Part shown: positions 1 through 64,000 of the stretch, in pieces
How positions within the stretch are numbered: position 1 is the first letter of the stretch
Layout: each line of letters starts with the position of its first letter
DNA from: Pseudanabaena sp. FACHB-1998
GTDB taxonomy: Bacteria > Cyanobacteriota > Cyanobacteriia > Pseudanabaenales > Pseudanabaenaceae
NCBI RefSeq assembly: GCF_014696355.1
Contig: NZ_JACJQA010000015.1
Span: forward strand, 1-64,000
Reading direction: 5' to 3'
DNA length: 64,000 bases
Made by a program: the position numbers and the translations under genes
Notes under the pieces: generated by a model
What the model was told of the DNA's origin: nothing
Database searches by the model: none
What the model saw: only the letters and a program-made list of their open reading frames with translations

Positions 1-112
1 TCTATGGTGCGGTGGTACCACTCTGACCCATCCCGAACTCAGTTGTGAAACGCTGTCACGGTGAAGATACTTTAGGGGTTGCCCTACGGGAAAATAGCTC
101 GATGCCAAGCTT
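1..112 (+). rRNA. rrf: 5S ribosomal RNA (5' end cut by the window)
   Basis: The stretch reads as a cyanobacterial 5S rRNA. It has the CCACTCTGACC-CATCCCGAACTCAG-TTGTGAAACG block near the 5' side and the AAAATAGCTCGATGCCAAG block at the 3' end. About the first eight bases of the acceptor-like helix are missing because the window begins inside the gene. It is presumably the last gene of an rRNA operon lying to the left, and a strong hairpin follows it immediately. Confidence 0.93.
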
Positions 113-118
113 AATACT

Positions 119-163
119 AAAATAAGAGAGGCTCAAATCATAGATTTGAGCCTCTCTTATTTT
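119..163 (+). terminator. rRNA operon terminator hairpin
   Basis: Two perfect 20-base arms (119-138 and 144-163) flank a 5-base loop, and the right arm ends in a T run. It sits just after the 5S rRNA, so it very probably ends the rRNA operon. Confidence 0.85.
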
Positions 164-228
164 GTAGGGTTGAAAACCACGCTAAGATTTTAGTCAGTTG
201 CAGCAATTTATTTAGAAATTCCGATCGC

Positions 229-1728
229 ATGATTTTTCCTGAGTATTCCGACTTTAATAAGCTTGCTGAGCAAGGAAACTTTGTTCCTGTGTATATGGAA
301 CTGGTTGCTGACTTGGATACACCTGTGTCGGCTTGGTATCGAGTTTGTCAAGGTCAGCCTTATAGTTTCTTGTTGGAGTCTGTCGAGGGTGGCGAGAGAC
401 TGGGTCGTTATAGCTTATTGGGTTGTGATCCTTTGTGGATATTAGAGACAAGAGGCGATCGCACTACACAAATATTTCGTGATGGCGTAGTGAAGGAATT
501 TGTTGGGAATCCATTTAAGCATTTGAGTGATTGTCTTTCGTCGATTCATCCTGTACATTTGCCGCAATTGCCACCGAGTTTAGGGGGATTATTTGGTTAT
601 TGGGGTTATGAGTTAATTAACTGGATTGAGCCGAAAGTACCTGTTTATTCCTGTCAGGAAAACGATACTCCTGATGGAGTATGGATGCAGGTAGATAGTT
701 TGTTGGTTTTTGATCAGGTGAAACGGAAGATTTGGGCGATCGCCTATGCTGATTTAAGTACAGGAGTTGCCCCTGACCTAGCTTATCAGTCTGCTTGCGA
801 TCGATTGGCGGTATTAGTGGATAAGCTACGTTCTCCTTTAGATCGACAAAAAACTTCAATTAAATGGACTAATCCGCGATTGCAGCCCCCTGTAAGCTAT
901 ACCAGTAATATTACTCGTGAGAAATTCTGTAAAGCGGTAGAACAGGGCAAAGAGCATATTAAAGCTGGCGATGTTTTTCAAGTAGTGCTTTCGCAACGAT
1001 TGACGACGGAATTTAAGGGTGAGCCATTTACCTTGTATCGCTCGTTGCGGGTTGTGAATCCTTCACCCTATATGGCTTTCTTTAATTTTAAGGATTGGCA
1101 GCTTATTGGCTCTAGTCCTGAAATTATGGTTAAGGCTGAGGTTAGTGATGGAGTTTCACGTACTGTGTTACGTCCGATCGCGGGGACTCGTCCTCGGGGA
1201 GCTACGCCTAAAGAAGATGCGGAGCTAGCCCAAGATTTACTTGCCGATCCTAAGGAAATTGCGGAACATGTGATGCTGGTGGATTTAGGTAGGAATGATC
1301 TGGGTCGTGTGTGCAAAAGTGGAACCGTGAAGGTTGATGAGTTGATGTCGATTGAACTTTATTCTCATGTGATGCATATTGTCAGTAATGTTGTTGGAGA
1401 GATTCGTCCAGACAAAACTGCTTGGGATTTACTTCAGGCTTGTTTCCCTGCGGGGACGGTAAGTGGTGCGCCCAAGATTCGGGCGATGGATATTATCCAT
1501 AACTTAGAGGGCGATCGCCGAGGAATCTATGCGGGAGCCTATGGCTACTATGATTTTGAAGGACAGTTGAATACAGCCATTACAATTCGGACGATGGTGA
1601 CGAAAAATGGGACTGCTAGTGTGCAAGCTGGTGCGGGAGTAGTTGCCGATTCTGATCCTGAGAAGGAATATCAAGAAACTTTAAATAAGGCTAAGGGAAT
1701 GTTGGAATCATTACGTTGTTTGGGTTAA
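229..1728 (+). CDS. trpE: Anthranilate synthase component I
   Basis: This enzyme converts chorismate and glutamine (or ammonia) to anthranilate, the first committed step of tryptophan synthesis, in the cytoplasm with the TrpG subunit. The 499-residue protein has the family's full length. The LLESVEGGERLGRYS stretch near residue 48 is the tryptophan feedback-binding motif. The C-terminal chorismate-binding domain (about 220-495) shows RPIAGTRPRG, AEHVMLVDLGRNDLGRV, GTVSGAPKIRAM and a GAGVVADSDPEKEYQET ending. No trpG lies beside it, as is usual in cyanobacteria, where trp genes are scattered. Some cyanobacteria carry two TrpE-like proteins, so a phenazine-type or second copy role cannot be excluded, but the feedback motif favours tryptophan synthesis. 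Confidence 0.95.
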   Translation: MIFPEYSDFNKLAEQGNFVPVYMELVADLDTPVSAWYRVCQGQPYSFLLESVEGGERLGRYSLLGCDPLWILETRGDRTTQIFRDGVVKEFVGNPFKHLSDCLSSIHPVHLPQLPPSLGGLFGYWGYELINWIEPKVPVYSCQENDTPDGVWMQVDSLLVFDQVKRKIWAIAYADLSTGVAPDLAYQSACDRLAVLVDKLRSPLDRQKTSIKWTNPRLQPPVSYTSNITREKFCKAVEQGKEHIKAGDVFQVVLSQRLTTEFKGEPFTLYRSLRVVNPSPYMAFFNFKDWQLIGSSPEIMVKAEVSDGVSRTVLRPIAGTRPRGATPKEDAELAQDLLADPKEIAEHVMLVDLGRNDLGRVCKSGTVKVDELMSIELYSHVMHIVSNVVGEIRPDKTAWDLLQACFPAGTVSGAPKIRAMDIIHNLEGDRRGIYAGAYGYYDFEGQLNTAITIRTMVTKNGTASVQAGAGVVADSDPEKEYQETLNKAKGMLESLRCLG

Positions 1729-1733
1729 TAATA

Positions 1734-2438
1734 ATGATAAGACTAAAGCCTTTATTGATTGTTGGGAGTGATACGGGTGTTGGCAAGACGGTTTTAACGG
1801 CAGCTTTGGCGGCTTATTGGCTGACCTATCGCGATCGCGCGGATCTTGCTCAACTTAGTACTTCGCTAGGAATTTATAAGCCTTTACAGTCGGGTGTTGG
1901 CGATCGCGAATTTTATAATCAGACTTTTAAGCTTTCCCAAACTCTCGAGGAAATTACACCTTTATATTTTGAAACCCCGATCGCGCCTGCGATCGCCGCT
2001 TATAAGGAAGATAAGCCGATTGATTTGGCTATTATTTGGCAACAGTTTCTAAAACTACAGCAACAAAAAGACTGTTTACTAGTTGAGGCAATGGGTGGAT
2101 TAGGTTCGCCAATTACGGATGAGTATATAGTGGCGGATTTGGCGAGAGATTGGGCTTTGGAAGCAATTTTAGTTGTGCCAGTGAGACTGGGGGCGATATC
2201 TCAGGCGATTGCTAATGTCGCTTTAGCGAATTTGCAAAAGGTAAAACTTAGAGGAATTGTCTTGAGTTGTTCTCAAGAATATTCGTCAGAGGAGATTGAA
2301 GAACTGGCTCCGCCACAGATGATTTCTCGATTGACTTCGGTTCCAGTTTTAGGAATATTGCCATATATTAGCGATTTTCAGGATATTAAGCTGCTTGCTC
2401 GCGCTGCTTCAGAGTTAGATATTGAGCGTATTTTCTGA
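1734..2438 (+). CDS. bioD: ATP-dependent dethiobiotin synthetase
   Basis: The protein carboxylates 7,8-diaminopelargonate to dethiobiotin in biotin synthesis. The N-terminal P-loop GSDTGVGKT and the following KPLQSG substrate motif are characteristic, and the VEAMGGLGSP stretch corresponds to the family's second nucleotide/metal motif (VEGAGG in well-studied members). I chose the ATG at 1734, five bases after the trpE stop. A TTG at 1716 in the same frame would overlap trpE and adds only six residues before this Met. The close spacing suggests co-transcription with trpE, although the two pathways are unrelated. The sequence is somewhat divergent from enterobacterial BioD, which is normal for cyanobacteria. 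Confidence 0.87.
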   Translation: MIRLKPLLIVGSDTGVGKTVLTAALAAYWLTYRDRADLAQLSTSLGIYKPLQSGVGDREFYNQTFKLSQTLEEITPLYFETPIAPAIAAYKEDKPIDLAIIWQQFLKLQQQKDCLLVEAMGGLGSPITDEYIVADLARDWALEAILVVPVRLGAISQAIANVALANLQKVKLRGIVLSCSQEYSSEEIEELAPPQMISRLTSVPVLGILPYISDFQDIKLLARAASELDIERIF

Positions 2439-2442
2439 TCAA

Positions 2443-2493
2443 TCCCTAAAACAAAAATGGCGGCGCTTCGCGCCGCCATTTTTGTTTTAGGGA
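2443..2493. terminator. Bidirectional palindromic terminator between bioD and the GNAT gene
   Basis: Perfect 23-base arms (2443-2465 and 2471-2493) surround a GCTTCGC centre. The right arm contains the stop codon and the last proline codon of the convergent GNAT gene, so the left arm is a reverse copy of that gene's end. A/T-rich outer arms would give a U-tract to transcripts from either side. Confidence 0.8.
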
Positions 2494-2984
2494 TACCAAA
2501 ACATTCCTTTGATGCCTTCGGGATCGGCGTTGAAACCTAGTTGTTGATAAAACTCGACCACATGTGCATCTGCAAAAAGACTGATGTTACTAATGTCAGC
2601 TTTGCGTAACTCGCGGATCATTTCTTCCATCAAAGCTTTGCCTAAGCCCCTACCTTGAAAATCGGGGTGGATTACTACATCCCAGAGGGTGGCATTAAAA
2701 GCATAGTCAGAGGTTGCTCGTGCAAAACCGACTAATCGACGAAAGCCGCCGCGATGCTCCCACATCGAAAGAACTACAAAGCTGTGTTGTAGAGCAATAC
2801 GAACTTTACGAATTGGTCGCCTTGCCCAACCTACCGCATCACATAATTCTTCTAGTTCGTAGAGATCAATATCTTTTTCGGTGCTAAAAAAAATCTGTCC
2901 GCTTTGGTTGGGTACTTGGCGAAGTTTTGTCTTTTTTGTCGGTTCGAGCGTATCAGAACCAAATAAGCTTTTCCAGAACCCCAT
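2487..2984 (-). CDS. GNAT N-acetyltransferase, plastid SNAT/NSI-like
   Basis: This 165-residue GNAT-fold acetyltransferase carries the acetyl-CoA motif QGRGLG in the context [17 protein letters not shown]. From memory of the families, the blocks AVGW-RRP, ARATSD-AFNAT-WDV, DISNI-LFAD and the ending GIKGMFWYP match plant chloroplast serotonin N-acetyltransferase (SNAT/NSI) and its cyanobacterial relatives almost word for word. These acetylate arylalkylamines and also plastid proteins. The plant protein has a transit peptide in front, whereas here the protein begins directly with [10 protein letters not shown] melatonin-type or protein-lysine acetylation role is plausible. The real substrate here is inferred, not shown. 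Confidence 0.85.
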
Positions 2985-3120
2985 TTGTATATAGCGATCG
3001 CCCTGTTTGTTACAGATCTATTGCAGATATTCTAAGCACTTTTTTATTGTATCTGCTTTTGTTGAAACCATGCGATCGCAAATACTAAAATAAAATCTGC
3101 ATATCTAGCCATCCCAAAAG

Positions 3121-3166
3121 ATTTAAGAAAGTGCGTCCCAAAAAAGCGCACTCTCTTAAATTTTTT
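3121..3166. terminator. Hairpin with T-run, possible terminator
   Basis: Arms 3121-3135 and 3147-3161 pair with one mismatch around a GTGCG/CGCAC core and are followed by six Ts on the + strand. On the - strand the hairpin is also followed by a T-rich stretch. It could therefore end a short transcript from either side, including the RNA candidate to its right. Confidence 0.5.
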
Positions 3167-3182
3167 AATCTCACAAATCAAA

Positions 3183-3290
3183 TAGGATTGCTAGAGAAGA
3201 CAATGTAGTTTTCCTACTTTCAATGGGTGAGGTGCGGCTTTACTTCTTACCACCTATGGGAGGGTGCAAAACGGCTCTTATCTAGACCTG
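3183..3290. ncRNA. Candidate structured RNA, family not recognised
   Basis: In this non-coding stretch several segments can pair. CTAGAGAAG (3191-3199) pairs with CTTATCTAG (3277-3285) with one mismatch, which would close a stem of about 95 bases. GTAG/CTAC near 3206-3217 form a small inner hairpin, and AGGTG (3230-3234) can pair with CACCT (3251-3255). Base composition is more GC-rich than the flanks. On the - strand a transcript would run into the hairpin at 3121-3166. I do not recognise 6S, SRP, tmRNA or RNase P signatures. This rests only on hand-made pairing. Confidence 0.3.
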
Positions 3291-3587
3291 TCTTTATGTT
3301 GGTAAAATTAAAGGCATCATTGCCATCTTTGTTATAAGAATTCTGCAATTTAATCAAGAATCAGATTTTTTGTGGCACGACTTTGCTGTACTGCGAATTT
3401 GCCCTAATACAAAAATAAATTCTTTACTTGACCGCAAATCCGTAAGCTGTTACAAGTTAGTCTTTTCACTACCACTATATGCAATTTTAAAAGCGATCAT
3501 GTCATTTCGAGCCTATAAGCATTTAATATGGTTGACTGAGGCATTTGGGTTGAGCAAATCTGTCTATGAGCAGTCAGGTGGTAGTCA
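3291..3587. other. Stretch with no supported gene
   Basis: A TTG-initiated open frame of 73 codons (3370-3591) fills part of this space. Its protein resembles nothing I know, it has no convincing ribosome binding site, and it overlaps the next start by four bases. I treat it as unsupported. No clear promoter was found by eye. Confidence 0.3.
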
Positions 3588-4304
3588 ATGACATTCGGTC
3601 TAAAAACCTCTACGATTGAGCTGCTGAAACGCTTTAACATGAGTTTTCCGCAGTTTTATGGGCAGTTTGTCAGTAGTGATATTCAACTGCAAAACTTGCG
3701 CTTGGCTTATCAGCTTTATCAAACTAAAGAAGCTGTGATTGAGCTAAAGTCGGAAGGGGCTAAAAGTGTACTTTACTTTGCTTATCGGAACCAGTCTTTT
3801 CTGTTAAATGATATTTTTGGGGTGCTGGCGGCTTATGGTTTAACTATCCATAGCTTAAATTTATATGGGCAAATTCATTCGCCCATGCTGGTATTTATCA
3901 AGTTAGTAATTTCGCGGGGAGGCAAAACCTTGCCCCAAAAAACTGCTGAAAACGTCCGTAAGGCGATCAAAGAGACATTATTGGGGCGCTTTGAGGTGGA
4001 GGAGATGCTGGCTCTGGAGTTTAACCTTGATAGTGGACTCAGGAAAGTAGAGACTAACTTCTATGTCGATCGCATGTTTCATTTGCCAGCCTTATTAGTT
4101 GAAGCAGATAGTCAGCCTGGGTTGTTTTATAAGGTGATGAATGCGATTTGGCAGGAAGATTTGTTAGTGGTGAATGCTAATTTGTTAGTGTTGCGAGGAC
4201 GCACGCGCCTAATTTTGTATTTATTAGGCCCTAACGAAAATTTAATTCCTGAATATTTAGGTTCAAAAATTGCAGAAAGTTTAAAACAACGTTTGTCTGA
4301 TTAA
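3588..4304 (+). CDS. Tandem ACT-domain protein resembling the GlnD C-terminus
   Basis: This 238-residue protein contains two ACT-like ligand-binding modules. One lies around residues 55-115 (VLYFAYRNQSFLLNDIFGVLAAYGLTIHSLNL) and one around 160-215 (ALLVEADSQPGLFYKVMNAIWQEDLLVVNANL). The second matches the end-of-protein ACT repeats of the PII uridylyltransferase GlnD. The nucleotidyltransferase and HD domains of GlnD are absent and there is no room for them upstream. ACT domains bind amino acids, glutamine in GlnD. A free-standing glutamine or amino-acid sensor is a reasonable inference, but partner and ligand are unknown. The next hairpin begins exactly at its TAA stop. Confidence 0.6.
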   Translation: MTFGLKTSTIELLKRFNMSFPQFYGQFVSSDIQLQNLRLAYQLYQTKEAVIELKSEGAKSVLYFAYRNQSFLLNDIFGVLAAYGLTIHSLNLYGQIHSPMLVFIKLVISRGGKTLPQKTAENVRKAIKETLLGRFEVEEMLALEFNLDSGLRKVETNFYVDRMFHLPALLVEADSQPGLFYKVMNAIWQEDLLVVNANLLVLRGRTRLILYLLGPNENLIPEYLGSKIAESLKQRLSD

Positions 4305-4360
4305 TCCAGAAGATTTTCAATGTCGTGCCTTTGCCGCGACATTGAAAATCTTCTGGATTA
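4302..4360 (+). terminator. Terminator palindrome that includes the ACT-gene stop codon
   Basis: Perfect 24-base arms (4302-4325 and 4337-4360) flank an 11-base centre. The left arm starts with the TAA stop of the ACT gene, so the distal arm is a reversed copy of the gene's 3' boundary. Confidence 0.75.
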
Positions 4361-4371
4361 CTTTGCTATAA

Positions 4372-4422
4372 AATCAAGAATTGTTGGTGTGGGGCTTTCC
4401 CCCGCCCTAACAATTCTTGATT
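4372..4422 (+). repeat. Second palindrome after the ACT gene
   Basis: Arms of 12 perfectly paired bases (AATCAAGAATTG and its complement, at 4372 and 4411) enclose a GC-rich centre built around GGGGCTTTCCCC. It may be an extra terminator or part of the leader of the next gene. Confidence 0.55.
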
Positions 4423-4442
4423 GAGAAAGAAGTAATATTGTC

Positions 4443-4832
4443 ATGCCCCAAACTAAGATTTATGGAAATGCGGAGTTTATTCAGCAAAATCGCGAACTTT
4501 TATCTAACACTATTCATTCCTGTGTTGTGGATGCTTTTAATTATCCTCCTGAAAAGAAGTTTCAGCGTTTCTTCCCTCTACTAGCGGAAGACTTTGAATA
4601 TCCAAGCGATCGCTCAGACAAATACATCATTATTGAAATATTGATGTTTTCAGGACGTTCTGTGGAAGCAAAAAAAACTTTGCATCGTCTGTTATTTGAT
4701 CGACTAAAAGTAAACCTCGATATAAATCCATTAGATGTGGAAGTTATCCTCATTGAGACTCCGAGCCATAATTGGGGGATTCGAGGAATGTCAGGTGATG
4801 AATTGAATTTGAGCTACAAGGTAAATGTTTAA
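4443..4832 (+). CDS. Tautomerase-family protein
   Basis: This 129-residue protein belongs to the 4-oxalocrotonate tautomerase superfamily (the Tautomerase_2 branch). The family uses an N-terminal proline, freed by removal of Met, as general base, and this protein starts MPQTKIYG. The conserved blocks FQRFFPL, DRSDKYIIIEI, MFSGRSVEAKK and ETPSHNWGIRG are typical of the cyanobacterial members. The natural substrate of this branch is not known. It overlaps the following acetyltransferase gene by eight bases, so the two are very probably co-transcribed and co-translated. Confidence 0.83.
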   Translation: MPQTKIYGNAEFIQQNRELLSNTIHSCVVDAFNYPPEKKFQRFFPLLAEDFEYPSDRSDKYIIIEILMFSGRSVEAKKTLHRLLFDRLKVNLDINPLDVEVILIETPSHNWGIRGMSGDELNLSYKVNV

Positions 4833-5295
4833 AGATATGACAGATTTAGATATTAATTTTCGCTTGGCACAATTTATTGATATAGATCCCTTGATGGAGT
4901 TGGCTCAAGAGTTCTATCAATTTGATCAGATTGAATTTAACGAGGATGTGATCAAAGCTTTTATTGCCTTGCTCAGTGATGAGCAGTTTGGATTGATTTG
5001 GTTAATTTGCGATCGCGATCGCCCCATTGGTTATGTTGCCTTGACTTTCTTTTTTAGTATGGAATATCACGGGCGTTGTGGGCTAGTGGATGAATTATAT
5101 ATTCAGGAAGAATATCGGGGGAAGGGGCTTGGTAAACAGGTGTTTGTGATAATCGAAGATTATTTAAAAAGCAAAGGGATGCGATCGCTTTCTTTGGTGG
5201 TTGATTACTGGAATAGTCAGGCGGAGGCGCTCTATACCAAATTAGGCTTTTGCAAAGAAAAGCGTCATTTGATGGTTAAACATTTAGGTACTTAA
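4825..5295 (+). CDS. GNAT family N-acetyltransferase
   Basis: The 156-residue protein shows the GNAT fold. The acetyl-CoA pyrophosphate loop EEYRGKGLGKQ lies near residue 97, preceded by the beta strand GLVDELYI, and the C-terminal ALYTKLGF is the usual motif B. The substrate cannot be told from sequence. I kept the ATG at 4825, which has AAGG eight bases upstream; an ATG at 4837 is also possible. The overlap with the tautomerase gene suggests translational coupling and possibly a shared small-molecule pathway. Confidence 0.85.
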   Translation: MFKDMTDLDINFRLAQFIDIDPLMELAQEFYQFDQIEFNEDVIKAFIALLSDEQFGLIWLICDRDRPIGYVALTFFFSMEYHGRCGLVDELYIQEEYRGKGLGKQVFVIIEDYLKSKGMRSLSLVVDYWNSQAEALYTKLGFCKEKRHLMVKHLGT

Positions 5296-5325
5296 ACTAA
5301 GGGTTTCGCCGTAAAAGAAGGAAGC

Positions 5326-5364
5326 AATTATTGATGTTGCGGCTTTGATACGCCATCAATAATT
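5326..5364 (+). terminator. Hairpin after the GNAT gene
   Basis: Perfect 11-base arms AATTATTGATG / CATCAATAATT (5326-5336 and 5354-5364) enclose a GC-rich centre. It is the likely terminator of the tautomerase-GNAT unit. Confidence 0.55.
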
Positions 5365-5452
5365 ACAAAAATGTAAAAACTTAGGTTTGCAAATCATGAA
5401 AATACTGCAAAAATAAAAAAACATAATAAAAATCTAGACTTTACCTAGAAAT

Positions 5453-7210
5453 ATGAGTACATTTCCTGATTTATCGGCACATGGCTATCAAGTTATCAAA
5501 GAGTTGGGGCATAACTTGGAGGGGGGGAGATTTACATACCTTGCCAAACGTTTTGCTGATAATGCTGAAGTTGTGATCAAGCAATTTCAGTTTTCTAAGG
5601 GTACGGGGTGGGATGGGTTTAGAGCGATCGAGCGTGAGATCCAAAGCCTACAGGGTTTAAGTCATCGCGGTATTCCCAAGTATTTAGACAAGTTTGAGAC
5701 AGATAGCGGCTATTGCTTAGTTACGGAATATTTCCCTGCGGATACTTTGGCGGTGGGACGGAGTTTTACGCCCGATCAAATTAAGCAAATTGCGGTGCAG
5801 CTTTTAGAAATTTTGGTGTATCTGCAAGAACGAATGCCGCCTGTGATTCACCGTGATGTTAAGCCCGAAAATATTCTGGTGGATCATAATCTCAATGTTT
5901 ACCTGATTGATTTTGGTTTTGCTCGGGTGGGTAGTGGCAGTGTGGCGATGAGTAGCGCGGCGGCGGGGACGTTTGGCTTCATGGCTCCCGAACAAATCCG
6001 CAATCTCAAGCTAACCAATGCTTCCGATCTCTATGGTTTGGGTTTGACGTTAATCTGTTTGATTGGGGCGATCCGTTCGACAGATATCGGCAATTACATC
6101 GATTTCAGCAATCAACTAGATCGCAGCAAAATCGATCCAAAGTTGAAGGGATGCAGTTTAACCTTTGTGAAGTGGCTAGATCAAATGGTTGCGCCCGATC
6201 CGAGTAAGCGTTTTGCTGATGCTAAGGTTGCATTGGAGACATTGAAGCCTTTGTATGTTGTGCGTGTACCTGAAGTCAAATTTTTTAAAGATGGTGTAGA
6301 GTTCGATCCGAGTAAAATTACATTCAAGTTTAAGGCAAAGAACTTGGGCGAAAAAATGAGGCAGACGATTACGCTCAAAAATTCTATTCCCGAAACTGTT
6401 TTAGAAGGTTGTTGGGAAGTCGCCCCACATCCCAACGATCCGCCGCACACGCCAGATAGTCATGCTTGGATTTCATTTAACAAACAAAAATTTAAAGGGA
6501 ACGATGTCAACTGTGAAATAACTGTACATACCAGCAAACTGCGTGCAGGGCTTACAGGTTCGCGGCAGGTAGTATTCCGTTCCAATACAAACCAAGGTCA
6601 AATCAATTTACTCCTAGAAATTGAAACAGCTAACCCCTTGCCTAAGATACCTCTGTCTCTGTATTTTGAGGAGGTTTTATATTTTGGTTGTGTTCTTGTA
6701 AGTGGTGTTATAGCTATTCGGGCTGAGGATGAGGCTGGTGCTGTGGGTATAGCTTTGGCTGGGTCTGTGGCTTTGGCTGTTGTAGCTATGGCTGCGACTA
6801 GGGCTGTAGCTGTGGGTATATGTTTAGAAGTGGTTGGGGTTGTGGCTATAGCTTGGACTGGGGCTTGGGCTGGTGCTGTGGTTTGGACTGCGGCTTGGAT
6901 TTGGGCTGGGGCTTGGGCTGGAGGTAAGCTTGATGAAAAATACAAGTCTTTGAGCGCAGCCCAAAATCCCTCATTTTGGATGCTCTTCTGGAGTCGTTAT
7001 GTATTGGCTCTGCTCTGTGGCTGTGGGCTTGGAATGAATATTTTTGGTATGGGTTTAATAAAGGGATTTTTCATTCCTGCGACAATGATTCCTATCGTTA
7101 CTATAGCCAGTGGCGCGGGCTTGTTTTACTTGACTATCCTGCCAATGCTTCAGCGTCAGTCTCAATTAGCATCTTACCGCAAAAAAGAACAGCACTTGAT
7201 TAAGCCATAA
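5453..7210 (+). CDS. Serine/threonine protein kinase with extra-domain and repetitive membrane tail
   Basis: This is a Hanks-type kinase of 585 residues. The kinase domain (about 10-265) keeps the ATP lysine in VVIKQF, the catalytic loop HRDVKPEN near residue 132 and the magnesium motif DFG near 154, so it should be active. Residues about 275-395 form a beta-rich domain of unknown role. The last 190 residues are hydrophobic. They begin with a strange Ala/Gly/Val/Trp-rich stretch (about 420-490) coded by degenerate GCTNNG hexamers, followed by further membrane segments around 520-570. The protein is therefore a membrane-anchored signalling kinase whose tail probably expanded by repeat slippage. 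It stands alone in its transcription unit or with the toxin-antitoxin pair 10 bases later. Confidence 0.9.
   Translation: MSTFPDLSAHGYQVIKELGHNLEGGRFTYLAKRFADNAEVVIKQFQFSKGTGWDGFRAIEREIQSLQGLSHRGIPKYLDKFETDSGYCLVTEYFPADTLAVGRSFTPDQIKQIAVQLLEILVYLQERMPPVIHRDVKPENILVDHNLNVYLIDFGFARVGSGSVAMSSAAAGTFGFMAPEQIRNLKLTNASDLYGLGLTLICLIGAIRSTDIGNYIDFSNQLDRSKIDPKLKGCSLTFVKWLDQMVAPDPSKRFADAKVALETLKPLYVVRVPEVKFFKDGVEFDPSKITFKFKAKNLGEKMRQTITLKNSIPETVLEGCWEVAPHPNDPPHTPDSHAWISFNKQKFKGNDVNCEITVHTSKLRAGLTGSRQVVFRSNTNQGQINLLLEIETANPLPKIPLSLYFEEVLYFGCVLVSGVIAIRAEDEAGAVGIALAGSVALAVVAMAATRAVAVGICLEVVGVVAIAWTGAWAGAVVWTAAWIWAGAWAGGKLDEKYKSLSAAQNPSFWMLFWSRYVLALLCGCGLGMNIFGMGLIKGFFIPATMIPIVTIASGAGLFYLTILPMLQRQSQLASYRKKEQHLIKP
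6712..6925 (+). repeat. Degenerate hexanucleotide repeat (GCTNNG/GCTNTG) inside the kinase gene
   Basis: From about 6712 to 6925 the sequence is an imperfect run of 6-base units such as GCTGTG, GCTTTG, GCTATG and GCTTGG, in frame with the kinase. It codes for alternating Ala with Val, Leu, Met, Gly and Trp. It looks like slippage-driven expansion and may vary in length between strains. Confidence 0.75.
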
Positions 7211-7220
7211 GTCTAAAATT

Positions 7221-7535
7221 ATGGAAGACATTCTTCAACAAGTTAAAGAATCAGCAGAAAAGCAAATATTATTTCTTCCCCATGCGCTCCGTCAAATGTC
7301 TCGACTAGATCGAATGATTACTACTCAAGAAGTTAGAGAAACTGTCATGACAGGAGAATTGATAGAAGACTATCCAGAAGATGCGAGAGGACATAGCTGC
7401 TTACTGCTCAAATCAATAGAAACAGATCGAATAATTCATGTGGTTTGCGCCCCTAAGCCAGAATACCTTGCAATTATTACGGCTTACATACCCATCGGCA
7501 GTCAATGGACAAACAATTTTAAAGAGAGGTTATAG
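7221..7535 (+). CDS. DUF4258 protein, probable toxin
   Basis: The 104-residue protein has the DUF4258 pattern. It has FLPHALRQMSRLDRMITTQEVRE, where a conserved His-x-x-x-Met/Arg opens the domain, followed by GELIEDYPEDARGHSCLLL and a strand HVVCAPKPEYLAIITAYIP. DUF4258 belongs to the BECR/RelE-like fold of ribonuclease toxins. The gene ends two bases before a YgiT-type zinc-finger gene, the common partner arrangement. It therefore probably acts as an mRNA-targeting toxin held in check by that partner. Toxin activity itself is inferred. Confidence 0.8.
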   Translation: MEDILQQVKESAEKQILFLPHALRQMSRLDRMITTQEVRETVMTGELIEDYPEDARGHSCLLLKSIETDRIIHVVCAPKPEYLAIITAYIPIGSQWTNNFKERL

Positions 7536-7537
7536 AT

Positions 7538-7762
7538 ATGGAATGTATTTACTGCAAAGGTCACATGGAGAAAAAGACTGCACCATTTAGCATTCAGAAA
7601 AATGGTTATTACTTACATTGGGATGCAATTCCTGCCTTTGTTTGCGATCAATGCGGCGAAGTATATTTTGCTGAACATGAAGTTGATGTAATCCAATCAG
7701 CTATCTCAGAATTAGATCGAAAAAACGTTGAATTTTCCACACCTGACAAAGAAGCAGCCTAG
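7538..7762 (+). CDS. YgiT-type zinc finger protein, probable antitoxin
   Basis: The 74-residue protein has two CxxC pairs (CIYC at residues 3-6 and CDQC near residue 38), which form the zinc ribbon of the YgiT/MqsA N-terminal domain. The helix-turn-helix found in full MqsA is missing, as usual for the short partners of DUF4258 toxins. A purine-rich AGAGAGG ribosome binding site lies just upstream, inside the toxin gene's end. It likely neutralises the DUF4258 protein. Confidence 0.8.
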   Translation: MECIYCKGHMEKKTAPFSIQKNGYYLHWDAIPAFVCDQCGEVYFAEHEVDVIQSAISELDRKNVEFSTPDKEAA

Positions 7763-7777
7763 AGCAAGATTAAAGTA

Positions 7778-8003
7778 ATGCCCCACTTACAGCATGATAA
7801 TTATTTGATCAGACGAAGATAACTGCTATCTTGTCCATCTTCCAGCCTTCTCATTTCAGCAATTTCATACACACGGTAATACTTCCGAAGAAGCTGCCAA
7901 ACATGGACAAGAAGTAATTGATATATATCTTGATATTTGTCGCGACCAAGGAAAATTCTTGCCTCAGCCAAAAAACTCTATGCAACTTTTGCAATCTGCT
8001 TAG
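7778..8003 (+). pseudogene. hicB: Broken HicB-family antitoxin
   Basis: Translating the frame that begins at 7794 gives MIII, a TGA stop, then SDEDNCYLVHLPAF followed by HTHGNTSEEAAKHGQEVIDIYLDI, ending GKFLPQPK at the TAG at 8001-8003. This is the standard HicB antitoxin body. Relatives have a tryptophan (TGG) before SDED, and here it reads TGA. The normal N-terminal start (MPHLQ at 7778) is in another frame, so a frameshift is needed as well. No hicA toxin is visible beside it. It is probably a dead solitary remnant. Confidence 0.75.
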
Positions 8004-8233
8004 AGTAAAATCGCTCATGTGAGGGTGATCACTTAGACTAGATTAAGAATTGTTAATCAGCCCTACTCCCTTCCCAGTATAAAGGTAGACATCAACAACA
8101 GGAAAAAAGAAAGGTCATAATTTCCGATGGATAGATTAAAAAAAACTAATATAAAATCCATTTGATATCTTAGGAATAGTACATAACTCAGTTTGTTAGA
8201 GCAGCATGTGAATTGAGAGGAGATATATAAGAA
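8004..8233. other. Stretch with no supported gene
   Basis: The region between the hicB remnant and tRNA-Val is AT-rich. Open frames on the - strand (8063-8275) run into the tRNA and look spurious. I see no repeat, promoter or RNA structure that I can support. Confidence 0.4.
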
Positions 8234-8307
8234 TGAACACAAGTGGACTCGAACCACCGACCCCCACGATGTCAACGTGGTGCTCTAACCAACTGAGCTA
8301 TGCGTTC
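8234..8307 (-). tRNA. tRNA-Val (anticodon GAC)
   Basis: On the - strand the 74-base sequence folds as a cloverleaf. The acceptor GAACGCA pairs with TGTGTTC, the D arm is GCTC-AGTTGGTTA-GAGC, the anticodon arm is CCACG-TTGACAT-CGTGG, and the T arm is GGTGG-TTCGAGT-CCACT. The loop gives anticodon GAC, which reads GUC valine codons. CCA is not encoded. Confidence 0.92.
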
Positions 8308-8365
8308 TGACGGATTAATAATATAACATAGTAAGATTAAATTCAACACAGATATCTCAAGATCT

Positions 8366-8623
8366 ATGAAACTAATTTTGTATAGCAAGCAAGGTTGTTG
8401 TCTATGTGATGGTTTGCTAGCAAAATTACAACAGGTTAAGAGCGTCAGCTTTGAGCTAGAAATTCGGGATATCAACAGTAACTCCGACTGGTTCGATCGC
8501 TACCAGTATGAAATACCTGTACTTTGTGCGCTAGGCGATCGCCAACAGGAGCAAGAATTACCCCGATTTCCGCCGCGATCGCCTGTCGAGAAACTCGAAG
8601 CTTTACTGCAACGTTATGTTTAG
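8366..8623 (+). CDS. Glutaredoxin-family protein (DUF836-like)
   Basis: This 85-residue thioredoxin-fold protein starts MKLILYSKQGCCLCDGL, so the redox site is a CCLC (CxxC) motif at residues 11-14. The cis-proline strand follows as YEIPVLCAL near residue 50. Such short glutaredoxin-like proteins are common in cyanobacteria and have no established substrate. It is a single gene convergent with the ProA-like gene. Confidence 0.82.
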   Translation: MKLILYSKQGCCLCDGLLAKLQQVKSVSFELEIRDINSNSDWFDRYQYEIPVLCALGDRQQEQELPRFPPRSPVEKLEALLQRYV

Positions 8624-8649
8624 AGAGCTTTACAGCCTATCTACTTAAT

Positions 8650-9909
8650 TTAAGAGCTACTGATTACTTGCTTGGTGGTAGTTAGTGCATAGATATCAAT
8701 CACCCCAGGATATCTTGATGCACCACGGGTTTTTAAGCTGGACATCCCCAGCGCAATTTTAAAATTGCCATTATCCCCAAATTTAGCGTAGCGGCTAAAC
8801 CGACTATGGGCATTGACAAAAATTGTACTGCTATTAATCCGACTAACAAAGCGATCGCGCTCTGATAAGGAATCTGTTAGTAATACATCGGCATGACCAC
8901 TGCTGTATTGATTAATCCATGCGATCGCTTCTTCTGTATCATGAGCGACTCTAATGGCGATCGTTTCATCTAAATAGGGCTGCCCCCAAGTATCCTCCGT
9001 CTCAAGGGTCTGTGCTGGGTCTGAGGAGTCTTCAGTAAATTGGCGAAAATAAGCGGTAGTTGAGGGACAGCCACGTACTAATAAGCCTTGCTTTTTTAAA
9101 CTAATAATCCAATTACCAATACCCCGTTCTAGCCATGATTGGTGGACTACTACTTTTTCGATCGCATTAACCGCATCGGGATCGCCCTTACGACTATTGA
9201 GAATAATATCCTTGGCAAAATCCAAATTTGCGGATTCAGATAGGTACATATAGCAATTACCCATCGCGATCGGCAAAGCGGAAACCGTAGCTTGTTTGCT
9301 CACCTGCTGAACAAAACTAGGACGACCATAGGGAATTACTAAGCGCAAATATCTCTCTTGGACAATTAGCTCCTTAAGAGCTAAACCCTTGGGAATAAAT
9401 GACATACAGGAATCGGGAAAACCACTATCAACCAAAACTTCCTTAGCAATTGCGGCGATCGCCTCCTGCGTGTAACTACTCTCATTCCCCCCTTTGAGAA
9501 TAATTGTGTTGCCAACCTTAAGGCACATTCCTGCGGCAATTAAGCCCAGTTGGGGAAACCCTTCATAGACAAAGGCAACAACTCCTAAGGGGACGCGCTG
9601 ATAACCATTGATGCCCACATGTAAAGTTAAAGGGTCTGGTAGATTGGAAAGATGCTTCAGGCATTCGATCGCGTGGTTAAGTCGCTCTGGGGTGAGCTTG
9701 AGCCATTCCAGTACTAGCTCAGGAACTGCCATATCACGACTCGCTTCTAGATCCAACGTATTGGCTTCGAGAATCGAATTTTTATGCTTTTTAACTGCCT
9801 CGGCTAACTCTAACAACAAGCGATCACGATCTTTTGTAGAGATTTGGGCGAGTTGAAGTGCTGCGGAGTGGGATTTATAAATGAAGCCTGTCAGGTCTTC
9901 GGGTAGCAT
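8650..9909 (-). CDS. Glutamate-5-semialdehyde dehydrogenase-like protein lacking the catalytic cysteine
   Basis: Over its whole 419 residues this is a ProA homologue. Examples are RVPLGVVAFVYEGFPQLG, CLKVGNTIILKGGNES, the INSSTIFVNAHSRFS region and the C-terminal LKTRGASR. ProA reduces gamma-glutamyl phosphate in proline synthesis through a thiol. Aligned without gaps to the E. coli enzyme, the stretch NAKTQRPSTCNTVE becomes NSRKGDPDAVNAIE, so the catalytic Cys is replaced by Val. The IYEARP motif is also changed to VYEGFP. Either this is a divergent paralogue with another function or a non-catalytic protein, and a true proA should exist elsewhere. The gene follows a small membrane protein gene on the same strand. 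Confidence 0.8.
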   Translation of the reverse strand: MLPEDLTGFIYKSHSAALQLAQISTKDRDRLLLELAEAVKKHKNSILEANTLDLEASRDMAVPELVLEWLKLTPERLNHAIECLKHLSNLPDPLTLHVGINGYQRVPLGVVAFVYEGFPQLGLIAAGMCLKVGNTIILKGGNESSYTQEAIAAIAKEVLVDSGFPDSCMSFIPKGLALKELIVQERYLRLVIPYGRPSFVQQVSKQATVSALPIAMGNCYMYLSESANLDFAKDIILNSRKGDPDAVNAIEKVVVHQSWLERGIGNWIISLKKQGLLVRGCPSTTAYFRQFTEDSSDPAQTLETEDTWGQPYLDETIAIRVAHDTEEAIAWINQYSSGHADVLLTDSLSERDRFVSRINSSTIFVNAHSRFSRYAKFGDNGNFKIALGMSSLKTRGASRYPGVIDIYALTTTKQVISSS

Positions 9910-9910
9910 A

Positions 9911-9954
9911 TCTGTAATTAAATAAAGGCTAATCTGTAATTAAATAAAGGCTAA
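9911..9954. repeat. 22-base tandem duplication
   Basis: The unit TCTGTAATTAAATAAAGGCTAA occurs twice head-to-tail (9911-9932 and 9933-9954), filling the space between the ProA-like start and the stop of the upstream gene. It is a fresh tandem duplication, probably by slippage, and would lengthen the leader of the ProA-like gene. Confidence 0.9.
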
Positions 9955-10371
9955 TTAAGGATCTCGACGACGCAGCACCAGCGATCGCCATATTATCAAA
10001 CCCATCAGCATAAATAACATAATTGCGGCGGGAATACTAAAAGCCGAGTGCAGGTTGAGCATCCATAACGCAAGCAATGCTAAAAACAACACAAAAGACA
10101 GATACATCGCAGTTGTTTCTAGCAAAGAACTTTGCCGATATTCCCGAATAGGTTGCCATTTGCCCACCCATTGCCACGTATGACGCTGGGAGTCAATTCC
10201 GCCTACTTGCAATAAACTGTAGCCGTCTTTTTCTAGCTCAAATAACAAAGAGCAGCGATCGCAACCAAAGGCATCTGTCAGCGCGATCGGTTTTAACTTT
10301 CCACGTTTGCGCGGGCAAGGACAAGGATAAATTTGCTCTAGATCGATTTTTTGAGGCTTATGTATATGCAC
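9955..10371 (-). CDS. Conserved cyanobacterial membrane protein with N-terminal zinc-ribbon-like cysteines
   Basis: I do not recognise a named family for this 138-residue protein. The N-terminal half holds CPCPRKRGK and GCDRC, a possible metal-binding cysteine set. The C-terminal half has two close membrane segments (about 88-106 and 110-128), and the end is basic (RSLVLRRRDP), pointing to a cytoplasmic C-terminus. It lies 45 bases upstream of the ProA-like gene on the same strand, so the two may be co-transcribed. Function is unknown. Confidence 0.65.
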   Translation of the reverse strand: MHIHKPQKIDLEQIYPCPCPRKRGKLKPIALTDAFGCDRCSLLFELEKDGYSLLQVGGIDSQRHTWQWVGKWQPIREYRQSSLLETTAMYLSFVLFLALLALWMLNLHSAFSIPAAIMLFMLMGLIIWRSLVLRRRDP

Positions 10372-10515
10372 TAGACAGCGATGCTCAACAAGATTGCTAA
10401 CAGTAGACTTAGAGCAAAGGAAATCAAATGACTATTCAAAATGATTGTATATCATTGTTTTGCTTAGGACATAAAACCCAAAATATGTGTGAGGAATATA
10501 AAGCGCTCGTCCCTC

Positions 10516-10601
10516 ATAAGTAGCTAAGCATAATGAATTACCAAACCAAAAACCGTAAAGTTGCGCCCCGTAGGGGCGCAACTTTACGGTTTTTGGTAAT
10601 T
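10516..10601. repeat. Family B-like element with perfect 24-base hairpin
   Basis: It starts with TAAGTAGCTAAGCATAAT, the same end as the family B elements at 30279 and 17219. The centre is a perfect hairpin (arms 10546-10569 and 10573-10596, GTA loop). The right terminal repeat is poorly conserved. A 98-codon open frame across it on the - strand is only a shadow of the repeat. Confidence 0.65.
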
Positions 10602-10619
10602 TATTTCGATCAAACGACC

Positions 10620-10667
10620 AAGGAAATTTTAGAAAGTTTAGTAAACCAAACTTTCTAAAATTTCCTT
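10620..10667. repeat. Perfect 20-base inverted repeat
   Basis: Arms 10620-10639 and 10648-10667 are exact complements around an 8-base loop. They lie just after the family B-like element and upstream of tRNA-Leu. The role may be as a terminator for transcription from either side. Confidence 0.7.
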
Positions 10668-10770
10668 GTAAGGCTCTAATTAATTGGGTTTCACGATTAA
10701 TCAAAAATTTTATGCCGCAATTTACCAATATTGCTGTATTATTCTATTCGGTGTAAAAAAACTAACCCAA

Positions 10771-10851
10771 GCGGATGTGGCGGAATTGGTAGACGCGCTA
10801 GATTTAGGTTCTAGTATCTTTGATGTGAGAGTTCGAGTCTCTCCATCCGCA
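10771..10851 (+). tRNA. tRNA-Leu (anticodon UAG)
   Basis: This 81-base class II tRNA has the acceptor GCGGATG pairing with CATCCGC, the D arm GGCGGAATTGGTAGACGC, the anticodon stem CTAGA/TCTAG with loop TTTAGGT (anticodon TAG, reading CUA), a variable arm, and the T arm GAGAG-TTCGAGT-CTCTC. CCA is not encoded. Confidence 0.95.
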
Positions 10852-10863
10852 CTTGAATCACTA

Positions 10864-10910
10864 ATTAATAAAAAAAGAGAGTGGCTTTGCCACTCTCTTT
10901 TTTTATTAAT
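10864..10910 (+). terminator. tRNA-Leu terminator hairpin
   Basis: Perfect arms (10864-10885 and 10889-10910) close on a GCTTTGC centre and end in a T-rich tract, directly after tRNA-Leu. Confidence 0.85.
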
Positions 10911-10985
10911 AGCGGTTGATGTAAGATGACGCTAAGGGGCACTTTATGATTAGCGAACCTGCATTTTTAAGAATGGCTGTAACCT

Positions 10986-12014
10986 ATGACAACTGCAAAT
11001 AAAAGCAATCGATCCTTTTGGCGCTATATCATCAACGACACTACAGGCTTTGTAGTAAAGCGACTAGGACAAGCAGTTGTAGTAGTTTTAGGAGTATCCA
11101 TCCTCAGCTTTTTTGCAATTACTAAATCCCCCGGAAATTGCTTTGCAGAATTACGCACTAACCCAAATACGCCGAAGAAAACCATTGAGCAGCTAGAGAA
11201 ACAACTTAACTACGATAAGCCCGAACTTGAGCAATATGGGATATGGTTGCGGAACACTCTTAATGGTGATTTGGGGGTACGCTGCCAAGGGTTAACGCCC
11301 GTTACCCCGCTTATTGTTGAGCGAGCAGGTAATACGCTCTTAATCTCGATCGCCTCTTTAATTACTACTTGGCTTTTAGCAATCCCTCTGGGTATCTATA
11401 GCGCTGTTAAGCAAAACACGTTAAGCGATCGTATTATTCAAGTAATTAGCTATGCTACACAGGGTTTTCCGAGCTTTGTCTTAGCGATTTTATTGCTAAT
11501 GCTTGCCCAAAATACGGGATGGTTTCCCATTGGCGGGATGACGAGTATCAATTTTGCTGAACTCTCGCCATTGGGTAAATTTTGGGATGTCGCCCATCAC
11601 ATGTTTTTACCTACCTTGACCTTAACCATCGTCAGCTTTGCAGGTTTGCAACGGATTATGCGCGGTAGCTTGCTAGAAGTCTTACGTCAGGACTATATCA
11701 AAACTGCTCGGGCTAAAGGTTTATCGGAAAACAAAGTTATTTATGTCCATGCCCTGCGTAATGCAATCAATCCCCTGATAACTTTACTAGGATTTGAATT
11801 TGGTGGCTTACTCGGTGGTGCATTTATTACGGAATTCTTTTTTAGTTGGCCGGGGTTGGGCAAACTCTTGTTAGAAGCGACTAAGGAGAAAGATACAAAT
11901 TTAGTAATGGCTGGATTAATGCTTGGCACATTAATGCTAGTTGTTGGTAGTCTCATCGGTGATCTCCTTCTCAAGGCAGTAGATCCTCGCATCAAATTAG
12001 ATGATATGGATTAA
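10986..12014 (+). CDS. ABC transporter permease, DppB/OppB type
   Basis: The 342-residue inner-membrane protein is a peptide/nickel-type ABC permease. The first membrane segment is near residues 28-48 (AVVVVLGVSILSFF), the rest of the usual six follow, and the cytoplasmic coupling loop is RQDYIKTARAKGLSENKVIYVHALRNA near 238-260. The ending VDPRIKLDD is also typical of DppB. No ATPase, second permease or binding protein is adjacent. Scattered subunits are common in cyanobacteria, and the substrate (oligopeptide or other) cannot be assigned. Confidence 0.88.
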   Translation: MTTANKSNRSFWRYIINDTTGFVVKRLGQAVVVVLGVSILSFFAITKSPGNCFAELRTNPNTPKKTIEQLEKQLNYDKPELEQYGIWLRNTLNGDLGVRCQGLTPVTPLIVERAGNTLLISIASLITTWLLAIPLGIYSAVKQNTLSDRIIQVISYATQGFPSFVLAILLLMLAQNTGWFPIGGMTSINFAELSPLGKFWDVAHHMFLPTLTLTIVSFAGLQRIMRGSLLEVLRQDYIKTARAKGLSENKVIYVHALRNAINPLITLLGFEFGGLLGGAFITEFFFSWPGLGKLLLEATKEKDTNLVMAGLMLGTLMLVVGSLIGDLLLKAVDPRIKLDDMD

Positions 12015-12027
12015 GTCGATCCCCGAT

Positions 12028-12080
12028 CCCCAAGAGAGTTTTTACAGCCCGTTACACGGGCTGTAAAAACTCTCTTGGGG
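12028..12080 (+). terminator. Terminator palindrome after the DppB-type gene
   Basis: Exact 24-base arms (12028-12051 and 12057-12080) surround a 5-base loop. It is the likely terminator for the permease transcript. Confidence 0.78.
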
Positions 12081-12125
12081 TCTTGAACTTGCTAGAATCT
12101 ATGAAACTGTCATCTAGGAATAGCA

Positions 12126-12776
12126 ATGTTTCCTCTTCACGACGATAACCCAACTCAAGATACTTCCATTGTCGTCTATGCACTGATAGTCATCAATGTA
12201 TTGATTTTTGGATATCAGGTGAGTCTTCCAAATTTTCAGCTTGTGGAATGGCTAGGGAATTGGGCGTTAATACCAAGAGAATTAATTGCTAATCCTAATA
12301 AAGAAGCGATCGCACTCCTATCATCGCAATTTCTCCATGCCGATATATTCCATTTGGTCGGAAATATGTGGTTTCTCTATCTATTTGGCAATAATATTGA
12401 AGACCAATTAGGACATTGGAAGTTTTTGTTTTTCTATTTGATATGTGGCATGATTGCCGCAGGAATTCAAGTATTAACTGCTCCCAATTCCTTAGTGCCA
12501 ATGGTGGGAGCAAGTGGAGCAATCTCAGGGATTATGGGCGCTTATATTGTCCGATTTCCCCGAGCGAGAATTTTAAGTTTAGTTTTCTTCGGGTTTTTTA
12601 TTACCGCTATTCCTATCCCTGCTTTTATATTTCTAGGGCTGTGGATTGCAGGTCAGACGATATATGCCGCAATGGCTAATCCCAATTTACCGGGGGTTGC
12701 CTATCTTGCCCATGTGAGTGGTTTCGTCGCTGGAGCGATCGCAATCTATCTATTCTCCAAGTTTGCCAAGAAATAA
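12126..12776 (+). CDS. Rhomboid family intramembrane serine protease
   Basis: The 216-residue polytopic protein has the rhomboid signature. HLVGNMWFLYLFG (helix 2) carries the oxyanion His and Asn, GASGAISGIMGAY carries the nucleophile serine, and AHVSGFVAG carries the catalytic histidine. The protease cleaves membrane substrates within the bilayer. About six membrane helices are visible and no extra domains occur. The substrate is unknown. It stands alone between two palindromes. Confidence 0.92.
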   Translation: MFPLHDDNPTQDTSIVVYALIVINVLIFGYQVSLPNFQLVEWLGNWALIPRELIANPNKEAIALLSSQFLHADIFHLVGNMWFLYLFGNNIEDQLGHWKFLFFYLICGMIAAGIQVLTAPNSLVPMVGASGAISGIMGAYIVRFPRARILSLVFFGFFITAIPIPAFIFLGLWIAGQTIYAAMANPNLPGVAYLAHVSGFVAGAIAIYLFSKFAKK

Positions 12777-12789
12777 AATTTTCTGAACC

Positions 12790-12842
12790 CTAAATAGGTA
12801 AGGATTGGCGGCGCTTAGCGCCGCCAATCCTTACCTATTTAG
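12790..12842. terminator. Bidirectional palindrome between rhomboid and dnaB
   Basis: Exact 26-base arms (12790-12815 and 12817-12842) have a GGCGGCGCTTAGCGCCGCC core. It lies between two convergent genes and would terminate both. Confidence 0.82.
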
Positions 12843-12851
12843 CTGATTATT

Positions 12852-15386
12852 CTAACTACGACTCGAAGCCATATTCTCAAATTTGGTTAAGCGTGGTTCA
12901 AATAGTAATTTGACCGTACCGACTGGTCCGTTACGATGTTTGGCAATGATAATTTCTGCAACTCCGCGATCGGGAGTTTCGGGGTTGTAATATTCATCAC
13001 GATATAAATTGATAACTAAATCCGCATCCTGTTCGATGCTTCCACTTTCTCTTAGATCTGATAGCATCGGACGCTTATTAGTCCTTGCTTCCACCCCCCG
13101 ACTTAATTGAGATAGCGCGATCACAGGCACATTCAATTCACGGGCTAGAGCTTTCAGCGATCGCGTAATTCTCGAAATTTCCTGTACGCGATTATCGGAA
13201 CCAGAACCTTCCATTAATTGCAAATAATCAATTAGAATTAAGCCTAGTTCTCCACCCTTTTCTGATTGTAAGCGTCGCGCTTTAGAGCGAAGTTCCGTAA
13301 TAGGTGGATTGGGCGTATCATCAATAAATAGAGGTAATTCTGAAAGTCCACTAATTGCCATTGCCACAGTTCCCCATTCGTTTTCACTGATTTGTCCAGT
13401 ACGAAGGCGATTGCTGTCAATACCCATATCACTAGAGCGGACTTTAGACTGACTGGCTAAGAGTCGATAAACTAATTGTTCCTTAGACATTTCCAAACTA
13501 AAGATCGCTACAGGTAATCTATGGATTTCTGCCATTTTGCGAGCTAGTTCTAGCCCAAAAGCCGTATTGTGGACACAGATGTCATTAGCAACAAAATTGT
13601 GGGTGTCAGGAATGGTCAGATCATAAACCTGCTTCTCACCGACAAACTCGATCGCAGTGATTTTGTCCCAATAAACATCGCTAGTAGCAAGATTTTGTAA
13701 AGATAGGCAATCAACGGCTGTAGCTAGTTTTAATAATCTTTCTCTAGTGGGAGCGCGTTTGCCCACATGGATATTTGAGCTATTAATACCTGCTGTTTGG
13801 GATAACGCATCTTCTTTTCCAAAAACACCAACTTCATCAATTAGAGTTTGTAAGGACAAAGCATCAGTAATATCAATTTGCCAACAGTAACGAATTTCTT
13901 GTTTATATTTAACTGACTTGTGTTTAAGTTTAGAAACTATACCGAATCTTAATAACAAATGTTGGACTTGACGGGCTAATTTTTCGCTGACAGTGGCATA
14001 ACCCGCTTGGACTTGTCCACTCGTTAAGGTAGAAATCCATCCATCCGTGGCAAATAAACGATTTAAGAACAAAGCAACTAAAGATTTTTCTAAACGAAAA
14101 ACAAAATCTGGAATCATTTTGTGATGAGAATCTTTACCCCAAATCCCTAACTCTCTTAACCAAGTAATTAGAGGATTACCTGAGCCTCTTTCTTTTGCTC
14201 TAGTATGCAGTGTTGCTGCGCGATCGCCATGAGTATCAATTGTCACCTTTAAACTAGGAGAAAACTGCCCGACAGCAGCAATAAAATCGTCTTGAAGTTT
14301 AGGATTGATATTCGTAAATCTAGGACTGCTCTGCGTTAAACAGCCATCTCCTAATAGATAAGCTAAAAGTTTAATTTCACAGAGAGAGGATATTTCCTTT
14401 CCAAAAACTGCCACCTGACGCGGAAGAGCGATTTTATCGCCTACGCATAACTTACCGAGCGGTTGCCAACCCGTAATTGTTAGAAATGGATGAGTTATAG
14501 TAGTTTCAATTTGTCTTCCTAAAGCTGTTGTAACCCGAAATACGGGCTTAATACCATCGTCAATAAAGGCTGTCGGTTGCGTCAAATTAAAACGCCAATT
14601 TTCTCGTAAGGTTAAAAGATTAGGTGTGATTTGATTTTGTTGATATTGCTGATAGATGGCTTCGATGGTGCGAATACTGCCATCGGCTAAAACTAATTCA
14701 CTATCAAAAGCCAAGCACTTTCCCATTGAAGGGCGACCTGCGAGGACAATTAAATCCGATCGCTGTAAGCCGTTAGTCATCGCATCAAAATCATAAAAAC
14801 CCGTAATTAAACCTGTGGCGGTAGAATTGCCAGTGCCAAGGGAGTTAAAACGATTTTCTAATTCATAAAAGGTCTTGGTGAGAATATCCGCCGCAGGGGT
14901 CAGCCCTTGTTGGGCGCGAGATTGCGTAACTGCAAAAATCTTTTGTTCGGATTGATCGAGAAGTTGAGTGAGTTCGATTTCATTGCTGTAACTAATTTCA
15001 ACTACGCCTCGCGCTGCTTCTGCTAATTTACGTCGGGCATACTTATCCGCCACCAGTTGGGCGTAAAAATCGATATTGACGGCACTCACAGTGCGATCGC
15101 AAAGCTGGGCAATTTTTGATTGACCACCAATTTTTTCGAGCATATCGCGATCGCTAAGCCATGTGGTCAGACTCATCATGTCCGTGGGATTGGACTGATT
15201 GTGGAGCATTAGGCAAGCGCGAAAAATCTCCTGATGGGCGGCGACATAAAACATTTCTGGACGCAAAGTATCTAGAACTCGCGATACTGCCTCTGGATCG
15301 ATCAAAATCCCCCCCAAGACTGCCTCCTCAGCCTCTATATTCTGAGGGGGAAGGCGATCGCTGATAGATTCAAATTCTTTGCTCAT
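12852..15386 (-). CDS. dnaB: Replicative DNA helicase DnaB interrupted by an intein
   Basis: DnaB is the hexameric ring helicase that opens the replication fork. Residues 1-223 and 608-844 together form a normal extein. It has the N-terminal domain (NIEAEEAVLGGILID), the Walker A motif GRPSMGK followed by T, the block SLEMSKEQLVYRLLA, Walker B LILIDYLQLM, RELNVPVIALSQLSRGVE and RESGSIEQDADLV. A 384-residue intein splits the Walker A motif between Lys223 and Thr608. Helicase activity therefore depends on protein splicing. The start is ATG at 15386, with MSKEFESISDRLPPQNIEAEE. The gene is single and ends in a shared palindromic terminator. Confidence 0.96.
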   Translation of the reverse strand: MSKEFESISDRLPPQNIEAEEAVLGGILIDPEAVSRVLDTLRPEMFYVAAHQEIFRACLMLHNQSNPTDMMSLTTWLSDRDMLEKIGGQSKIAQLCDRTVSAVNIDFYAQLVADKYARRKLAEAARGVVEISYSNEIELTQLLDQSEQKIFAVTQSRAQQGLTPAADILTKTFYELENRFNSLGTGNSTATGLITGFYDFDAMTNGLQRSDLIVLAGRPSMGKCLAFDSELVLADGSIRTIEAIYQQYQQNQITPNLLTLRENWRFNLTQPTAFIDDGIKPVFRVTTALGRQIETTITHPFLTITGWQPLGKLCVGDKIALPRQVAVFGKEISSLCEIKLLAYLLGDGCLTQSSPRFTNINPKLQDDFIAAVGQFSPSLKVTIDTHGDRAATLHTRAKERGSGNPLITWLRELGIWGKDSHHKMIPDFVFRLEKSLVALFLNRLFATDGWISTLTSGQVQAGYATVSEKLARQVQHLLLRFGIVSKLKHKSVKYKQEIRYCWQIDITDALSLQTLIDEVGVFGKEDALSQTAGINSSNIHVGKRAPTRERLLKLATAVDCLSLQNLATSDVYWDKITAIEFVGEKQVYDLTIPDTHNFVANDICVHNTAFGLELARKMAEIHRLPVAIFSLEMSKEQLVYRLLASQSKVRSSDMGIDSNRLRTGQISENEWGTVAMAISGLSELPLFIDDTPNPPITELRSKARRLQSEKGGELGLILIDYLQLMEGSGSDNRVQEISRITRSLKALARELNVPVIALSQLSRGVEARTNKRPMLSDLRESGSIEQDADLVINLYRDEYYNPETPDRGVAEIIIAKHRNGPVGTVKLLFEPRLTKFENMASSRS
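13566..14717 (-). other. DnaB intein with LAGLIDADG homing endonuclease
   Basis: The intein begins with Cys (CLAFDSELVLADGS, block A) directly after GRPSMGK and ends with VHN before Thr, giving the standard Cys1 / His-Asn / +1 Thr splice residues. Block B is TTITHPFLT (TxxH) and the last blocks read YDLTIPDTHNFVANDICVHN. Two dodecapeptide motifs, LLAYLLGDGC and LNRLFATDGWI, mark a LAGLIDADG endonuclease with both acidic residues kept, so homing may still work. The site matches the dnaB-a P-loop site known from Rhodothermus DnaB, not the later site of Synechocystis DnaB (ESG/SIEQDA), which is uninterrupted here. Confidence 0.93.
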
Positions 15387-15501
15387 ATACTTGCTTGAAT
15401 GTCTGGCTTGAATGTCTGGGAATGCTGATAAAGATTTTTTAAAGAAAATTTACCAAAAGTATCTAGAAATATAGAAGCTGGCTACGAGTGCATCCCCCAT
15501 T

Positions 15502-15628
15502 CTATAGCAATGCTCAAATCAAACCTCAAAAGCTAACGAAGACGCTTTGCTTCTTCGTTAGCTTTTGGGATTTGAGAGAGGACGAATCCTAGGGTCGCAC
15601 TCTCTCAAATCATTTAGGATTGCTATAG
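15502..15628. repeat. Palindromic element with CTATAGCAAT ends
   Basis: Terminal inverted repeats CTATAGCAAT (15502-15511) and ATTGCTATAG (15619-15628) enclose two nested hairpins. One is CAAAAGCTAACGAAG paired with CTTCGTTAGCTTTTG around GACGCTTTGCTT, and the other is a TTTGAGAGAG/CTCTCTCAAA pair. The end sequence is shared with family A elements at 17401, 26927, 29381 and 38621, so this is probably a relative. It lies between the divergent dnaB and site-2-protease-like genes. Confidence 0.7.
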
Positions 15629-15652
15629 TGCTTGTAGTCATGAGTAATTGAT

Positions 15653-17221
15653 ATGGGATTTGAGGAAATATTTGTTTTTTTTGTGGTTGGCTGTGCAGCC
15701 ATCTATCATCAGCGATCGCCAAGGCTCTCTCCAGATTTATCAAGCGATCGCCTACGCACGATATTTTTGTGGACTTTGGCTGTTGCCATTCCTTGTATAG
15801 CGATCGCAGGGATCACTATTTATAAAGTCAATTTCTCGTTAACTTTTGTGATGATGGGCTTGGTGATAGGTCTATGGATTTATAGCAATTGGCAAAATCC
15901 CACGCCAGCCGATGCCCAAATAAATGAGCAATTCTCTAACCAAATATCCTGTATCCTCAATCCCACAGAAGAACAACAACTCAAAGACTGCTTTCCTCAA
16001 AATATTTATCAATTAAAGTCCCTAGAGTGTCACCCTCACGAAATATATTGTCGGGGCAAACTGCGATCGCAAAACTATAAATATGCCTACGAAACCATTA
16101 GCCAAAATATCCAAAAAACCTTTGACGATCGCTTTGTTTGTACATTGCAAGAAAGCCCTATTGAAAATTTAGGTACAGGTTTTGGCAAGCTCTCCAATCT
16201 TCAAACTGATCAACCTACTACCACTAACTATTGTTTTTATTTGATCCCCATAACCCCTTTTACTTCCTCCCCGATCCGCCCCCATCATTTTATAGGGATA
16301 GCTTCTGTAGTTTTAACGGCTTTCACGGTCATGGTCGCAGGTGCAAATATCCATCGTCTTGAAGACATCCGCTTATTTAACCTAATTCAAGGACTTCCCT
16401 ATTTTTTAGGAATCGCTAGTATTTTTTTAGGACGAGCGATCGCCCAAAATTACATCGCCAAAAAATATGGTTTACCAATTGAAAACCTTAATCGCCCCAT
16501 ATTTTTACCCTGCTTTGGTGGTTTTGGATTAATTGGCAGCCTCAGCCCCAAACTAAATTTTCTACCTCGGCAAAACTCTACTTCCAGTCAAAATCTTTCT
16601 CAGCAAAGACGCATCCTATTTGACTTTGTCTCGTTACCCGCGATCGCAGGTTTAACTATCTCGCTGATTTTAATAATTTTAGGAAATTGGTTTTTAATTC
16701 CCGCAACTCCTTCGGCGATCGCTGATCCCTTGCTTGCTCAGTCAGGACTAGGGCAAAATCTAATGCCAAATCTTCAGAGCTTTAATTTTAGATTTTCAAT
16801 TTTAGCGACCTTAATTCACAATATTTTACAAACTATTACGAACCTCGGTAGAACCGTAACTAGTAATGAAATTCATAGTTTTTCGCCCTTGGCGTTAGCG
16901 GGTTGGTCAGGCTTCGCTCTTAGTGCCTTACAGCTACTGCCCTTTTCTTTTCTCGATGGCGGCTATCTGGCGATCGCGATGTTTGGATATCGTCAAACTA
17001 TTCAAGTGGCCCGTATAGCAAGGCTGGTCATTTTAGCGATCGCCATACTAGCGCAACCTTGGCTACGAATTTATATCCTCCTATTATTCCTCTTGCCCAT
17101 GCCCCAACCCCTTATCTTAAACGAAACGATCGAGCTTGACAAAAAACGAGATCTGGTTGGTATTGCCCTGATGGCGATCGGGTTACTAATCATCTTGCCT
17201 CTACCTAAATCACTGCTATAA
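15653..17221 (+). CDS. Site-2 protease (EGY/M50)-like membrane protein without the HExxH zinc motif
   Basis: This 522-residue polytopic protein has the layout of cyanobacterial and plastid EGY proteases. There are N-terminal membrane segments, a soluble region (about 95-195), and a C-terminal M50-like membrane domain with RPIFLPCFGGFGLIGSLSPKLNFLP, RILFDFVSLPAIAG and LLPFSFLDGGYLAIAMFG. The LDGG aspartate, third zinc ligand in the family, is kept. Where active relatives have HELGH, this protein reads RAIAQ within FLGRAIAQNYIAKKYG, so the two zinc histidines and the catalytic glutamate are gone. It resembles plant EGY3 in being a probable pseudoprotease, perhaps a chaperone or regulator in the thylakoid membrane. 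Confidence 0.75.
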   Translation: MGFEEIFVFFVVGCAAIYHQRSPRLSPDLSSDRLRTIFLWTLAVAIPCIAIAGITIYKVNFSLTFVMMGLVIGLWIYSNWQNPTPADAQINEQFSNQISCILNPTEEQQLKDCFPQNIYQLKSLECHPHEIYCRGKLRSQNYKYAYETISQNIQKTFDDRFVCTLQESPIENLGTGFGKLSNLQTDQPTTTNYCFYLIPITPFTSSPIRPHHFIGIASVVLTAFTVMVAGANIHRLEDIRLFNLIQGLPYFLGIASIFLGRAIAQNYIAKKYGLPIENLNRPIFLPCFGGFGLIGSLSPKLNFLPRQNSTSSQNLSQQRRILFDFVSLPAIAGLTISLILIILGNWFLIPATPSAIADPLLAQSGLGQNLMPNLQSFNFRFSILATLIHNILQTITNLGRTVTSNEIHSFSPLALAGWSGFALSALQLLPFSFLDGGYLAIAMFGYRQTIQVARIARLVILAIAILAQPWLRIYILLLFLLPMPQPLILNETIELDKKRDLVGIALMAIGLLIILPLPKSLL

Positions 17222-17323
17222 AGATTGAGGTGAAACTAAATATAAAACCCCAAAAACTGTGGCGTTCGCTCAGCGTGCGCCACAGTTTTTGGGTCTGGGT
17301 TTTTAATTATGCTCAGCTACTTA
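17219..17323. repeat. Family B MITE-like element, copy 1
   Basis: The 105-bp element has the same length as the copy at 30279 and aligns to it throughout. Its right end is AATTATGCTCAGCTACTTA. The central hairpin pairs CCCCAAAAACTGTGGCG with CGCCACAGTTTTTGGG. Its left boundary coincides with the TAA stop of the site-2-protease-like gene. Confidence 0.7.
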
Positions 17324-17400
17324 CTTATTCACCACCCAAATTATTGAGAAATGCTAGGGTTAGCAGACAATTCTGGATGATTGAGAGTCCACAACAAATC

Positions 17401-17516
17401 TATAGCAAAGCAAGAATTAGCCAGCACAAACCAAAACCCAAAAAGCGAGTGGCGGCGCGAAGCGCCGCCACTCGCTTTTTGGGTTTTATGTCCTAAGCAA
17501 AACTTAAATTGCTATA
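17401..17516. repeat. Family A MITE-like element, copy 1
   Basis: The 116-bp element begins TATAGCAAAG and ends TTGCTATA. The middle is a perfect hairpin with arms AAACCCAAAAAGCGAGTGGC plus GGCGC, closed by GAA (centre GCGAAGC at about 17456). The outer arms are imperfect. The open frame that crosses it (17230-17496) is a repeat shadow. Confidence 0.75.
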
Positions 17517-17646
17517 AAATCGTGATAATTTCTAAATAATTTAAAATTCAACGTGTGAATGTAACTTTGGGATTATTATTAACCTTGGCATTAGGTAGCT
17601 ACGATTTGTTGCTACTGGTAACATCAGTTAAGTCAACAGTAGAGAC

Positions 17647-18303
17647 ATGTTCATCCTGAAGCGCCAAGACGTTGAGATCGTCAACGTCCAAAACCCACAA
17701 AATAAAGATCAACAAATACCGATTTTGCAGTATCAGGGGCAAACATTTCGGTTACTCAACATGTTTGGCGATAATCGAGATGAAGCTTTAGCGCTTTGGC
17801 GTGACTTAACTGATAACAAAGGCAAAGCTTGCGTATTGTTGGAAGAGCCTCAACGTTTTAGCGTTTGGGGTAGAGTCAAACTTGACCAACTGTCCACAGC
17901 ACCTACAGAAAGTTCTTCTGCGGGTACACATCTTGTCCAAGGATGCCTACTCATATTGCAAGCTGTGTACATTGAAATTGAAGATCTCCTTGGTCCTAGG
18001 CAAGCTGGCTCTTTTAAGCAAGACTTGCTCAAGTTTATGCAAAAAAGTCAATTTGCTCAAAGTGAATCCCTCGGCGCTTTGGATGGAGTCTTATCAATTA
18101 ACCCACTCAATAGTATGCAAATTCCCAACTGGGATGAAAGCAAATTACAAATTCTTTTACGTGAACTGCATCGACTTGCCTCTTCCTATTTTGGGAATAC
18201 CAGCTTTGTCGATGCTGCACTTGATGCCCTAAATGATTTACCAGAATCAGGATCAGTTACTGCTTGGCTGAAAAAAGTCCCTTCAGGTAAACTCTGGCAG
18301 TAA
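17647..18303 (+). CDS. Npun_F0813 family protein
   Basis: The 218-residue cytoplasmic protein begins MFILKRQDVEIVNVQNP and contains YQGQTFRLLNMF, LWRDLTDNKGKACVLLEEP and a C-terminal half with LLGPRQAGSFKQDLLKFM. I recall this pattern as the cyanobacterium-restricted Npun_F0813 family, found in nearly all genomes but without known function. There is no signal peptide, membrane segment or catalytic motif. It stands alone, with a leader of about 130 bases after a family A element. Confidence 0.72.
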   Translation: MFILKRQDVEIVNVQNPQNKDQQIPILQYQGQTFRLLNMFGDNRDEALALWRDLTDNKGKACVLLEEPQRFSVWGRVKLDQLSTAPTESSSAGTHLVQGCLLILQAVYIEIEDLLGPRQAGSFKQDLLKFMQKSQFAQSESLGALDGVLSINPLNSMQIPNWDESKLQILLRELHRLASSYFGNTSFVDAALDALNDLPESGSVTAWLKKVPSGKLWQ

Positions 18304-18450
18304 TCATTTAATTATTTGTCCTAAATTCTAAATTTATATTCTGGGTTTATATTCTGGAATTTATTTTTAGGTTCTTAGCTAAATAAAACGCTATATCTTA
18401 TTTTTTAGTTTTAATAGTGCATTTCTTATGGTTGTAGCCAAGGTTCAATA

Positions 18451-19392
18451 ATGAGTAGAGCCAAATCTTCTTCCCCATCAGGGATTTCCACACAATCTAT
18501 TATTTGGGCAGCGATCGGATGGGCAACCTTAGCCTTAATGTTCTATCTTTTCCTTAGCGCCCCCACTGATGGACCTCATATCATCAAGCCTGAAGAATGC
18601 AATAAGGCGGTGAAAGACTTTGTCGCTCGCCCCAACTGGTATCGCTATGGAACCTATATTTTTCAGACGGTAGCGATCGCCTTCTCAGGAATCCTATGCT
18701 TGCGTAACTGGCGTAGCTCAAAAATTATTAGTGGACGCAATGTCTGGCTAGGCTTAGGGATCGGCATTATTTCTTGGGGTATAGGAAACTTGATATTTGG
18801 ATATCTAGATTTCCAATATCAAAGCGGGCTAATCACTGGTGGAGCTAAAGGAGCCAAAGATCTTGTCAATACCTTCCCATCGATCGCCGATATTTTCTTT
18901 ACGGCAACCTATGTATTTTTGTCGTGGGGGATGGCGATGTCTGTCATCGGCAAGCGGCTAAATCTTTATCCTAAGCAGTGGGGAATTGTTGGAGCGGTAG
19001 GCTTAGGCGGCATTATTCTGGCAGCCTATGTCACCTTTGGCGCAGGTGGTGGTTTTACCCTAGACACAGGCAAAATCCTCAACATTGTTTATGCTTTAGG
19101 GGATATTTGGTTGCTAATCGTTGCCACGATTCTATTACTTGCCTTTTGGGGCGGAAAGGCGGCTCAGTCTTGGCGGTTGCTTGGTAGTGCGGGTATTTCG
19201 ATGTTTATTAGTGACCTGTGGTTTAACTACAGCATTAACATCGGTGTAAATAAAATTTGTGAAGGTAAGCAATATCAAAGTGGTGAGCCTGCGGAGTTCT
19301 TCTGGATTCTTGCCTTTATTCTTTGGGGTATGGCCGCAGCCTTAGAGTTTGATTTATCTTCGCGCCCCTCAACGAGAGGTCGTCGCAGCTAA
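18451..19392 (+). CDS. Polytopic membrane protein of unknown function
   Basis: The 313-residue protein has about eight membrane segments, beginning at residue 16 (SIIWAAIGWATLALMFYLF). The following periplasmic loop contains one cysteine and the NWYRYG motif. The pattern of paired helices and the SIADIFFTATYVFLSWGMAM stretch recall membrane sensor modules found in front of GGDEF and histidine kinase domains, but no output domain is present here. Function is unknown. The last two codons and the stop are contained in the left arm of the following palindrome. Confidence 0.65.
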   Translation: MSRAKSSSPSGISTQSIIWAAIGWATLALMFYLFLSAPTDGPHIIKPEECNKAVKDFVARPNWYRYGTYIFQTVAIAFSGILCLRNWRSSKIISGRNVWLGLGIGIISWGIGNLIFGYLDFQYQSGLITGGAKGAKDLVNTFPSIADIFFTATYVFLSWGMAMSVIGKRLNLYPKQWGIVGAVGLGGIILAAYVTFGAGGGFTLDTGKILNIVYALGDIWLLIVATILLLAFWGGKAAQSWRLLGSAGISMFISDLWFNYSINIGVNKICEGKQYQSGEPAEFFWILAFILWGMAAALEFDLSSRPSTRGRRS

Positions 19393-19435
19393 AAGAAAAA
19401 AGCCTCGCAAAGCGAGGCTTTTTTCTTTTAGCTGC
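19385..19435. terminator. Palindromic terminator that includes the end of the membrane-protein gene
   Basis: Exact 24-base arms (19385-19408 and 19412-19435) close on GCAAAGC. The left arm includes the AGC and TAA codons ending the membrane-protein gene. It also lies at the 3' end of the convergent sugar transferase and can serve both. Confidence 0.85.
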
Positions 19436-19450
19436 TTGCCCGTTCAAGAA

Positions 19451-20143
19451 TTAGTAAGCGCCATTGCCCTTGGGAAAAATAACTACCAAAATAGTTCTTA
19501 AAATCAGTTTTATATCTAGTGCCAAACTCATACGGCGAACGTAACTAGCATCAATTTGGATGCGCTTAGAATAGGGGATATCATTTCTTCCCGACACTTG
19601 CCAAAGCCCTGCGATGCCCGGACGGACGCTCAGTACCTTGTCGATCGCTGACCCATATTTGCTTAGCTCAGCACGCACTAAAGGTCGAGGACCAACCACA
19701 CTCATATCCCCAACCAGCACATTCCAAAATTGGGGAAGTTCATCTAAACTCGTCATTCGCAAAATTTTACCAATCTTGGTAATGCGGGGATCATGTTTGA
19801 GTTTAAAAGATGCCTCATACTCGGCGCGACTGATGGGACAGGAGTTGAGATATTCCTCAAGAACTTGATCAGCTCCGTTAATCATTGTCCTGAATTTAAT
19901 GCAGCTAAACTCTTGACCATGCAAACCAATGCGGGGATGAATATATAAAACAGAACCACGAGAACTAATGAAAACTAAAATTGCTATCAATAAATACAGC
20001 GGCGAAAAAACAGTTAAAACAATCGATGCAAATGCAATATCAAAGCTTCTTTTTCCCCACGTTGCATAATGATCTGTACGATTTACAGTTGCTCTCCTTG
20101 CAATAAGGCTAGTCTGACTATTTTCTTTGCTTCTAGTAATCAT
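19451..20143 (-). CDS. Exopolysaccharide-type sugar transferase (polyprenyl-phosphate glycosyl-1-phosphate transferase)
   Basis: This bacterial sugar transferase starts a glycan by moving a sugar phosphate onto undecaprenyl phosphate. After a single membrane helix (around FDIAFASIVLTVFSPLYLLIA) come FSCIKFRTM, RITKIGKILRMTSLDELPQ, the DMSVVGPRP motif and RPGIAGLWQVSGRN, all catalytic hallmarks. It is the short form with only one clear helix, not the five-helix WbaP form. I prefer the ATG at 20143. A GTG at 20164 would add seven residues. No other glycan genes are adjacent, so the polymer cannot be named. Confidence 0.9.
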   Translation of the reverse strand: MITRSKENSQTSLIARRATVNRTDHYATWGKRSFDIAFASIVLTVFSPLYLLIAILVFISSRGSVLYIHPRIGLHGQEFSCIKFRTMINGADQVLEEYLNSCPISRAEYEASFKLKHDPRITKIGKILRMTSLDELPQFWNVLVGDMSVVGPRPLVRAELSKYGSAIDKVLSVRPGIAGLWQVSGRNDIPYSKRIQIDASYVRRMSLALDIKLILRTILVVIFPKGNGAY

Positions 20144-20184
20144 CAAATCTCTACACCACACCACATAGTTGAACTAATCATACA

Positions 20185-21168
20185 ATGCCTGTCTACTTTT
20201 ATTGGGGCGATGACGACTACCAAATTGCTCAAGCCGTCAAAAAGTTAATTGAGACAAATGTCGATCCCCTGTGGCGTGATTTTAACTATGTGAAAATCAA
20301 TGCAACGGGAGATCTTGAAGTAATGGATGGTCTCAACCAAGCTGTAACTTCTCCCTTTGGGATGGGTAATCGTTTAACTTGGTTGGCTGATACGGCGATC
20401 GCTCAACGATGTTCAGAGCCATTACTAGCAGAGCTAGAGAGAACTTTTAATTGTTTACCTCCTAATTCCTACATCTTGTTTACTGCATCTAATAAACCAG
20501 ACGGCAGAGCCAAATCTACCAAGTTATTACAGAAGCATTCCCAGATATTGGAGTTTTCTTTAATACCTCCTTGGAAAACTGATGCGATCGCCCAAATTGT
20601 AAAACAGTCAGCCGCAGAGATTGGGTTGAATTTATCTACAGATGGAATTGATTTATTAGTTGATGCAATTGGTAATGATACTCGCCGTTTAAATATGGAA
20701 CTGCAAAAATTGCAACTATCTCACTATGGAAATAAGAAACCTTTGACGGCAAAGGAAATTTCTCCTCTTGTCCAAGCTTCGGCTCATAATAGTTTGCAAT
20801 TAGCCAGCGCAATTCGTTCAGCAAATGTCAGTCAAGCCCTTTCTCTGGTGTCTGAGTTATTAAGAAACAATGAGGTGGGCTTACGCATTTGTGCAACTTT
20901 AGTGGGACAGTTTCGCACATGGCTCTGGATTAAGCTCATGCAAGAATCAGGGGAACGCGATGATAAGGCGATCGCCGAGGCTGCCGAAGTTGGTAATCCT
21001 AAGCGAGTTTATTTTTTAAAGCAAGAGGTGCAGGGTTTAAATAGTCAAAAGTTAATGCGATCGCTCAGTATTTTGTTAGGGCTAGAAGCCGATCTCAAAC
21101 ATGGCAAAGATGAAACCGCAACCTTACAAACTGCGATCATTGAGTTATGTCAAGCAATGGCAAAATAG
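20185..21168 (+). CDS. holA: DNA polymerase III subunit delta
   Basis: The delta subunit is the wrench of the clamp loader that opens the beta sliding clamp. The 327-residue protein starts MPVYFYWGDDDYQIAQAVKKL, the usual cyanobacterial HolA opening. It continues through an AAA-like region with NRLTWLADTAI and DGRAKSTKLLQKH to the C-terminal collar helices (LRNNEVGLRICATLVGQFRTWLWIK and LLGLEADLKHG). Like all delta proteins it lacks a functional P-loop. It is divergent from the sugar transferase with about 40 bases between the starts, so the two share an upstream region. Confidence 0.92.
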   Translation: MPVYFYWGDDDYQIAQAVKKLIETNVDPLWRDFNYVKINATGDLEVMDGLNQAVTSPFGMGNRLTWLADTAIAQRCSEPLLAELERTFNCLPPNSYILFTASNKPDGRAKSTKLLQKHSQILEFSLIPPWKTDAIAQIVKQSAAEIGLNLSTDGIDLLVDAIGNDTRRLNMELQKLQLSHYGNKKPLTAKEISPLVQASAHNSLQLASAIRSANVSQALSLVSELLRNNEVGLRICATLVGQFRTWLWIKLMQESGERDDKAIAEAAEVGNPKRVYFLKQEVQGLNSQKLMRSLSILLGLEADLKHGKDETATLQTAIIELCQAMAK

Positions 21169-21177
21169 CTGTAGCGT

Positions 21178-21230
21178 AAAACCCAATAGAGAGTTGTGGC
21201 ACAAAGCGCCACAACTCTCTATTGGGTTTT
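21178..21230 (+). terminator. holA terminator palindrome
   Basis: Arms of 23 bases (21178-21200 and 21208-21230) are exact complements around ACAAAGC, with a terminal TTTTG on the right side. It lies ten bases after the holA stop. Confidence 0.8.
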
Positions 21231-21279
21231 GACAGCATAATCGCTGCTACCATGAGAACTAGATCATTTACTTAGAAAT

Positions 21280-22410
21280 ATGTCCGAAACTTCCGCAACG
21301 GTAACCGTTGCCCTCAATAGTGATAATCAACCCAATCGCAGTTATGACATAGCGATCGCCTCCCATAGCCTCAAGGACTTAGGCTCTAAATTAGTCGAAA
21401 TCGGCTTAGGCAAAAAAAGCAAAAAAGCATTAATCGTCTCCAATCCTGTCATTTACAAGCATTACGGCGATACTGTCCAGACCTCCCTGAGTAATGCAGG
21501 TTTTGATGTTGCCCATTTGATCCTCCCCGCAGGCGAACGCTTTAAAACTGCCAATTCCCTACAAAAAATCTATGATGATGCTCTGGAGCATCGCTTAGAA
21601 CGCTCATCGGTAATTATTGCCCTCGGTGGCGGCGTAATTGGCGATATGTCTGGCTATGCCGCCGCAACTTGGCTACGGGGCATTGATCTAGTGCAAGTAC
21701 CGACAACATTACTGGCGATGGTGGACTCGGCGATCGGCGGTAAAACGGGGATCAACCACCCACAGGGAAAAAATCTCATTGGTGCTTTCTATCAGCCCCG
21801 TCTAGTTTGGATTGATCCCGCAGTTCTCAAGACGCTCCCAGCCCGTGAGTTTCGCTCGGCAATGGCGGAGGTAATTAAGTACGGCGTAATATGGGATCGC
21901 GAATTATTTGATTTATTAGCAAAGTGCGATCGCCTCGATCAATTGCGCTATATTTCCGATGAGCTTTTGCAAACCATTCTGTATCGTTGTGCTAAAGCCA
22001 AAGCCGAAGTGGTCTCTAAGGATGAGAAAGAAGGAAATCTGCGCGCCATTCTTAACTATGGTCACACCGTAGGTCATTCGATCGAATCAGTCACCAACTA
22101 TCGCATCTATAATCATGGTGAGGCAGTTGGCTTAGGCATGATCATTGCTGGGGCGATCGCTGTAGATCTAGGGCTATGGTCTGCCGAAGAGCAAGCTCAA
22201 CAGATTTCCCTAATTACCAAAACTCGTTTACCCCAAACTCTGCCAACGGATATCGATCAAGATGCCATCGTCGAGTCTCTCTCTACTGATAAAAAAGTAG
22301 AAGCGGGAAAAGTCAGATTCATTTTGCCTACAGCGATCGGCAATGTGACCTTAAGCGATCGGGTCACAGGCGATCTCGTTAAACAAAATTTACGTCAACT
22401 TTTAGCGTAA
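21280..22410 (+). CDS. aroB: 3-dehydroquinate synthase
   Basis: AroB cyclises DAHP to 3-dehydroquinate, the second step of the shikimate pathway, using NAD and a divalent metal. The 376-residue protein has the NAD-binding [18 protein letters not shown], the [19 protein letters not shown] stretch, and the metal ligands in [22 protein letters not shown] and [10 protein letters not shown]. Length and motifs are complete. It is a single gene with its own ATG and lies upstream of infC, separated by a promoter. Confidence 0.96.
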
Positions 22411-22414
22411 TCAC

Positions 22415-22443
22415 TTGACACAATTAAGGCTAGTTCGTACTAT
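22415..22443 (+). promoter_or_regulatory. Predicted housekeeping promoter for infC
   Basis: A consensus -35 box TTGACA (22415-22420) is followed after 17 bases by TACTAT (22438-22443). TATACT three bases further on is an alternative -10 at a longer spacing. This would give a leader of about 155 bases before infC. Confidence 0.5.
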
Positions 22444-22605
22444 ACTTAAACGTTTATGTCAAGAAAAAATATTGCTAAGCTTAAACATTTCAGAGACTAA
22501 GGTTAAATCTAACTTTAATTTTTAAGTTTTGGTTTAGTTAAGCTATACATTTGTAAACCATTAGTAATCCACCCATACCCAAAGAGTCTAGACAACAGAG
22601 ATTTC

Positions 22606-23130
22606 ATGACTAAAAAGCCAATTAAAGACCTCCCCCAAATCAACGAACGCATCAGATATCCCAAAATTCGAGTAATTGATATGGAGGGGGAGCAACTCGG
22701 CATCCTGACCCCAAAAGAAGCCTTGAAGATGGCTGAAGAAAAAGAGCTAGACCTAGTTTTGGTCAGCGACAAAGCCGATCCTCCTGTTTGTCGGATCATG
22801 GATTATGGCAAATTTAAGTTTGAGCAAGAAAAGAAGGCAAGGGAAGCTCGGAAAAAGCAACATACTTCTGATGTCAAAGAAGTAAAGATGCGCTACAAGA
22901 TCGAAGAGCATGATTACAAAGTAAGAATTAATCATGCGGAACGCTTCTTGAAAGAAGGTGACAAGGTAAAAGCGACTGTGATGTTTCGTGGTCGAGAAAT
23001 TCAACACGTTGACCTTGCGGAAGTTCTACTTAACCGCATGGCAAGCGATCTGGAAGCGGTGGCTGAGATTCAGCAATATCCCAAACGAGAAGGTCGTAAC
23101 ATCACCATGTTAATGGCTCCCAAGAAATAA
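22606..23130 (+). CDS. infC: Translation initiation factor IF-3
   Basis: IF-3 binds the 30S subunit and checks the start codon and initiator tRNA. The 174-residue protein shows both halves. The N-terminal domain includes [22 protein letters not shown] and [18 protein letters not shown], and the lysine-rich linker and C-terminal domain include [39 protein letters not shown] and the MLMAPK end. The start is ATG at 22606. The usual partners rpmI and rplT do not follow, so infC is a single gene here. The long leader leaves room for control at the RNA level. Confidence 0.97.
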
Positions 23131-23140
23131 AAAACAAAAA

Positions 23141-23173
23141 ATAAAAAGAGGTCGTTTTGCGACCTCTTTTTAT
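23141..23173 (+). terminator. infC terminator
   Basis: Arms ATAAAAAGAGGTCG and CGACCTCTTTTTAT (23141-23154 and 23160-23173) enclose a short TTTTG loop, directly after the infC stop. Confidence 0.82.
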
Positions 23174-23176
23174 TAG

Positions 23177-23211
23177 TAAAGAGTTGGTGAGCAAAGCTCA
23201 CCAACTCTTTA
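23177..23211. terminator. Second hairpin, serving the convergent lipoprotein gene
   Basis: Arms of 16 bases (23177-23192 and 23196-23211) close on GCAAAGC. It lies seven bases from the stop of the lipoprotein gene on the - strand. Confidence 0.75.
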
Positions 23212-23217
23212 TTGTGT

Positions 23218-24057
23218 TTACCTGGCTGGAGTTAGAGGTGGAATTGTCAAACTCGGTGTAGATGGGGGAGTTGGAGTGGTTGCTGATTGGGGATTATTGG
23301 TTTCGGCAACGACACTAGCGCCTACGGGTCTTAATATTTCCACACCATTTTGCTGTAACACTACGATTGGTGGCTCCGCATTTGTATCAATGCGTTTGAC
23401 CAATACTTTTCCATTAGAAATTAGCTGCCCAGCCTTTACATAGCGCGCGGATGGCTCCTCAGCAGCACTAATAATTGCATAGACAGTGCCTGATAGCTCA
23501 ATCGTACCTGTAACCTTTGCGCCTTCAGCCAGCTTTGTATCAGGTGGTACAACAATTGCTTTGATATTGGAAGTCCTAACCACGATCGCAGGTCTTAGGT
23601 TAGGTTGCACTTTGGGCTTAGCCAAAAGAGTTTCCAATTTGGGAACTGGATTAATAATTGTGCTGGTAAAAGGATCGCGAGACTGTTTAGAATCAGCGCC
23701 AATTTTTTTCTCTAATTCTTGTACCCTAGCTTGCTTATCAGTTGTGGCTATAAGTTCCTGTGTTTTTTGTCCAGCTACAAAGGGAGTCTTAAAGCCTTCC
23801 TGTACAGGAGTTGCCGCCGCCTTAGGTGCTGTATTAGTGGTGGTTCCTTCAGCAATAGTGGGCAGTGGTTTGCCTTCTTCTGCCAACTTTCTCATTGCTT
23901 CGCAGTCAGTACCTGGAGCAAATTTACCTGTCTTAGTAACACCCTGTCTGATTTCGCGTGGTGTGCTGATCGTACATTCGGTTGGTGTACCCTCACCACA
24001 AGCACTAAGGATGGTAGTAATGCTAAGAATCACGCCAGCTAGGTAATAGATACGCAT
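23218..24057 (-). CDS. Secreted lipoprotein of unknown function
   Basis: The 279-residue protein starts with a signal peptide ending in the lipobox LSAC followed by Gly (residues about 17-20), so it should be lipid-anchored after cleavage. The mature protein has a conserved-looking N-terminal part with a second cysteine pair (ECTISTPREIRQG, DCEAMRKLAEEG), a coiled-coil-like helix near 110 and a small beta domain near 170-250 (GTVYAIISAAEEPSARYVKAGQLI). The C-terminus is proline/threonine-rich (TTPTPPSTPS). The beta part with its GQLISNGKVLVKRI block resembles hypothetical cyanobacterial proteins. No function is assigned. Confidence 0.7.
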   Translation of the reverse strand: MRIYYLAGVILSITTILSACGEGTPTECTISTPREIRQGVTKTGKFAPGTDCEAMRKLAEEGKPLPTIAEGTTTNTAPKAAATPVQEGFKTPFVAGQKTQELIATTDKQARVQELEKKIGADSKQSRDPFTSTIINPVPKLETLLAKPKVQPNLRPAIVVRTSNIKAIVVPPDTKLAEGAKVTGTIELSGTVYAIISAAEEPSARYVKAGQLISNGKVLVKRIDTNAEPPIVVLQQNGVEILRPVGASVVAETNNPQSATTPTPPSTPSLTIPPLTPAR

Positions 24058-24194
24058 AAAAAGTTCCTCTGCTGCCTACTAGATTTTCGGTACAGCGTCA
24101 TCCGAATTTTGTCGATTTTGACTGCAAGATAGTAAAGCATTATGGTAATTTTGGCAATCATTAACAAGAGATAACATTAACTGTCACCAAGTAT

Positions 24195-24241
24195 TTAGGG
24201 AGGCAAGTGGCGGCGCATCGCGCCGCCACTTGCCTCCCTAA
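24195..24241. repeat. Perfect GC-core palindrome
   Basis: Arms of 21 bases (24195-24215 and 24221-24241) have the GGCGGCGC-ATC-GCGCCGCC core. It is about 140 bases upstream of the lipoprotein start, not at a gene end, so it looks like a mobile copy and not a terminator. Confidence 0.75.
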
Positions 24242-24245
24242 TATC

Positions 24246-24279
24246 AATTCACGAAAATGTGACCACACTTTTGGGAATT
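24246..24279. repeat. Family C small palindrome, copy 1
   Basis: AATTCACGAAAATGTG pairs imperfectly with ACACTTTTGGGAATT. It aligns with the perfect version at 32676-32709, including the preceding TA-TCAA/TACCAA and the following AAAAAACC/AAAACC. Confidence 0.55.
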
Positions 24280-24305
24280 AAAAAAACCATCCTGCAAGGA
24301 TTTTA

Positions 24306-24338
24306 AAAGCACAAAATGGCGGAGACATTTTGTGCTTT
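24306..24338. repeat. 13-base inverted repeat upstream of the DUF2301 gene
   Basis: AAAGCACAAAATG (24306-24318) and CATTTTGTGCTTT (24326-24338) are exact complements. It lies 45 bases upstream of the DUF2301 start and could be an operator or a leader hairpin. Confidence 0.5.
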
Positions 24339-24381
24339 GGTATAATACAAACGGCGACAGCTATACTTTTAGGGATAGCCA

Positions 24382-25044
24382 TTGACGGAAAAATTTGTGG
24401 AAATTAAATCTGAAGTTTATCAAGGTCAGTTTGGTGAGTTTACGATTACTGAGGACGATCGCTTTAGCGTCATCATCTATCGCAGTGCTTTGGCGATCGC
24501 TGCCTTATGTTTTAGCCTTGGCACATTTTTAGTGCTTTCGCAGCCGAATAATCCTGAAGTCTTAAATTGGGTGACTTGGCTATATTGGGGATTTGTGATC
24601 GGTTTAGGTGTTGCCCTTTGGACAATTCATATTTATCTGGAATTATTGCATCGGGTTTTGCAGATCTTTTGGGGCATTGGGGCGATCGCTTCGGTAATTA
24701 TTTCTTTCTATTTTCCAGAACCTTTGGCGATCGCCCTTTATGATCACCCCATCGCTTTAATTGGTGTGGGTTTTATGTTTGCCGCGTTGACGGGGATTTT
24801 CTTTAAAGAGACTTTTTGTTTTAGTCGGTTTGAAACTAAGTTTTTAGTACCTTTAGTTCCTGTGCTAATTCTTGGGCATTTAGTGAATTTTTTAACTGTG
24901 GCGATCGAGCAGGTTTTCTTAGGCACTTGGGCAGTTTTGATGATGATTTTTGCAATTCGGAAATTAAGCCAAGAAATCCCTTCAGACATTGGCGATAAGT
25001 CAGTATTTGCCTATCTCAAAGCCCAAAAACAAAAAGCTGCGTAA
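24382..25044 (+). CDS. DUF2301 integral membrane protein
   Basis: The 220-residue protein starts with TTG at 24382 and has the conserved opening EVYQGQFGEFTITEDDRF seen in cyanobacterial DUF2301 proteins, followed by YRSALAIAALCFSLG. About six or seven membrane helices follow, with the block GIFFKETFCFSRFETKFLVPLVPVLILGH. Function is unknown. No ATG is available near the family's usual N-terminus, which supports the TTG start. A Uma2 gene follows 12 bases later on the same strand and may be co-transcribed. Confidence 0.8.
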   Translation: MTEKFVEIKSEVYQGQFGEFTITEDDRFSVIIYRSALAIAALCFSLGTFLVLSQPNNPEVLNWVTWLYWGFVIGLGVALWTIHIYLELLHRVLQIFWGIGAIASVIISFYFPEPLAIALYDHPIALIGVGFMFAALTGIFFKETFCFSRFETKFLVPLVPVLILGHLVNFLTVAIEQVFLGTWAVLMMIFAIRKLSQEIPSDIGDKSVFAYLKAQKQKAA

Positions 25045-25056
25045 ATCATCAAAATT

Positions 25057-25626
25057 ATGATTGCTACTCCTGTTAAGACTTATACCCCTGAAGAATATTT
25101 AGAGTTAGAGACTACATCGAAGACTCGTAACGAGTATCGCAACGGAGAAATCATTCCCATGACTGGTGGCACACCCACACATAACGAAATTATTGGTGCT
25201 TTGACGGTAATTTTAAGGCTGGCGCTCAAAGGTAAATCTTTACAAGTATTTGTCACCGATCAGCGCCTATGGATTCCTGAACGTCAAATCCATACTTATC
25301 CTGATGTGATGGTTGTGCCGCGTCCGATTCTGTTGCAAGAAGGGCGCAAGGATACAGTTACGCAACCAGTTTTTATTGCTGAAGTATTATCTAATTCCAC
25401 CAAAAATTATGATCGCAGTGAAAAGTTTGCTGATTACCGCACAATTCCAAGCTTTCAGGAATATTTATTAATTGATCAGGCTAAACCTCATGTAGAGCGC
25501 TACATTAAGCAATCAGAACATCAATGGTTGTTTATCGAGTATGACAATTTAGAAGATCGGTTTATGCTGTCATCGATTGATGTTGAAGTTAGCTTGGCAG
25601 ATTTATACGAAAATATTGAGTTTTAA
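25057..25626 (+). CDS. Uma2 family (DUF820) putative restriction-endonuclease-fold protein
   Basis: The 189-residue protein has the Uma2 pattern, including the N-terminal YTPEEYLELE, RNEYRNGEIIPMTGGTPTHN, and the PD-(D/E)xK-like core with YPDVMVV and FIAEVLSNSTKNYDRSEKFADYRTIPSFQEYLLID. These expanded families, tens of copies per cyanobacterial genome, are predicted nucleases with unknown role. Three copies occur in this window. It is immediately followed by a methyltransferase gene whose ATG touches its stop codon. Confidence 0.9.
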   Translation: MIATPVKTYTPEEYLELETTSKTRNEYRNGEIIPMTGGTPTHNEIIGALTVILRLALKGKSLQVFVTDQRLWIPERQIHTYPDVMVVPRPILLQEGRKDTVTQPVFIAEVLSNSTKNYDRSEKFADYRTIPSFQEYLLIDQAKPHVERYIKQSEHQWLFIEYDNLEDRFMLSSIDVEVSLADLYENIEF

Positions 25627-26322
25627 ATGAATAAAGCTTTTACTTCTCAAAATGATGAATGGACAGAGGCGATCGCCCCCGTCCAAAAGCGATACGATCG
25701 CGAATATCGCAATGAGGCGTTTGATTTACCTGCCGAGGTGGAATCAATGCCTTTATTTAGAGAATGGGTAAGCCATACACTGTCGAGCAAAATTGCTTCA
25801 CCTTTTTGGGAATTAGCTCAATTTCAAAAAAATCAAAGATGTTTGGATATTGGTTGTGGGGTTAGCTTTTTAATTTATCCTTGGCGCGATTGGGACGTAG
25901 TTTTTTATGGTCAAGAGGTGAGTTTTGTGGCGAAGGAAGCCCTAAATTCAAGGGGTTCGCAGCTTAACTCCAAATTATTTAAAGGGGTGCAGCATGGAGC
26001 CGCGCACCAGTTAAATTATGAAAATGCGATCTTCGATCGCGTTATTGCTACAGGGTTTAGTTGCTATTACCCTCTGAAATATTGGAAATTAGTATTGCAA
26101 GAAGCAAAGCGAGTATTAAAGCCCAATGGGGTTTTGATTTTTGATGCGATCGCCCCTGATTTAGAATTAGCAGAAAATTGGGCGATTTTAGAAACCTATT
26201 TAGGGGCTGAGGTATTTCTTACACCGCTTAATGAAATTACGGAGTTAGTGCAGTCCACAGGTGGCAAGATTACGGCGAAAAAAGATGGCTTGTTATTTTC
26301 GATGTATCGCGTCCAGTGGTAG
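25627..26322 (+). CDS. Class I SAM-dependent methyltransferase
   Basis: The 231-residue protein has a Rossmann-like methyltransferase core. CLDIGCGVSF near residue 80 is motif I, NAIFDRVIATGFSCYYP is the acceptor-side strand, and EAKRVLKPNGVLIFDAIAP is post-motif III. The N-terminal part (YDREYRNEAFDLPAEVESMPLFREWV) suits the cyanobacterial small-molecule group. The substrate is unknown. The start codon follows the Uma2 stop directly, so the genes are translationally linked. A link between the two activities is only suggested by position. Confidence 0.87.
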   Translation: MNKAFTSQNDEWTEAIAPVQKRYDREYRNEAFDLPAEVESMPLFREWVSHTLSSKIASPFWELAQFQKNQRCLDIGCGVSFLIYPWRDWDVVFYGQEVSFVAKEALNSRGSQLNSKLFKGVQHGAAHQLNYENAIFDRVIATGFSCYYPLKYWKLVLQEAKRVLKPNGVLIFDAIAPDLELAENWAILETYLGAEVFLTPLNEITELVQSTGGKITAKKDGLLFSMYRVQW

Positions 26323-26400
26323 TAAGGATTGAGGCGATCCTTTAGGGGCTGCCAATGCACAATGTAATTTAGACTATTGAATCTATATAATGAGATTTAT

Positions 26401-26844
26401 ATGAATAATGCAAAATCCTTATATGAAACCGACTTTAATCTTTGGTTGACGGAAACTGTAAATTCATTAAGAACAGGCGCGATCGCCAACTTAGACTTGG
26501 AAAATCTTGCCGAAGAAATTGAGGATATGGGAAACAGCCGCAAAGATGCTCTAGAAAGTAATTTAATTAGGGTTTTGCAACATTTACTCAAATGGAAATA
26601 TCAACCGCAAAAACGTACCAATAGTTGGAAAGCCTCAATTACTGAGCATTCTCTGCGATTAAATAAAGCTATAAAAAAAAGTCCTAGTCTTAAGCCTTAT
26701 TTTGAATCCGTCTTTGCTGAGTGTTACCAAGATGCCAGATTAATTACTGCTCAGGAAACGGGATTAGAACTTTCTGTTTTTCCAGATATTTGTCCCTTCG
26801 CACTAGCAGATATTTTAAATCCTCATTATCTACCTGAAGATTAA
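26401..26844 (+). CDS. DUF29 domain-containing protein
   Basis: The protein of about 147 residues has the full DUF29 pattern: LYETDFNLWLTETVNSLRTG, LDLENLAEEIEDMGNSRKDALESNLIRVLQHLLKWKYQP, and the ending with YQDARLITAQETGL. This family is abundant in cyanobacteria and is of unknown function. I use the ATG at 26401. A TTG at 26377 in the same frame adds eight residues without support. A family of this type often sits near mobile or addiction genes. Confidence 0.85.
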   Translation: MNNAKSLYETDFNLWLTETVNSLRTGAIANLDLENLAEEIEDMGNSRKDALESNLIRVLQHLLKWKYQPQKRTNSWKASITEHSLRLNKAIKKSPSLKPYFESVFAECYQDARLITAQETGLELSVFPDICPFALADILNPHYLPED

Positions 26845-26892
26845 TTAAAATAAATGCAAAGTTCTGTTACTGCAATTTCTATGATTGGGAGT

Positions 26893-26924
26893 TATAGACA
26901 AGGGGCTTAAGCCCCTTGTCTATA
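26893..26924. repeat. Perfect 32-base palindrome
   Basis: TATAGACAAGGGGCTT is followed directly by its reverse complement, with no loop. The outer TATAG/CTATA ends are the same as those of family A elements. Confidence 0.85.
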
Positions 26925-26926
26925 AA

Positions 26927-27014
26927 GCTATAGTCACCTTTGGACACCAAAACCAATAAGCGAGTGGCGGCGCTTCGCGCCGCCACTCGCTTATTGGTTT
27001 TCATACAGCTATAG
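26927..27014. repeat. Family A MITE-like element, copy 2 (short)
   Basis: AGCTATAG-type ends enclose a perfect hairpin with arms ACCAATAAGCGAGTGGCGGC, closed on GCTTCGC. Compared with the copy at 17401, two arm positions changed together on both sides, so pairing was kept. Confidence 0.75.
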
Positions 27015-27106
27015 ATGGTTTTAGTGGTACAAAATTGCTCGGTGCAGTCAATAATTAAGCAAGTAATAAACAAATTAAACCAAGTAACTTTAGGCGCATA
27101 AAATTT

Positions 27107-27394
27107 ATGTCTGATAATTCTTCAACGACGGGTGCTGATGCGATTGATGTGGCGATCGCACAGGGACTTGATTTTGATGGCACACCCATCGACCCCAAAA
27201 AGCTTGATTTATACAGTAGTGTTATGGCTCTAGAAGCTGGTCGTCAACGCAGTGGCGTAACTAATACCATGCGATCGCGCATTGTCCGTATTGGCGCAAA
27301 GCACATTCCTCAAGATGAGCTTAATCAAAAATTATTAGAGGCAGGTTTTGCCCCACTTAAGGATAAAGATGTTGCTTACTATTACAACAAGTAA
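27107..27394 (+). CDS. DUF4090 family protein
   Basis: The 95-residue protein matches the cyanobacterium-specific DUF4090 family, with TGADAIDVAIAQGLDFDGTPI, VMALEAGRQRSGVTNTMRSR and IVRIGAKHIPQDELNQ in order. The protein is small, soluble and highly conserved, without known function. The start is ATG at 27107. It is monocistronic, followed by a perfect hairpin. Confidence 0.85.
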   Translation: MSDNSSTTGADAIDVAIAQGLDFDGTPIDPKKLDLYSSVMALEAGRQRSGVTNTMRSRIVRIGAKHIPQDELNQKLLEAGFAPLKDKDVAYYYNK

Positions 27395-27410
27395 TGTACG
27401 TCCTTCTCTT

Positions 27411-27453
27411 CCTAGAAAGTGATGCGGCGCGAAGCGCCGCATCACTTTCTAGG
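27411..27453 (+). terminator. DUF4090 gene terminator
   Basis: Perfect 20-base arms (27411-27430 and 27434-27453) close on GCGAAGC, with a following GGTTTT. Confidence 0.78.
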
Positions 27454-27491
27454 GTTTTAGGAATTAGATACCGTCATAGGCTTGCTGCATG

Positions 27492-27538
27492 GAAATAATT
27501 AATGGTTCGGGGCTTTGCCCCGAACCATTAATTATTTC
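27492..27538. repeat. Perfect 22-base inverted repeat
   Basis: Arms 27492-27513 and 27517-27538 are exact and close on GCTTTGC. It lies between the DUF4090 gene and the L,D-transpeptidase gene and is not adjacent to either gene's end, so it is more likely a repeat unit than a terminator. Confidence 0.75.
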
Positions 27539-27596
27539 TACATGATTTGGCGTAGATAACTTAGGTTTGGGCATAATTGAGGTAGGCAAATTTTCA

Positions 27597-28121
27597 ATGA
27601 ATATGTTTAAGTACTGTCCCGCTAAACTAAGAGCTTCCGCACTTTTGCTATTTCTGTCCCTCTTTTTGATAGGAGTTAGTGATAGCCTTACGACAGATAT
27701 GGCGATCGCCCAAACCTCTCGGCGTAGTAATAGTGCGCGCGATCGCGATATCGAATTACTCAGGCGATCGGGGCAACGCTGGATTGAAATTCGTCTTAGA
27801 AGTCAAAGACTTTTAGCATGGCAAGGTAATCAGTTAGTTTATGCAGTCGTAGTCTCTACGGGCAAAAGTGCTACACCAACGCCCAAAGGTATTTTTAAAA
27901 TTCAGACTAAATACCCTACCGCCAGAATGCAGGGTGAAGACTACAACGTCCCAGATGTCCCAAATGTGATGTACTACAGTGGCAACTATGCAATTCATGG
28001 CGCTTATTGGCATAGAAGCTTTGGTATTCCGATCAGTCATGGCTGTACTAACGTTGCCCCAGACCACGCTGCATGGCTCTATCGTTGGGCTTCGGTGGGA
28101 ACTACGGTGGTGGTGCGCTAG
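27597..28121 (+). CDS. L,D-transpeptidase (YkuD domain)
   Basis: This exported enzyme makes 3-3 peptide crosslinks in peptidoglycan or anchors proteins to it. The N-terminus is a signal sequence (ALLLFLSLFLIGVSD), followed by a linker and the YkuD catalytic domain. The active site motif is HGAYW...ISHGCTNV with the nucleophile Cys in SHGC, and RWIEIRLRSQRLLAW opens the domain. I choose the ATG at 27597. The TTG at 27567 would put charged residues in front of the signal peptide. It is a short form without LysM or PG-binding domains. Confidence 0.9.
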   Translation: MNMFKYCPAKLRASALLLFLSLFLIGVSDSLTTDMAIAQTSRRSNSARDRDIELLRRSGQRWIEIRLRSQRLLAWQGNQLVYAVVVSTGKSATPTPKGIFKIQTKYPTARMQGEDYNVPDVPNVMYYSGNYAIHGAYWHRSFGIPISHGCTNVAPDHAAWLYRWASVGTTVVVR

Positions 28122-28259
28122 GGCTAAGCATCCCCTTTTGCTAAATAAAACTTAACGACTTAGAAATAGACAGAGACGATCGCCTCACAGTAACCTAGAG
28201 ACGATATCTGTAATCATTTTATTTTTCAAATTACAGTCTTTAGGAATAAGGATAAAACT

Positions 28260-28451
28260 ATGGCAGTTGCACGTGGTTCCAAGGTTCGCATTTTGCGTAA
28301 AGAGTCCTACTGGTATCGTGAAGTCGGTACTGTAGCTTCTGTTGATAAAAGCGGCATCATTTATCCAGTGATCGTTCGCTTTGACAGCGTAAATTACTCT
28401 AATGTCGCAACTAATAACTTTGCGATCGATGAAGTCGAAGAAGTCGCTTAG
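28260..28451 (+). CDS. psaE: Photosystem I reaction center subunit IV
   Basis: PsaE is the stromal/cytoplasmic subunit of photosystem I that helps ferredoxin and FNR docking and cyclic electron flow. The 63-residue protein has the SH3-like sequence [40 protein letters not shown]. The length is typical (about 65-75). An AAGGAT ribosome binding site lies just upstream. Single gene, followed by a strong terminator before mutM. Confidence 0.97.
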
Positions 28452-28464
28452 ATTCTTCTAACCT

Positions 28465-28507
28465 AAAAAAGCTACAATCTTTGCATAGCAAAGATTGTAG
28501 CTTTTTT
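28465..28507 (+). terminator. psaE terminator
   Basis: Perfect 20-base arms (28465-28484 and 28488-28507) with T run at the end. It is nine bases upstream of the mutM start. Confidence 0.88.
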
Positions 28508-28515
28508 ATTGAATA

Positions 28516-29385
28516 ATGCCTGAATTACCAGAAGTTGAGACGGTTCGGATTGGTTTAAATGAAAATACGTTAGGTTGGCAAATTGAAGGTGGTGAAATAT
28601 TGCTACCCCGTGCGATCGCCTATCCTGAAAATTCCCAAGCTTTTTTAGATTCGCTAATTGGGGCAGAGTTTATCGAATGGCAGCGACGGGGAAAATATTT
28701 AATTGCTAAGTTATCTCAAGGCAATCAATTAGGAGTGCATTTACGAATGACGGGGAGTTTGCTCTGGTGCGATCGCGATGAAACTTTGGGCAAGCATACA
28801 CGAGTACGACTTTTTTTAAAGGAAAAGGTCAAGGGGAAAAAGGAAAAAGGTTTAGGTCAAAGAGAATTGCGTTTTGATGATCAGCGTACCTTTGGCAAAA
28901 TGTGGTGGGTTCCCTCTGGACAACCGACAGAATCAGTGATTACGGGACTACAAAAACTAGGCTTAGAGCCTTTTGATGCGGCTTTTACTCCCGAACATTT
29001 AGCGACCCAATTAAGCCGTAGTGGTCGCCCTATTAAGACTGTCCTGCTCGATCAAGAAACTGTGGCAGGTATTGGCAATATTTATGCTGATGAGTCATTA
29101 TTTTTAGGGAAAATCCATCCCCAAAAAGCGGCGAATTCTCTTAACTCAGAACAGGTAAAAGCTTTACATCAAGGAATTATTAAATCCCTGAGTGATGGAA
29201 TTGCGAAAGGTGGCACAACGTTTAGCTCGTTTCAAAATGTCGCAGGGCTGAAGGGAAATTACATTGATACGGCTTGGGTATTTCGACGGACAGGTCAGCC
29301 TTGTAATGTATGTGGTACTAGTATTTCCAAAATTAAGCTCGGTGGGCGATCGACGCATTTTTGTGCTCAATGCCAAATTTTATAG
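28516..29385 (+). CDS. mutM: Formamidopyrimidine-DNA glycosylase
   Basis: MutM removes 8-oxoguanine and formamidopyrimidines from DNA and nicks the abasic site. The start is the diagnostic PELPEVETVR, with Pro2 as the nucleophile. LRMTGSLL, HTRVRLFL, TFGKMWWV, VAGIGNIYADESLF and a C-terminal zinc finger CNVC...CAQC follow. A Lys/Gly-rich run (KEKVKGKKEKGLGQ, around residue 101) is inserted in the loop after HTRVRLFL, where other MutM proteins have only a few residues. The TAG stop lies within the terminal repeat of a family A element. Confidence 0.95.
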   Translation: MPELPEVETVRIGLNENTLGWQIEGGEILLPRAIAYPENSQAFLDSLIGAEFIEWQRRGKYLIAKLSQGNQLGVHLRMTGSLLWCDRDETLGKHTRVRLFLKEKVKGKKEKGLGQRELRFDDQRTFGKMWWVPSGQPTESVITGLQKLGLEPFDAAFTPEHLATQLSRSGRPIKTVLLDQETVAGIGNIYADESLFLGKIHPQKAANSLNSEQVKALHQGIIKSLSDGIAKGGTTFSSFQNVAGLKGNYIDTAWVFRRTGQPCNVCGTSISKIKLGGRSTHFCAQCQIL

Positions 29386-29496
29386 CTGTTGCCATTCTTG
29401 TTAAGACACAAACCCAGAAAACGAGTTGCGGCGCGAAGCGCCGCAACTCGTTTTCTGGGTTTTGGGTTGTCCTGAGACAAGTGACTAAAGCTATTT
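29381..29496. repeat. Family A MITE-like element, copy 3
   Basis: It begins TATAGCTG (overlapping the mutM stop codon) and ends AAAGCTATT. The inner hairpin has arms ACCCAGAAAACGAGTTGCGG and complement, closing on GCGAAGC. The length of 116 bp equals that of copy 1. Confidence 0.72.
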
Positions 29497-29525
29497 AAAG
29501 CGATCGCCTCTTACCAAAATCAATA

Positions 29526-29570
29526 AGCTAAAGACTTAGCCAGCTAAAGACTTAGCCAGCTAAAGACTTG
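29526..29570. repeat. Tandem 16-base repeat at the end of the Uma2 gene
   Basis: AGCTAAAGACTTAGCC occurs twice and then partially a third time. The repeats cover the last codons of the Uma2 gene on the - strand (SWLSL and the stop), so the C-terminus and the stop position depend on the repeat count. Confidence 0.8.
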
Positions 29571-30101
29571 CTCAACCGTTAGTTCCAAATCAATTCCTGT
29601 AAGAACTGGTAAGCGATCGCTATAGGTAAATTCTTTAACGCGGCGATCGCTATCCACTACCAAAATACTTTCATCCTCGGCATCAAGTAACCAACCTAGC
29701 TCAGAGCCATGTTCCGCACAATGTAAGAGTTTCCCTAAAACTTGTTTATACTTTTGATCTGGAGATAGAATTTCAATTGCCCAATCAGGATAGATTTCAA
29801 AACGGTTAGCGATGCGTCCCGACGGCAAACGCGGGATTCTTTCCCAACGAAATATAGCTATCTCTGGGACGATCGCTAACCCACCAAAAACACAGCGCAA
29901 CTCTGGAAAGGCTTTGGCAATTTTCTGTGGTTTCGCGATTTGATTAATAGTTTCGCAAAGATCAATCTGAAGTTGACTATGTTCACCTTGGGGCATAGTT
30001 TTTTGAGTGATTTGTCCATTAATAAATTCAGAGGCAGGTTTAGTTTCTGGCAATTGCAAAAACTCATCTATAGTTATGGGTCTAATTGCTGTCACAGTCA
30101 T
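29544..30101 (-). CDS. Uma2 family (DUF820) protein
   Basis: The 185-residue protein belongs to the same predicted nuclease family as the gene at 25057, but to a different branch. It has TIDEFLQLPETKPASEFINGQI, the core PEIAIFRWERIPR and DWAIEILSPDQKYKQVLGKLLHCAEHGSELGWLLDAEDESILV. The D...E-x-L core acidic residues of the PD-(D/E)xK fold are kept. Its last codons lie in a tandem 16-base repeat. Role unknown. Confidence 0.88.
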   Translation of the reverse strand: MTVTAIRPITIDEFLQLPETKPASEFINGQITQKTMPQGEHSQLQIDLCETINQIAKPQKIAKAFPELRCVFGGLAIVPEIAIFRWERIPRLPSGRIANRFEIYPDWAIEILSPDQKYKQVLGKLLHCAEHGSELGWLLDAEDESILVVDSDRRVKEFTYSDRLPVLTGIDLELTVEQVFSWLSL

Positions 30102-30278
30102 AGCCTTATGCCCTAAAAAACTTCCTTGATATTAACAGCGATTCCCTATCTCATTTGTATAAACAGCGATCGTGATTATTTAATCCCTACAGTCGCTATT
30201 TCATAAGCCTAATTCCGATGGGCGATCGCTAGAACAAATACTTGTCCTATCCCTTATAGCCCTTTGCAATAACTCTTT

Positions 30279-30383
30279 TAAGTAGCTAGGCAAAATTAAA
30301 GATAAAACCCCAAAAGCTGTGGCACACGCGCAGTGTGCGCCACAGCTTTTAGGTCTGGGTTTTTAATTATGCCCAGCTACTTA
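30279..30383. repeat. Family B MITE-like element, copy 2 (best preserved)
   Basis: This 105-bp palindromic element has terminal repeats TAAGTAGCTAGGCAAAATTA and TAATTATGCCCAGCTACTTA. The central hairpin pairs CCAAAAGCTGTGGC with its complement, with ACACGCGCAGTGTGC in the middle. It carries no coding capacity. It lies alone in the 580-base gap before the FAD oxidoreductase gene. Confidence 0.8.
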
Positions 30384-30552
30384 CAAATTATTTAAGATTG
30401 AAATAAACCGATCTTTGTATCGCAAAGGACTTGACAAGCCTCTGTATTTATCTATCCATTTAAAAGCCCATAAATTAAGTACTTAAACTATGGATGTAAT
30501 AGAGAAAAATTGATGCGATCGCCTAAGTATTTAACTGGAATTGAACTTAGAT

Positions 30553-30580
30553 TTGTCAGCCAATTTACTTACACTAAAAT
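30553..30580 (+). promoter_or_regulatory. Predicted promoter of the FAD oxidoreductase gene
   Basis: TTGTCA (30553-30558) and TAAAAT (30575-30580) are 16 bases apart, each one base from consensus. This implies a leader of about 95 bases. The rest of the 30384-30682 gap shows nothing I can support. Confidence 0.42.
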
Positions 30581-30682
30581 ATGTCTACTCATAGACAATA
30601 TAAGCTAATCTTAAGGTTGTGTGATGTGAGCATAATTGCTTGTCCATAAAGCAAGTAAATATTTAATGAGTGATAGCGAGTT

Positions 30683-32671
30683 ATGAGCGGTCAAACAGAG
30701 AAACCAGAAGATACAAACGATCGCAGCGATCAAAACATAGAAAATCAACCAAAACAAGCATTTAAGCCTAAAGTGCGGTTTATTTTTTTAATGCTGTTTA
30801 TGGGTGTAGTCCTAAGCGGTGCGGCGGCAAGGACTTGGCAGATCATCGGCAACCAAAAGCCACCTGTAGAACCGATCGCCCAAACTCCTGATGCATCGAT
30901 TCCTCCTTATGATCGCAATGGATTCCCAAATCTCAATCCACCAGCCCCAGCCGATGCGGAAGTATGGGAATGTGATGTGGCGATCGTTGGCGGATCTCTA
31001 GGGGGAGTCGCCGCTGCCTATCACTCAATGAAAACGGGAGCAACAACTTGCCTTATCGAACTTACACCGATGCTCGGCGGACAGGTGAGTTCGCAGGGAG
31101 TAAGTGCGATCGATGAATCCTTACTTATGCGCTATCGCCAACAATTTCCGCTTAGTTGGACGCATTTCAAAAATATTATCGCCAGCCAGCCAGCCTTACC
31201 TGATAAATATTCCTATCTCAAGCCGGGAGCTGTGGTAGCGGATACGAATAGTTGCTGGGTAGGCAATCTTTGCTTCACTCCCTATTCAGGAGAACTCGCT
31301 TCCGAAGAGTTTTTGCGCGAGTCGCAACGATCATCTCCTAAAAGTCGATGGGAAACTCAAATCGCCTTTAAGGGCGCAACTTTTAATGAGAAAGGCGATC
31401 GCATTACCGCCATTCATGCAGTAAGAAGGATTCCCCGCGATCCTAACTATCTCTCTCAAGGTCGTTTGTCTCGCGAACTCAAAAGCTGGTTTAACTGGAA
31501 TCCTGACGAAACCTTTGATAAAAAAGCTATTCGCTTACAGCCTCCCGCAGGTAAGCAAATGATCGTGATTGACTCCACCGACACCGCCGAATTGATTGCT
31601 TGGGCAAATATTCCCCATCGACTCGGTTCGGAAGGATTTAGCACTACAGGTGAAGTTCATGCGGTCGCCGACAATCCCGAATGTACCCAAGCCTTTACCT
31701 TTCCCTTTGTCCTCAAAATTGCCGATGACGAAGGGCGATCGCTCAAGGAATTACGCAAAGTGCAGCCCGGATTTTCCCGTGAAGAGCATCGCAAAGACTA
31801 CGACTTAGGTAGATTTCCGATGTTTGAAGGCAATAGCGTATTTAACTATCGCCGCATTGTCAGCATGAAGCGCGATGACCCCTTTAAGGCAACTCCTGCC
31901 AAGGGCGACATGACCGTCATTAACTGGAATCGTGGCAATGATTGGGGAATTATGAATCCGCCGCTGATTTTGACTGATCAACAAATTCGCGATTCAGGTC
32001 AACAGCAAAACTGGTTAGGAGGCTTAAATACGAAAGCGCTTAAAGATGGTGAAAATCATGCCCTTCTATTTGCAGAATGGTTGATGGATAAATACGCTTC
32101 AACAGAGTTTCCGATTCGGATGATGTCAGGTCCTGACAGCCCCATGCCAACTCAATCAGGATTAAGTATGTATCCCTATATTCGCGAAGGTCGGCGGATT
32201 TTAGGGCGTTCTGCCTATGGTCAGCCAGTGTTTTTCATGCGTGAGCAGGACATTCGCAATGATATGGAAGGTGGACGTAGTTTTAATGCGACTTCCATTG
32301 GCTTAACCCACTATGCGATCGATATGCATGGCTGTCGCTATCGCAATTGGGAACCATCCAAGGCTCCAAGCTCAGCGCCCGCCAATGAAGACAAAGTCCG
32401 TCCAATTATTCTGCCCTTTGAAAGCTTGATTCCACAGCGTATTGATAATTTGCTGATGGGTGGTAAAGCGATGGCAGTTAGTCACATCGTAAATGGAGCA
32501 ACCCGTATTCATGTGGGCGAATGGTCAGCAGGGGCTGCCGCAGGTGCATCGGCAGCATGGATTTTGGCGCAGGACGATCCTAGCTTAACGCCGCAAGCGA
32601 TTCTTGATCGCGGCAAGATCAAGGACTTGCAAGCCCATTTGCGATCGCAGGGTCTTCTAATAGATTGGTAA
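30683..32671 (+). CDS. Membrane-anchored FAD-dependent oxidoreductase
   Basis: The 662-residue protein has a cytoplasmic N-terminal tail, a single membrane segment (around residue 32-48, FIFLMLFMGVVLSGAAA) and then a large FAD_oxidored domain. The dinucleotide-binding motif is VAIVGGSLGGVAAAYHSMKTGATTCLIE, followed by MLGGQVSSQGVSAID. A conserved internal VIDSTDTAELI and the C-terminal NLLMGGKAMAVSHIVNGATRIHVGEWSAGAAAGASAAW complete the flavin site. This family (related to succinate dehydrogenase/fumarate reductase flavoproteins and xanthan lyases) has no known substrate in cyanobacteria. The anchor suggests export or periplasmic action. Single gene. Confidence 0.85.
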   Translation: MSGQTEKPEDTNDRSDQNIENQPKQAFKPKVRFIFLMLFMGVVLSGAAARTWQIIGNQKPPVEPIAQTPDASIPPYDRNGFPNLNPPAPADAEVWECDVAIVGGSLGGVAAAYHSMKTGATTCLIELTPMLGGQVSSQGVSAIDESLLMRYRQQFPLSWTHFKNIIASQPALPDKYSYLKPGAVVADTNSCWVGNLCFTPYSGELASEEFLRESQRSSPKSRWETQIAFKGATFNEKGDRITAIHAVRRIPRDPNYLSQGRLSRELKSWFNWNPDETFDKKAIRLQPPAGKQMIVIDSTDTAELIAWANIPHRLGSEGFSTTGEVHAVADNPECTQAFTFPFVLKIADDEGRSLKELRKVQPGFSREEHRKDYDLGRFPMFEGNSVFNYRRIVSMKRDDPFKATPAKGDMTVINWNRGNDWGIMNPPLILTDQQIRDSGQQQNWLGGLNTKALKDGENHALLFAEWLMDKYASTEFPIRMMSGPDSPMPTQSGLSMYPYIREGRRILGRSAYGQPVFFMREQDIRNDMEGGRSFNATSIGLTHYAIDMHGCRYRNWEPSKAPSSAPANEDKVRPIILPFESLIPQRIDNLLMGGKAMAVSHIVNGATRIHVGEWSAGAAAGASAAWILAQDDPSLTPQAILDRGKIKDLQAHLRSQGLLIDW

Positions 32672-32675
32672 TACC

Positions 32676-32709
32676 AATTTACAAAAGTGTGCCAACACTT
32701 TTGTAAATT
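32676..32709. repeat. Family C small palindrome, copy 2
   Basis: AATTTACAAAAGTGT and ACACTTTTGTAAATT (32676-32690 and 32695-32709) are exact complements. It starts five bases after the FAD oxidoreductase stop and is fused to the next GC-core palindrome. Confidence 0.75.
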
Positions 32710-32712
32710 AAA

Positions 32713-32761
32713 ACCCCCAAGATAAATGGCGGCGCTTTGCGCCGCCATTTATCTTGGGGGT
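32713..32761. terminator. GC-core palindromic terminator
   Basis: Perfect 23-base arms (32713-32735 and 32739-32761) close on GCTTTGC. It lies between the convergent FAD oxidoreductase and DUF3082 genes. Confidence 0.78.
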
Positions 32762-32784
32762 GGTAAGCGCAAAGTTCTGCCGAT

Positions 32785-33096
32785 CTATTGAGCTTTGCTG
32801 AAAACACTTGTAAATACTTGCTTAATCGTGAGTAATACTAATCCCACGGCGATTACAGCAAAAATCATCGTGGCTCCCGTACCGATAGATAGTAGTAAAG
32901 TACGGACAAGGGTTGATAAACGATTTGCCAACGTATTTGTTGTTTGCAAAGGCGCAGTTGCGAGCTTATGCGCCACCATGTTCGTAAAAGCGTAAAGCCC
33001 AGTGGCAAGAGTAGCGGCGATCGCTGCGCCCGTTAAATTTTTAAAGGGAGATGGAGGCGTATCTGTGGGTGTGGGGAGATTGGCTTCTTCAGGCAT
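32785..33096 (-). CDS. DUF3082 family membrane protein
   Basis: The 104-residue protein starts at the ATG at 33096 (MPEEANLPTPTDTPPSPFKNL); a longer frame to 33144 is unlikely because it would overlap a hairpin. It has two membrane segments (about 24-42 and 68-93) and the spacing AAIAATLATGLYAFTNMVAHKLATAP, LANRLSTLVRTLLLSIGTGAT, the known DUF3082 pattern of cyanobacteria. Function unknown. It follows a pair of small hairpins in its upstream region. Confidence 0.78.
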   Translation of the reverse strand: MPEEANLPTPTDTPPSPFKNLTGAAIAATLATGLYAFTNMVAHKLATAPLQTTNTLANRLSTLVRTLLLSIGTGATMIFAVIAVGLVLLTIKQVFTSVFSKAQ

Positions 33097-33122
33097 ATTC
33101 TTTGAAAGATAAAGCTTTTGGC

Positions 33123-33191
33123 TGTAGATGTATGACAATGCCATACATCTACAGGGCTAAAAAACATATAGAGGCGCATTGCGCCTCTATA
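33123..33191. repeat. Two small inverted repeats
   Basis: TGTAGATGTATG/CATACATCTACA (33123-33134 and 33142-33153) and TATAGAGGCGCA/TGCGCCTCTATA (33167 to 33191) lie upstream of the DUF3082 gene. The second has TATAG/CTATA ends like family A. Confidence 0.65.
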
Positions 33192-33288
33192 ATATTGCTG
33201 TTTTTGCTTCCTTACGACCTGCGATCGCAAAAAATTTATTTAAACAGCTAAAAATCTTAATATCATTGACCACAAAATGGTTTAAGAT

Positions 33289-33343
33289 ATCCGCACTCAA
33301 CACAAAAATGCTAGTCCCACTGGAAACGGTGGGATTTCTTTTA
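33289..33343 (+). ncRNA. Candidate small RNA with its own terminator
   Basis: An extended -10-like TGGTTTAAGAT (33278-33288) is followed by about 25 unpaired bases (CCGCACTCAACACAAAAATG) and a compact hairpin TCCCAC-TGGAAACG-GTGGGA with a T-rich tail. The layout resembles short cyanobacterial sRNAs such as Yfr1/Yfr2. I cannot identify the family, and the classic Yfr1 core (ACTCCTCACAC) is not present. It lies in a gap without genes. Confidence 0.35.
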
Positions 33344-33394
33344 TCATTGCATAAATGTCTGTGCGATGCGACAAAAATTTGTATGCATAAAAAC

Positions 33395-33464
33395 AAGGAA
33401 GTAGCAGTTCTACTTCCTTAAACCCCAAAAAATAAGGGCGGCGCGAAGCGCCGTCCTTATTTTT
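33395..33464. terminator. Two hairpins at the uvrA 3' end
   Basis: AAGGAAGTAG/CTACTTCCTT (33395-33404, 33410-33419) is followed by a GC-core palindrome (33428-33444 and 33448-33464, closing on GCGAAGC, one G-T mismatch). The latter ends one base before the uvrA stop codon. Confidence 0.7.
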
Positions 33465-33465
33465 G

Positions 33466-36354
33466 TTAAGTATGGCGCGGATATTCGGCTAAAACTTGCT
33501 TGAGATATTTGCCAGTGTAGGATTTCTTAACTTTGGCTACCTGTTCGGGTGTGCCTTCTGCAACCACTTCACCACCGCGATCGCCGCCTTCTGGCCCCAA
33601 ATCAATAATCCAATCAGCACAGCGAATCACATCAAGATTATGCTCAATCGTGATGATGCTATTACCCTTATCCACGAGGCGCTGCATTACATCTAGCAAT
33701 TTATGCACATCGTAAAAGCTTAAACCTGTGGTCGGCTCATCGATTAAATATAGGGTTTTGCCTGTGGCTCGTCGTGCTAATTCCGTGGCAAGTTTCACCC
33801 GTTGGGCTTCACCGCCTGAGAGGGTGGGAGCAGACTGACCGAGCCGCACATAGCCTAAGCCCACATCCACCAGCATTCCCAATTTAGTATGGGCAGAGGG
33901 AATATTCTCGAAGAAGTGCATCGCTTCTTCGATGGTCATATCGAGGACATCGGCGATCGTTTTTTCTTTGTACTTAACTTGTAACGTCTCGCGGTTATAT
34001 CTTGCACCTTTACAGACATCGCACTGCACATAGACATCGGGCAGAAAATTCATAGAAATGATATTTACGCCCTGACCCGAACAAGCTTCGCAACGTCCGC
34101 CTTTGACATTAAAGGAAAATTGTCCTGCTTTGTAGCCGCGAGTTTTCGCCGCCGTTGTCAGCGCGAAGGTTTCACGGATCACATCGAATAGCCCCGTATA
34201 GGTGGCAGGATTGGATCGGGGCGTGCGTCCGATGGGAGATTGATCGATAACAATAAATTTATCAAGGTGCTTTAGTCCTTTGACTTCCTCCATACCCTTA
34301 GGAGCTGGCACTTTGCGCGAAAAATTATGTTCGAGGGCATGGTGCAGCAGGTCATTAATTAAAGTGGATTTACCTGAGCCTGATACGCCTGTGATACAGA
34401 CCAATTCGCCAAGCGGAATCTTGACATTAATATTTTTAAGATTATTCAAATAAGCATTGCAAATTTCTAAATGCTTGCCATTGCCTTCGCGCCGTTCCGC
34501 AGGTGTATAAATTTGTTTTTGTTTGGAGAGATACGCACCTGTGAGAGAGTCGGGATGGGTCTCGATATCCTTAACGCTACCCTGTGCGACAACTCGCCCA
34601 CCATGCACGCCTGCTCCTGGCCCAATATCGACGAGATAATCAGCAGCCCGAATGGTTTCTTCGTCATGCTCGACTACGATTAAGGTATTACCGAGATCTC
34701 GCAGTTTGGTTAATGTGGCGAGTAAGCGAGAATTATCCCTTTGATGCAGCCCAATACTCGGTTCATCCAATACATAGAGAACGCCTGTTAATCCTGAACC
34801 GATCTGAGTAGCAAGGCGAATCCGTTGGGCTTCGCCACCAGAGAGCGACATAGTGGAACGATCAAGGGTTAGGTAATCTAAACCGACATCTAATAAAAAT
34901 TGCAATCTGGCTTCGATTTCTTGCAATACCCGATCGCCGATTTGTCTTGTGCGGGAATCGAGATCAAGATTTTTGAGACGATCTAAACAAGTGCCAAGGG
35001 GAGCCGATACAAACTCAATAATATTAAAGCCGCCAATGCGAACGGCGAGAGATTCGGGCTTGAGGCGCGTACCTTCACAGGTGGCGCAGGGTTGCTCGAT
35101 CAGATAATTCTCTAGCTTTTGGCGTTGCGATTCGCCCGCCTCTTTATATTGCTGTTCGAGAATGGCGATCGCCCCTTCATAGCGTTTGTAGTAGCCCTCA
35201 GCGCGATCGCGATAAAAGGAATCAGGCTTAATTAAAATCTTTTCCGTGGTGCCGTAGAGAATAATGTCAATCTGAGCTTGAGAGAGCTTTTCCCAAGGGG
35301 TATTAATTTCAAAACCTGCATATTCACCGACACTAGATAGGAGCGAGATGTAATAGGTATGGGTTTTATCCGCCCAAGGTGCGATCGCGGCATATACGGG
35401 CAGAGAGGGATCGGGAACAATCAATTCAGGATTAAAGGTTTTAATACTTCCCAATCCATGACAAGTAGGACAAGCGCCATAGGGAGAATTGAAGGAGAAC
35501 ATACGGGGTGATAGTTCTTCCATTACCGCGCCATGTTCAGGACAGGCAAAGTTTTCTGAGAAAGTTAGAATATTGTTTTCTTGCTTAGATTTCTTGCTCC
35601 CCTCGCCCTCTGGGAGAGGGGCTGGGGGTGAGGGCAAAATCTCCACCATCGCAATCCCTTCCGCACGTTTTAAACATGTGGCGAGAGAATCTGTTAGACG
35701 TTCTTGAATATCATCCTTGCGAACTAAGCGATCAACGACAATTTCAATATCATGGAGTTTATTTTTATCCAGTTCGATATTGTCGCTCAGTTCCCGTACT
35801 TCGCCATCAATGCGAACTCTGCCAAAACCTTCGGAAGCAAGACTGGCTAATAATTTTTTATGGGTTCCCTTTTTGCCCCGAATCACGGGCGCGAGTAATT
35901 GGAAGCGCGTGCGATCGCCTAATTCCATAATCGAATCAACCATGTGATCGATGGTTTGGGGTGCAATGTTGCGATCGCAGATCGGGCAGTGGGGCGAACC
36001 TGCGCGACCAAATAATAATCGCAAATAATCATAAATCTCGGTGACCGTGCCGACCGTTGAGCGTGGATTATGGGAAGTAGATTTCTGATCAATGGAAATC
36101 GCGGGACTTAAACCCTCGATGTAGTCCACATCAGGCTTATCGACTTGTCCTAAAAACTGCCGCGCATAGGCACTGAGCGATTCCACATAGCGGCGTTGAC
36201 CTTCGGCAAAAATCGTGTCAAAGGCGAGGGATGATTTGCCAGAGCCAGATACACCTGTAAACACGATCAGGCGATCGCGGGGAATCGTCAGGTCAACATT
36301 TTTGAGGTTGTGCTGTCTCGCACCTCTAACATGGATGTGGGTATGGTCTGGCAT
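33466..36354 (-). CDS. uvrA: Excinuclease ABC subunit A
   Basis: UvrA is the damage-sensing ATPase of nucleotide excision repair, a dimer that loads UvrB. The 962-residue protein has both ABC halves: GVSGSGKSSLAFDTIFAEGQRRY, then LSGGEAQRIRLA and VVEHD; and GVSGSGKSTLINDLL, LSGGEAQRVKLA and IEHN. The zinc modules CPIC, CPEHG...CPTC and CEAC...CDVC are present. Around residues 244-260 the segment LPSPPAPLPEGEGSKKS is not part of the family and comes from an intergenic-type repeat inserted in frame. The start is ATG at 36354 with the conserved IHVRGARQHNLKNV. Confidence 0.97.
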   Translation of the reverse strand: MPDHTHIHVRGARQHNLKNVDLTIPRDRLIVFTGVSGSGKSSLAFDTIFAEGQRRYVESLSAYARQFLGQVDKPDVDYIEGLSPAISIDQKSTSHNPRSTVGTVTEIYDYLRLLFGRAGSPHCPICDRNIAPQTIDHMVDSIMELGDRTRFQLLAPVIRGKKGTHKKLLASLASEGFGRVRIDGEVRELSDNIELDKNKLHDIEIVVDRLVRKDDIQERLTDSLATCLKRAEGIAMVEILPSPPAPLPEGEGSKKSKQENNILTFSENFACPEHGAVMEELSPRMFSFNSPYGACPTCHGLGSIKTFNPELIVPDPSLPVYAAIAPWADKTHTYYISLLSSVGEYAGFEINTPWEKLSQAQIDIILYGTTEKILIKPDSFYRDRAEGYYKRYEGAIAILEQQYKEAGESQRQKLENYLIEQPCATCEGTRLKPESLAVRIGGFNIIEFVSAPLGTCLDRLKNLDLDSRTRQIGDRVLQEIEARLQFLLDVGLDYLTLDRSTMSLSGGEAQRIRLATQIGSGLTGVLYVLDEPSIGLHQRDNSRLLATLTKLRDLGNTLIVVEHDEETIRAADYLVDIGPGAGVHGGRVVAQGSVKDIETHPDSLTGAYLSKQKQIYTPAERREGNGKHLEICNAYLNNLKNINVKIPLGELVCITGVSGSGKSTLINDLLHHALEHNFSRKVPAPKGMEEVKGLKHLDKFIVIDQSPIGRTPRSNPATYTGLFDVIRETFALTTAAKTRGYKAGQFSFNVKGGRCEACSGQGVNIISMNFLPDVYVQCDVCKGARYNRETLQVKYKEKTIADVLDMTIEEAMHFFENIPSAHTKLGMLVDVGLGYVRLGQSAPTLSGGEAQRVKLATELARRATGKTLYLIDEPTTGLSFYDVHKLLDVMQRLVDKGNSIITIEHNLDVIRCADWIIDLGPEGGDRGGEVVAEGTPEQVAKVKKSYTGKYLKQVLAEYPRHT
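35597..35635. repeat. REP-like repeat inserted in frame in uvrA
   Basis: CTCCCCTCGCCCTCTGGGAG and the following AGGGGCTGGGGGTGAGGG form a palindromic unit almost the same as that at 58413-58449, including the ATTTCTTG lead-in. It encodes the foreign PSPPAPLPEGEG peptide in UvrA. Confidence 0.85.
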
Positions 36355-36453
36355 TAGAGCGCTACTTTAAATTGCGATGGTTGCTTGAGCTGGCGTAAAG
36401 ATTTGTTACCAGTCTAAGCGATCGCTGAGAGATTTAGCAGATTAAAGAAATCG

Positions 36454-36598
36454 GATTTTTAATGGTGCAGCGAAGCCGCACCATCAAAAATCTAAATTGT
36501 AAAACGCAGATAAGCCAAGCAATACTGGGTTTTCGTACTGGGTAAGCAAATCTTCAAGAAAGACAGCGCTTCGCGCTGTCTTTCTTGAAGATTTGCTT
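36454..36598. repeat. Two inverted repeats upstream of sigF and uvrA
   Basis: GATTTTTAATGGTGC pairs with GCACCATCAAAAATC (36454-36468 and 36478-36492, containing GCGAAGC). A second, perfect 26-base pair (36544-36569 and 36573-36598) closes on GCTTCGC. A weaker pair CAGGTTGTTAGG/CCTAACAGCCTG follows near 36606-36658. The space between divergent uvrA and sigF shows no gene. Confidence 0.7.
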
Positions 36599-36767
36599 TT
36601 TCCTAACAGGTTGTTAGGTGTTAGGTATTTGGAAAACTCAAAAATTCCTAACAGCCTGCAAGGTGACGATCGCCTCTTAAACTACTAATCTACCTATATC
36701 GAAACCAGAAAGTTCTTCATGACTTAATTAACTTAATTAACCGACTTGATTAGTTCAAGGCAAAACT

Positions 36768-37604
36768 ATGACTACCGCAACACTCGCGCTCCCATCCGAT
36801 ATTCCTACTCAGTCAAGCATCACCAGCCATAGAGTGCGTGAGTTTTCGGCAGCAGATAAAACCACCACCCTTGAACTACTCAAGCAATATCGCAAAGCCC
36901 CATCCGCATACCTACGCGATCGCATCGTGCGTTTAAATATTGGGCTTGTCAAAAAAGAAGTACATTTCTGGGCTGATCGCCATTCCGAGCTATACGAAGA
37001 TTTACTACAGGTCGGAGCCTTAGGTTTAATTGGTGCAGTCGATCGCTTTGAACTAAATCGTGGTTATGCCTTTAGCTCTTTCGCCGTCCGCTACATTCGC
37101 GGTGAAATACAGCATTATTTACGCGATAAAAATTCATCTGTTCGTATTCCCCGTCGCTGGATGGATTTGCAACAGCAATCAGTCCGCGTCATGCAAAAAC
37201 TACGCAATACCCTCCAAAGAGAACCTTCTACTCAAGAAGTTGCAAATGCGCTGGGAGTGAGCCTGAGTGAATGGCAAGAAGCGAAACTCGCCTGTCAAAA
37301 TCGTGCTCCCTTAAGTCTTGATGCCCCTATCCGATCTGAAGAAGAAGATGCGGCTTCCATTGGGGATCTGGTGGCTGATCCTAAGAGCAATATGCAATTA
37401 CAACAGGAAGATAAGTTTCGCTTACAACAGGCGATGGCGGTACTGGAACAACGCACCAGAGAGATTGTTGAGTTTGTATTTATTGAGGATATGCCTCAAA
37501 CGGAAGTTGCCAAAATGTTGGGGGTGAGTGCGGTGACAATTTCCCGCCAAATTAAAAAAGGCTTATCAACTTTACGCTGTGTTCTAGAAGCTGAAGCTTG
37601 CTAG
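36768..37604 (+). CDS. sigF: RNA polymerase sigma factor SigF (group 3)
   Basis: This 278-residue alternative sigma factor of the sigma-28/sigma-B type controls motility, pili and stress genes in cyanobacteria (shown for Synechocystis SigF). Region 2 is visible as IVRLNIGLVKKEVHFWADRHSELYEDLLQVGALGLIGAVDRFE with AFSSFAVRYIRGEIQHYLRDK. Region 3 is QREPSTQEVANALGVSLSEW and region 4 TREIVEFVFIEDMPQTEVAKMLGVSAVTISRQIKKGL. It lacks region 1.1. No anti-sigma factor lies beside it. A family B element follows. Confidence 0.93.
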   Translation: MTTATLALPSDIPTQSSITSHRVREFSAADKTTTLELLKQYRKAPSAYLRDRIVRLNIGLVKKEVHFWADRHSELYEDLLQVGALGLIGAVDRFELNRGYAFSSFAVRYIRGEIQHYLRDKNSSVRIPRRWMDLQQQSVRVMQKLRNTLQREPSTQEVANALGVSLSEWQEAKLACQNRAPLSLDAPIRSEEEDAASIGDLVADPKSNMQLQQEDKFRLQQAMAVLEQRTREIVEFVFIEDMPQTEVAKMLGVSAVTISRQIKKGLSTLRCVLEAEAC

Positions 37605-37612
37605 ATGGACTT

Positions 37613-37717
37613 TATGGGCTAGTTTAAAAACTAGATTAAAACCGCAAAACCTGTGGCGCACGCGCAGCGTGCGCCACAGGTTTTGCGGTTTTATATTTAA
37701 TTGAGCCCAGATACTTA
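37613..37717. repeat. Family B MITE-like element, copy 3
   Basis: The central hairpin is a perfect 27-base pair (37637-37663 and 37667-37693) around GCGCAGCGTGC. The right end is AATTGAGCCCAGATACTTA. The left end is diverged, and its boundary is set by the 105-bp length of the better copies. Confidence 0.68.
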
Positions 37718-37777
37718 TTTGCAATAAGCGCCTAGCTCTGTATATGCTTATTTCTAAGTAAGGCTCTAAACTCACCT

Positions 37778-38581
37778 ATGAACGATAGTCAATCTGCGAA
37801 TTCCTCCGATCTGCTAATTGAGCAACCCGATCGCCCTGAACGCCAAATTTCGCGACAACTCATTATTGATGCTCGCGAGATCGTGGCTGGCTATGTGGAA
37901 GGCGTAGATATTTTGCAAGGAGCAAATCTTGCCGTCTATGAAGGTGAACTCGTCACGGTGATTGGCTCGAATGGGGCGGGAAAGTCCACCTTTGCAAAGG
38001 CGATATTTGGACTAGTACCTGTGCGATCGGGACAAATATTATTTGGCGATCGCAACTTAGTCGGACTAAAACCAGAGCAAATTGTGCGTTTAGGAATTAG
38101 TTATGTGCCGCAAATTGCGAATGTTTTTCCGTCACTGAGTATTTCTGACAATTTAGATATGGGGGCTTACACCCGTGATGGCAATATCAAGCCCTTGAAA
38201 GACAAAATCTATGACACTTTTCCTGTCTTAGCTAAGCGCCGTAGCCAGAGAGCAGGCACATTGTCGGGTGGAGAAAGGCAAATGCTTGCCATGGGACGTG
38301 CCATGATGCTAGAGCCAAAATTATTAATCTTGGATGAGCCTTCGGCGGCGTTATCGCCAATTTTAGTTCAGGATATTTTTAATTTGATTCAAACTATTAA
38401 TCAGGCGGGGACTTCGATTATTTTGGTAGAACAGAATGCGCGTAAGGCTTTAGCGATCGCGGATCGTGGCTATGTGATGCATTTAGGTAAAGATGAATTT
38501 ACGGGTAAGGGTTCGGATTTATTGAATGATCCTGAAGTTGCAGAATTGTATTTAGGTGTCGGTAATTTTAGTAAAGCCTAA
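37778..38581 (+). CDS. ABC transporter ATP-binding protein, LivF type
   Basis: The 267-residue ATPase belongs to the branched-chain/neutral amino acid uptake group (LivF, NatE in Synechocystis). It shows Walker A GSNGAGKS, Q-loop YVPQIANVFPSLSISDNLDMGAY, signature LSGGERQML, Walker B LLILDEPSAAL and switch EQN. An extra N-terminal stretch of about 25 residues with acidic character precedes the domain. The partner permeases, second ATPase and binding protein are not in the window, as commonly seen in cyanobacteria. Confidence 0.87.
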   Translation: MNDSQSANSSDLLIEQPDRPERQISRQLIIDAREIVAGYVEGVDILQGANLAVYEGELVTVIGSNGAGKSTFAKAIFGLVPVRSGQILFGDRNLVGLKPEQIVRLGISYVPQIANVFPSLSISDNLDMGAYTRDGNIKPLKDKIYDTFPVLAKRRSQRAGTLSGGERQMLAMGRAMMLEPKLLILDEPSAALSPILVQDIFNLIQTINQAGTSIILVEQNARKALAIADRGYVMHLGKDEFTGKGSDLLNDPEVAELYLGVGNFSKA

Positions 38582-38596
38582 ATTCAAAGTGCATAA

Positions 38597-38619
38597 GAGT
38601 CAGCGCTTTGTGCTGACTC
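38597..38619 (+). terminator. Short hairpin after the LivF-type gene
   Basis: GAGTCAGC/GCTGACTC (38597-38604 and 38612-38619) around GCTTTGT, 16 bases after the stop codon. Confidence 0.6.
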
Positions 38620-38620
38620 C

Positions 38621-38711
38621 TATAGCAAAGCGAGGGTTAGCCCGTACAACCCAAAACCCAAAAAGCGAGTTGCGGCGCGAAGCGCCGCAACTCGCTTTTT
38701 GGGTTTCTGGA
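38621..38711. repeat. Family A MITE-like element, copy 4, joined to a family B copy
   Basis: TATAGCAAAGCGAGGGTTAG at the left matches copy 1. The inner hairpin has arms AAACCCAAAAAGCGAGTTGC with GCGAAGC centre. The right end is replaced by a family B element starting near 38699. Confidence 0.7.
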
Positions 38712-38803
38712 CATAATTAAAAAACAGAGTCAAAACCTATGGCGCACGCGCATCGTGTGCCATAAGTTTTTGATTTTTACATTTAATTGTGTTGAGCTAC
38801 TTA
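38699..38803. repeat. Family B MITE-like element, copy 4
   Basis: CAAAACCTATGGCGCACGCG and its imperfect complement form the centre. The right end TTGAGCTACTTA matches the other copies. This copy is the most diverged, and its left border overlaps the family A copy. The rest of the gap to 38925 shows only an AT-rich TGAGTTTTTAAACTCA palindrome. Confidence 0.62.
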
Positions 38804-38925
38804 CACTTAGCGATGGGGAATACATATCAAGATCATTACTTATAGATAGAATTAATATTGAGTTTTTAAACTCAGATAAAATCATATAATTCTAAGATAA
38901 AAGCTTCATTAAGTAGAGGAATTCG

Positions 38926-40443
38926 ATGGCGATGACAGAGATAGGGCTTTCGCTGGATGAATTGACCAAATCGCAAGCATATCTGCAAAATTTAGGTCTA
39001 TATGATGGCGAAGTCGATGGCATTTATGGGAAATTAACAGAGGCTGCCTTTGTGCAGTTTGCCAATGCTCTGAGCATCGATACGATTTTGGATGCTAATT
39101 CGCAAGCAATTACGAATAGCCTTTTGCAGATGCCTGCGGTGGTCAGGCATTTATTGGGAGTTGTCGGCGAGGGCGATCGCCTATTTCAGAAATTTACGAA
39201 CTCTCAGCGTATTTTTGTAAATATGGGGCAGGCGGATTCTAGTCATTTGGGCTTTCTGGATCGGGGGGTAGAAGGCTGTGTGGCGGGATCGATGGATAGT
39301 TTACCTAACCGTAATTTTGCCCCATCACCCCTTTTAAGTCATATTTCGTCCTATCCCGATCGCCTTGCGAGTTTACCCGATGGTGTAAATATTGTGTCCT
39401 ATGGTGAAATTGCCATGCTTGCGGGTACACAGGTGCGAGTCCGCTTTCGTCCCTATCCTGCGATCGGTGAAATTCCTAATATTGAAAATATTGGCTTGGA
39501 ATTTCTAGACGACAGTATTCAACAGGCTTGCATTAGCATTGGTAGCCTCGTCAATGGTCAGATGCTATCGCGGTGGATTGGGCGCAATGCTTTGGATAAT
39601 GTGCAGTTTTGGAGTTCCACCAAAATTTTGCCTCTGCTCTATACCATTTGCAAAGCGAATCAAGTTGAGCCAAATCAAGGGATCGCTAACTGTGCGATCG
39701 TCGATCCTAGTGGTAAGCAGCAAACCCGTTCTTTCTCGGAATTGGCGCAGCGCATTTGCAACTATGTTGAGTCGAACGGGATGACCTCTAACTCTTTAGC
39801 TGCTATGTTTAAGCAATTTGCGACACCGCTAGAGTTACAAAATTGGTTGATCTCTCTTACGGGTAATCAAAAACTTTCTTTTCAAGGTCGTTATGGTGAA
39901 AAGCCCTATATCGATCAGCCTGTATTGTTAGATATTGCTGGCAATAGCATGATTTCCTTTGCTAAGGAATCCCATCGGGGGGACAATTTGATTTCCGCCT
40001 ATGATCTCACCAGAGTGATGTCTTTGGTGGCCTGGCATCGCCATATTCCGCCTAGTAATCGCTTACCTCATGCTCAATGGCATAGTTTAAGCAATTTGAT
40101 TAATGCGATGGGACAGGATACGGCTAGATACGTGGATACGGCGATCGCGGCGCTAGGAATGCAATATTTTATAGGCGATCCCGTGGTGATTTCTAAAATG
40201 GGATTTGGCTATAGCGATCAGCGTAAACAATCAGAATTGACTTACACCGCCTGTGTGCAATTTGTTGATCGCCTCGCCACCTCTGACGATCGCCCCTTGC
40301 CAAAGCTGCGATCGGTGAATATGACCCTCCGTGCTGTCCTTGATCTCAAAAATCCTGATCGCGAAGCCCTAGAGATTGATTCGCGAATGGCTGCCACAGT
40401 TGCTGAAATTTTGCGTAGGATTGTAACAGAAGAGCTAATCTAG
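38926..40443 (+). CDS. Peptidoglycan-binding-domain protein with a possible serine-hydrolase (SxxK) domain
   Basis: The 505-residue protein has an N-terminal PG_binding_1 domain (about residues 10-55, AYLQNLGLYDGEVDGIYGKLTEAAF). The remaining 400 residues resemble no family I can name with certainty. Residues near 230 read WSSTKILPLLYT, an SxxK motif on a predicted helix as in beta-lactamases and penicillin-binding proteins. A KMGFGYSD stretch near residue 425, followed by a strand, could stand for their KTG motif. No signal peptide is visible, which is odd for a wall-acting enzyme. Single gene after a repeat cluster. Confidence 0.55.
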   Translation: MAMTEIGLSLDELTKSQAYLQNLGLYDGEVDGIYGKLTEAAFVQFANALSIDTILDANSQAITNSLLQMPAVVRHLLGVVGEGDRLFQKFTNSQRIFVNMGQADSSHLGFLDRGVEGCVAGSMDSLPNRNFAPSPLLSHISSYPDRLASLPDGVNIVSYGEIAMLAGTQVRVRFRPYPAIGEIPNIENIGLEFLDDSIQQACISIGSLVNGQMLSRWIGRNALDNVQFWSSTKILPLLYTICKANQVEPNQGIANCAIVDPSGKQQTRSFSELAQRICNYVESNGMTSNSLAAMFKQFATPLELQNWLISLTGNQKLSFQGRYGEKPYIDQPVLLDIAGNSMISFAKESHRGDNLISAYDLTRVMSLVAWHRHIPPSNRLPHAQWHSLSNLINAMGQDTARYVDTAIAALGMQYFIGDPVVISKMGFGYSDQRKQSELTYTACVQFVDRLATSDDRPLPKLRSVNMTLRAVLDLKNPDREALEIDSRMAATVAEILRRIVTEELI

Positions 40444-40482
40444 GATTTGATATTGCTGCTGTCAATGCGGGACTGAAACACA

Positions 40483-41202
40483 ATGCAAAAACAACGCGCT
40501 TTATCTACCGTCGGGCTATGGTGGCGATGGGTATTGGCTACGCTTACAGGTGCGGTGATTGGCTATATTTTTGGGATTCCTGCTTGTTTGGTGGGCATCC
40601 ATTATCTTAGCGATCGCCTTGTTTCTATAGGTGTATGCCATACAGGATTTGGTAGCCTTAACTGTCCTGTAGCCACGGGTATTGTTTGTGGATCGTTCTT
40701 TGTGTCTGTATTTGTCGGCTTGATGCAATATTTAGTTTTACGGCGATTTTTGCAGTCCTCAGCATGGTGGATCTTAGCTAGTTCCTTTGGCTGGACTTGG
40801 GTGGGCTTTGCGGCGACCAGCTTGGCATATACGCCTCAGTTTGGTTTTGTGATGAATCTCGATGGTTCTTTTTCTGAAAGTAATATTTTTGATCGCCTGC
40901 CTCTATTGCTGGTAAATTCTTTTTGGTTATTTTTGGCAGGGGGATTGTTGGGGATTTTGCAATGTTTGGTGTTGTGGAATGGCAAAAATACGAAGTTACT
41001 TAATAGGCGATCGCTATGGTGGATTGTCGTTAATTCGGTGTTAATCGCATTTATGGCGATCGCGATCGTGTCTTTTTTTCGGGGAAAAGGAAGCTTATAT
41101 GGAATTCTCTATTTCTTCTTAGGCTTTACGCCTTTTTATGCCACGATTACGGCGGCTACCCTTGCCAAAATGAAACTTACTCCCTTCCCACCTAAAGATT
41201 AG
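40483..41202 (+). CDS. Polytopic membrane protein of unknown function
   Basis: The 239-residue protein has about six membrane segments, starting with WWRWVLATLTGAVIGYIFGI. It contains three cysteines in the first extracytoplasmic loop (VCHTGFGSLNC), repeated GLMQYLVLRRFL / GILQCLVLWNGK half-domains, and WWILASSFGWTWVGFA. The two halves look like an internal duplication. Similar proteins are common and uncharacterised in cyanobacteria. Its last codons and stop lie in the left arm of the next palindrome. Confidence 0.62.
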   Translation: MQKQRALSTVGLWWRWVLATLTGAVIGYIFGIPACLVGIHYLSDRLVSIGVCHTGFGSLNCPVATGIVCGSFFVSVFVGLMQYLVLRRFLQSSAWWILASSFGWTWVGFAATSLAYTPQFGFVMNLDGSFSESNIFDRLPLLLVNSFWLFLAGGLLGILQCLVLWNGKNTKLLNRRSLWWIVVNSVLIAFMAIAIVSFFRGKGSLYGILYFFLGFTPFYATITAATLAKMKLTPFPPKD

Positions 41203-41236
41203 AGAGGCGGCTCTTCGTGCTGCCTCTCTAATCTTT
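41194..41236 (+). terminator. Palindrome containing the end of the membrane-protein gene
   Basis: AAAGATTAGAGAGGC and GCCTCTCTAATCTTT (41194-41208 and 41222-41236). The left arm is the last Lys and Asp codons plus TAG. Confidence 0.78.
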
Positions 41237-41266
41237 GAGTTTAATGTCTAACTAAGTATTTAACTA

Positions 41267-42169
41267 ATGTCTAACTTACCTGCCGAAATTATTCCTTTGC
41301 GATCGCAACTAACCGAAGGTACATCCATCGCGATCGCGGACAAAATCCAGTTTTGCCTAGTTTCCACAGGGTTCACTAGTGAAATAATTTTGACGAGCTA
41401 TGTTTCTGAGGGCTTTCCCAAAGAAGATCAACCGCCGATTTTACTTCTACATGGTTTTGATAGTTCGCTCTTTGAGTTTCGTCGCCTGATTCCTCATTTA
41501 GCCCGTAGTCGGCAAACTTGGGCGATGGATTTATTTGGGTTCGGCTTAACCGAGCGCCTTGCTGATGGGCTGGTTAGCCCCGATGCAATTAAGGAGCATC
41601 TTTATCATTTCTGGAAAACCGCGATCACCAAGCCCATCATTCTCGTGGGTGCGTCAATGGGAGGTGCAGCAGCCATTGATTTTGCCCTCACTTATCCCGA
41701 AGTAGTCCAGAAATTAATTTTAATCGGTAGTGCAGGAATGCGAAAGGGAACGGCGGCTGGGAAGTTTCTTGTACCTCCATTTGATCGGATGGCAACGGAT
41801 TTTTTACGTAGTCCGAAGGTGCGCCGAGAAGTCAGTCTCAAAGCCTATGCTGATCCTAGCTTTGTCACGACCGATGCTGAGATCTGTGCATCGCTCCATT
41901 TAGCCATGCCGAGATGGAGTGAATCTTTAATTTCCTTTACTAAAAGCGGTGGCTATGGTTCCTTTGCGAAGGAATTAACTTATTTGACACAACAAACGCT
42001 AATTTTATGGGGCGATCGCGATCAGATTCTCGGCACAAAGGATGCCGCAAAGTTCCAAGCAATTATCCCCCATAACAAGCTTGTTTGGATTGAGAATAGT
42101 GGTCACGTTCCTCACTTAGAGCGTCCCTCCAAGGTAGCCACAGAAATATTAAATTTTATATCTATTTAA
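41267..42169 (+). CDS. Alpha/beta hydrolase
   Basis: The 300-residue protein has the alpha/beta hydrolase fold. The oxyanion loop is LLLHGFDSS near residue 62, the nucleophile elbow is GASMGGAAAID near residue 128, the acid is in LWGDRD and the histidine in NSGHVPHLERP. It resembles bacterial C-C bond hydrolases and cyanobacterial membrane-lipid-type hydrolases. The substrate cannot be named. The stop codon is included in the following palindrome. Confidence 0.88.
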   Translation: MSNLPAEIIPLRSQLTEGTSIAIADKIQFCLVSTGFTSEIILTSYVSEGFPKEDQPPILLLHGFDSSLFEFRRLIPHLARSRQTWAMDLFGFGLTERLADGLVSPDAIKEHLYHFWKTAITKPIILVGASMGGAAAIDFALTYPEVVQKLILIGSAGMRKGTAAGKFLVPPFDRMATDFLRSPKVRREVSLKAYADPSFVTTDAEICASLHLAMPRWSESLISFTKSGGYGSFAKELTYLTQQTLILWGDRDQILGTKDAAKFQAIIPHNKLVWIENSGHVPHLERPSKVATEILNFISI

Positions 42170-42210
42170 AGAGAGTGGCGACGCTTCGCGCCGCCATTCT
42201 CTTTAAATAG
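42162..42210 (+). terminator. Palindrome containing the end of the hydrolase gene
   Basis: CTATTTAAAGAGAGTGGCG pairs with CGCCATTCTCTTTAAATAG (42192-42210) with one G-T, around GCTTCGC. The left arm includes the TAA. Confidence 0.75.
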
Positions 42211-42240
42211 ACGAACGTGCAGTAAAATAAAGAACTAGAT

Positions 42241-42269
42241 TTGTTAGAGAGGCGAAGCCTCTCTAACAA
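42241..42269. repeat. Perfect 13-base inverted repeat upstream of purE
   Basis: TTGTTAGAGAGGC/GCCTCTCTAACAA closes on GCGAAGC. It could fold in the purE leader. An upstream TTG start for purE would run through it and is therefore unlikely. Confidence 0.7.
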
Positions 42270-42297
42270 ATTCTTTAGATTAATTAAGACTAGCAAT

Positions 42298-42819
42298 ATG
42301 ACCACTCAGCCACAAGTTAGCATCATCATGGGTAGCGACTCCGACTTACCCACCATGCAAGGCGCGATCGCCATTTGCCAACAGTTTAATATTCCCCACG
42401 AAGTCGCGATTATCTCCGCTCATCGTACCCCTGAGCGCATGGTGGAATTTGCCAAGACAGCCCATACTCGCGGTATTCGAGTGATTATTGCAGGGGCAGG
42501 TGGAGCCGCCCATTTACCGGGGATGGTGGCGGCGCTTTCGCCTTTGCCTGTGATTGGTGTGCCTGTCTCGACGAAACAACTTAGTGGGGTCGATTCCCTT
42601 TATTCGATAGTGCAGATGCCGAAGGGAATCCCTGTAGCAACGGTAGCGATCGGGAATGCGGATAATGCGGGTTTACTAGCTGTACAGATTCTGGCAAGTC
42701 ATGATCCTGAACTTCTCGACAAAGTAATTGCCTATCGCACTTCCCTCAAAGATATGGTGATGGAAAAGCAAGAGAAACTAGAGGAACTAGGTAGCGAAAA
42801 GTATTTGCAGCAAATGTAA
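42298..42819 (+). CDS. purE: N5-carboxyaminoimidazole ribonucleotide mutase
   Basis: PurE moves the carboxyl group of N5-CAIR to C4 in purine synthesis. The 173-residue protein has the class I signatures [34 protein letters not shown] and [14 protein letters not shown]. The start is the ATG at 42298; an open frame further upstream reads through the hairpin. The stop codon overlaps the ATG of the next gene (TAATG), so the two are translationally linked. Confidence 0.96.
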
Positions 42820-43388
42820 TGGATGATGGCTGGCTTCAACTTTTAGGAGGAATCACATTTTTGATTCTCCACCTCATCTTCTCAGCTAAGACGGAAATGG
42901 GAACTAAGTTATTTATGAACCAATTTATCAATCAAGATGGCGATCGCCTAGTAGAAATAATTAACTTCCTGCCAATTTCGGACAAACTTGCTACCGCAGG
43001 ACAACCAACTGTCGAGCAGTTTCGAGAAATTGCCGATGCTGGATATGAGACGGTGATTAATCTCGCGCTACCAACTTCTGATGGGGCGATCGCCAATGAA
43101 GCGGAACTTGTGCAATCTCTAGGAATGGAGTATGTGGCAATTCCTGTGCTTTGGGAAAGTCCAACTATGGAAGATTTCTCGCAGTTTTTGCAAGCTATGG
43201 ATAAACGACAAAATCAAAAAATATTTGTCCATTGTGCTAAAAATATGCGCGTTTCTGCCTTTGTCTATCTTTATCGGCGATCGCGTTTAGATTGTCCTCC
43301 AGAACAAGCGATCGCGGATTTGCACAAAATCTGGCAACCTAATGAAATCTGGCAAAATTTTATAGACATGTCAATAGGAGAGATTTAA
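42819..43388 (+). CDS. Dual-specificity-phosphatase-like protein with unusual signature loop
   Basis: The 189-residue protein, with ATG overlapping the purE stop, resembles the phosphatase-like family fused elsewhere to beta-lactamase-like hydrolases. It shows ISDKLATAGQPTVEQFREIADAGYETVINLA and the P-loop region KIFVHCAKNMRVSAF. The canonical phosphatase loop is C-x5-R. Here the Cys and Arg are four residues apart (CAKNMR), as in the atypical branch I recall with HCA-N-R-S. Later ATGs (42897, 42915) would remove the hydrophobic first 25 residues. Its activity is unknown, and the link to purE is positional. Confidence 0.65.
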   Translation: MDDGWLQLLGGITFLILHLIFSAKTEMGTKLFMNQFINQDGDRLVEIINFLPISDKLATAGQPTVEQFREIADAGYETVINLALPTSDGAIANEAELVQSLGMEYVAIPVLWESPTMEDFSQFLQAMDKRQNQKIFVHCAKNMRVSAFVYLYRRSRLDCPPEQAIADLHKIWQPNEIWQNFIDMSIGEI

Positions 43389-43418
43389 AGTGCTGCAAAG
43401 CAGCACTTTAAATCTCTC
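43378..43418. terminator. Palindrome containing the end of the phosphatase-like gene
   Basis: Exact 19-base arms (43378-43396, 43400-43418) close on GCAAAGC. The left arm includes the last GAG ATT TAA codons. It lies between convergent genes and ends three bases before the bvdR stop. Confidence 0.85.
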
Positions 43419-43420
43419 TG

Positions 43421-44410
43421 TTAAAGCATAATTGTTTGATTAGTTGTCGCCGCTTTCTCGGCGGCATTGGCAACTGCAAGGGAATGTAAAATACTTTCGT
43501 GATTGGTATAGAGAGGCTTACCGTCAAACAAATGGGCTAGGACGTTTTCCGTATCTTTTTTAAATAAACCTCTAGTTGTCCCTGCATCTAGTTCCTTTTC
43601 ACCATCCGCAGTCACTAACTTCCCTTTGTCCCTAGAAAACACGATCGCGCCTGAACTCCCTTGCAACTCCATGATCCTTTCGGGTAGCCAAAAGCTTTCC
43701 CCCTTACTGTAACTAATATCCGCAATTACGCCATTCTCAAACTGAAGTTGAGCATTGCAAACGCAGGAAGTAAAATAATGAGGTAAATTTTCGCCACTGT
43801 AACGCAATTGGCAAGAGACAGATTTTACTTTTCCAAATAGAACAATAATGCGATTGAGGCGAGAAACTGCTGCCGTTAGAGGGAAGCCAAATAAGTCTGG
43901 CTTGTATGTCCATTTATCAGGCACAGGACGCTGGGGGCTTTTGGTGGAATATCGAGCATAAAAGGGAGTTCCCACTTTTGCTAAATGTTCCATTACCAAT
44001 TGATGCACGCCGCCTAATAGCTCAATATGCTCTACATGGAGCATCAAGTTCTGTTGTTGAGCAAGCTTTACAAGTTCTTCTGCTTCAGCTAATTGAAACG
44101 CAAGCGGATATTCGACAATTACGTGTTTGCCCGATCGCAGAGCTTGCCCAACGACGGCTCCATGATCGCGATTAACATTACACACCACCACTAAGTCCAC
44201 ATCAGGGCGCACCACCAACTCTGACCAATATTGATGCACCTTGGGAATATTAAACTCTTGGGCGATCGACTGTGCTTTTTCGGGATTACCAGCGATCGCT
44301 ACAAGTTGAATCCTTGCATCTTGGCTAAAGATTTCGGCGCGGAGCTTGGCAACAAAGCCCGAACCAACGATGCCAACTCGCAAAGGTTGGTTTAATGATG
44401 CGTAGGTCAT
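43421..44410 (-). CDS. bvdR: Biliverdin reductase (Gfo/Idh/MocA family)
   Basis: BvdR reduces biliverdin to bilirubin with NADPH and affects phycobilisome assembly in cyanobacteria. The 329-residue protein has an N-terminal Rossmann fold (LRVGIVGSGFVAKLRAEIF) and the blocks GKHVIVEYPLAFQLAEAEELV and LMLHVEHIELLGGVHQLV. It then has YARYSTKSPQRP, WTYKPDLFGFPLTAAVSRLNR and TTRGLFKKDTENVL, which I recognise from Synechocystis BvdR. This is clear support for an organism with phycobiliproteins. Start ATG at 44410. Confidence 0.92.
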   Translation of the reverse strand: MTYASLNQPLRVGIVGSGFVAKLRAEIFSQDARIQLVAIAGNPEKAQSIAQEFNIPKVHQYWSELVVRPDVDLVVVCNVNRDHGAVVGQALRSGKHVIVEYPLAFQLAEAEELVKLAQQQNLMLHVEHIELLGGVHQLVMEHLAKVGTPFYARYSTKSPQRPVPDKWTYKPDLFGFPLTAAVSRLNRIIVLFGKVKSVSCQLRYSGENLPHYFTSCVCNAQLQFENGVIADISYSKGESFWLPERIMELQGSSGAIVFSRDKGKLVTADGEKELDAGTTRGLFKKDTENVLAHLFDGKPLYTNHESILHSLAVANAAEKAATTNQTIML

Positions 44411-44453
44411 GGTGTGAGAATTCTCTGGATTATTGCAGATGTTTGCGGATGAT

Positions 44454-44741
44454 TTATTTCAGGCGATTCAATTTAGAAGGAGGCAATAATTTGCGCTCTG
44501 GGACGACCTTAGGACGTGGCGATCGCACATAGAAAATTTTACGTCCTATGGTTTCATTGACCCAACGGGCAAGGCGATTCCAGACTTTTTCAGATAAGTA
44601 TTTTTGAGCAACGATCGCTAAACCAATGACAACTCCAATGGGAAATACGGTATCAAAGGGATTGCCATCACGACTACCGACAAATAACAGCACCACTGAG
44701 GAAATTAGCGCCGAGATGAGTAAAAATTGAAATTTAGACAT
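44454..44741 (-). CDS. Small membrane protein of unknown function
   Basis: The 95-residue protein has two membrane segments (about 5-22 and 31-49, FPIGVVIGLAIVAQKYL) and a basic C-terminal tail (RKIFYVRSPRPKVVPERKLLPPSKLNRLK). It lies between bvdR and thrB on the same strand with short gaps, so all three could be read from one transcript. No family recognised. Confidence 0.6.
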   Translation of the reverse strand: MSKFQFLLISALISSVVLLFVGSRDGNPFDTVFPIGVVIGLAIVAQKYLSEKVWNRLARWVNETIGRKIFYVRSPRPKVVPERKLLPPSKLNRLK

Positions 44742-44761
44742 AAGTTTCCTACATTGTTCTT

Positions 44762-44790
44762 AAACTTTTTAGGCTTCGCCCAAAAAGTTT
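44762..44790. terminator. Hairpin at the thrB 3' end
   Basis: AAACTTTTTAGGC and GCCCAAAAAGTTT (44762-44774 and 44778-44790) pair with one mismatch around GCTTCGC. The right arm reaches the first bases of the thrB stop codon. Confidence 0.65.
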
Positions 44791-45697
44791 AACGAGTTTT
44801 GAATGTTGTACCATCTTTGGCGATCGCTAAACATTTTGTCACAGCCTTGACACCAATTGCTTGCCATGCCTGATTCATTGCTTGGGCGACTGTCTCTATT
44901 GTACCCATTGGCGCTAAAGAAAGTAGGGTGGGACCCGCGCCACTAATTACCAAGCCATAGGCTCCTGCGGCGATCGCGGCAGCTTGTACTTCTGTCATGC
45001 CCTTAATCAAGCTTTGGCGATAGTTTTGATGCAGTCGATCCTGCAAGCCTGCCTTCAACCAATTCACATTCCCTGTCTGAATCCCATGACTTAATAGTGC
45101 TAAGTGCGAGGCGTTAAAAACCGCATCATGCATCGAAAATTGCTTCGGCAATACTTCCCTTGCCTTAGCCGTCGATAGCTCAAAGTTAGGAATTGCCACA
45201 ACTAGCCCAATACTTTCATGCAAATGCAAATCGCAATATTCCCAGCCACCTGCTTGATTAGAAGCCATCAACTGACAACCGCCCAACATCGCAGGGGCAA
45301 CGTTATCGGGATGCCCTTCCATGGCGATCGCCAAATCCAATAATGCCCCGCGATCTAGGGGCGAACCTGCCAATAGGTTCGCACCGACCAGCCCGCCTAC
45401 AATCGCGGTTGCGGAACTACCTAACCCACGCGATAGGGGGATTTTGGTATCTGTATGAAAAGCGATCGGCGGAATTGGGCGATCAATATGCTGATAAAAC
45501 TTAGCGATCGCCCGATATACCAAATTTGTTTCGTCCCGTTCCACCTTGTCTGCCCCTTCGCCCGATGCTGTGATGGTGAGGCGATCAGCAAGGGAAAATT
45601 CAAAATGGTTATAAAGCGATAGGGCTGCGCCAAGGCAGTCGAACCCTGGGCCAATATTAGCGGTAGTTGCAGGAACGGAAACTTCAAAAATGGTCAT
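44789..45697 (-). CDS. thrB: Homoserine kinase
   Basis: ThrB phosphorylates homoserine for threonine synthesis. The 302-residue GHMP kinase has the N-terminal VPATTANIGPGFDCLGAAL, the ATP loop LSRGLGSSATAIVGGLVGAN, GHPDNVAPAMLGG and the third motif YGLVISGAGPTLLSL. Complete length. No hom or thrC is adjacent. Confidence 0.95.
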   Translation of the reverse strand: MTIFEVSVPATTANIGPGFDCLGAALSLYNHFEFSLADRLTITASGEGADKVERDETNLVYRAIAKFYQHIDRPIPPIAFHTDTKIPLSRGLGSSATAIVGGLVGANLLAGSPLDRGALLDLAIAMEGHPDNVAPAMLGGCQLMASNQAGGWEYCDLHLHESIGLVVAIPNFELSTAKAREVLPKQFSMHDAVFNASHLALLSHGIQTGNVNWLKAGLQDRLHQNYRQSLIKGMTEVQAAAIAAGAYGLVISGAGPTLLSLAPMGTIETVAQAMNQAWQAIGVKAVTKCLAIAKDGTTFKTR

Positions 45698-45797
45698 GTT
45701 GAAAATCTAAAATACACTGGAGCCAAGAATTATTGGTTATCTCCGTCAACGTAGGACATTATATAGCTAAGGGCTATTGTGTCTCACTATGCTTTTT

Positions 45798-46430
45798 CTA
45801 GCGATCGCCTAATTTCAAAAGCATATAAACTAATTTGGATATACCGCTACAGCATGGATTTGAGTATTCAGGTAGGTTGTCTTGCTTTGCTAATTCATCA
45901 AGTTTGGTTGCTCTAGCGATCGCATCTTGAGTCAGCCCCTTGAGCTTTTCTTGATAATAGCACCGAGCTTTGTCGTAATTGGGAATGTGCCTATTTAAGC
46001 GTTCTCTAGCTTTGTCTTGCGAAATACTAGCTGAATGATCTTGGAAATGAACGAGATACCAAAGCTCAATACTGGGATTGGTAATCGCAAGCTGGATGTT
46101 TTCCTTTTTAGCTTTTTGAATAGCCTGATGCCAATTATGAGGATCTTTCTGAATATGTTCGTCACCATCAAAAACAGCCCATGCCGAATCTTCCTCTAGC
46201 CAAGTTCTATCGCGTTTTCGATCTTGTTTCTCTTCTAAGACTTTATTCACTACACTAAGCGGATCGGTTCCATCATGGGGAAGAATGATGATTTTAACAG
46301 TCGCTAAGCGTAAATCTTGACGAATGGCTTTGAAATATTCTGGTTCTGTATATTTACCTTCACAAGCAATCAAAATCTTTTTGGCAATGTCTTTTTTAGG
46401 CGCATTTCTTTTGAAAGAAGGTTTAGCCAT
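45798..46430 (-). CDS. rloB: RloB family protein
   Basis: RloB proteins contain a TOPRIM-like nuclease fold and are found as restriction-linked ORFs. The 210-residue protein begins with a basic tail and the strand-loop ILIACEGKYTEPEYFKAI, which holds the expected glutamates. It then has WAVFDGDEHIQK (the DxD-type metal pair) and ITNPSIELWYLVHFQDH. It follows rloA with an 8-base overlap, so the two are co-translated. The pair probably acts as an abortive-infection or anti-phage module next to the type I restriction system. Confidence 0.85.
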   Translation of the reverse strand: MAKPSFKRNAPKKDIAKKILIACEGKYTEPEYFKAIRQDLRLATVKIIILPHDGTDPLSVVNKVLEEKQDRKRDRTWLEEDSAWAVFDGDEHIQKDPHNWHQAIQKAKKENIQLAITNPSIELWYLVHFQDHSASISQDKARERLNRHIPNYDKARCYYQEKLKGLTQDAIARATKLDELAKQDNLPEYSNPCCSGISKLVYMLLKLGDR

Positions 46431-47706
46431 TGCCGTTACCTACTGGCATAAAATCGTCTTCATCAGAAATAAATGGAACTGCTCCAAATCTTCCATCTAG
46501 ATATGCTTTGTCAATCGCTAAATCATTACGAACTTTAAAATCACTAAGTGAATATAGCTCTGTGCTTTGGTCAGGACGCTTCTGTGTAAACCAAATCTGA
46601 TCTCGCCGTAACAAGTTATTTCTCTGTAAAGTATTATCGTGACTAGTAAAAATTAGTTGAGTACGATTAGGATTAGTCTTTGGATTCTGGAAAAACTGTA
46701 CTATCTCACTAGTGATATTTGGGTGCAGATTTGAGCCAAATTCATCCGCAATAAGTAGAGAACTGCTTTGCATCCTACTTTGTATTTTAAAAGCTAAACT
46801 TAATAGATCCCGAGTTCCTAAAGATTCTTCCTCAAATTTCCACCTAACAATTTCCCCATTTTCTGCCTTATGTAAAGCATAAACTTGATAATCCTTTCCC
46901 TCTTCGGATTTTTTTGTCTCAATATCAAATAATCCAGTATCGAATTTAAGTAAAAGTTGTTTGGTTTTTACGAATACTTCGGATGCTTGAGGGATATAAG
47001 GCTTTGATACATAATTATCTAAACCATCAAGAAGTGTTTCATTTCTAAAATTGGTGCCTAATTGTCCCAGCCTTAACCATTCAGAAAGTGGTGTAACTAC
47101 TTTTATATCTAACTTTGTCAATACAAGACTTATAAATGGTTCGTAGTCTTGTATGCTTTTTTCAAGTTGAGTATGTGATCCAGAAAAGTCAGAACCATTT
47201 TTCCAATCAAATTCTTGCTGTTCTCCATTCCAAGTTCGACTAAACAAAAGCCGCTCTCTTTTTGTAGAGACTAAAGTATATTCTAGCTTTTCCACAAGTA
47301 TACGAACACTATTTAGAACCAAAGAATAAGTATATATAGTTCCATTAAATGCAGTACGAAGTTTGAAATAGCTTGGACTATTTATGGTCTGAAAATTTAG
47401 CTTAAAAGGAATTCGTTCTACCCCACGAGCATAATTACCGAGAATCATATATTTGAGTAAAAACTCAAGAGCTTTTAAGACATTGCTTTTACCTGAAGCG
47501 TTAGCGCCAAAAATGGCGATTACTGGCAAAACATCAATATCCCAACTTTCAATGTGAAAAGGTTGAGCAATTTCATCATCAGACTTAACTCGGCGACGGT
47601 TTTCAGTATTGTTGGGTTTAGCCTTGCTCTTACTCGCCGCAACCGCACTAAGAGTTTCCGCACCCTTAATCGAACGAAAGTTTTCTACAGTGAAGTCTAA
47701 AAGCAT
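46423..47706 (-). CDS. rloA: RloA-type AAA ATPase (AAA15/AAA21)
   Basis: The 427-residue ATPase has an SMC/ABC-like split head. Strand FTVENFRSIKG opens the domain, Walker A is GANASGKSNVLKAL near residue 67, and late in the protein come the signature-like ESLGTRDLLSLAF, Walker B SLLIADEFGSNLHP and the switch FTSHDNTL. No coiled-coil arm is present. This is the standard partner of RloB. ATP-driven sensing of infection with RloB as the nuclease is inferred from related OLD- and PrrC-like modules. Single transcription unit rloA-rloB. Confidence 0.87.
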   Translation of the reverse strand: MLLDFTVENFRSIKGAETLSAVAASKSKAKPNNTENRRRVKSDDEIAQPFHIESWDIDVLPVIAIFGANASGKSNVLKALEFLLKYMILGNYARGVERIPFKLNFQTINSPSYFKLRTAFNGTIYTYSLVLNSVRILVEKLEYTLVSTKRERLLFSRTWNGEQQEFDWKNGSDFSGSHTQLEKSIQDYEPFISLVLTKLDIKVVTPLSEWLRLGQLGTNFRNETLLDGLDNYVSKPYIPQASEVFVKTKQLLLKFDTGLFDIETKKSEEGKDYQVYALHKAENGEIVRWKFEEESLGTRDLLSLAFKIQSRMQSSSLLIADEFGSNLHPNITSEIVQFFQNPKTNPNRTQLIFTSHDNTLQRNNLLRRDQIWFTQKRPDQSTELYSLSDFKVRNDLAIDKAYLDGRFGAVPFISDEDDFMPVGNGNG

Positions 47707-47921
47707 AATTTTTTACTCAACAATCAAAAATACGTGAATTTGTCACGTAAATATGGCTATTATAGCAACTTTTACTGACCGCTTAAGCGATCGCAAAACT
47801 TCGGTAACTTTATCGGTTCTGTGGGAATTAAGTAAAAGCCGAAAATCTAAATAGCGGTAATTCAACAAGCGATCGCTATACAATTGAAGCGAAAGCCAGA
47901 TCGTCAACCTGACCGCTAAAC

Positions 47922-48548
47922 ATGACTAATACCGTCTTTGTCCTTGCCTCCGCCTCACCGACACGCAAAAAGATATTAGAAAACGCAGGAATCACGCCCA
48001 TAGTTCGGGTGAGTAACTTTGACGAAGACGCAATCCAAGTAACTGACCCTACCTCACTAGTGCTGACCTTAGCCCAATGCAAAGCCACAGCCGTATTGCC
48101 AGAGGTCACACAGGAATTTGCAGGACAGAAAGCCCTCGTAATCGGTTGTGACTCAATCATGTATTTAAATGGACTGGTCTATGGCAAACCTGACACCAAG
48201 GATATTGCGATCGCCACATGGCAAAAAATGCGCGGTAACTATTGCGAACTCTATACAGGACATTGCCTAATCGACCTACAAACCCAGCGCAGCGTTATGC
48301 GTTACGGCGTGACCAAGGTATATTTTGCGGATGCGACTGATTCGGAAATAGCGAGCTATGCGGACTCAGGGGAGCCGCTATGCTGTGCAGGATGCTTCAC
48401 CCTAGAGAAACTAGGTGGACTGCTGATTGAGAAGATAGAAGGCTGTCATACCAATGTTTTAGGATTGAGTCTGCCAATCCTGCGACAGATGTTAACGGAA
48501 TTAGGCTACAGCCTCCAATTTAGTAGTCACGGGACTAACATTAAATAA
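47922..48548 (+). CDS. maf: Maf-like nucleotide pyrophosphatase
   Basis: Maf proteins hydrolyse non-canonical or modified nucleoside triphosphates (house cleaning) and can arrest cell division. The 208-residue protein shows LASASPTRKKILENAGI, SNFDEDAIQ, VIGCDSIMYLNGLVYGKP and TGHCLIDL, EPLCCAGCFTLEKLGG, the full motif set with slight changes. It is placed between the rlo pair and hsdR, opposite to rloA, and its last codons and stop are in the left arm of the next repeat. Start ATG at 47922. Confidence 0.9.
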   Translation: MTNTVFVLASASPTRKKILENAGITPIVRVSNFDEDAIQVTDPTSLVLTLAQCKATAVLPEVTQEFAGQKALVIGCDSIMYLNGLVYGKPDTKDIAIATWQKMRGNYCELYTGHCLIDLQTQRSVMRYGVTKVYFADATDSEIASYADSGEPLCCAGCFTLEKLGGLLIEKIEGCHTNVLGLSLPILRQMLTELGYSLQFSSHGTNIK

Positions 48549-48601
48549 GGGTGGCGCGGCTTCGCCGCGTCACACAAAATCGGTTCCTTATTTAATGTTA
48601 G
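48535..48601 (+). terminator. Palindrome containing the end of maf
   Basis: CTAACATTAAATAAGG (48535-48550, with the Asn-Ile-Lys-stop end of maf) and its exact complement (48586-48601) enclose a separate GC hairpin on GCTTCGC. It is just upstream of hsdR. Confidence 0.75.
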
Positions 48602-48623
48602 AGCCGCATCATGAGGACTAGTC

Positions 48624-51600
48624 ATGAAATCAGCAAATTTTGAATTTTTACGTTCCTATGATCTACAGCTAGTCAAGTTAGGATCTTTGGCTGAGCATTT
48701 TTTTCAAGTAGATCCCAATACTTGCTTGATAAAGTTACGCCAATTTACGGAGCTATTGGCGCAATGGACAGCAATCAACTTGGGATTGACGTTATCGGCG
48801 GATGAGTCACAGGTGGATCTCTTGCGAAGGTTGAAGCTAGAGAAGCTACATCCTGAAGTGATAGATGTCTTTCATCAAATACGTGTGACGGGAAATAAAG
48901 CCAATCATCAATATACGGGTGACTACGCTGAAGCTTTGATGACCTTAAAACTGGCGCGGAAGCTAGCTATCTGGTTTCACCGTACTTTTAGCGGTAATCC
49001 CAACTTTAAGGCAGGGGCTTTTGTGCCACCGTGTAAGCCTGTAGACGCGACTGTAGAGTTACAAACGGAGCTAAATCGTTTACAGCAAGAATTAGCAGCA
49101 ACACTTTCGCAAAAAGAGCAAGCGGAACTGCTTTTGAGGGAAAGAGCGATCGCTTTGCAAAGTGCTGAGGAAAGGGCTAAGCAGGAGTCGGAGGATCGCC
49201 TATTGTGGGAAAAATTGGCGCTGGAGGCTGAACGGGAAAAAGTAAATTTGGCGGCTAATTTGACAGTTAGCATATCTCCTAAGCCGAAATCACCAAAGGA
49301 AACCGAGAAAATTATTGTCTTAGCAGAACGAGCCGCCCAAAAGCTAGATCTGGATGAGACGGAAACTAGAGCAATTATTGATCAACAATTGCGAGATGCG
49401 GGATGGTTGACGGATAGCCAAGAGTTGCACTATGGTAAGGGGACTAGACCCGTTAAGGGCAGAAATATGGCGATCGCTGAGTGGAAAACAGCCAAAGGAG
49501 TAGCTGACTATGCCCTGTTTGTGGGTACGCGCTGTGTGGCTCTGGTTGAGGCGAAACGGAGGCGCAAAAATGTGGCTACGGCGATCGCTCAAGCGGAGCG
49601 ATATGCTAAGGGCTTTCGGGCAGGGAATGGATGGGAGACGGTCAGTGATAGCCCTTGGGGGGAATATCAAGTTCCCTTTGTCTTTGCTAGCAATGGTAGA
49701 CCCTTTCTCAAACAACTGGAAACTGAGAGTGGAATTTGGTTTCGTGATGTGCGGAAACCCATAAACCACAGTCGAGCTTTGACTGGGTGGATGACTCCTG
49801 AAGGCTTAGAGGGTTTGTTGAGTATGGATCGGGAAGAAGCTCATGCAAAGTTAAAAAATATGGCTTTGCAGTTTGGCTTTAACCTGTATGACCATCAGCA
49901 AAGAGCCATTGAAAAAATCGAAGAACAGTTGGCAAGCGATCGCCGTTCGATGTTGGTGGCTATGGCGACGGGTACAGGCAAAACTAAATTAGTGATCGCT
50001 TTACTTTATCGGCTGCTTTCTACTAAGCGATTTCGACGGGTTTGTTTTGTCGTGGATCGCAGTGCCTTAGGCAATCAAACCGCCGATGAGTTTCGCACAA
50101 CCAAGGTGGAAACGGCAAAGACCTTTGCTGATATTTTGGGCTTAAAGGGTTTAAAGGATATTGACCCAGAATCAGAAACGAAGGTGCATATCTGCACAAT
50201 TCAGGGATTGGTCAAGCGGGTGTTATATGCCAAGGAAAATGGCGATATACCGCCCATTGATCAGTATGACTTGATCTTGATTGATGAATGTCATCGGGGA
50301 TATTTACTTGATCGCGAAATGTCTGACGCGGAGTTAAGTTTCCGTAGTCAGGAGGACTATATTTCTAAGTATCGACGGGTTTTAGAACATTTCGATGCGG
50401 TGAAAATCGGACTGACGGCAACGCCTGCCCTGCATACTAGGGAAATATTTGGTGAGCCAATTTTTAAATATGGCTATCGTGATGCGGTGGTTGATGGTGT
50501 TTTGATCGATCATGAGCCACCCCTTCAGATTGGCACTTTGTTAAATCAGTCAGGGATTAAGTTTCAGGCTAACGAGCAGGTGGCGGTCTATAACACGGTA
50601 TCAGGAGAAATTGACCTGACTAGTACGCCCGATGAGTTGAATTTTGAGGTGGAGAAGTTCAACAAAAAGGTGATTACGGTTCCCTTTAATCGAGCGATCG
50701 CGCAGGAACTAGCCGTGCGGATTGACCCGATGTTGGATGGCAAAACCTTGATTTTTGCGGCTAACGATCGCCATGCGGATCTCATTGTTCAAGAACTCAA
50801 AAACGCTATGCAGCAACGCTATGAAGAATTGGATAATGATGCAATTCAAAAATTGACAGGCTCAGTCGATGATGTGCAGACCAAGATTCGCAACTTTCGT
50901 AACGATTCCTTGCCCAAAATTGCTGTCACTGTTGATCTGCTGACCACAGGGATCGATGTTCCCAAAATCTGCAACCTCGTATTTTTGCGTCGTGTCAATA
51001 GTCGGATTCTCTACGAACAAATGCTGGGTAGAGCGACAAGGCGTTGTGATGAGATTGAGAAGAGGATATTTAAGATTTATGATGCTGTGGGTATCTACGA
51101 AAAAATGCAAGAAGTCAGCGACATGAAGCCTGTGGTGGTCGATCCTGCCATTTCGTTAGGACAGTTATTTGATGAATTAAGGCAGGTTGAGGATGCTCAG
51201 CATCAAAAAATTATCCGTGAGCAATTGATCGTGAAATTGCGGCAGCGACTCTCAAGGATGGGCGATCGCTCAAAAGAACACTATGAGGCAACCATAGGCG
51301 AAGCTCCAGAATCCACTTTTAGCAAGTTTCGGACTAGTCCTCTAGAGACCATAGTGGCTTGGGCAAAAGAAAACCCGCAACTGGGTAAATCATGGGAATG
51401 GAATCCTGAGTATGAAGGAACTTGGATTCCTATTTCTGAGCATGATGATGAGGTGATCTTTGTAACGAGAGGCTATGGCAAGGGCAAGAAACCTGAAGAC
51501 TTTCTCGATGGATTTATAGACTATGTGCGCCATAATGCCAATAAAATTGCAGCGCTCACGGTGGTTTTGCAGCGTCCGCGTGAGTTGACTCGCGCTCAGT

Positions 51601-51998
51601 TAAGGGAATTGCGGCTAGAAATCGATAAAATGGGCTACTCTGAAGCCTATTTGCAGCAAGCATGGCGCGATACCAAAAATGAAGATATTGCGGCTTCGAT
51701 TATTGGCTTTGTGCGGCAGGCGGCGTTGGGTGATCCGTTAATTCCCTATGAGGATCGGGTGAAAGGAGCGATGCGCCGCATTTTGGCAAAACGGGCTTGG
51801 ACTGAACCGCAACGTCAATGGTTGGGACGGATTGAGCAGCAAATTATTAAGGAAATTGTGGTCGATCGCGAAGCCCTCGATCAAGGCAATTTCAAAGAAG
51901 ATGCTGGTGGGTTTCAACGACTTAATCGCATCTTTGAGGGACAATTAGAAACGATCTTAGGCGATATCAATGAGGAACTGTGGCAAAGACAAGCATGA
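48624..51998 (+). CDS. hsdR: Type I restriction enzyme R subunit
   Basis: HsdR moves DNA by ATP hydrolysis and cuts it when it is unmodified. The 1124-residue protein has an N-terminal DUF4145 domain (about 1-110, RQFTELLAQWTAINLGL, KANHQYTGDYAEAL). A coiled-coil follows (150-215), then the nuclease domain with VADYALFVGTRCVALVEAKRR (D...E-x-K). The helicase motor has MATGTGKTKLV near residue 450, LIDECHRG near 553, and TGIDVPKICNLVFLRRVNSRILYEQMLGRATR. It overlaps hsdM by ATGA. All key residues are present, so it should be active. Confidence 0.96.
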   Translation: MKSANFEFLRSYDLQLVKLGSLAEHFFQVDPNTCLIKLRQFTELLAQWTAINLGLTLSADESQVDLLRRLKLEKLHPEVIDVFHQIRVTGNKANHQYTGDYAEALMTLKLARKLAIWFHRTFSGNPNFKAGAFVPPCKPVDATVELQTELNRLQQELAATLSQKEQAELLLRERAIALQSAEERAKQESEDRLLWEKLALEAEREKVNLAANLTVSISPKPKSPKETEKIIVLAERAAQKLDLDETETRAIIDQQLRDAGWLTDSQELHYGKGTRPVKGRNMAIAEWKTAKGVADYALFVGTRCVALVEAKRRRKNVATAIAQAERYAKGFRAGNGWETVSDSPWGEYQVPFVFASNGRPFLKQLETESGIWFRDVRKPINHSRALTGWMTPEGLEGLLSMDREEAHAKLKNMALQFGFNLYDHQQRAIEKIEEQLASDRRSMLVAMATGTGKTKLVIALLYRLLSTKRFRRVCFVVDRSALGNQTADEFRTTKVETAKTFADILGLKGLKDIDPESETKVHICTIQGLVKRVLYAKENGDIPPIDQYDLILIDECHRGYLLDREMSDAELSFRSQEDYISKYRRVLEHFDAVKIGLTATPALHTREIFGEPIFKYGYRDAVVDGVLIDHEPPLQIGTLLNQSGIKFQANEQVAVYNTVSGEIDLTSTPDELNFEVEKFNKKVITVPFNRAIAQELAVRIDPMLDGKTLIFAANDRHADLIVQELKNAMQQRYEELDNDAIQKLTGSVDDVQTKIRNFRNDSLPKIAVTVDLLTTGIDVPKICNLVFLRRVNSRILYEQMLGRATRRCDEIEKRIFKIYDAVGIYEKMQEVSDMKPVVVDPAISLGQLFDELRQVEDAQHQKIIREQLIVKLRQRLSRMGDRSKEHYEATIGEAPESTFSKFRTSPLETIVAWAKENPQLGKSWEWNPEYEGTWIPISEHDDEVIFVTRGYGKGKKPEDFLDGFIDYVRHNANKIAALTVVLQRPRELTRAQLRELRLEIDKMGYSEAYLQQAWRDTKNEDIAASIIGFVRQAALGDPLIPYEDRVKGAMRRILAKRAWTEPQRQWLGRIEQQIIKEIVVDREALDQGNFKEDAGGFQRLNRIFEGQLETILGDINEELWQRQA

Positions 51999-53509
51999 GC
52001 ATTAGTAAAGATATTAACGGCAAAGATATTATTCGTGAAGGCAATGGGGGCGGGAATGTCACCCGTGATATTGTCGCGAAGTTATGGAATCTCTGTAATA
52101 TTTTGCGAGATGATGGCATCACCTATAACGAGTATGTGACGGAGCTAACCTATCTGCTGTTTCTGAAGATGTTGGCGGAAACGGGTAAGGAAAGCCGCTT
52201 ACCAGAAAACTATCGCTGGCAAGATCTTGATCATCGTGAAGGATTGGAACAGCTAGAGTTTTATAAACAGCTTTTGCTGGATTTGGGTACGGCGAAGAAG
52301 GTTAATGACCCTGTGGTTTTGGCGATTTTTACGGACGCTCAGACTAAATTACGCAAGCCGACCAATCTCAAGGCTCTCACCGATGCGATCGATGCTTTGG
52401 ATTGGTTCTCGGCAAGGAATCAGGAGTTGGTCGCTTCGCCGAAGGAAGAACGTTTGGGGGATATGTATGAGGGCTTGTTAGAGAAGAATGCGGCGGAAAA
52501 GAAATCGGGTGCAGGGCAGTATTTTACGCCACGTCCTTTGATTGATTGCATTGTGCGGCTAGTGAAGCCCAAGGCTGGGGAAGTGATTCAAGATCCTGCG
52601 GCGGGAACGGCTGGTTTTTTGGTGGCGGCGGATCATTACATCAAACTGCAAACAAATAATCTCTATAGTTTGTCGGAGGCAGAGGGGGATTTTCAACGCG
52701 ATCGCGCTTTTCGGGGTTTGGAATTGGTTCCTGATACGCATCGTCTTTGTTTGATGAATTTGATTTTGCATGGAATTGAGAGAGCGGTGGATTGTGGGGA
52801 TAGCCTTTCGCCCGATGGGGAGATGTTGGGTAAGGCGGATGTGATTTTGACGAATCCTCCTTTTGGAACGAAAAAAGGTGGGGGTAGACCGACCAGAAAT
52901 GACTTCTCAACTACTGCCGAGACTTCCAATAAACAACTTGCGTTTGTGGAGCATATTTATCGCGCTCTGAAAGCTAAGGGTCGAGCGGCGGTGGTGCTGC
53001 CTGATAATGTGCTGTTTGAGGATAATATCGGACGGAAGTTGCGCCAGCAGTTAATGGAACTTTGCGATTTGCATACGATTTTGCGGTTGCCGACAGGAAT
53101 TTTTTATGCTCAGGGGGTGAAAACGAATGTGTTGTTTTTTACTCGCGGTAAGGGCGATCGCGGTAATACTAAGGCAGTCTGGGTCTATGATATGCGCTCA
53201 AATATGAATACTTTCGGGAAGACACGCCAACTGACGGCGGCGGATTTTGCGGAGTTTGAGGCGGCTTTTGGGGATGATCCTTATGGGAAGTCACCACGTA
53301 TTGATCAGGGTGAGGAGGGAAGATTTCGTTGCTTTACTCGTGAACAAATTAGCGATCGCAATGATAATCTCGATATTGCTTGGTTACGGGATACGAGTGA
53401 TGATCCTGAAGATGAGATGACGGAACCTGAGGAAATTGCGGCGGCGATCGCTTCTCATCTACAGAATGCTCTGAAGGCGATCGATGGTTTGATGGAGGAG
53501 TTAAACTAA
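51995..53509 (+). CDS. hsdM: Type I restriction-modification DNA methyltransferase subunit
   Basis: HsdM methylates adenine in the host recognition site with HsdS. The start is the ATG at 51995 overlapping the hsdR stop (ATGA); a TTG at 51980 is less likely. The 504-residue protein has the N-terminal helical domain with YVTELTYLLFLKMLAE, then AGQYFTPRPLIDCIVRL, DPAAGTAGFLVAAD (SAM motif I), ADVILTNPPFGTKKGG (catalytic NPPF) and VLPDNVLFEDNIGRKLRQ. Complete. hsdS does not follow directly: 1.5 kb of toxin-antitoxin genes intervene. Confidence 0.96.
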   Translation: MSISKDINGKDIIREGNGGGNVTRDIVAKLWNLCNILRDDGITYNEYVTELTYLLFLKMLAETGKESRLPENYRWQDLDHREGLEQLEFYKQLLLDLGTAKKVNDPVVLAIFTDAQTKLRKPTNLKALTDAIDALDWFSARNQELVASPKEERLGDMYEGLLEKNAAEKKSGAGQYFTPRPLIDCIVRLVKPKAGEVIQDPAAGTAGFLVAADHYIKLQTNNLYSLSEAEGDFQRDRAFRGLELVPDTHRLCLMNLILHGIERAVDCGDSLSPDGEMLGKADVILTNPPFGTKKGGGRPTRNDFSTTAETSNKQLAFVEHIYRALKAKGRAAVVLPDNVLFEDNIGRKLRQQLMELCDLHTILRLPTGIFYAQGVKTNVLFFTRGKGDRGNTKAVWVYDMRSNMNTFGKTRQLTAADFAEFEAAFGDDPYGKSPRIDQGEEGRFRCFTREQISDRNDNLDIAWLRDTSDDPEDEMTEPEEIAAAIASHLQNALKAIDGLMEELN

Positions 53510-53525
53510 TCAAAAATTCTGTAGG

Positions 53526-53549
53526 GTGCGTTACGCTAAGCTAACGCAC
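53526..53549. repeat. Small hairpin after hsdM
   Basis: GTGCGTTA/TAACGCAC (53526-53533, 53542-53549) follows the hsdM stop by 16 bases and is preceded by TAGG, the usual look of cyanobacterial GGGTGCGTTA repeats. It may end the hsdRM transcript. Confidence 0.5.
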
Positions 53550-53610
53550 ACTGCTTATCTACTGTTGAGAGATTCTATGAATTAAGTTATCGCAATTGGA
53601 GAGACATTCT

Positions 53611-53671
53611 TGCGATCGCTTATGATGTTTGAATGTGAAGCACGGAGTTTGAAAATATAGGAGTTTTGGCA
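53611..53671 (+). repeat. 61-base direct repeat, copy 1
   Basis: It is the same as 54351-54411 except for one base. In copy 2 it is the upstream region of an antitoxin gene, so it is the promoter and leader of a toxin-antitoxin module that occurred twice. Confidence 0.9.
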
Positions 53672-53685
53672 TTTAGGCGAGGCGA

Positions 53686-53721
53686 ATGAGTGCGATTGTC
53701 GTTGATACTAATTTTGTATAA
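53686..53721 (+). pseudogene. Remnant of a PIN-domain toxin gene
   Basis: The reading MSAIVVDTNFV ends in TAA after 11 codons. VVDTN is the first acidic motif of PIN ribonuclease toxins. The upstream bases TAGGCGAGGCGAATGA match those upstream of the second PIN remnant at 54676, showing that the antitoxin and most of the toxin of this first module have been deleted. Confidence 0.65.
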
Positions 53722-53753
53722 TGTTTTAGAGATTAGCTAAGGACTAAAAAAAC

Positions 53754-54008
53754 ATGACTACTGAGCAAGCCATTGTTGATAAGGTCAGGGAATTATCTTC
53801 TGAAAAGCAACAAGATGTGTTGGCTTTCATTGAGTTTTTAAATACGGATGAGTGGCAGATTAGATATCAAAAACGCTTTAGGCAACTGCAACAGGAAGTA
53901 CAGATTGGCATTGATGCGGCAGATCGTGGTGATGTTATTGATGCTGATGTGATGTTTCAGAATTTGCGGGATAAATTACGGCAGAAGAGAGCGCAGGTTG
54001 GTCAATGA
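53754..54008 (+). CDS. Antitoxin of a ParE-type system (DUF2281-like)
   Basis: The 84-residue protein opens MTTEQAIVDKVRELSSEKQQDVLAFIEFL, a helix-rich antitoxin pattern shared with DUF2281 and VapB-like proteins, then a second, charged helix that probably wraps the toxin. The stop overlaps the ATG of the next gene (ATGA), the normal layout for a parDE-like operon. DNA binding at the N-terminal half is expected, not shown. Confidence 0.75.
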   Translation: MTTEQAIVDKVRELSSEKQQDVLAFIEFLNTDEWQIRYQKRFRQLQQEVQIGIDAADRGDVIDADVMFQNLRDKLRQKRAQVGQ

Positions 54009-54316
54009 GTCGGATTTGTCGGTTTACTGCTCCTGCAAGTCGGGATATTGAGGCAATTATGGATTATGTAGCGGAAAATAGTAGTTTTGATGCTGCGGAA
54101 CGATTGCTAGATAAGATTGAGGATAAATGTAAAAGGCTAGTTAGTTTTCCTAATATGGGTCAGAATCGTGATGAGCTAGCCTTGAATGTGCGAAGTTTTC
54201 CTGTTGACAGTTACTTGATTTTCTATCGTGCGATCGCTGAGGGTGTTGAGATTTTGAGGGTTGTAAGTGGTTATCGGGATTTGAAAAATCTATTTTTGGA
54301 AGAGGATGAAATTTAA
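54005..54316 (+). CDS. RelE/ParE superfamily toxin
   Basis: The 103-residue protein has the ParE pattern: RFTAPASRDIEAIMDYVAENSSFDAAERLLDKIEDKCKRLVSFPNMGQNRDEL, followed by the strands SYLIFYRAIAEGVEILRVVSGYRDL. ParE toxins poison gyrase, RelE ones cleave mRNA on ribosomes. The lack of RelE catalytic residues that I can identify and the FPNMGQNRDEL stretch favour ParE. It has the expected antitoxin just upstream. Confidence 0.85.
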   Translation: MSRICRFTAPASRDIEAIMDYVAENSSFDAAERLLDKIEDKCKRLVSFPNMGQNRDELALNVRSFPVDSYLIFYRAIAEGVEILRVVSGYRDLKNLFLEEDEI

Positions 54317-54350
54317 TGTTGTGTATCAAAACAGATTAAAGAGAAAAATG

Positions 54351-54411
54351 TGCGATCGCTTATGATGTTTGAATGTGAAGCACGGAGTTTGAAGATATAG
54401 GAGTTTTGGCA
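54351..54411 (+). repeat. 61-base direct repeat, copy 2 (antitoxin leader)
   Basis: It matches 53611-53671 with one mismatch and ends at the ATG of the broken antitoxin. A TATAGGAG stretch in it serves as -10-like or ribosome binding sequence. Confidence 0.9.
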
Positions 54412-54679
54412 ATGACAACGATTGATGTGTTAAGAGATCGCCTTTTTGAAAAGTTAGAGAATTTGGAACCTGATAAGTTAAGTTCTGTGATTGATTTTGT
54501 TGATTTTTCAACAAAATACTAATCGTAGTCATGTAAAGCCTAAAACAATAGGAAATTGTGCAGCTTTAGTTGAAGATATGAAACAGCTATTTAGAGAAAC
54601 ACAGGCTTTGTCGGGTGTGAGTGAAATTACTGATGATGAGATTGCGGAAGAAATCGCGGCTTATAGGCGAGGCGAATGA
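54412..54679 (+). pseudogene. Frameshifted antitoxin of a PIN-toxin module
   Basis: From ATG 54412 the frame reads MTTIDVLRDRLFEKLENL, then VIDFVDFSTKY and a stop at 54520. Removing one T from the five-T run at 54504-54508 joins it to the downstream frame QQNTNRSHVKPKT, ending EIAEEIAAYRRGE at 54679. The joined protein of about 88 residues would be a normal antitoxin with a C-terminal toxin-binding tail. The five-T run makes either a mutation or slippery decoding possible. Confidence 0.75.
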
Positions 54680-54849
54680 TTAGGGGTGTTGTTGATACTA
54701 ATATCTTAGTTTCGGCGTTTTTGGAATGTGCGATCGCTGCTGCTGCTGATTATCTAATTACAGGCGATCGCGATTTTGAGTCGTTTGATGGGGCGCAGGG
54801 TACGTTGGTTGTGACTGCTTCTAGGTTTTTAGGGTTGTTTGTGAAGTAA
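54676..54849 (+). pseudogene. Internally deleted PIN-domain toxin
   Basis: The open frame MIRGVVDTNILVSAF joins directly to AAAADYLITGDRDFESF and ends ASRFLGLFVK. These are the first and last motifs of a PIN toxin (DTN and TGDRDF), but with 57 residues in place of about 135, the middle of the domain is missing. The start overlaps the antitoxin stop (ATGA). HIP1 octamers flank the junction region. Probably inactive. Confidence 0.78.
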
Positions 54850-54864
54850 AATGCAAGGGCTGAA

Positions 54865-54925
54865 ATCCCCGACTTTTTTTGTGATTGCCGCAGTTATTTT
54901 TGATAGCAAAGAAAAAGTCGGGGAT
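54865..54925. repeat. Inverted repeat after the PIN remnant
   Basis: ATCCCCGACTTTTT and AAAAAGTCGGGGAT (54865-54878, 54912-54925) are exact, with a 33-base centre. This is a common dispersed repeat type in cyanobacteria. Confidence 0.7.
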
Positions 54926-54965
54926 CTGTGGGTTTATGTTTACTAAGTTATGTTGAGGTTGGGTT

Positions 54966-55004
54966 ATGAGTGATGATTTGCCGATGGGGGAGAGAGGTCT
55001 TTAA
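54966..55004 (+). pseudogene. Possible relic of an earlier hsdS start
   Basis: A frame of 12 codons, MSDDLPMGERGL and stop, resembles the usual first residues of HsdS proteins (MS-DLP-GW). The present hsdS begins 20-40 bases downstream with MNLPDNW. This could be the remaining end of an earlier specificity gene that was replaced. Confidence 0.3.
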
Positions 55005-55022
55005 CGCACGCTACTTTCTAGA

Positions 55023-56408
55023 ATGAGAATACTTTTGAATATTATGAATCTTCCCGATAACTGGTTATTAACATCTCTTGACGAAATAGCTGCTCAAGAA
55101 AAAGGCGCTATACGGCGAGGTCCATTTGGTGGCTCTCTTAAAAAAGATATCTTTGTAAGCCAAGGATATAAAGTGTATGAGCAACAAAATGCTATTAAAA
55201 ACAATTTTGACATTGGGAACTATTACATAGACGATAAAAAATATAAAGAAATGATAGGATTTAACGTCTATCCTGATGATTTAATTATAAGTTGTGCAGG
55301 TACTATCGGAAGAGTCGCAATTGTTCCTCATAATGCTCAGAAAGGAATTATTAATCAAGCTTTGATGAGATTAAGATTAAATCTGTCTGTGGTAGTTCCT
55401 CTTTATCTAAAACTTTATTTGGAATCTCCATTAGCAAAAAAAGAAATATTTGACCAGTCTGTTGGTACAGCCTTAAAAAATTTAGCAGCAGTTAGTGAAA
55501 TAAAGAAGTCTCAGATCCCTATCCCACCACTTAATGAACAACGGCGGATTGTGGATAAGTTGGATCGGATAGGCGATCGCCACCGCACGGCGCGTAATGA
55601 GCTAAACCACATCCCAAAATTAATTGCGCGTTACAAACAAGCTATTTTAGCTGCTGCTTGCTCTGGCAAATTAACAGAAGATTGGAGAATTAAGCACAAT
55701 TTAGAGAATTCTTGGCAATCAACGACTCTTGGTGAAGTTATAGTTGATAAGCCCAAAAATGGTTACTCAGCAAAACCTGTCCCATACGAAACTCCTTTTC
55801 GAGTTCTTACTTTAACTGCCACAACATCAGGAAAATTTAATGCAAAACATTTTAAATATTTTGATGAATCCATAGAAATAAATTCGCAATTTTGGTTGCA
55901 GCCTAATGACATTCTCATTCAGAGAGGTAATACGATTGAATATGTGGGAGTTCCTGCAATTTATGATGGACTTCCTAATCAGTTTATTTTTCCAGATTTG
56001 ATGATGCGATTACGAGTAAAGGAAACTGTCATAACTCAATTTCTGTATTTCTTGCTTTCTTGTGAGAACTCAAGACAATATTTAAGAGATAGAGCAACTG
56101 GAACAGCAGGAAGTATGCCAAAAATAAATCAACCAACTTTAATTAGCCTACCAATTGAACTTCCATCTTTAGAAGAACAAAAAGAAATTGTTCGGAGGGT
56201 TGAGAAGATGTTTGAGAAGATTGATAGGATGGAAGAAGAATATCAAAAAGCGACGAAACTTTGCGACAGACTAGAACAGGCGACATTAGCAAAAGCATTT
56301 CGGGGCGAACTTGTGCCGCAAGATCCTCATGATGAGCCAGCATCAGTACTATTAGAACAAATAAAAAAGGAAAAAGACAAAGGAAAAAAGGTAAAAACAC
56401 ATAAGTGA
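55023..56408 (+). CDS. hsdS: Type I restriction-modification specificity subunit
   Basis: HsdS recognises the split DNA target and holds HsdM and HsdR together. The 461-residue protein has two target-recognition domains, each followed by a conserved helix. TRD1 is about 8-165, ending IPIPPLNEQRRIVDKLD, then the spacer HRTARNELNHIPKLIARYKQAILAAACSGKLTEDWR. TRD2 is about 230-385, ending LPSLEEQKEIVRRVEKMF with LCDRLEQATLAKAFRGELVPQ. An ATG at 55044 (MNLPDNWLLTSL) gives the family's usual start; the one at 55023 adds seven residues. The tail is Lys-rich (KKEKDKGKKVKTHK). Base composition of TRD1 is more AT-rich than its neighbours, suggesting exchange. Confidence 0.95.
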   Translation: MRILLNIMNLPDNWLLTSLDEIAAQEKGAIRRGPFGGSLKKDIFVSQGYKVYEQQNAIKNNFDIGNYYIDDKKYKEMIGFNVYPDDLIISCAGTIGRVAIVPHNAQKGIINQALMRLRLNLSVVVPLYLKLYLESPLAKKEIFDQSVGTALKNLAAVSEIKKSQIPIPPLNEQRRIVDKLDRIGDRHRTARNELNHIPKLIARYKQAILAAACSGKLTEDWRIKHNLENSWQSTTLGEVIVDKPKNGYSAKPVPYETPFRVLTLTATTSGKFNAKHFKYFDESIEINSQFWLQPNDILIQRGNTIEYVGVPAIYDGLPNQFIFPDLMMRLRVKETVITQFLYFLLSCENSRQYLRDRATGTAGSMPKINQPTLISLPIELPSLEEQKEIVRRVEKMFEKIDRMEEEYQKATKLCDRLEQATLAKAFRGELVPQDPHDEPASVLLEQIKKEKDKGKKVKTHK

Positions 56409-56499
56409 AACGTCTAGCAATAGCCCTAGATCTCACTTAATTGGATAATCATTTAGCATAGCTGTAATTTAACCCTAATAGCCACGGAACCGCGATTAA

Positions 56500-58296
56500 A
56501 TGAACACCGCCAATCGGAACACCCTCTGGGCAAGCATAGTTGCCGAAGAACTCTATCGATCAGGAGTGCGGACAGTTTGCATTTCTCCCGGTTCACGCTC
56601 TACACCCCTTGTGATTGCCTTTGCGGAACTGCGCGATCGCTGTGATGACTTTCAGATATTGGTGCATATTGACGAGCGATCGAGTAGCTTCTTTGCCCTT
56701 GGAGTCGCCAAAGTCCAACAGGCTCCCGTCGCCCTGCTCTGCACATCAGGAACTGCCGCCGCCAACTATTATCCTGCAATTATTGAGGCGTACTATAGTC
56801 GGATTCCGCTTGTGGTGCTGACCGCCGATCGCCCACCCGAAATGCGTGACTGTGGCTCAGGACAGACCATCGATCAGATTAATATTTATGGAAAGCATGT
56901 TCGCTACTTCTTTGAAGTGGGAACCCCAGAAATTATTGGCTTCCGTCTGCGCTATTTGCGATCGCTAATTAGCCGCAGTGTCAGCATCGCCCTTGGCAAA
57001 GGTGAAACACCCGCAGGAGCAGTCCATCTTAACTTCCCCTTTGCCGATCCGATGCCGCCCATTCCCATTCCCAACGACATTCCCGAAGACTTAGCCCTGA
57101 GCAGTCCAGAGGCAATGCTCGGCAACCCGTCAGGTAACGCCTATAGTCAAATCTGGGCAGGAACGCGATCGCTAGATACCGACATCATCGCCACCATTGC
57201 CAATCAAATTATTAGCCATCCCAAGGGCGCGATCGTGGTCGGAGTCTATGACTCACCACCAGAATTTGTAGGAGCCGTACGAAGGCTAGCAAGGGCAACG
57301 GGCTATCCCTTATTAATTGAAGCCACAGGAGCGCATCGTCGCGATGAAATCGGACATTACGACAGCTTTTTGCGATCGTCAAATTTTAGTAAAACCCATG
57401 CTCCCAAAATCATGATTCGCTTCGGAGCCATGCCTACCTCCAAAAGCTATCTGCTTTGGCTAGAGCGTCACATCGGCTGTCAGCAAATCATCGTCGGCAG
57501 CATCAATAGCGATCCTACGCATGGGCTGACACAGGCGCTCAATGTCCATCCTGTCAACTTCTGTGAGCAGTTAGCCAATTATTTAGAAAATTATGCTCAA
57601 CCCGTTTGGCAAGATAAACAATGGCGCTTAGATTTTGAATTAGCAGAAAGCATTGCTGAACATACGATTGAAGAAGCGATCGACGAAATAGACGAACTTT
57701 TCGATGGCAAGGTTTATGCAGAGCTAGCAGAAATTTTGCCAGAGGATAGTTATATCTTTGTGGCAAGCAGTACCCCCATCCGCGATTTAGATACCTTCTT
57801 CCATAGCGACCACGCGATTACCGTATTAGCAAATCGGGGCGCAAATGGCATTGATGGCACGCTCTCCAGCGCTCTCGGTGCAGCTTGGGGATGCGATCGC
57901 CCGATGGTTCTTATCTGTGGTGACTTAGCCTTCTATCACGACTTAAATGGATTACTAGCCGCCAAAAAATACCAGATTTCCCTCACTGTCATCCTCTTAA
58001 ATAACGATGGTGGTGGCATTTTTAATCTATTACCAATTTCCAAATTTGAGCATACCTTTGAGGAATTCTTCGGCACAGCGCATGGTCTAAACTTTGCGCC
58101 TCTAGTCACCGCCTACGACTGCGAACATATTCTCATTCAAGATTGGGAGCATTTTGAAAATGCCGTGATTGATTCGCTCTTTAGCAAAGGTACACAAGTA
58201 CTAGAGATCAAAAGCGATCGCCTACGCAATAAGGAACTCCATTTTGCGATCTGGAATAAAGTCATTGAAAACTGCGATCGGAATTTTCAACTATAG
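56500..58296 (+). CDS. menD: 2-succinyl-5-enolpyruvyl-6-hydroxy-3-cyclohexene-1-carboxylate synthase
   Basis: MenD joins isochorismate and 2-oxoglutarate using thiamine diphosphate. In cyanobacteria the pathway leads to phylloquinone, the electron carrier of photosystem I. The 598-residue protein has GVRTVCISPGSRSTPL, the catalytic HIDERSSSFFALG, TSGTAAANYYPAIIEA, and the ThDP-binding region GNRGANGIDGTLSSALG, CGDLAFYHDLNGL and LNNDGGGIFNLLP. Complete. Single gene; its stop lies in the following palindrome. Confidence 0.97.
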   Translation: MNTANRNTLWASIVAEELYRSGVRTVCISPGSRSTPLVIAFAELRDRCDDFQILVHIDERSSSFFALGVAKVQQAPVALLCTSGTAAANYYPAIIEAYYSRIPLVVLTADRPPEMRDCGSGQTIDQINIYGKHVRYFFEVGTPEIIGFRLRYLRSLISRSVSIALGKGETPAGAVHLNFPFADPMPPIPIPNDIPEDLALSSPEAMLGNPSGNAYSQIWAGTRSLDTDIIATIANQIISHPKGAIVVGVYDSPPEFVGAVRRLARATGYPLLIEATGAHRRDEIGHYDSFLRSSNFSKTHAPKIMIRFGAMPTSKSYLLWLERHIGCQQIIVGSINSDPTHGLTQALNVHPVNFCEQLANYLENYAQPVWQDKQWRLDFELAESIAEHTIEEAIDEIDELFDGKVYAELAEILPEDSYIFVASSTPIRDLDTFFHSDHAITVLANRGANGIDGTLSSALGAAWGCDRPMVLICGDLAFYHDLNGLLAAKKYQISLTVILLNNDGGGIFNLLPISKFEHTFEEFFGTAHGLNFAPLVTAYDCEHILIQDWEHFENAVIDSLFSKGTQVLEIKSDRLRNKELHFAIWNKVIENCDRNFQL

Positions 58297-58336
58297 CGAT
58301 TTTCATTTTGCCTACGGCAAAATGAAAATCGCTATA
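58292..58336 (+). terminator. Palindrome containing the end of menD
   Basis: Exact 21-base arms (58292-58312 and 58316-58336) around a TAC loop. The left arm includes the TAG stop. Confidence 0.83.
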
Positions 58337-58352
58337 ATTACACTAATACATT

Positions 58353-58449
58353 CCTCACCCCCCAGCCCCCTCGCCCATTAAGGGCGAGGGGGAGTAAGAC
58401 TAATTTCTTGTTCCCCTCTCCCCTTTTGGGAGAGGGGCTAGGGGTGAGG
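58353..58449. repeat. REP-like repeat pair
   Basis: Two GC-rich hairpins, CCCCCTCGCCC-ATTA-GGGCGAGGGGG and CCCCTCTCCC-CTTTTG-GGAGAGGGG, are flanked by CCTCACCC (left) and GGGTGAGG (right), so the pair forms one larger inverted repeat. The right half is the repeat that also invaded uvrA. Confidence 0.82.
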
Positions 58450-58505
58450 GTCTTGTTTGCTTTTAACGTCAGTAATTAAAAATAAAGTTGAGAGGCTAAT
58501 TAATC

Positions 58506-59087
58506 ATGGTACTTGCCACAACTAAACGCTACACCGTTGATGAATATCTCGAACTAGAAGAAAAAGCCTTAGTTAAAAGTGAATTTGTCGATGGAGAGAT
58601 TATTCCGATGGCAGGCGCAACCGCAAATCATAATATCTTAACGGCTAAATTTCTGGCTCGAATTTTCTTGGCTTTGGAAGACTTAGATTTTGCTGTTTTT
58701 ATGAGTGATATGCGTCTGTGGATGCCAGATCTCAATCGCTATACCTATCCTGATGTTTTAGTGGTTAAGGGACAGCCGATTTTTACTGATCAGAAAAAAA
58801 CAGGCGTGACAAATCCTTGCGTAATTGTCGAAATTCTCTCTAGTTCCACTCAGGAATACGATCGCACCAGTAAATTTAAGTTATATCGTTCTATCCCTAG
58901 CTTTAAAGAATATATTTTGATTTATCAAGATAGTTATTGTGTAGAGAAATATACTAAACAAGATAGCGGACAAGATAAGGGGAAATGGATATTAACTGAA
59001 TTTCTTGGTGAAGATGCAGTTCTCAAATTAGATGCGATTGATTTTGAAATCAGTCTCAAAGATTTGTATAGAAAAGTAACTTTCTAA
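58506..59087 (+). CDS. Uma2 family (DUF820) protein
   Basis: The 193-residue protein is closely similar to the one at 25057: YTVDEYLELEEKALVKSEFVDGEIIPMAGATANHN, YPDVLVVKGQPI, VIVEILSSSTQEYDRTSKFKLYRSIPSFKEYILI. It is a predicted PD-(D/E)xK-fold protein without known function. Single gene, ending in a palindrome that includes part of its stop codon. Confidence 0.9.
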   Translation: MVLATTKRYTVDEYLELEEKALVKSEFVDGEIIPMAGATANHNILTAKFLARIFLALEDLDFAVFMSDMRLWMPDLNRYTYPDVLVVKGQPIFTDQKKTGVTNPCVIVEILSSSTQEYDRTSKFKLYRSIPSFKEYILIYQDSYCVEKYTKQDSGQDKGKWILTEFLGEDAVLKLDAIDFEISLKDLYRKVTF

Positions 59088-59140
59088 AACCAAATAAGAG
59101 AAGGGCGACACGAAGTGTCGCCCTTCTCTTATTTGGTTTT
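59086..59140. terminator. Palindrome shared by convergent Uma2 and CHAT genes
   Basis: Exact 26-base arms (59086-59111 and 59115-59140) around GAA. Each arm overlaps a stop codon: the Uma2 TAA on the left and the CHAT gene's TAA on the right. Confidence 0.85.
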
Positions 59141-62100
59141 ATAGCCAATTGCCAATTAGGATAAAAGATGACCAGAAGTAAGGATGTTTAATATCAACTT
59201 CACCAGCAAAAACTTGAGAAAGAGGAACAGTGGGTAACTTAGGAAGCCCAAAGATTTTGCCATCCTTGATCGTGACCTTGCCTTGCAAAATTTCAATTTG
59301 AGAACGCTGAAGGGCGATCGCCTTAGTAATGTTTTCAGGAAAACTATTATAAAACTGAATCATCAAAGGGGCAGTACCCGTATCCGAGACTTCCCAGAGT
59401 GAAGCTAACACACTTTTTGCACCCGAACTCACGGACAAACCGCCCAAGCCGAGATTCTGCCCGACCGCAGTTTGGCAAGCACTGAGAGTAAGCATCTCAA
59501 TCAAGGGACTATCAAAGCGCAAACTCGGAATGCGGTCTATGGATAGCCGCTCGTTCCAGAACTGGATAAAAGCACCTTGAGCTTCGTTACTCAAAAACTT
59601 GGCATGGGTGGCAAGGTGTAAAACCGCAAAATTACCCTGCCGTCTTTTCTCTTGGAGATTTCTGATCGTGAAATCTTGATCAAGATAAGAATTACCATTC
59701 AGTACCTGAGAGCTTATCGTACTGACCTCAACCTTAACGGAAGGCAAAGGCGAAAAACCTTGGACAGACTCAGTTAAGCCCATTGCTAGTACATTGTTAA
59801 GACGGCGATCGCGTGTTTCTAGACGAGTAACCCGTAAATAAGGAAGATTAGCTAAGGCATATTTCTCAATTAAGAACTGCTTGCCATCATGGAGAGCCGC
59901 AATGGGAATGACCCGCAAGCCGCCATCCATGACAAATACTAAAGTTGGCGGTAACTTCTCTTGAGGTGCTTCGGCATTACTGGGAACAAGTTTATCACTG
60001 ACATTAGGTTTAGCATTTTGCTTAGAATTAAGCTGTGTATCAGGTTTCGCATTGCTATTGATGGTTGCCAAGCGATCGCTGTAGGGGCGAACTAACCAGT
60101 CATAGAGTTTTTGGGATTGCTCGAGATAGTCTTGTGAGCCAACATCGCGGATATTATTCGCAAAGTCTTGGAGTACAGGATTAATCGCGCTTTCTTTTGC
60201 CGCATTTACAAACTCACGGAAGGGCTTGCCCTTGCCCTTAGGTGGAATGATGAGTAGCTCTAGGCGATCGCGTAAAATGATTGGATAAACTACCGTAGTC
60301 ACACTACCAGAGCGATTAGAAATATCGTCTAGCTCTACTTGAATCTGTTCCAGATTTTTGACTTGGAAGGTCAAGGTTTCGCCCAAATAATTCTCAAACT
60401 CAGAGATTTTACCTTTCTCCATCTCATTAAGTGCATCTTCAAAGCGACCTAGGGCAAGATATTCTCCAGCAGAACGCTTAGCAATGTCATTGATATCTAC
60501 CGATGGAGGTCTTTTACCTGAAATTACGGGAGGAGTGGAAGTAATAATGATGGGGTTGATAAATGTGCCAGTTGAAGTTGATGACGTAGAAGACGTAGAT
60601 GGAGAAAGAGTCTCAGAAGAAGAGATAGGAACAGAAGGAAAAAGAGTCTCAGTAGGAGGGATAGGAATAGTAGGAGGGATAGGAATAGGAGGTGGAATAA
60701 ATATTCCTCCCCCGGGATTAATAGAGACATTGCCCTGAGTAAAGAATCCTACACCATTGGGAATGCCTTGAAAGCTTAATATAGTAGAGCCGCCTGCAAT
60801 AATTGTCCCTAAAGTTCCATTAGTAGTGGCACTACCGACTAAAAATGTATTGAGGTCAAAGGGAGAAGTAATGCCATGCTGAATTGAAACAGTTCCTGCT
60901 CCATTGGTACAGATAGTTGCGCCAACGCAAGGATCACCTGTTGCAAAGGTAACAACACCCGTTCCCAAGACATTGCCGCCCGTAGAGACGATATTAATGT
61001 TGCCACCAGTGCCGCCTATGGTGGTGTTTCCTGTGGAGTTAATGCTTGCAAATGTGACGTTACCGATCGGGTCAAGGATTACATCACCACCATTACCAAA
61101 GCTACTGCTTGTATTAACTTTTCCTACATCGATCTGAGTAAGCGCATCTACGATGACTTTACCAGCAGCACCAGTAGCTGAAGTGGTCAGATTTCCTGTG
61201 ACAGAAACTGCTCCTGTTCGGCTAGTAAGTGAAATTAGTCCGCCATTGGAGATATTTGAACTTGTATTGATGTCGCCGAAAACCGCGATCGCATCTCTAG
61301 CTAAAAGGGTCGAACTACCCGAAATATTGCCAGTAGCTTCTATACTTCCTGTAGTAATCGTCCCTAATGGACTACCGAGAGATATATTACCGCCATCTCC
61401 TATTTGAGAACTAGTACCGATCGCTCCCGATCGCGTGTTAATGGAGCCAGTAGTACTAGTGAGGCTAATCAAACCTCCATTTCCACTAGCACTAAATACA
61501 CCTGTGATTAGACTATAGATAGAAGGAACCCCAGCAATTGATACCACTCCTGTTGAGGTGATGTTGCCATTAGCTTTAATGTCAATCACACCGCCATTAC
61601 CATCATTCCCCGCCGTTGTCGTGCCTTGGCGTGTGCTAATTGCGGTGAATGTGATTGCGCCTGTGTCACTGGTGAGGAATATCGATCCCGCATTGCCACC
61701 TTCTATGCTTTGGTTGGGAGCGTTAATTGCTCCTGCTAAAATATCTTTTGCGGCTTGAATATTTACAATGCCGCCATTTCCCAGTTGGGTAGATAATACG
61801 CCTCCTTGAATTGCTCCCAGTCTGGTATCCACGATTCCAGTTGTACTTTTGATGGTGAGGTTTGATAGATCTCCTGTTGCAAAAACTGTTCCTGTAATGA
61901 TGTCTTGCGGGGCTGTGAGGGTAACGTTTGTGTTTTTGCCAACACTAGATACAGCCTCAAGGCTAGTATTCAGACTACCAGTTTTACTCTCTATCGTAAT
62001 GTTGCCATTATTGCCTGATGCAAATACTCCTCGCGTGCTGATGTTCCCGCTTGCAAGTAGATTGATTGTGCCGCCAGTGCCAGTGCTAAGGGTAGTGGTG

Positions 62101-64000
62101 GTTAAGTCGCCTGCGGTGGTATTGATCGCTCCCGATTTACTTTCTAAGTTAATCGAACCTCCATTTAAGGCTCTGGAAAATACGCCTGATGTGGTGATGT
62201 TGTTTCTGGCTGTGAAAGTAATTGCGCCACCCCCTGCATCTATATCACCGAGACTGGTGTTAATGGAGCCACTGTCGCTAGTGAAGGTGATGGAGTTAGG
62301 TGTGCCATTGCCGCCTGTGGAGACAAAAGAAGCGACGGCTGGATTAGGCGTTGTACCAGCGCCAGTGGTGATATTTCCTGCCGATTGGAAGGTGATATTG
62401 CCCGCAGTTCCTGAAGTAGAAGCTGAGTTTACTCGACCTGAGCTAACATCGATCGCTCCTGTATCACTGATCAAAGAAATATTGCCGCCATTACCTCCAT
62501 TAGAGAAAGTGCCGATTGCATAATCAATTCCATTAAGTGTTACATTGCCAGTAGTTTTAATGTCCCCTCTTGCCTGAATTGCGACATTACCTCCATTAAA
62601 ATTATTTAAGCCGCCACTAATGAGAGAACCATCAACATAGCCAGTTGTTACATTTCCATTTGAGCTAGTTAGCGAGATACTATTAAATCCAGTTCCATTT
62701 CCAACTATGCCAGATATGCTAGACGTATTTATAGAGCCAAATGCCTGAACTGTCAATTGAAAAGTATTAATATTGCCAATCGTAATATTTCCATTTGTAC
62801 TAACGATTGAACTGCTTCCAGTTTGTATTTTTAGTATGTCAATAGATCTAGCCGCTTCAATTGTTAAATTGCCAGCAAATAAATTGCCAGTTGTTATACT
62901 TCCATTAGTGCTAGTTAGTGAAGCAGTATCACTAATTATATCTGATGAATTTAAATTAATGGAGTCAGCTACTTTAATCGTTAACTCTTTACCAATTATA
63001 GTACTAATGTCTGTCACATTTGTACCAGTCAGTGACACATCGCCTCTACTGGCTGAGTAATAGGTAAAAGTAAGTGGTTTGGTTTGGTTTGGGCTGATAG
63101 TTTCCTCATAAGAATAAATTCCATCCCTACTATCAGCCAATAGACTTGAAATTTTGATATTATTCAATGCTTGAACATTTATATCTCCAGCTTTTCCAGA
63201 AAAAGTAATCATATCAAACGTCGGGTCTATGCCCAGATTAACTACTTCTCCAGCGGTAGAGGAGTCTATTCCCGCAATAGTCACACTTCCATTTTTACTT
63301 ATCAGTGAGATATTGCCGCCACTTGTTCCATCTTTCCCATTTGGTGAGATCAAATTAGAAGTAGATATATTTGATGCACTAATGTCTCCCCCTGCCTGAA
63401 TTGCGACATTGCCACCGTTTCCAAATAAAGCAATTGTCTTGATGTCACCAGTCGTCACAGTTCCAGTATTACTGACACTTGCTAGAGAAATCTCACCGCC
63501 GCTTCCATTTTGGGATGAAGAGTCAAAACCTCCAGTAACGCTGATATTACCATCTGCTTGAACATTGATATTCCCAGCATTCCCAGACACGGAAGATGAG
63601 TCTACGCCCAAAACAGTTACATTTCCCTTAGCAGAGAGAATCACGTCATTTCCATTACGATTGCTGCTCGGTAAACCACTAGAACTGAATACACCAGAAG
63701 AAATATTTCCAGTGGCATTGATTAATCCATTGGTACTAGTGATACTGATTTTACCCGCATTACCCGTAGCCGTATCTTCCCTAATACTCGCATCAGCGGA
63801 AATTAAATTAACATCGCCAATAGCCGAGATCGTAATACTACCAGCATTTCCAATGTTATTAACAATATTTGTTACTACACCTACAGTAATGTCAGTAGTG
63901 GTGATGTTGCCACCAGCACTAGTTAATTGGACATTACCACCATTTGCCAATAATCCTGCCGCAAGGAGAGCGTCAGTCGTGATATTTCCACCAGCATTGA
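59139..64000 (-). CDS. Haemagglutinin-repeat CHAT-domain protein (5' end outside the window)
   Basis: This giant open frame has its start beyond the right edge: the frame stays open to base 64000 with NAGGNITTDALLAAGLLANGGNV. More than 1100 residues are filamentous-haemagglutinin-type beta-helix repeats (G-x-I-x-x-x-S, GGNI/GDI patterns). They are followed by a Pro/Ser/Thr-rich linker, a TPR-like segment with YLALGRFEDALNEMEKG, and a C-terminal CHAT caspase-like domain. The dyad is His in VLHLATHAKF and Cys in LTLSACQTAVG. Related proteins begin with a TPS secretion domain, so export by a two-partner system is likely but not visible here. A secreted or surface protease-like function is inferred. 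Confidence 0.85.
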   Translation of the reverse strand, partial: NAGGNITTDALLAAGLLANGGNVQLTSAGGNITTTDITVGVVTNIVNNIGNAGSITISAIGDVNLISADASIREDTATGNAGKISITSTNGLINATGNISSGVFSSSGLPSSNRNGNDVILSAKGNVTVLGVDSSSVSGNAGNINVQADGNISVTGGFDSSSQNGSGGEISLASVSNTGTVTTGDIKTIALFGNGGNVAIQAGGDISASNISTSNLISPNGKDGTSGGNISLISKNGSVTIAGIDSSTAGEVVNLGIDPTFDMITFSGKAGDINVQALNNIKISSLLADSRDGIYSYEETISPNQTKPLTFTYYSASRGDVSLTGTNVTDISTIIGKELTIKVADSINLNSSDIISDTASLTSTNGSITTGNLFAGNLTIEAARSIDILKIQTGSSSIVSTNGNITIGNINTFQLTVQAFGSINTSSISGIVGNGTGFNSISLTSSNGNVTTGYVDGSLISGGLNNFNGGNVAIQARGDIKTTGNVTLNGIDYAIGTFSNGGNGGNISLISDTGAIDVSSGRVNSASTSGTAGNITFQSAGNITTGAGTTPNPAVASFVSTGGNGTPNSITFTSDSGSINTSLGDIDAGGGAITFTARNNITTSGVFSRALNGGSINLESKSGAINTTAGDLTTTTLSTGTGGTINLLASGNISTRGVFASGNNGNITIESKTGSLNTSLEAVSSVGKNTNVTLTAPQDIITGTVFATGDLSNLTIKSTTGIVDTRLGAIQGGVLSTQLGNGGIVNIQAAKDILAGAINAPNQSIEGGNAGSIFLTSDTGAITFTAISTRQGTTTAGNDGNGGVIDIKANGNITSTGVVSIAGVPSIYSLITGVFSASGNGGLISLTSTTGSINTRSGAIGTSSQIGDGGNISLGSPLGTITTGSIEATGNISGSSTLLARDAIAVFGDINTSSNISNGGLISLTSRTGAVSVTGNLTTSATGAAGKVIVDALTQIDVGKVNTSSSFGNGGDVILDPIGNVTFASINSTGNTTIGGTGGNINIVSTGGNVLGTGVVTFATGDPCVGATICTNGAGTVSIQHGITSPFDLNTFLVGSATTNGTLGTIIAGGSTILSFQGIPNGVGFFTQGNVSINPGGGIFIPPPIPIPPTIPIPPTETLFPSVPISSSETLSPSTSSTSSTSTGTFINPIIITSTPPVISGKRPPSVDINDIAKRSAGEYLALGRFEDALNEMEKGKISEFENYLGETLTFQVKNLEQIQVELDDISNRSGSVTTVVYPIILRDRLELLIIPPKGKGKPFREFVNAAKESAINPVLQDFANNIRDVGSQDYLEQSQKLYDWLVRPYSDRLATINSNAKPDTQLNSKQNAKPNVSDKLVPSNAEAPQEKLPPTLVFVMDGGLRVIPIAALHDGKQFLIEKYALANLPYLRVTRLETRDRRLNNVLAMGLTESVQGFSPLPSVKVEVSTISSQVLNGNSYLDQDFTIRNLQEKRRQGNFAVLHLATHAKFLSNEAQGAFIQFWNERLSIDRIPSLRFDSPLIEMLTLSACQTAVGQNLGLGGLSVSSGAKSVLASLWEVSDTGTAPLMIQFYNSFPENITKAIALQRSQIEILQGKVTIKDGKIFGLPKLPTVPLSQVFAGEVDIKHPYFWSSFILIGNWL

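Follow-up and report, generated by a model that had tools for sequence, protein, structure and literature searches.

Family A elements in the window

The window, by which we mean the whole analysed stretch of 64,000 nucleotides from Pseudanabaena sp. FACHB-1998, carries at positions 17401-17516 an element whose ends, TATAGC and GCTATA, flank a perfect 26-bp hairpin with a GAA loop. The 116-bp element with such ends that had been proposed here by the original prediction was borne out, and it recurs in the genome far beyond chance. However, family A within the window is not one family, but is made up of the A1 subfamily, the A2 subfamily and a third subfamily with ends of its own:

17401..17516, plus strand: complete A1 element, probable IS630-type MITE, 116 bp
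17401..17428, plus strand: A1 left terminal repeat, its consensus matching the IS630 end of L014 at 16 of 22 positions beyond TATAGC
17433..17487, no strand assigned: perfect hairpin core with 26-bp arms and loop GAA, terminator-like on both strands
17489..17516, minus strand: A1 right terminal repeat, with TTAGGAC at positions 21-27 from its end
38621..38707, plus strand: A1 copy with the right end lost, perfect 25-bp arms and loop GAA
29381..29495, minus strand: A2 copy, its other border eroded to GCTATT
26929..27013, no strand assigned: shortened A2-like copy, loop TTC on the plus strand
15503..15627, plus strand: third-subfamily copy with its own ends, the right end resembling that of IS630 L018
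26892..26925, no strand assigned: palindrome with TATAG ends, outside the family
33167..33191, no strand assigned: short palindrome with TATAG ends, outside the family

The copies originally named at 17401, 26927, 29381 and 38621 do belong to the family, although only that at 17401 is complete and A1 and A2 copies had been mixed in the list. From the relatives named alongside them, the copy at 15503 was retained as the third subfamily, whereas those at 26893 and 33167 proved to be palindromes and nothing more: by eye, 26892-26925 and 33167-33191 have nothing but the TATAG ends in common with the family. A search of the window against Rfam at gathering thresholds returned only two tRNAs and a 5S rRNA, with no family fitting the element.

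Copies of the family can lie close to gene ends. The TATAGC end of the A2 copy at 29381-29495 (29381-29386) supplies the TAG stop codon of a Fpg/MutM-like gene (28516-29385), and a crude rule places nine gene ends in the neighbourhood of other copies within 0-3 nt of the element. A region of ~780 bp (26324-27106) comprises a DUF29 gene (26377-26844), the palindrome and the shortened A2 copy; in the 5 relatives used for comparison, the aligned blocks of the genes bordering this region are separated by ~46-50 bp.

Copy number and distribution

A DNA search with the 17401 element against its own genome (4.78 Mb in 64 contigs), for which 40 out of 504 initial candidates received a score, placed the element at 40 or more positions with E ≤ 4.4e-40. 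Searching with the ends alone, the A1 right end was found at 84 places in this genome when allowing up to 3 mismatches and the A2 right end at 71 places, with 0 places found by the reversed-pattern control in both cases. The A1 right end was also present in 23 of the 26 genomes of the genus, with a maximum of 182 places per genome and 0 control matches in each, and was absent by this pattern search from 3 of the 26. The element was matched in 12/12 relatives from the same genus compared with 0/7 genomes from other genera, whilst the exact 35-base core occurred in 12 stretches assigned to Pseudanabaena, Phormidium tenue or Oscillatoriales. Plasmid matches came from 8 records, all 8 from Pseudanabaena, and in 3 of these the match extends over 80% or more of the query; no match was obtained among 50,697 phage records. 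None of 48 A1 copies examined lies inside a long open frame spanning the element. Family A elements are hence short, non-coding and dispersed in many copies, as is characteristic of MITEs.

Terminal repeats and insertion at TA

The ends of the A1 and A2 elements each resemble those of an IS630 transposon in the same genome, and it is a different transposon for each: beyond TATAGC, the two A1 ends agree with the IS at L014 in 16 and 15 of 22 positions, and the two A2 ends agree with the IS at L009 likewise in 16 and 15 of 22. A1 and A2 thus share their terminal inverted repeats with IS630 elements. For the 15503 copy, compared with the IS at L018, the right end matches in 17/22 positions and the left end in just 10/22, so that the third subfamily resembles IS630 at the right end alone. 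Comparison of the subfamily ends with IS ends of other lineages gave at most 11/22. The motif TTAGGAC is found at positions 21-27 in the A1 right end, in both A2 ends and in the IS ends of the L014 and L009/L012 kinds; neither end of the 15503 copy has it at these positions, nor do the left end of A1 and the IS at L010 and L018.

The own genome contains 11 DDE_3 (IS630) matches, each with a GCTATA end close downstream, two of the matches sharing one such end. IS630 elements with both ends present measure 1038 bp (L010) and 953 bp (L012), the latter being of the A2 kind and having an interrupted open frame. The A1-like IS630 copies of this genome (L014, L015, L016 and L019) sit at contig ends, and the genome G027 has an element related to the A1 partner that is 954 bp long and has both ends (L073). 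Judging from the matching ends, these IS630 transposases presumably move the family A elements.

A further palindrome in the window, at 58292-58336, is perfect, has TATAGCGATTTTCA ends and matches an IS630 end in G023 (L080) at 13/22 positions; it looks like a further MITE, in this case one consisting of the hairpin only. One A1 copy (L126) is inserted at the loop TA of a hairpin similar to 58292-58336.

The TA at the element ends had led to the suggestion of insertion at TA sites, to be examined using empty sites in relatives. Orthologous stretches were compared for the 17401 locus (8 relatives), the 26927 locus (5 relatives) and the 38621 locus (6 relatives) and contained no complete family A element, with a weak, hairpin-like A2 match in the stretch from G029 (41 bp, 78%, E=1.7e-4); the left side of the G012 stretch for the 17401 locus is perhaps not orthologous. 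Since the sites in relatives are too diverged to place the borders of an insertion, evidence for the TA came instead from hairpins of the own genome into which copies had inserted. Amongst 65 A1 copies analysed, 4 (L023, L040, L044 and L108) are inserted in an arm of a hairpin that is older than the copy, and in these 4 the other arm serves as the empty site: here the flanks are joined by one TA, with 1 or 2 mismatches over 20 bases. In L023, one of the two TAs is now CA. Ten other junction strings were found in 0/65 A1 copies, and random shuffling of the right flanks gave 0.08 cases per shuffle. For A2, 19 of 20 loci drawn from the 71 A2 places were analysed (1 was skipped at a contig edge), and one of the 19 (L213) displays the same kind of internal empty site with no mismatch. 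A1 and A2 therefore insert at TA and duplicate it; together with the end matches of A1 and A2, the TA insertion also supports the proposal that these are IS630-type MITEs.

This result bears on a further candidate, namely that a TnpA-REP (Y1) transposase moves the hairpins, which would then be REP-like elements. They are indeed dispersed, short hairpins and the genome encodes two Y1 transposase genes. Y1 single-strand transposition (IS200/IS605), however, makes no TA duplication, and family A combines IS630-like ends with such a duplication, unlike the products of Y1 transposition without target duplication that define the REP/RAYT class. We hence regard a REP-like origin as very improbable.

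Placement and terminator-like form of the hairpins

Perfect hairpins are not restricted to family A: the window contains 28 perfect palindromes with arms of at least 14 bp, compared with 0 in three Markov controls. None of the 28 lies inside a listed ORF, and 15/28 fall in the interval from 10 nt upstream to 50 nt downstream of a stop codon. Four perfect hairpins with 24-27 bp arms are placed between convergent ORFs (2442-2494, 12790-12842, 19385-19435 and 59085-59141), where they nearly touch or overlap both stop codons. A 45-bp sequence of the CCCTCGCCCTCTGGGAGAGGGG kind (35592-35636) forms part of a 962-aa ORF and, among the matches listed, recurs in many genomes of the genus.

The family A element folds far better than shuffled sequences, both as DNA and as RNA. 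Terminator-like sites were predicted for each of the two strands at 17437-17483, 26953-26997 and 29413-29459, and the 33 such sites called in 15 kb, compared with 14.7 ± 3.6 in shuffles, include many overlapping calls on the same hairpins. A GC-rich stem with a T-rich tail behind it gives these hairpins the form of an intrinsic terminator. Using a crude open-frame rule on 48 A1 copies, 47 flanks end a gene towards the element and 28 begin a gene away from it. A role as a terminator or as an mRNA end is plausible given this form and placement.

Paired changes in the arms

In order to count changes in the hairpin arms, we used the 55 of 84 A1 copies that are ungapped at 116 bp, which provide 1430 pair cells. 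The outer 61 positions of these 55 copies differ from the consensus by 4.5%. We counted 46 paired double changes, which fall into 17 kinds, across the 26 stem pairs, with ~1 expected from independent change at the outer rate, and 30 one-sided changes (pair-breaking or wobble) against ~122 expected, whilst unpaired double changes number 0. Shared ancestry inflates the cell count, yet 9 of the 17 kinds of double change occur in one copy only. The earlier description of arm bases that differ in pairs is confirmed by these numbers, with pairing mostly kept; what had gone unnoticed in that description of the hairpin is that the loop flips, as set out below. Considering all 84 A1 copies, 46 are fully matched in 24 pairs. 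Arms without mismatch are present in 7/19 A2 copies and, in relatives, in 14/20 copies from G011, 8/11 from G004 and 0/10 from G010.

A conventional account of such a pattern is that selection keeps the pairing, for terminator function or RNA stability, and that each compensatory change represents two separate point mutations. Points in its favour are that the stems resemble terminators, T-rich tails included, whichever strand is read, and that the window palindromes keep out of the listed ORFs and often lie near stop codons. Selection nevertheless leaves unexplained the replacement of a whole loop by its exact reverse complement between unchanged arms, and it fits poorly with how few arm changes are seen between relatives (both described below). 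As the cause of the paired changes we therefore judge selection to be unlikely, and prefer a mutational process acting at the hairpin.

Loop state among copies

Reading the A1 loops from the right end, 36/84 copies in the own genome carry GAA and 37/84 its reverse complement TTC, the remaining 11/84 having another or unreadable loop and standing outside these counts. The A2 copies show 8/19 GAA and 10/19 TTC. Two copies, L028 and L045, differ solely in the loop. When the loop was combined with each variable site in turn, all four combinations were present for 25/28 sites, as against 138/378 ordinary site pairs. A tree of 53 copies that included the left arm required at least 12 loop changes, compared with 17.8 ± 2.0 when the labels were shuffled, and 0/200 shuffles were as low; in the tree built from the outer positions alone there were 15 loop changes, and 24/200 shuffles were as low. 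A distance test for inheritance of the loop state revealed none. The tree and shuffle counts indicate that the loops change repeatedly, yet that their state persists for some time by descent; complete absence of inheritance is rejected.

The loops of relatives are less evenly divided: G011 has 16 GAA and 2 TTC of 20 copies, G004 has 6 GAA and 3 TTC of 11, and G010, in which the arms are imperfect, has 6 GGA and 2 TCC (reverse complements of each other) of 10. The ratio thus departs from 50:50 in G011 and G010, with the copies from relatives having been chosen from the best matches, not at random, and 1 of the 41 rows (L186) having taken another, degenerate element.

An exchange between copies could generate the same mixture of loops: copies that pair in inverted orientation might swap loops and arms by gene conversion or by crossing over, and this is the main rival to template switching. 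In L098 and L118, an A2 end on one side of the hairpin is combined with the right end of A1 on the other, which shows that exchange across the core happens; in addition, stem site 51 changes repeatedly on the tree, with 8 changes compared with 14.4 ± 1.1 for shuffled labels.

In-place loop inversion between two relatives

The relatives G024 and G025 could be aligned over 270 kb with 1.18% mismatches. We counted perfect palindromes with arms of at least 10 bp and loops of 3-8 nt, requiring the ortholog to be supported by both flanks; palindromes that lacked such an ortholog (8/124 in G024 and 23/144 in G025) were left out. The in-place test was run first on 38 palindromes with arms of at least 12 bp, later enlarged, and then run in both directions. 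Starting from G024, the 116 orthologous hairpins consist of 35 with the loop exactly inverted in G025, 77 with the loop kept and 4 otherwise changed; starting from G025, 38/121 loops are inverted and 6 are otherwise changed in loop or length. Loop inversion is hence the commonest change at the orthologous hairpins of this pair. The arms are identical in 30/32 inverted hairpins of equal length, and arm pairs seldom change: 2 double and 5 one-sided changes in 1999 pairs from G024 to G025, and 2 double and 13 one-sided changes in 2122 pairs in the opposite direction. Hairpins in these two relatives therefore invert their loops in place. The inverted hairpins include none from a complete family A element; one of them, at L232:15300, has an A2-like core with no complete element surrounding it. 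Using a two-state model, we obtained ~0.46 flips per hairpin per 0.0118 substitutions per site, a ratio of ~40.

The 35 inverted loops (in the stretches L222-L258) have a length of 3 in 27 cases, 5 in 7 cases and 4 in 1 case, and none is 6-8 long. As a comparison, E. coli MG1655 and IAI1 (184 kb, 1.14%) have 0/14 inverted loops at arms of at least 10 bp and 0/40 at arms of at least 8 bp, with 2/16 hairpins left out for want of an ortholog by both flanks. Fisher tests of G024/G025 against E. coli gave p=0.012 for all arms and 0.054 for arms of 10-14, although this control is weak because a loop length of 3 or 5, which 34/35 inverted loops have, is found in only 3/16 of the E. coli hairpins.

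With respect to inverted exchange, 25/35 inverted hairpins are without a second copy of their inner arm (up to 14 nt) within 302 kb of G024, and a second copy is no more frequent for the inverted hairpins (10/35) than for the remaining ones (34/89). On balance, we think that exchange between inverted copies probably does not account for the loop inversions and paired changes, while ranking it slightly ahead of selection.

Loop inversions could also be artefacts of assembly at palindromes. Where the arms are longer than the words used by an assembler, the orientation of the loop can be lost; G024 is a draft of ~160 contigs, and the inverted share does rise with arm length, from 2/17 at arms of 10-11 and 10/43 at 10-14 to 16/38 at arms of at least 20. 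Such an origin does not sit well with the short hairpins, given that 10/43 are inverted even at arms of 10-14 and that 11/35 inverted hairpins are no longer than 33 nt in total. Furthermore, both loops are found amongst 15 copies of the own genome in which a mismatch lies within 12 bases of the loop (10 TTC and 5 GAA), and G010 contains both GGA and its reverse complement TCC. We accordingly take an assembly artefact to be distinctly unlikely as the whole cause, although the rise with arm length would fit a partial contribution.

Proposed mechanism

Taken as a whole, the analysis leads us to favour with good confidence the reading that family A consists of IS630/Tc1-type MITEs with hairpin cores that change by template switching, a terminator role being possible. 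In this reading, the elements would be non-autonomous members of the IS630/Tc1 type, with IS630 transposases of the genus recognising their ends and inserting them at TA with duplication of the TA, whilst the middle of the element would be a hairpin like the perfect ones that stand alone between genes in this genus. During replication, the new strand would switch template to the opposite arm and then return. A switch limited to the arm would copy a mutation to its partner base, so that both bases of the pair change together; a switch passing through the tip would invert the loop (GAA to TTC) and leave the arms untouched. We infer template switching as the cause of both the loop inversions and the paired changes. 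Speaking against this reading are the partial inheritance of the loop state, the departure from a 50:50 loop ratio in relatives, the copies with mismatched arms, the larger inverted share at longer arms, which assembly error would likewise produce, and the weakness of the E. coli comparison. The hairpin itself, considering only its form and place, may act as a two-way transcription terminator or as an mRNA end.

The wider statement, that many short, perfect hairpins in Pseudanabaena genomes flip their loops in place at ~40 times the per-site substitution rate, that the replication process responsible keeps their arms matched too and that family A MITEs spread such hairpins at TA, appears to us somewhat better founded than not. 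Loss of SbcCD was considered as a simple cause of stable hairpins and set aside: SbcD was found in 26/26 genomes, so that absence of this nuclease subunit is not the cause.

The combination of many marked copies with orthologs from close strains makes template switching measurable in a bacterium, and does so apart from selection on RNA structure. Covariation of paired bases, which is usually read as structural selection, could stem from a mutational process, and hairpins of this kind lend themselves to testing how hairpin DNA is copied in the cell.

Comparison with known systems

In the open-licence literature, which was the scope of our search, we found no description of these elements and no bacterial loop inversion at such a rate. 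Family A adds one more MITE family to a type already known, and it is the hairpin cores that form the interesting part.

The nearest element in kind, going by the portion of PMC2229807 that deals with it, is RUP of Streptococcus pneumoniae, which is 107 bp long, has 108 copies, is intergenic, carries ends like those of IS630-Spn1 and targets TA. It is similar to family A in size, intergenic site, IS630 ends and TA, but has another sequence and another host, and that account of RUP describes no flipping hairpin core. The Correia/NEMIS elements of Neisseria, as outlined in the same portion of PMC2229807, are short, have TA termini, give stable stem-loop transcripts and are present in many copies; they are like family A in being short, in having TA at their termini and in their many copies, and differ in their 24-bp terminal repeats and host. 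The SPRITE repeat of S. pneumoniae, which an excerpt of PMC10969869 describes as having a form like that of a rho-independent terminator, is comparable to family A in this terminator-like form.

Like family A, several other MITEs occur in cyanobacteria, including Nezha (as cited in an excerpt of PMC10969869), those of Anabaena sp. 90 and that of Microcystis. The Anabaena sp. 90 MITEs, none of which, according to the relevant part of PMC3542288, evidently matches the ends of an IS in its genome, and the Microcystis MITE, which has ISL3-type ends and 8-nt repeats according to the corresponding part of PMC11448079, differ in this respect from the IS630-ended family A.

For the hairpins themselves, the closest precedents come from other genetic systems. 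According to the sections of PMC8794818 on rRNA hairpins, one template switch at a hairpin can explain compensatory change or loop inversion; there, compensatory change with loop inversion is given as extremely rare, whereas inversion is the commonest change at the orthologous hairpins analysed here. In chloroplasts, hairpins undergo recurrent inversions, more so at stable hairpins, and the minute inversions at stem-loops correlate with hairpin stability (PMC3123225, in its passages on this topic, citing Kelchner and Wendel 1996). The loop inversions described here parallel these minute inversions and are recurrent as they are, with the difference that those concern plant plastids and ours occur at many loci of a cyanobacterial genome.
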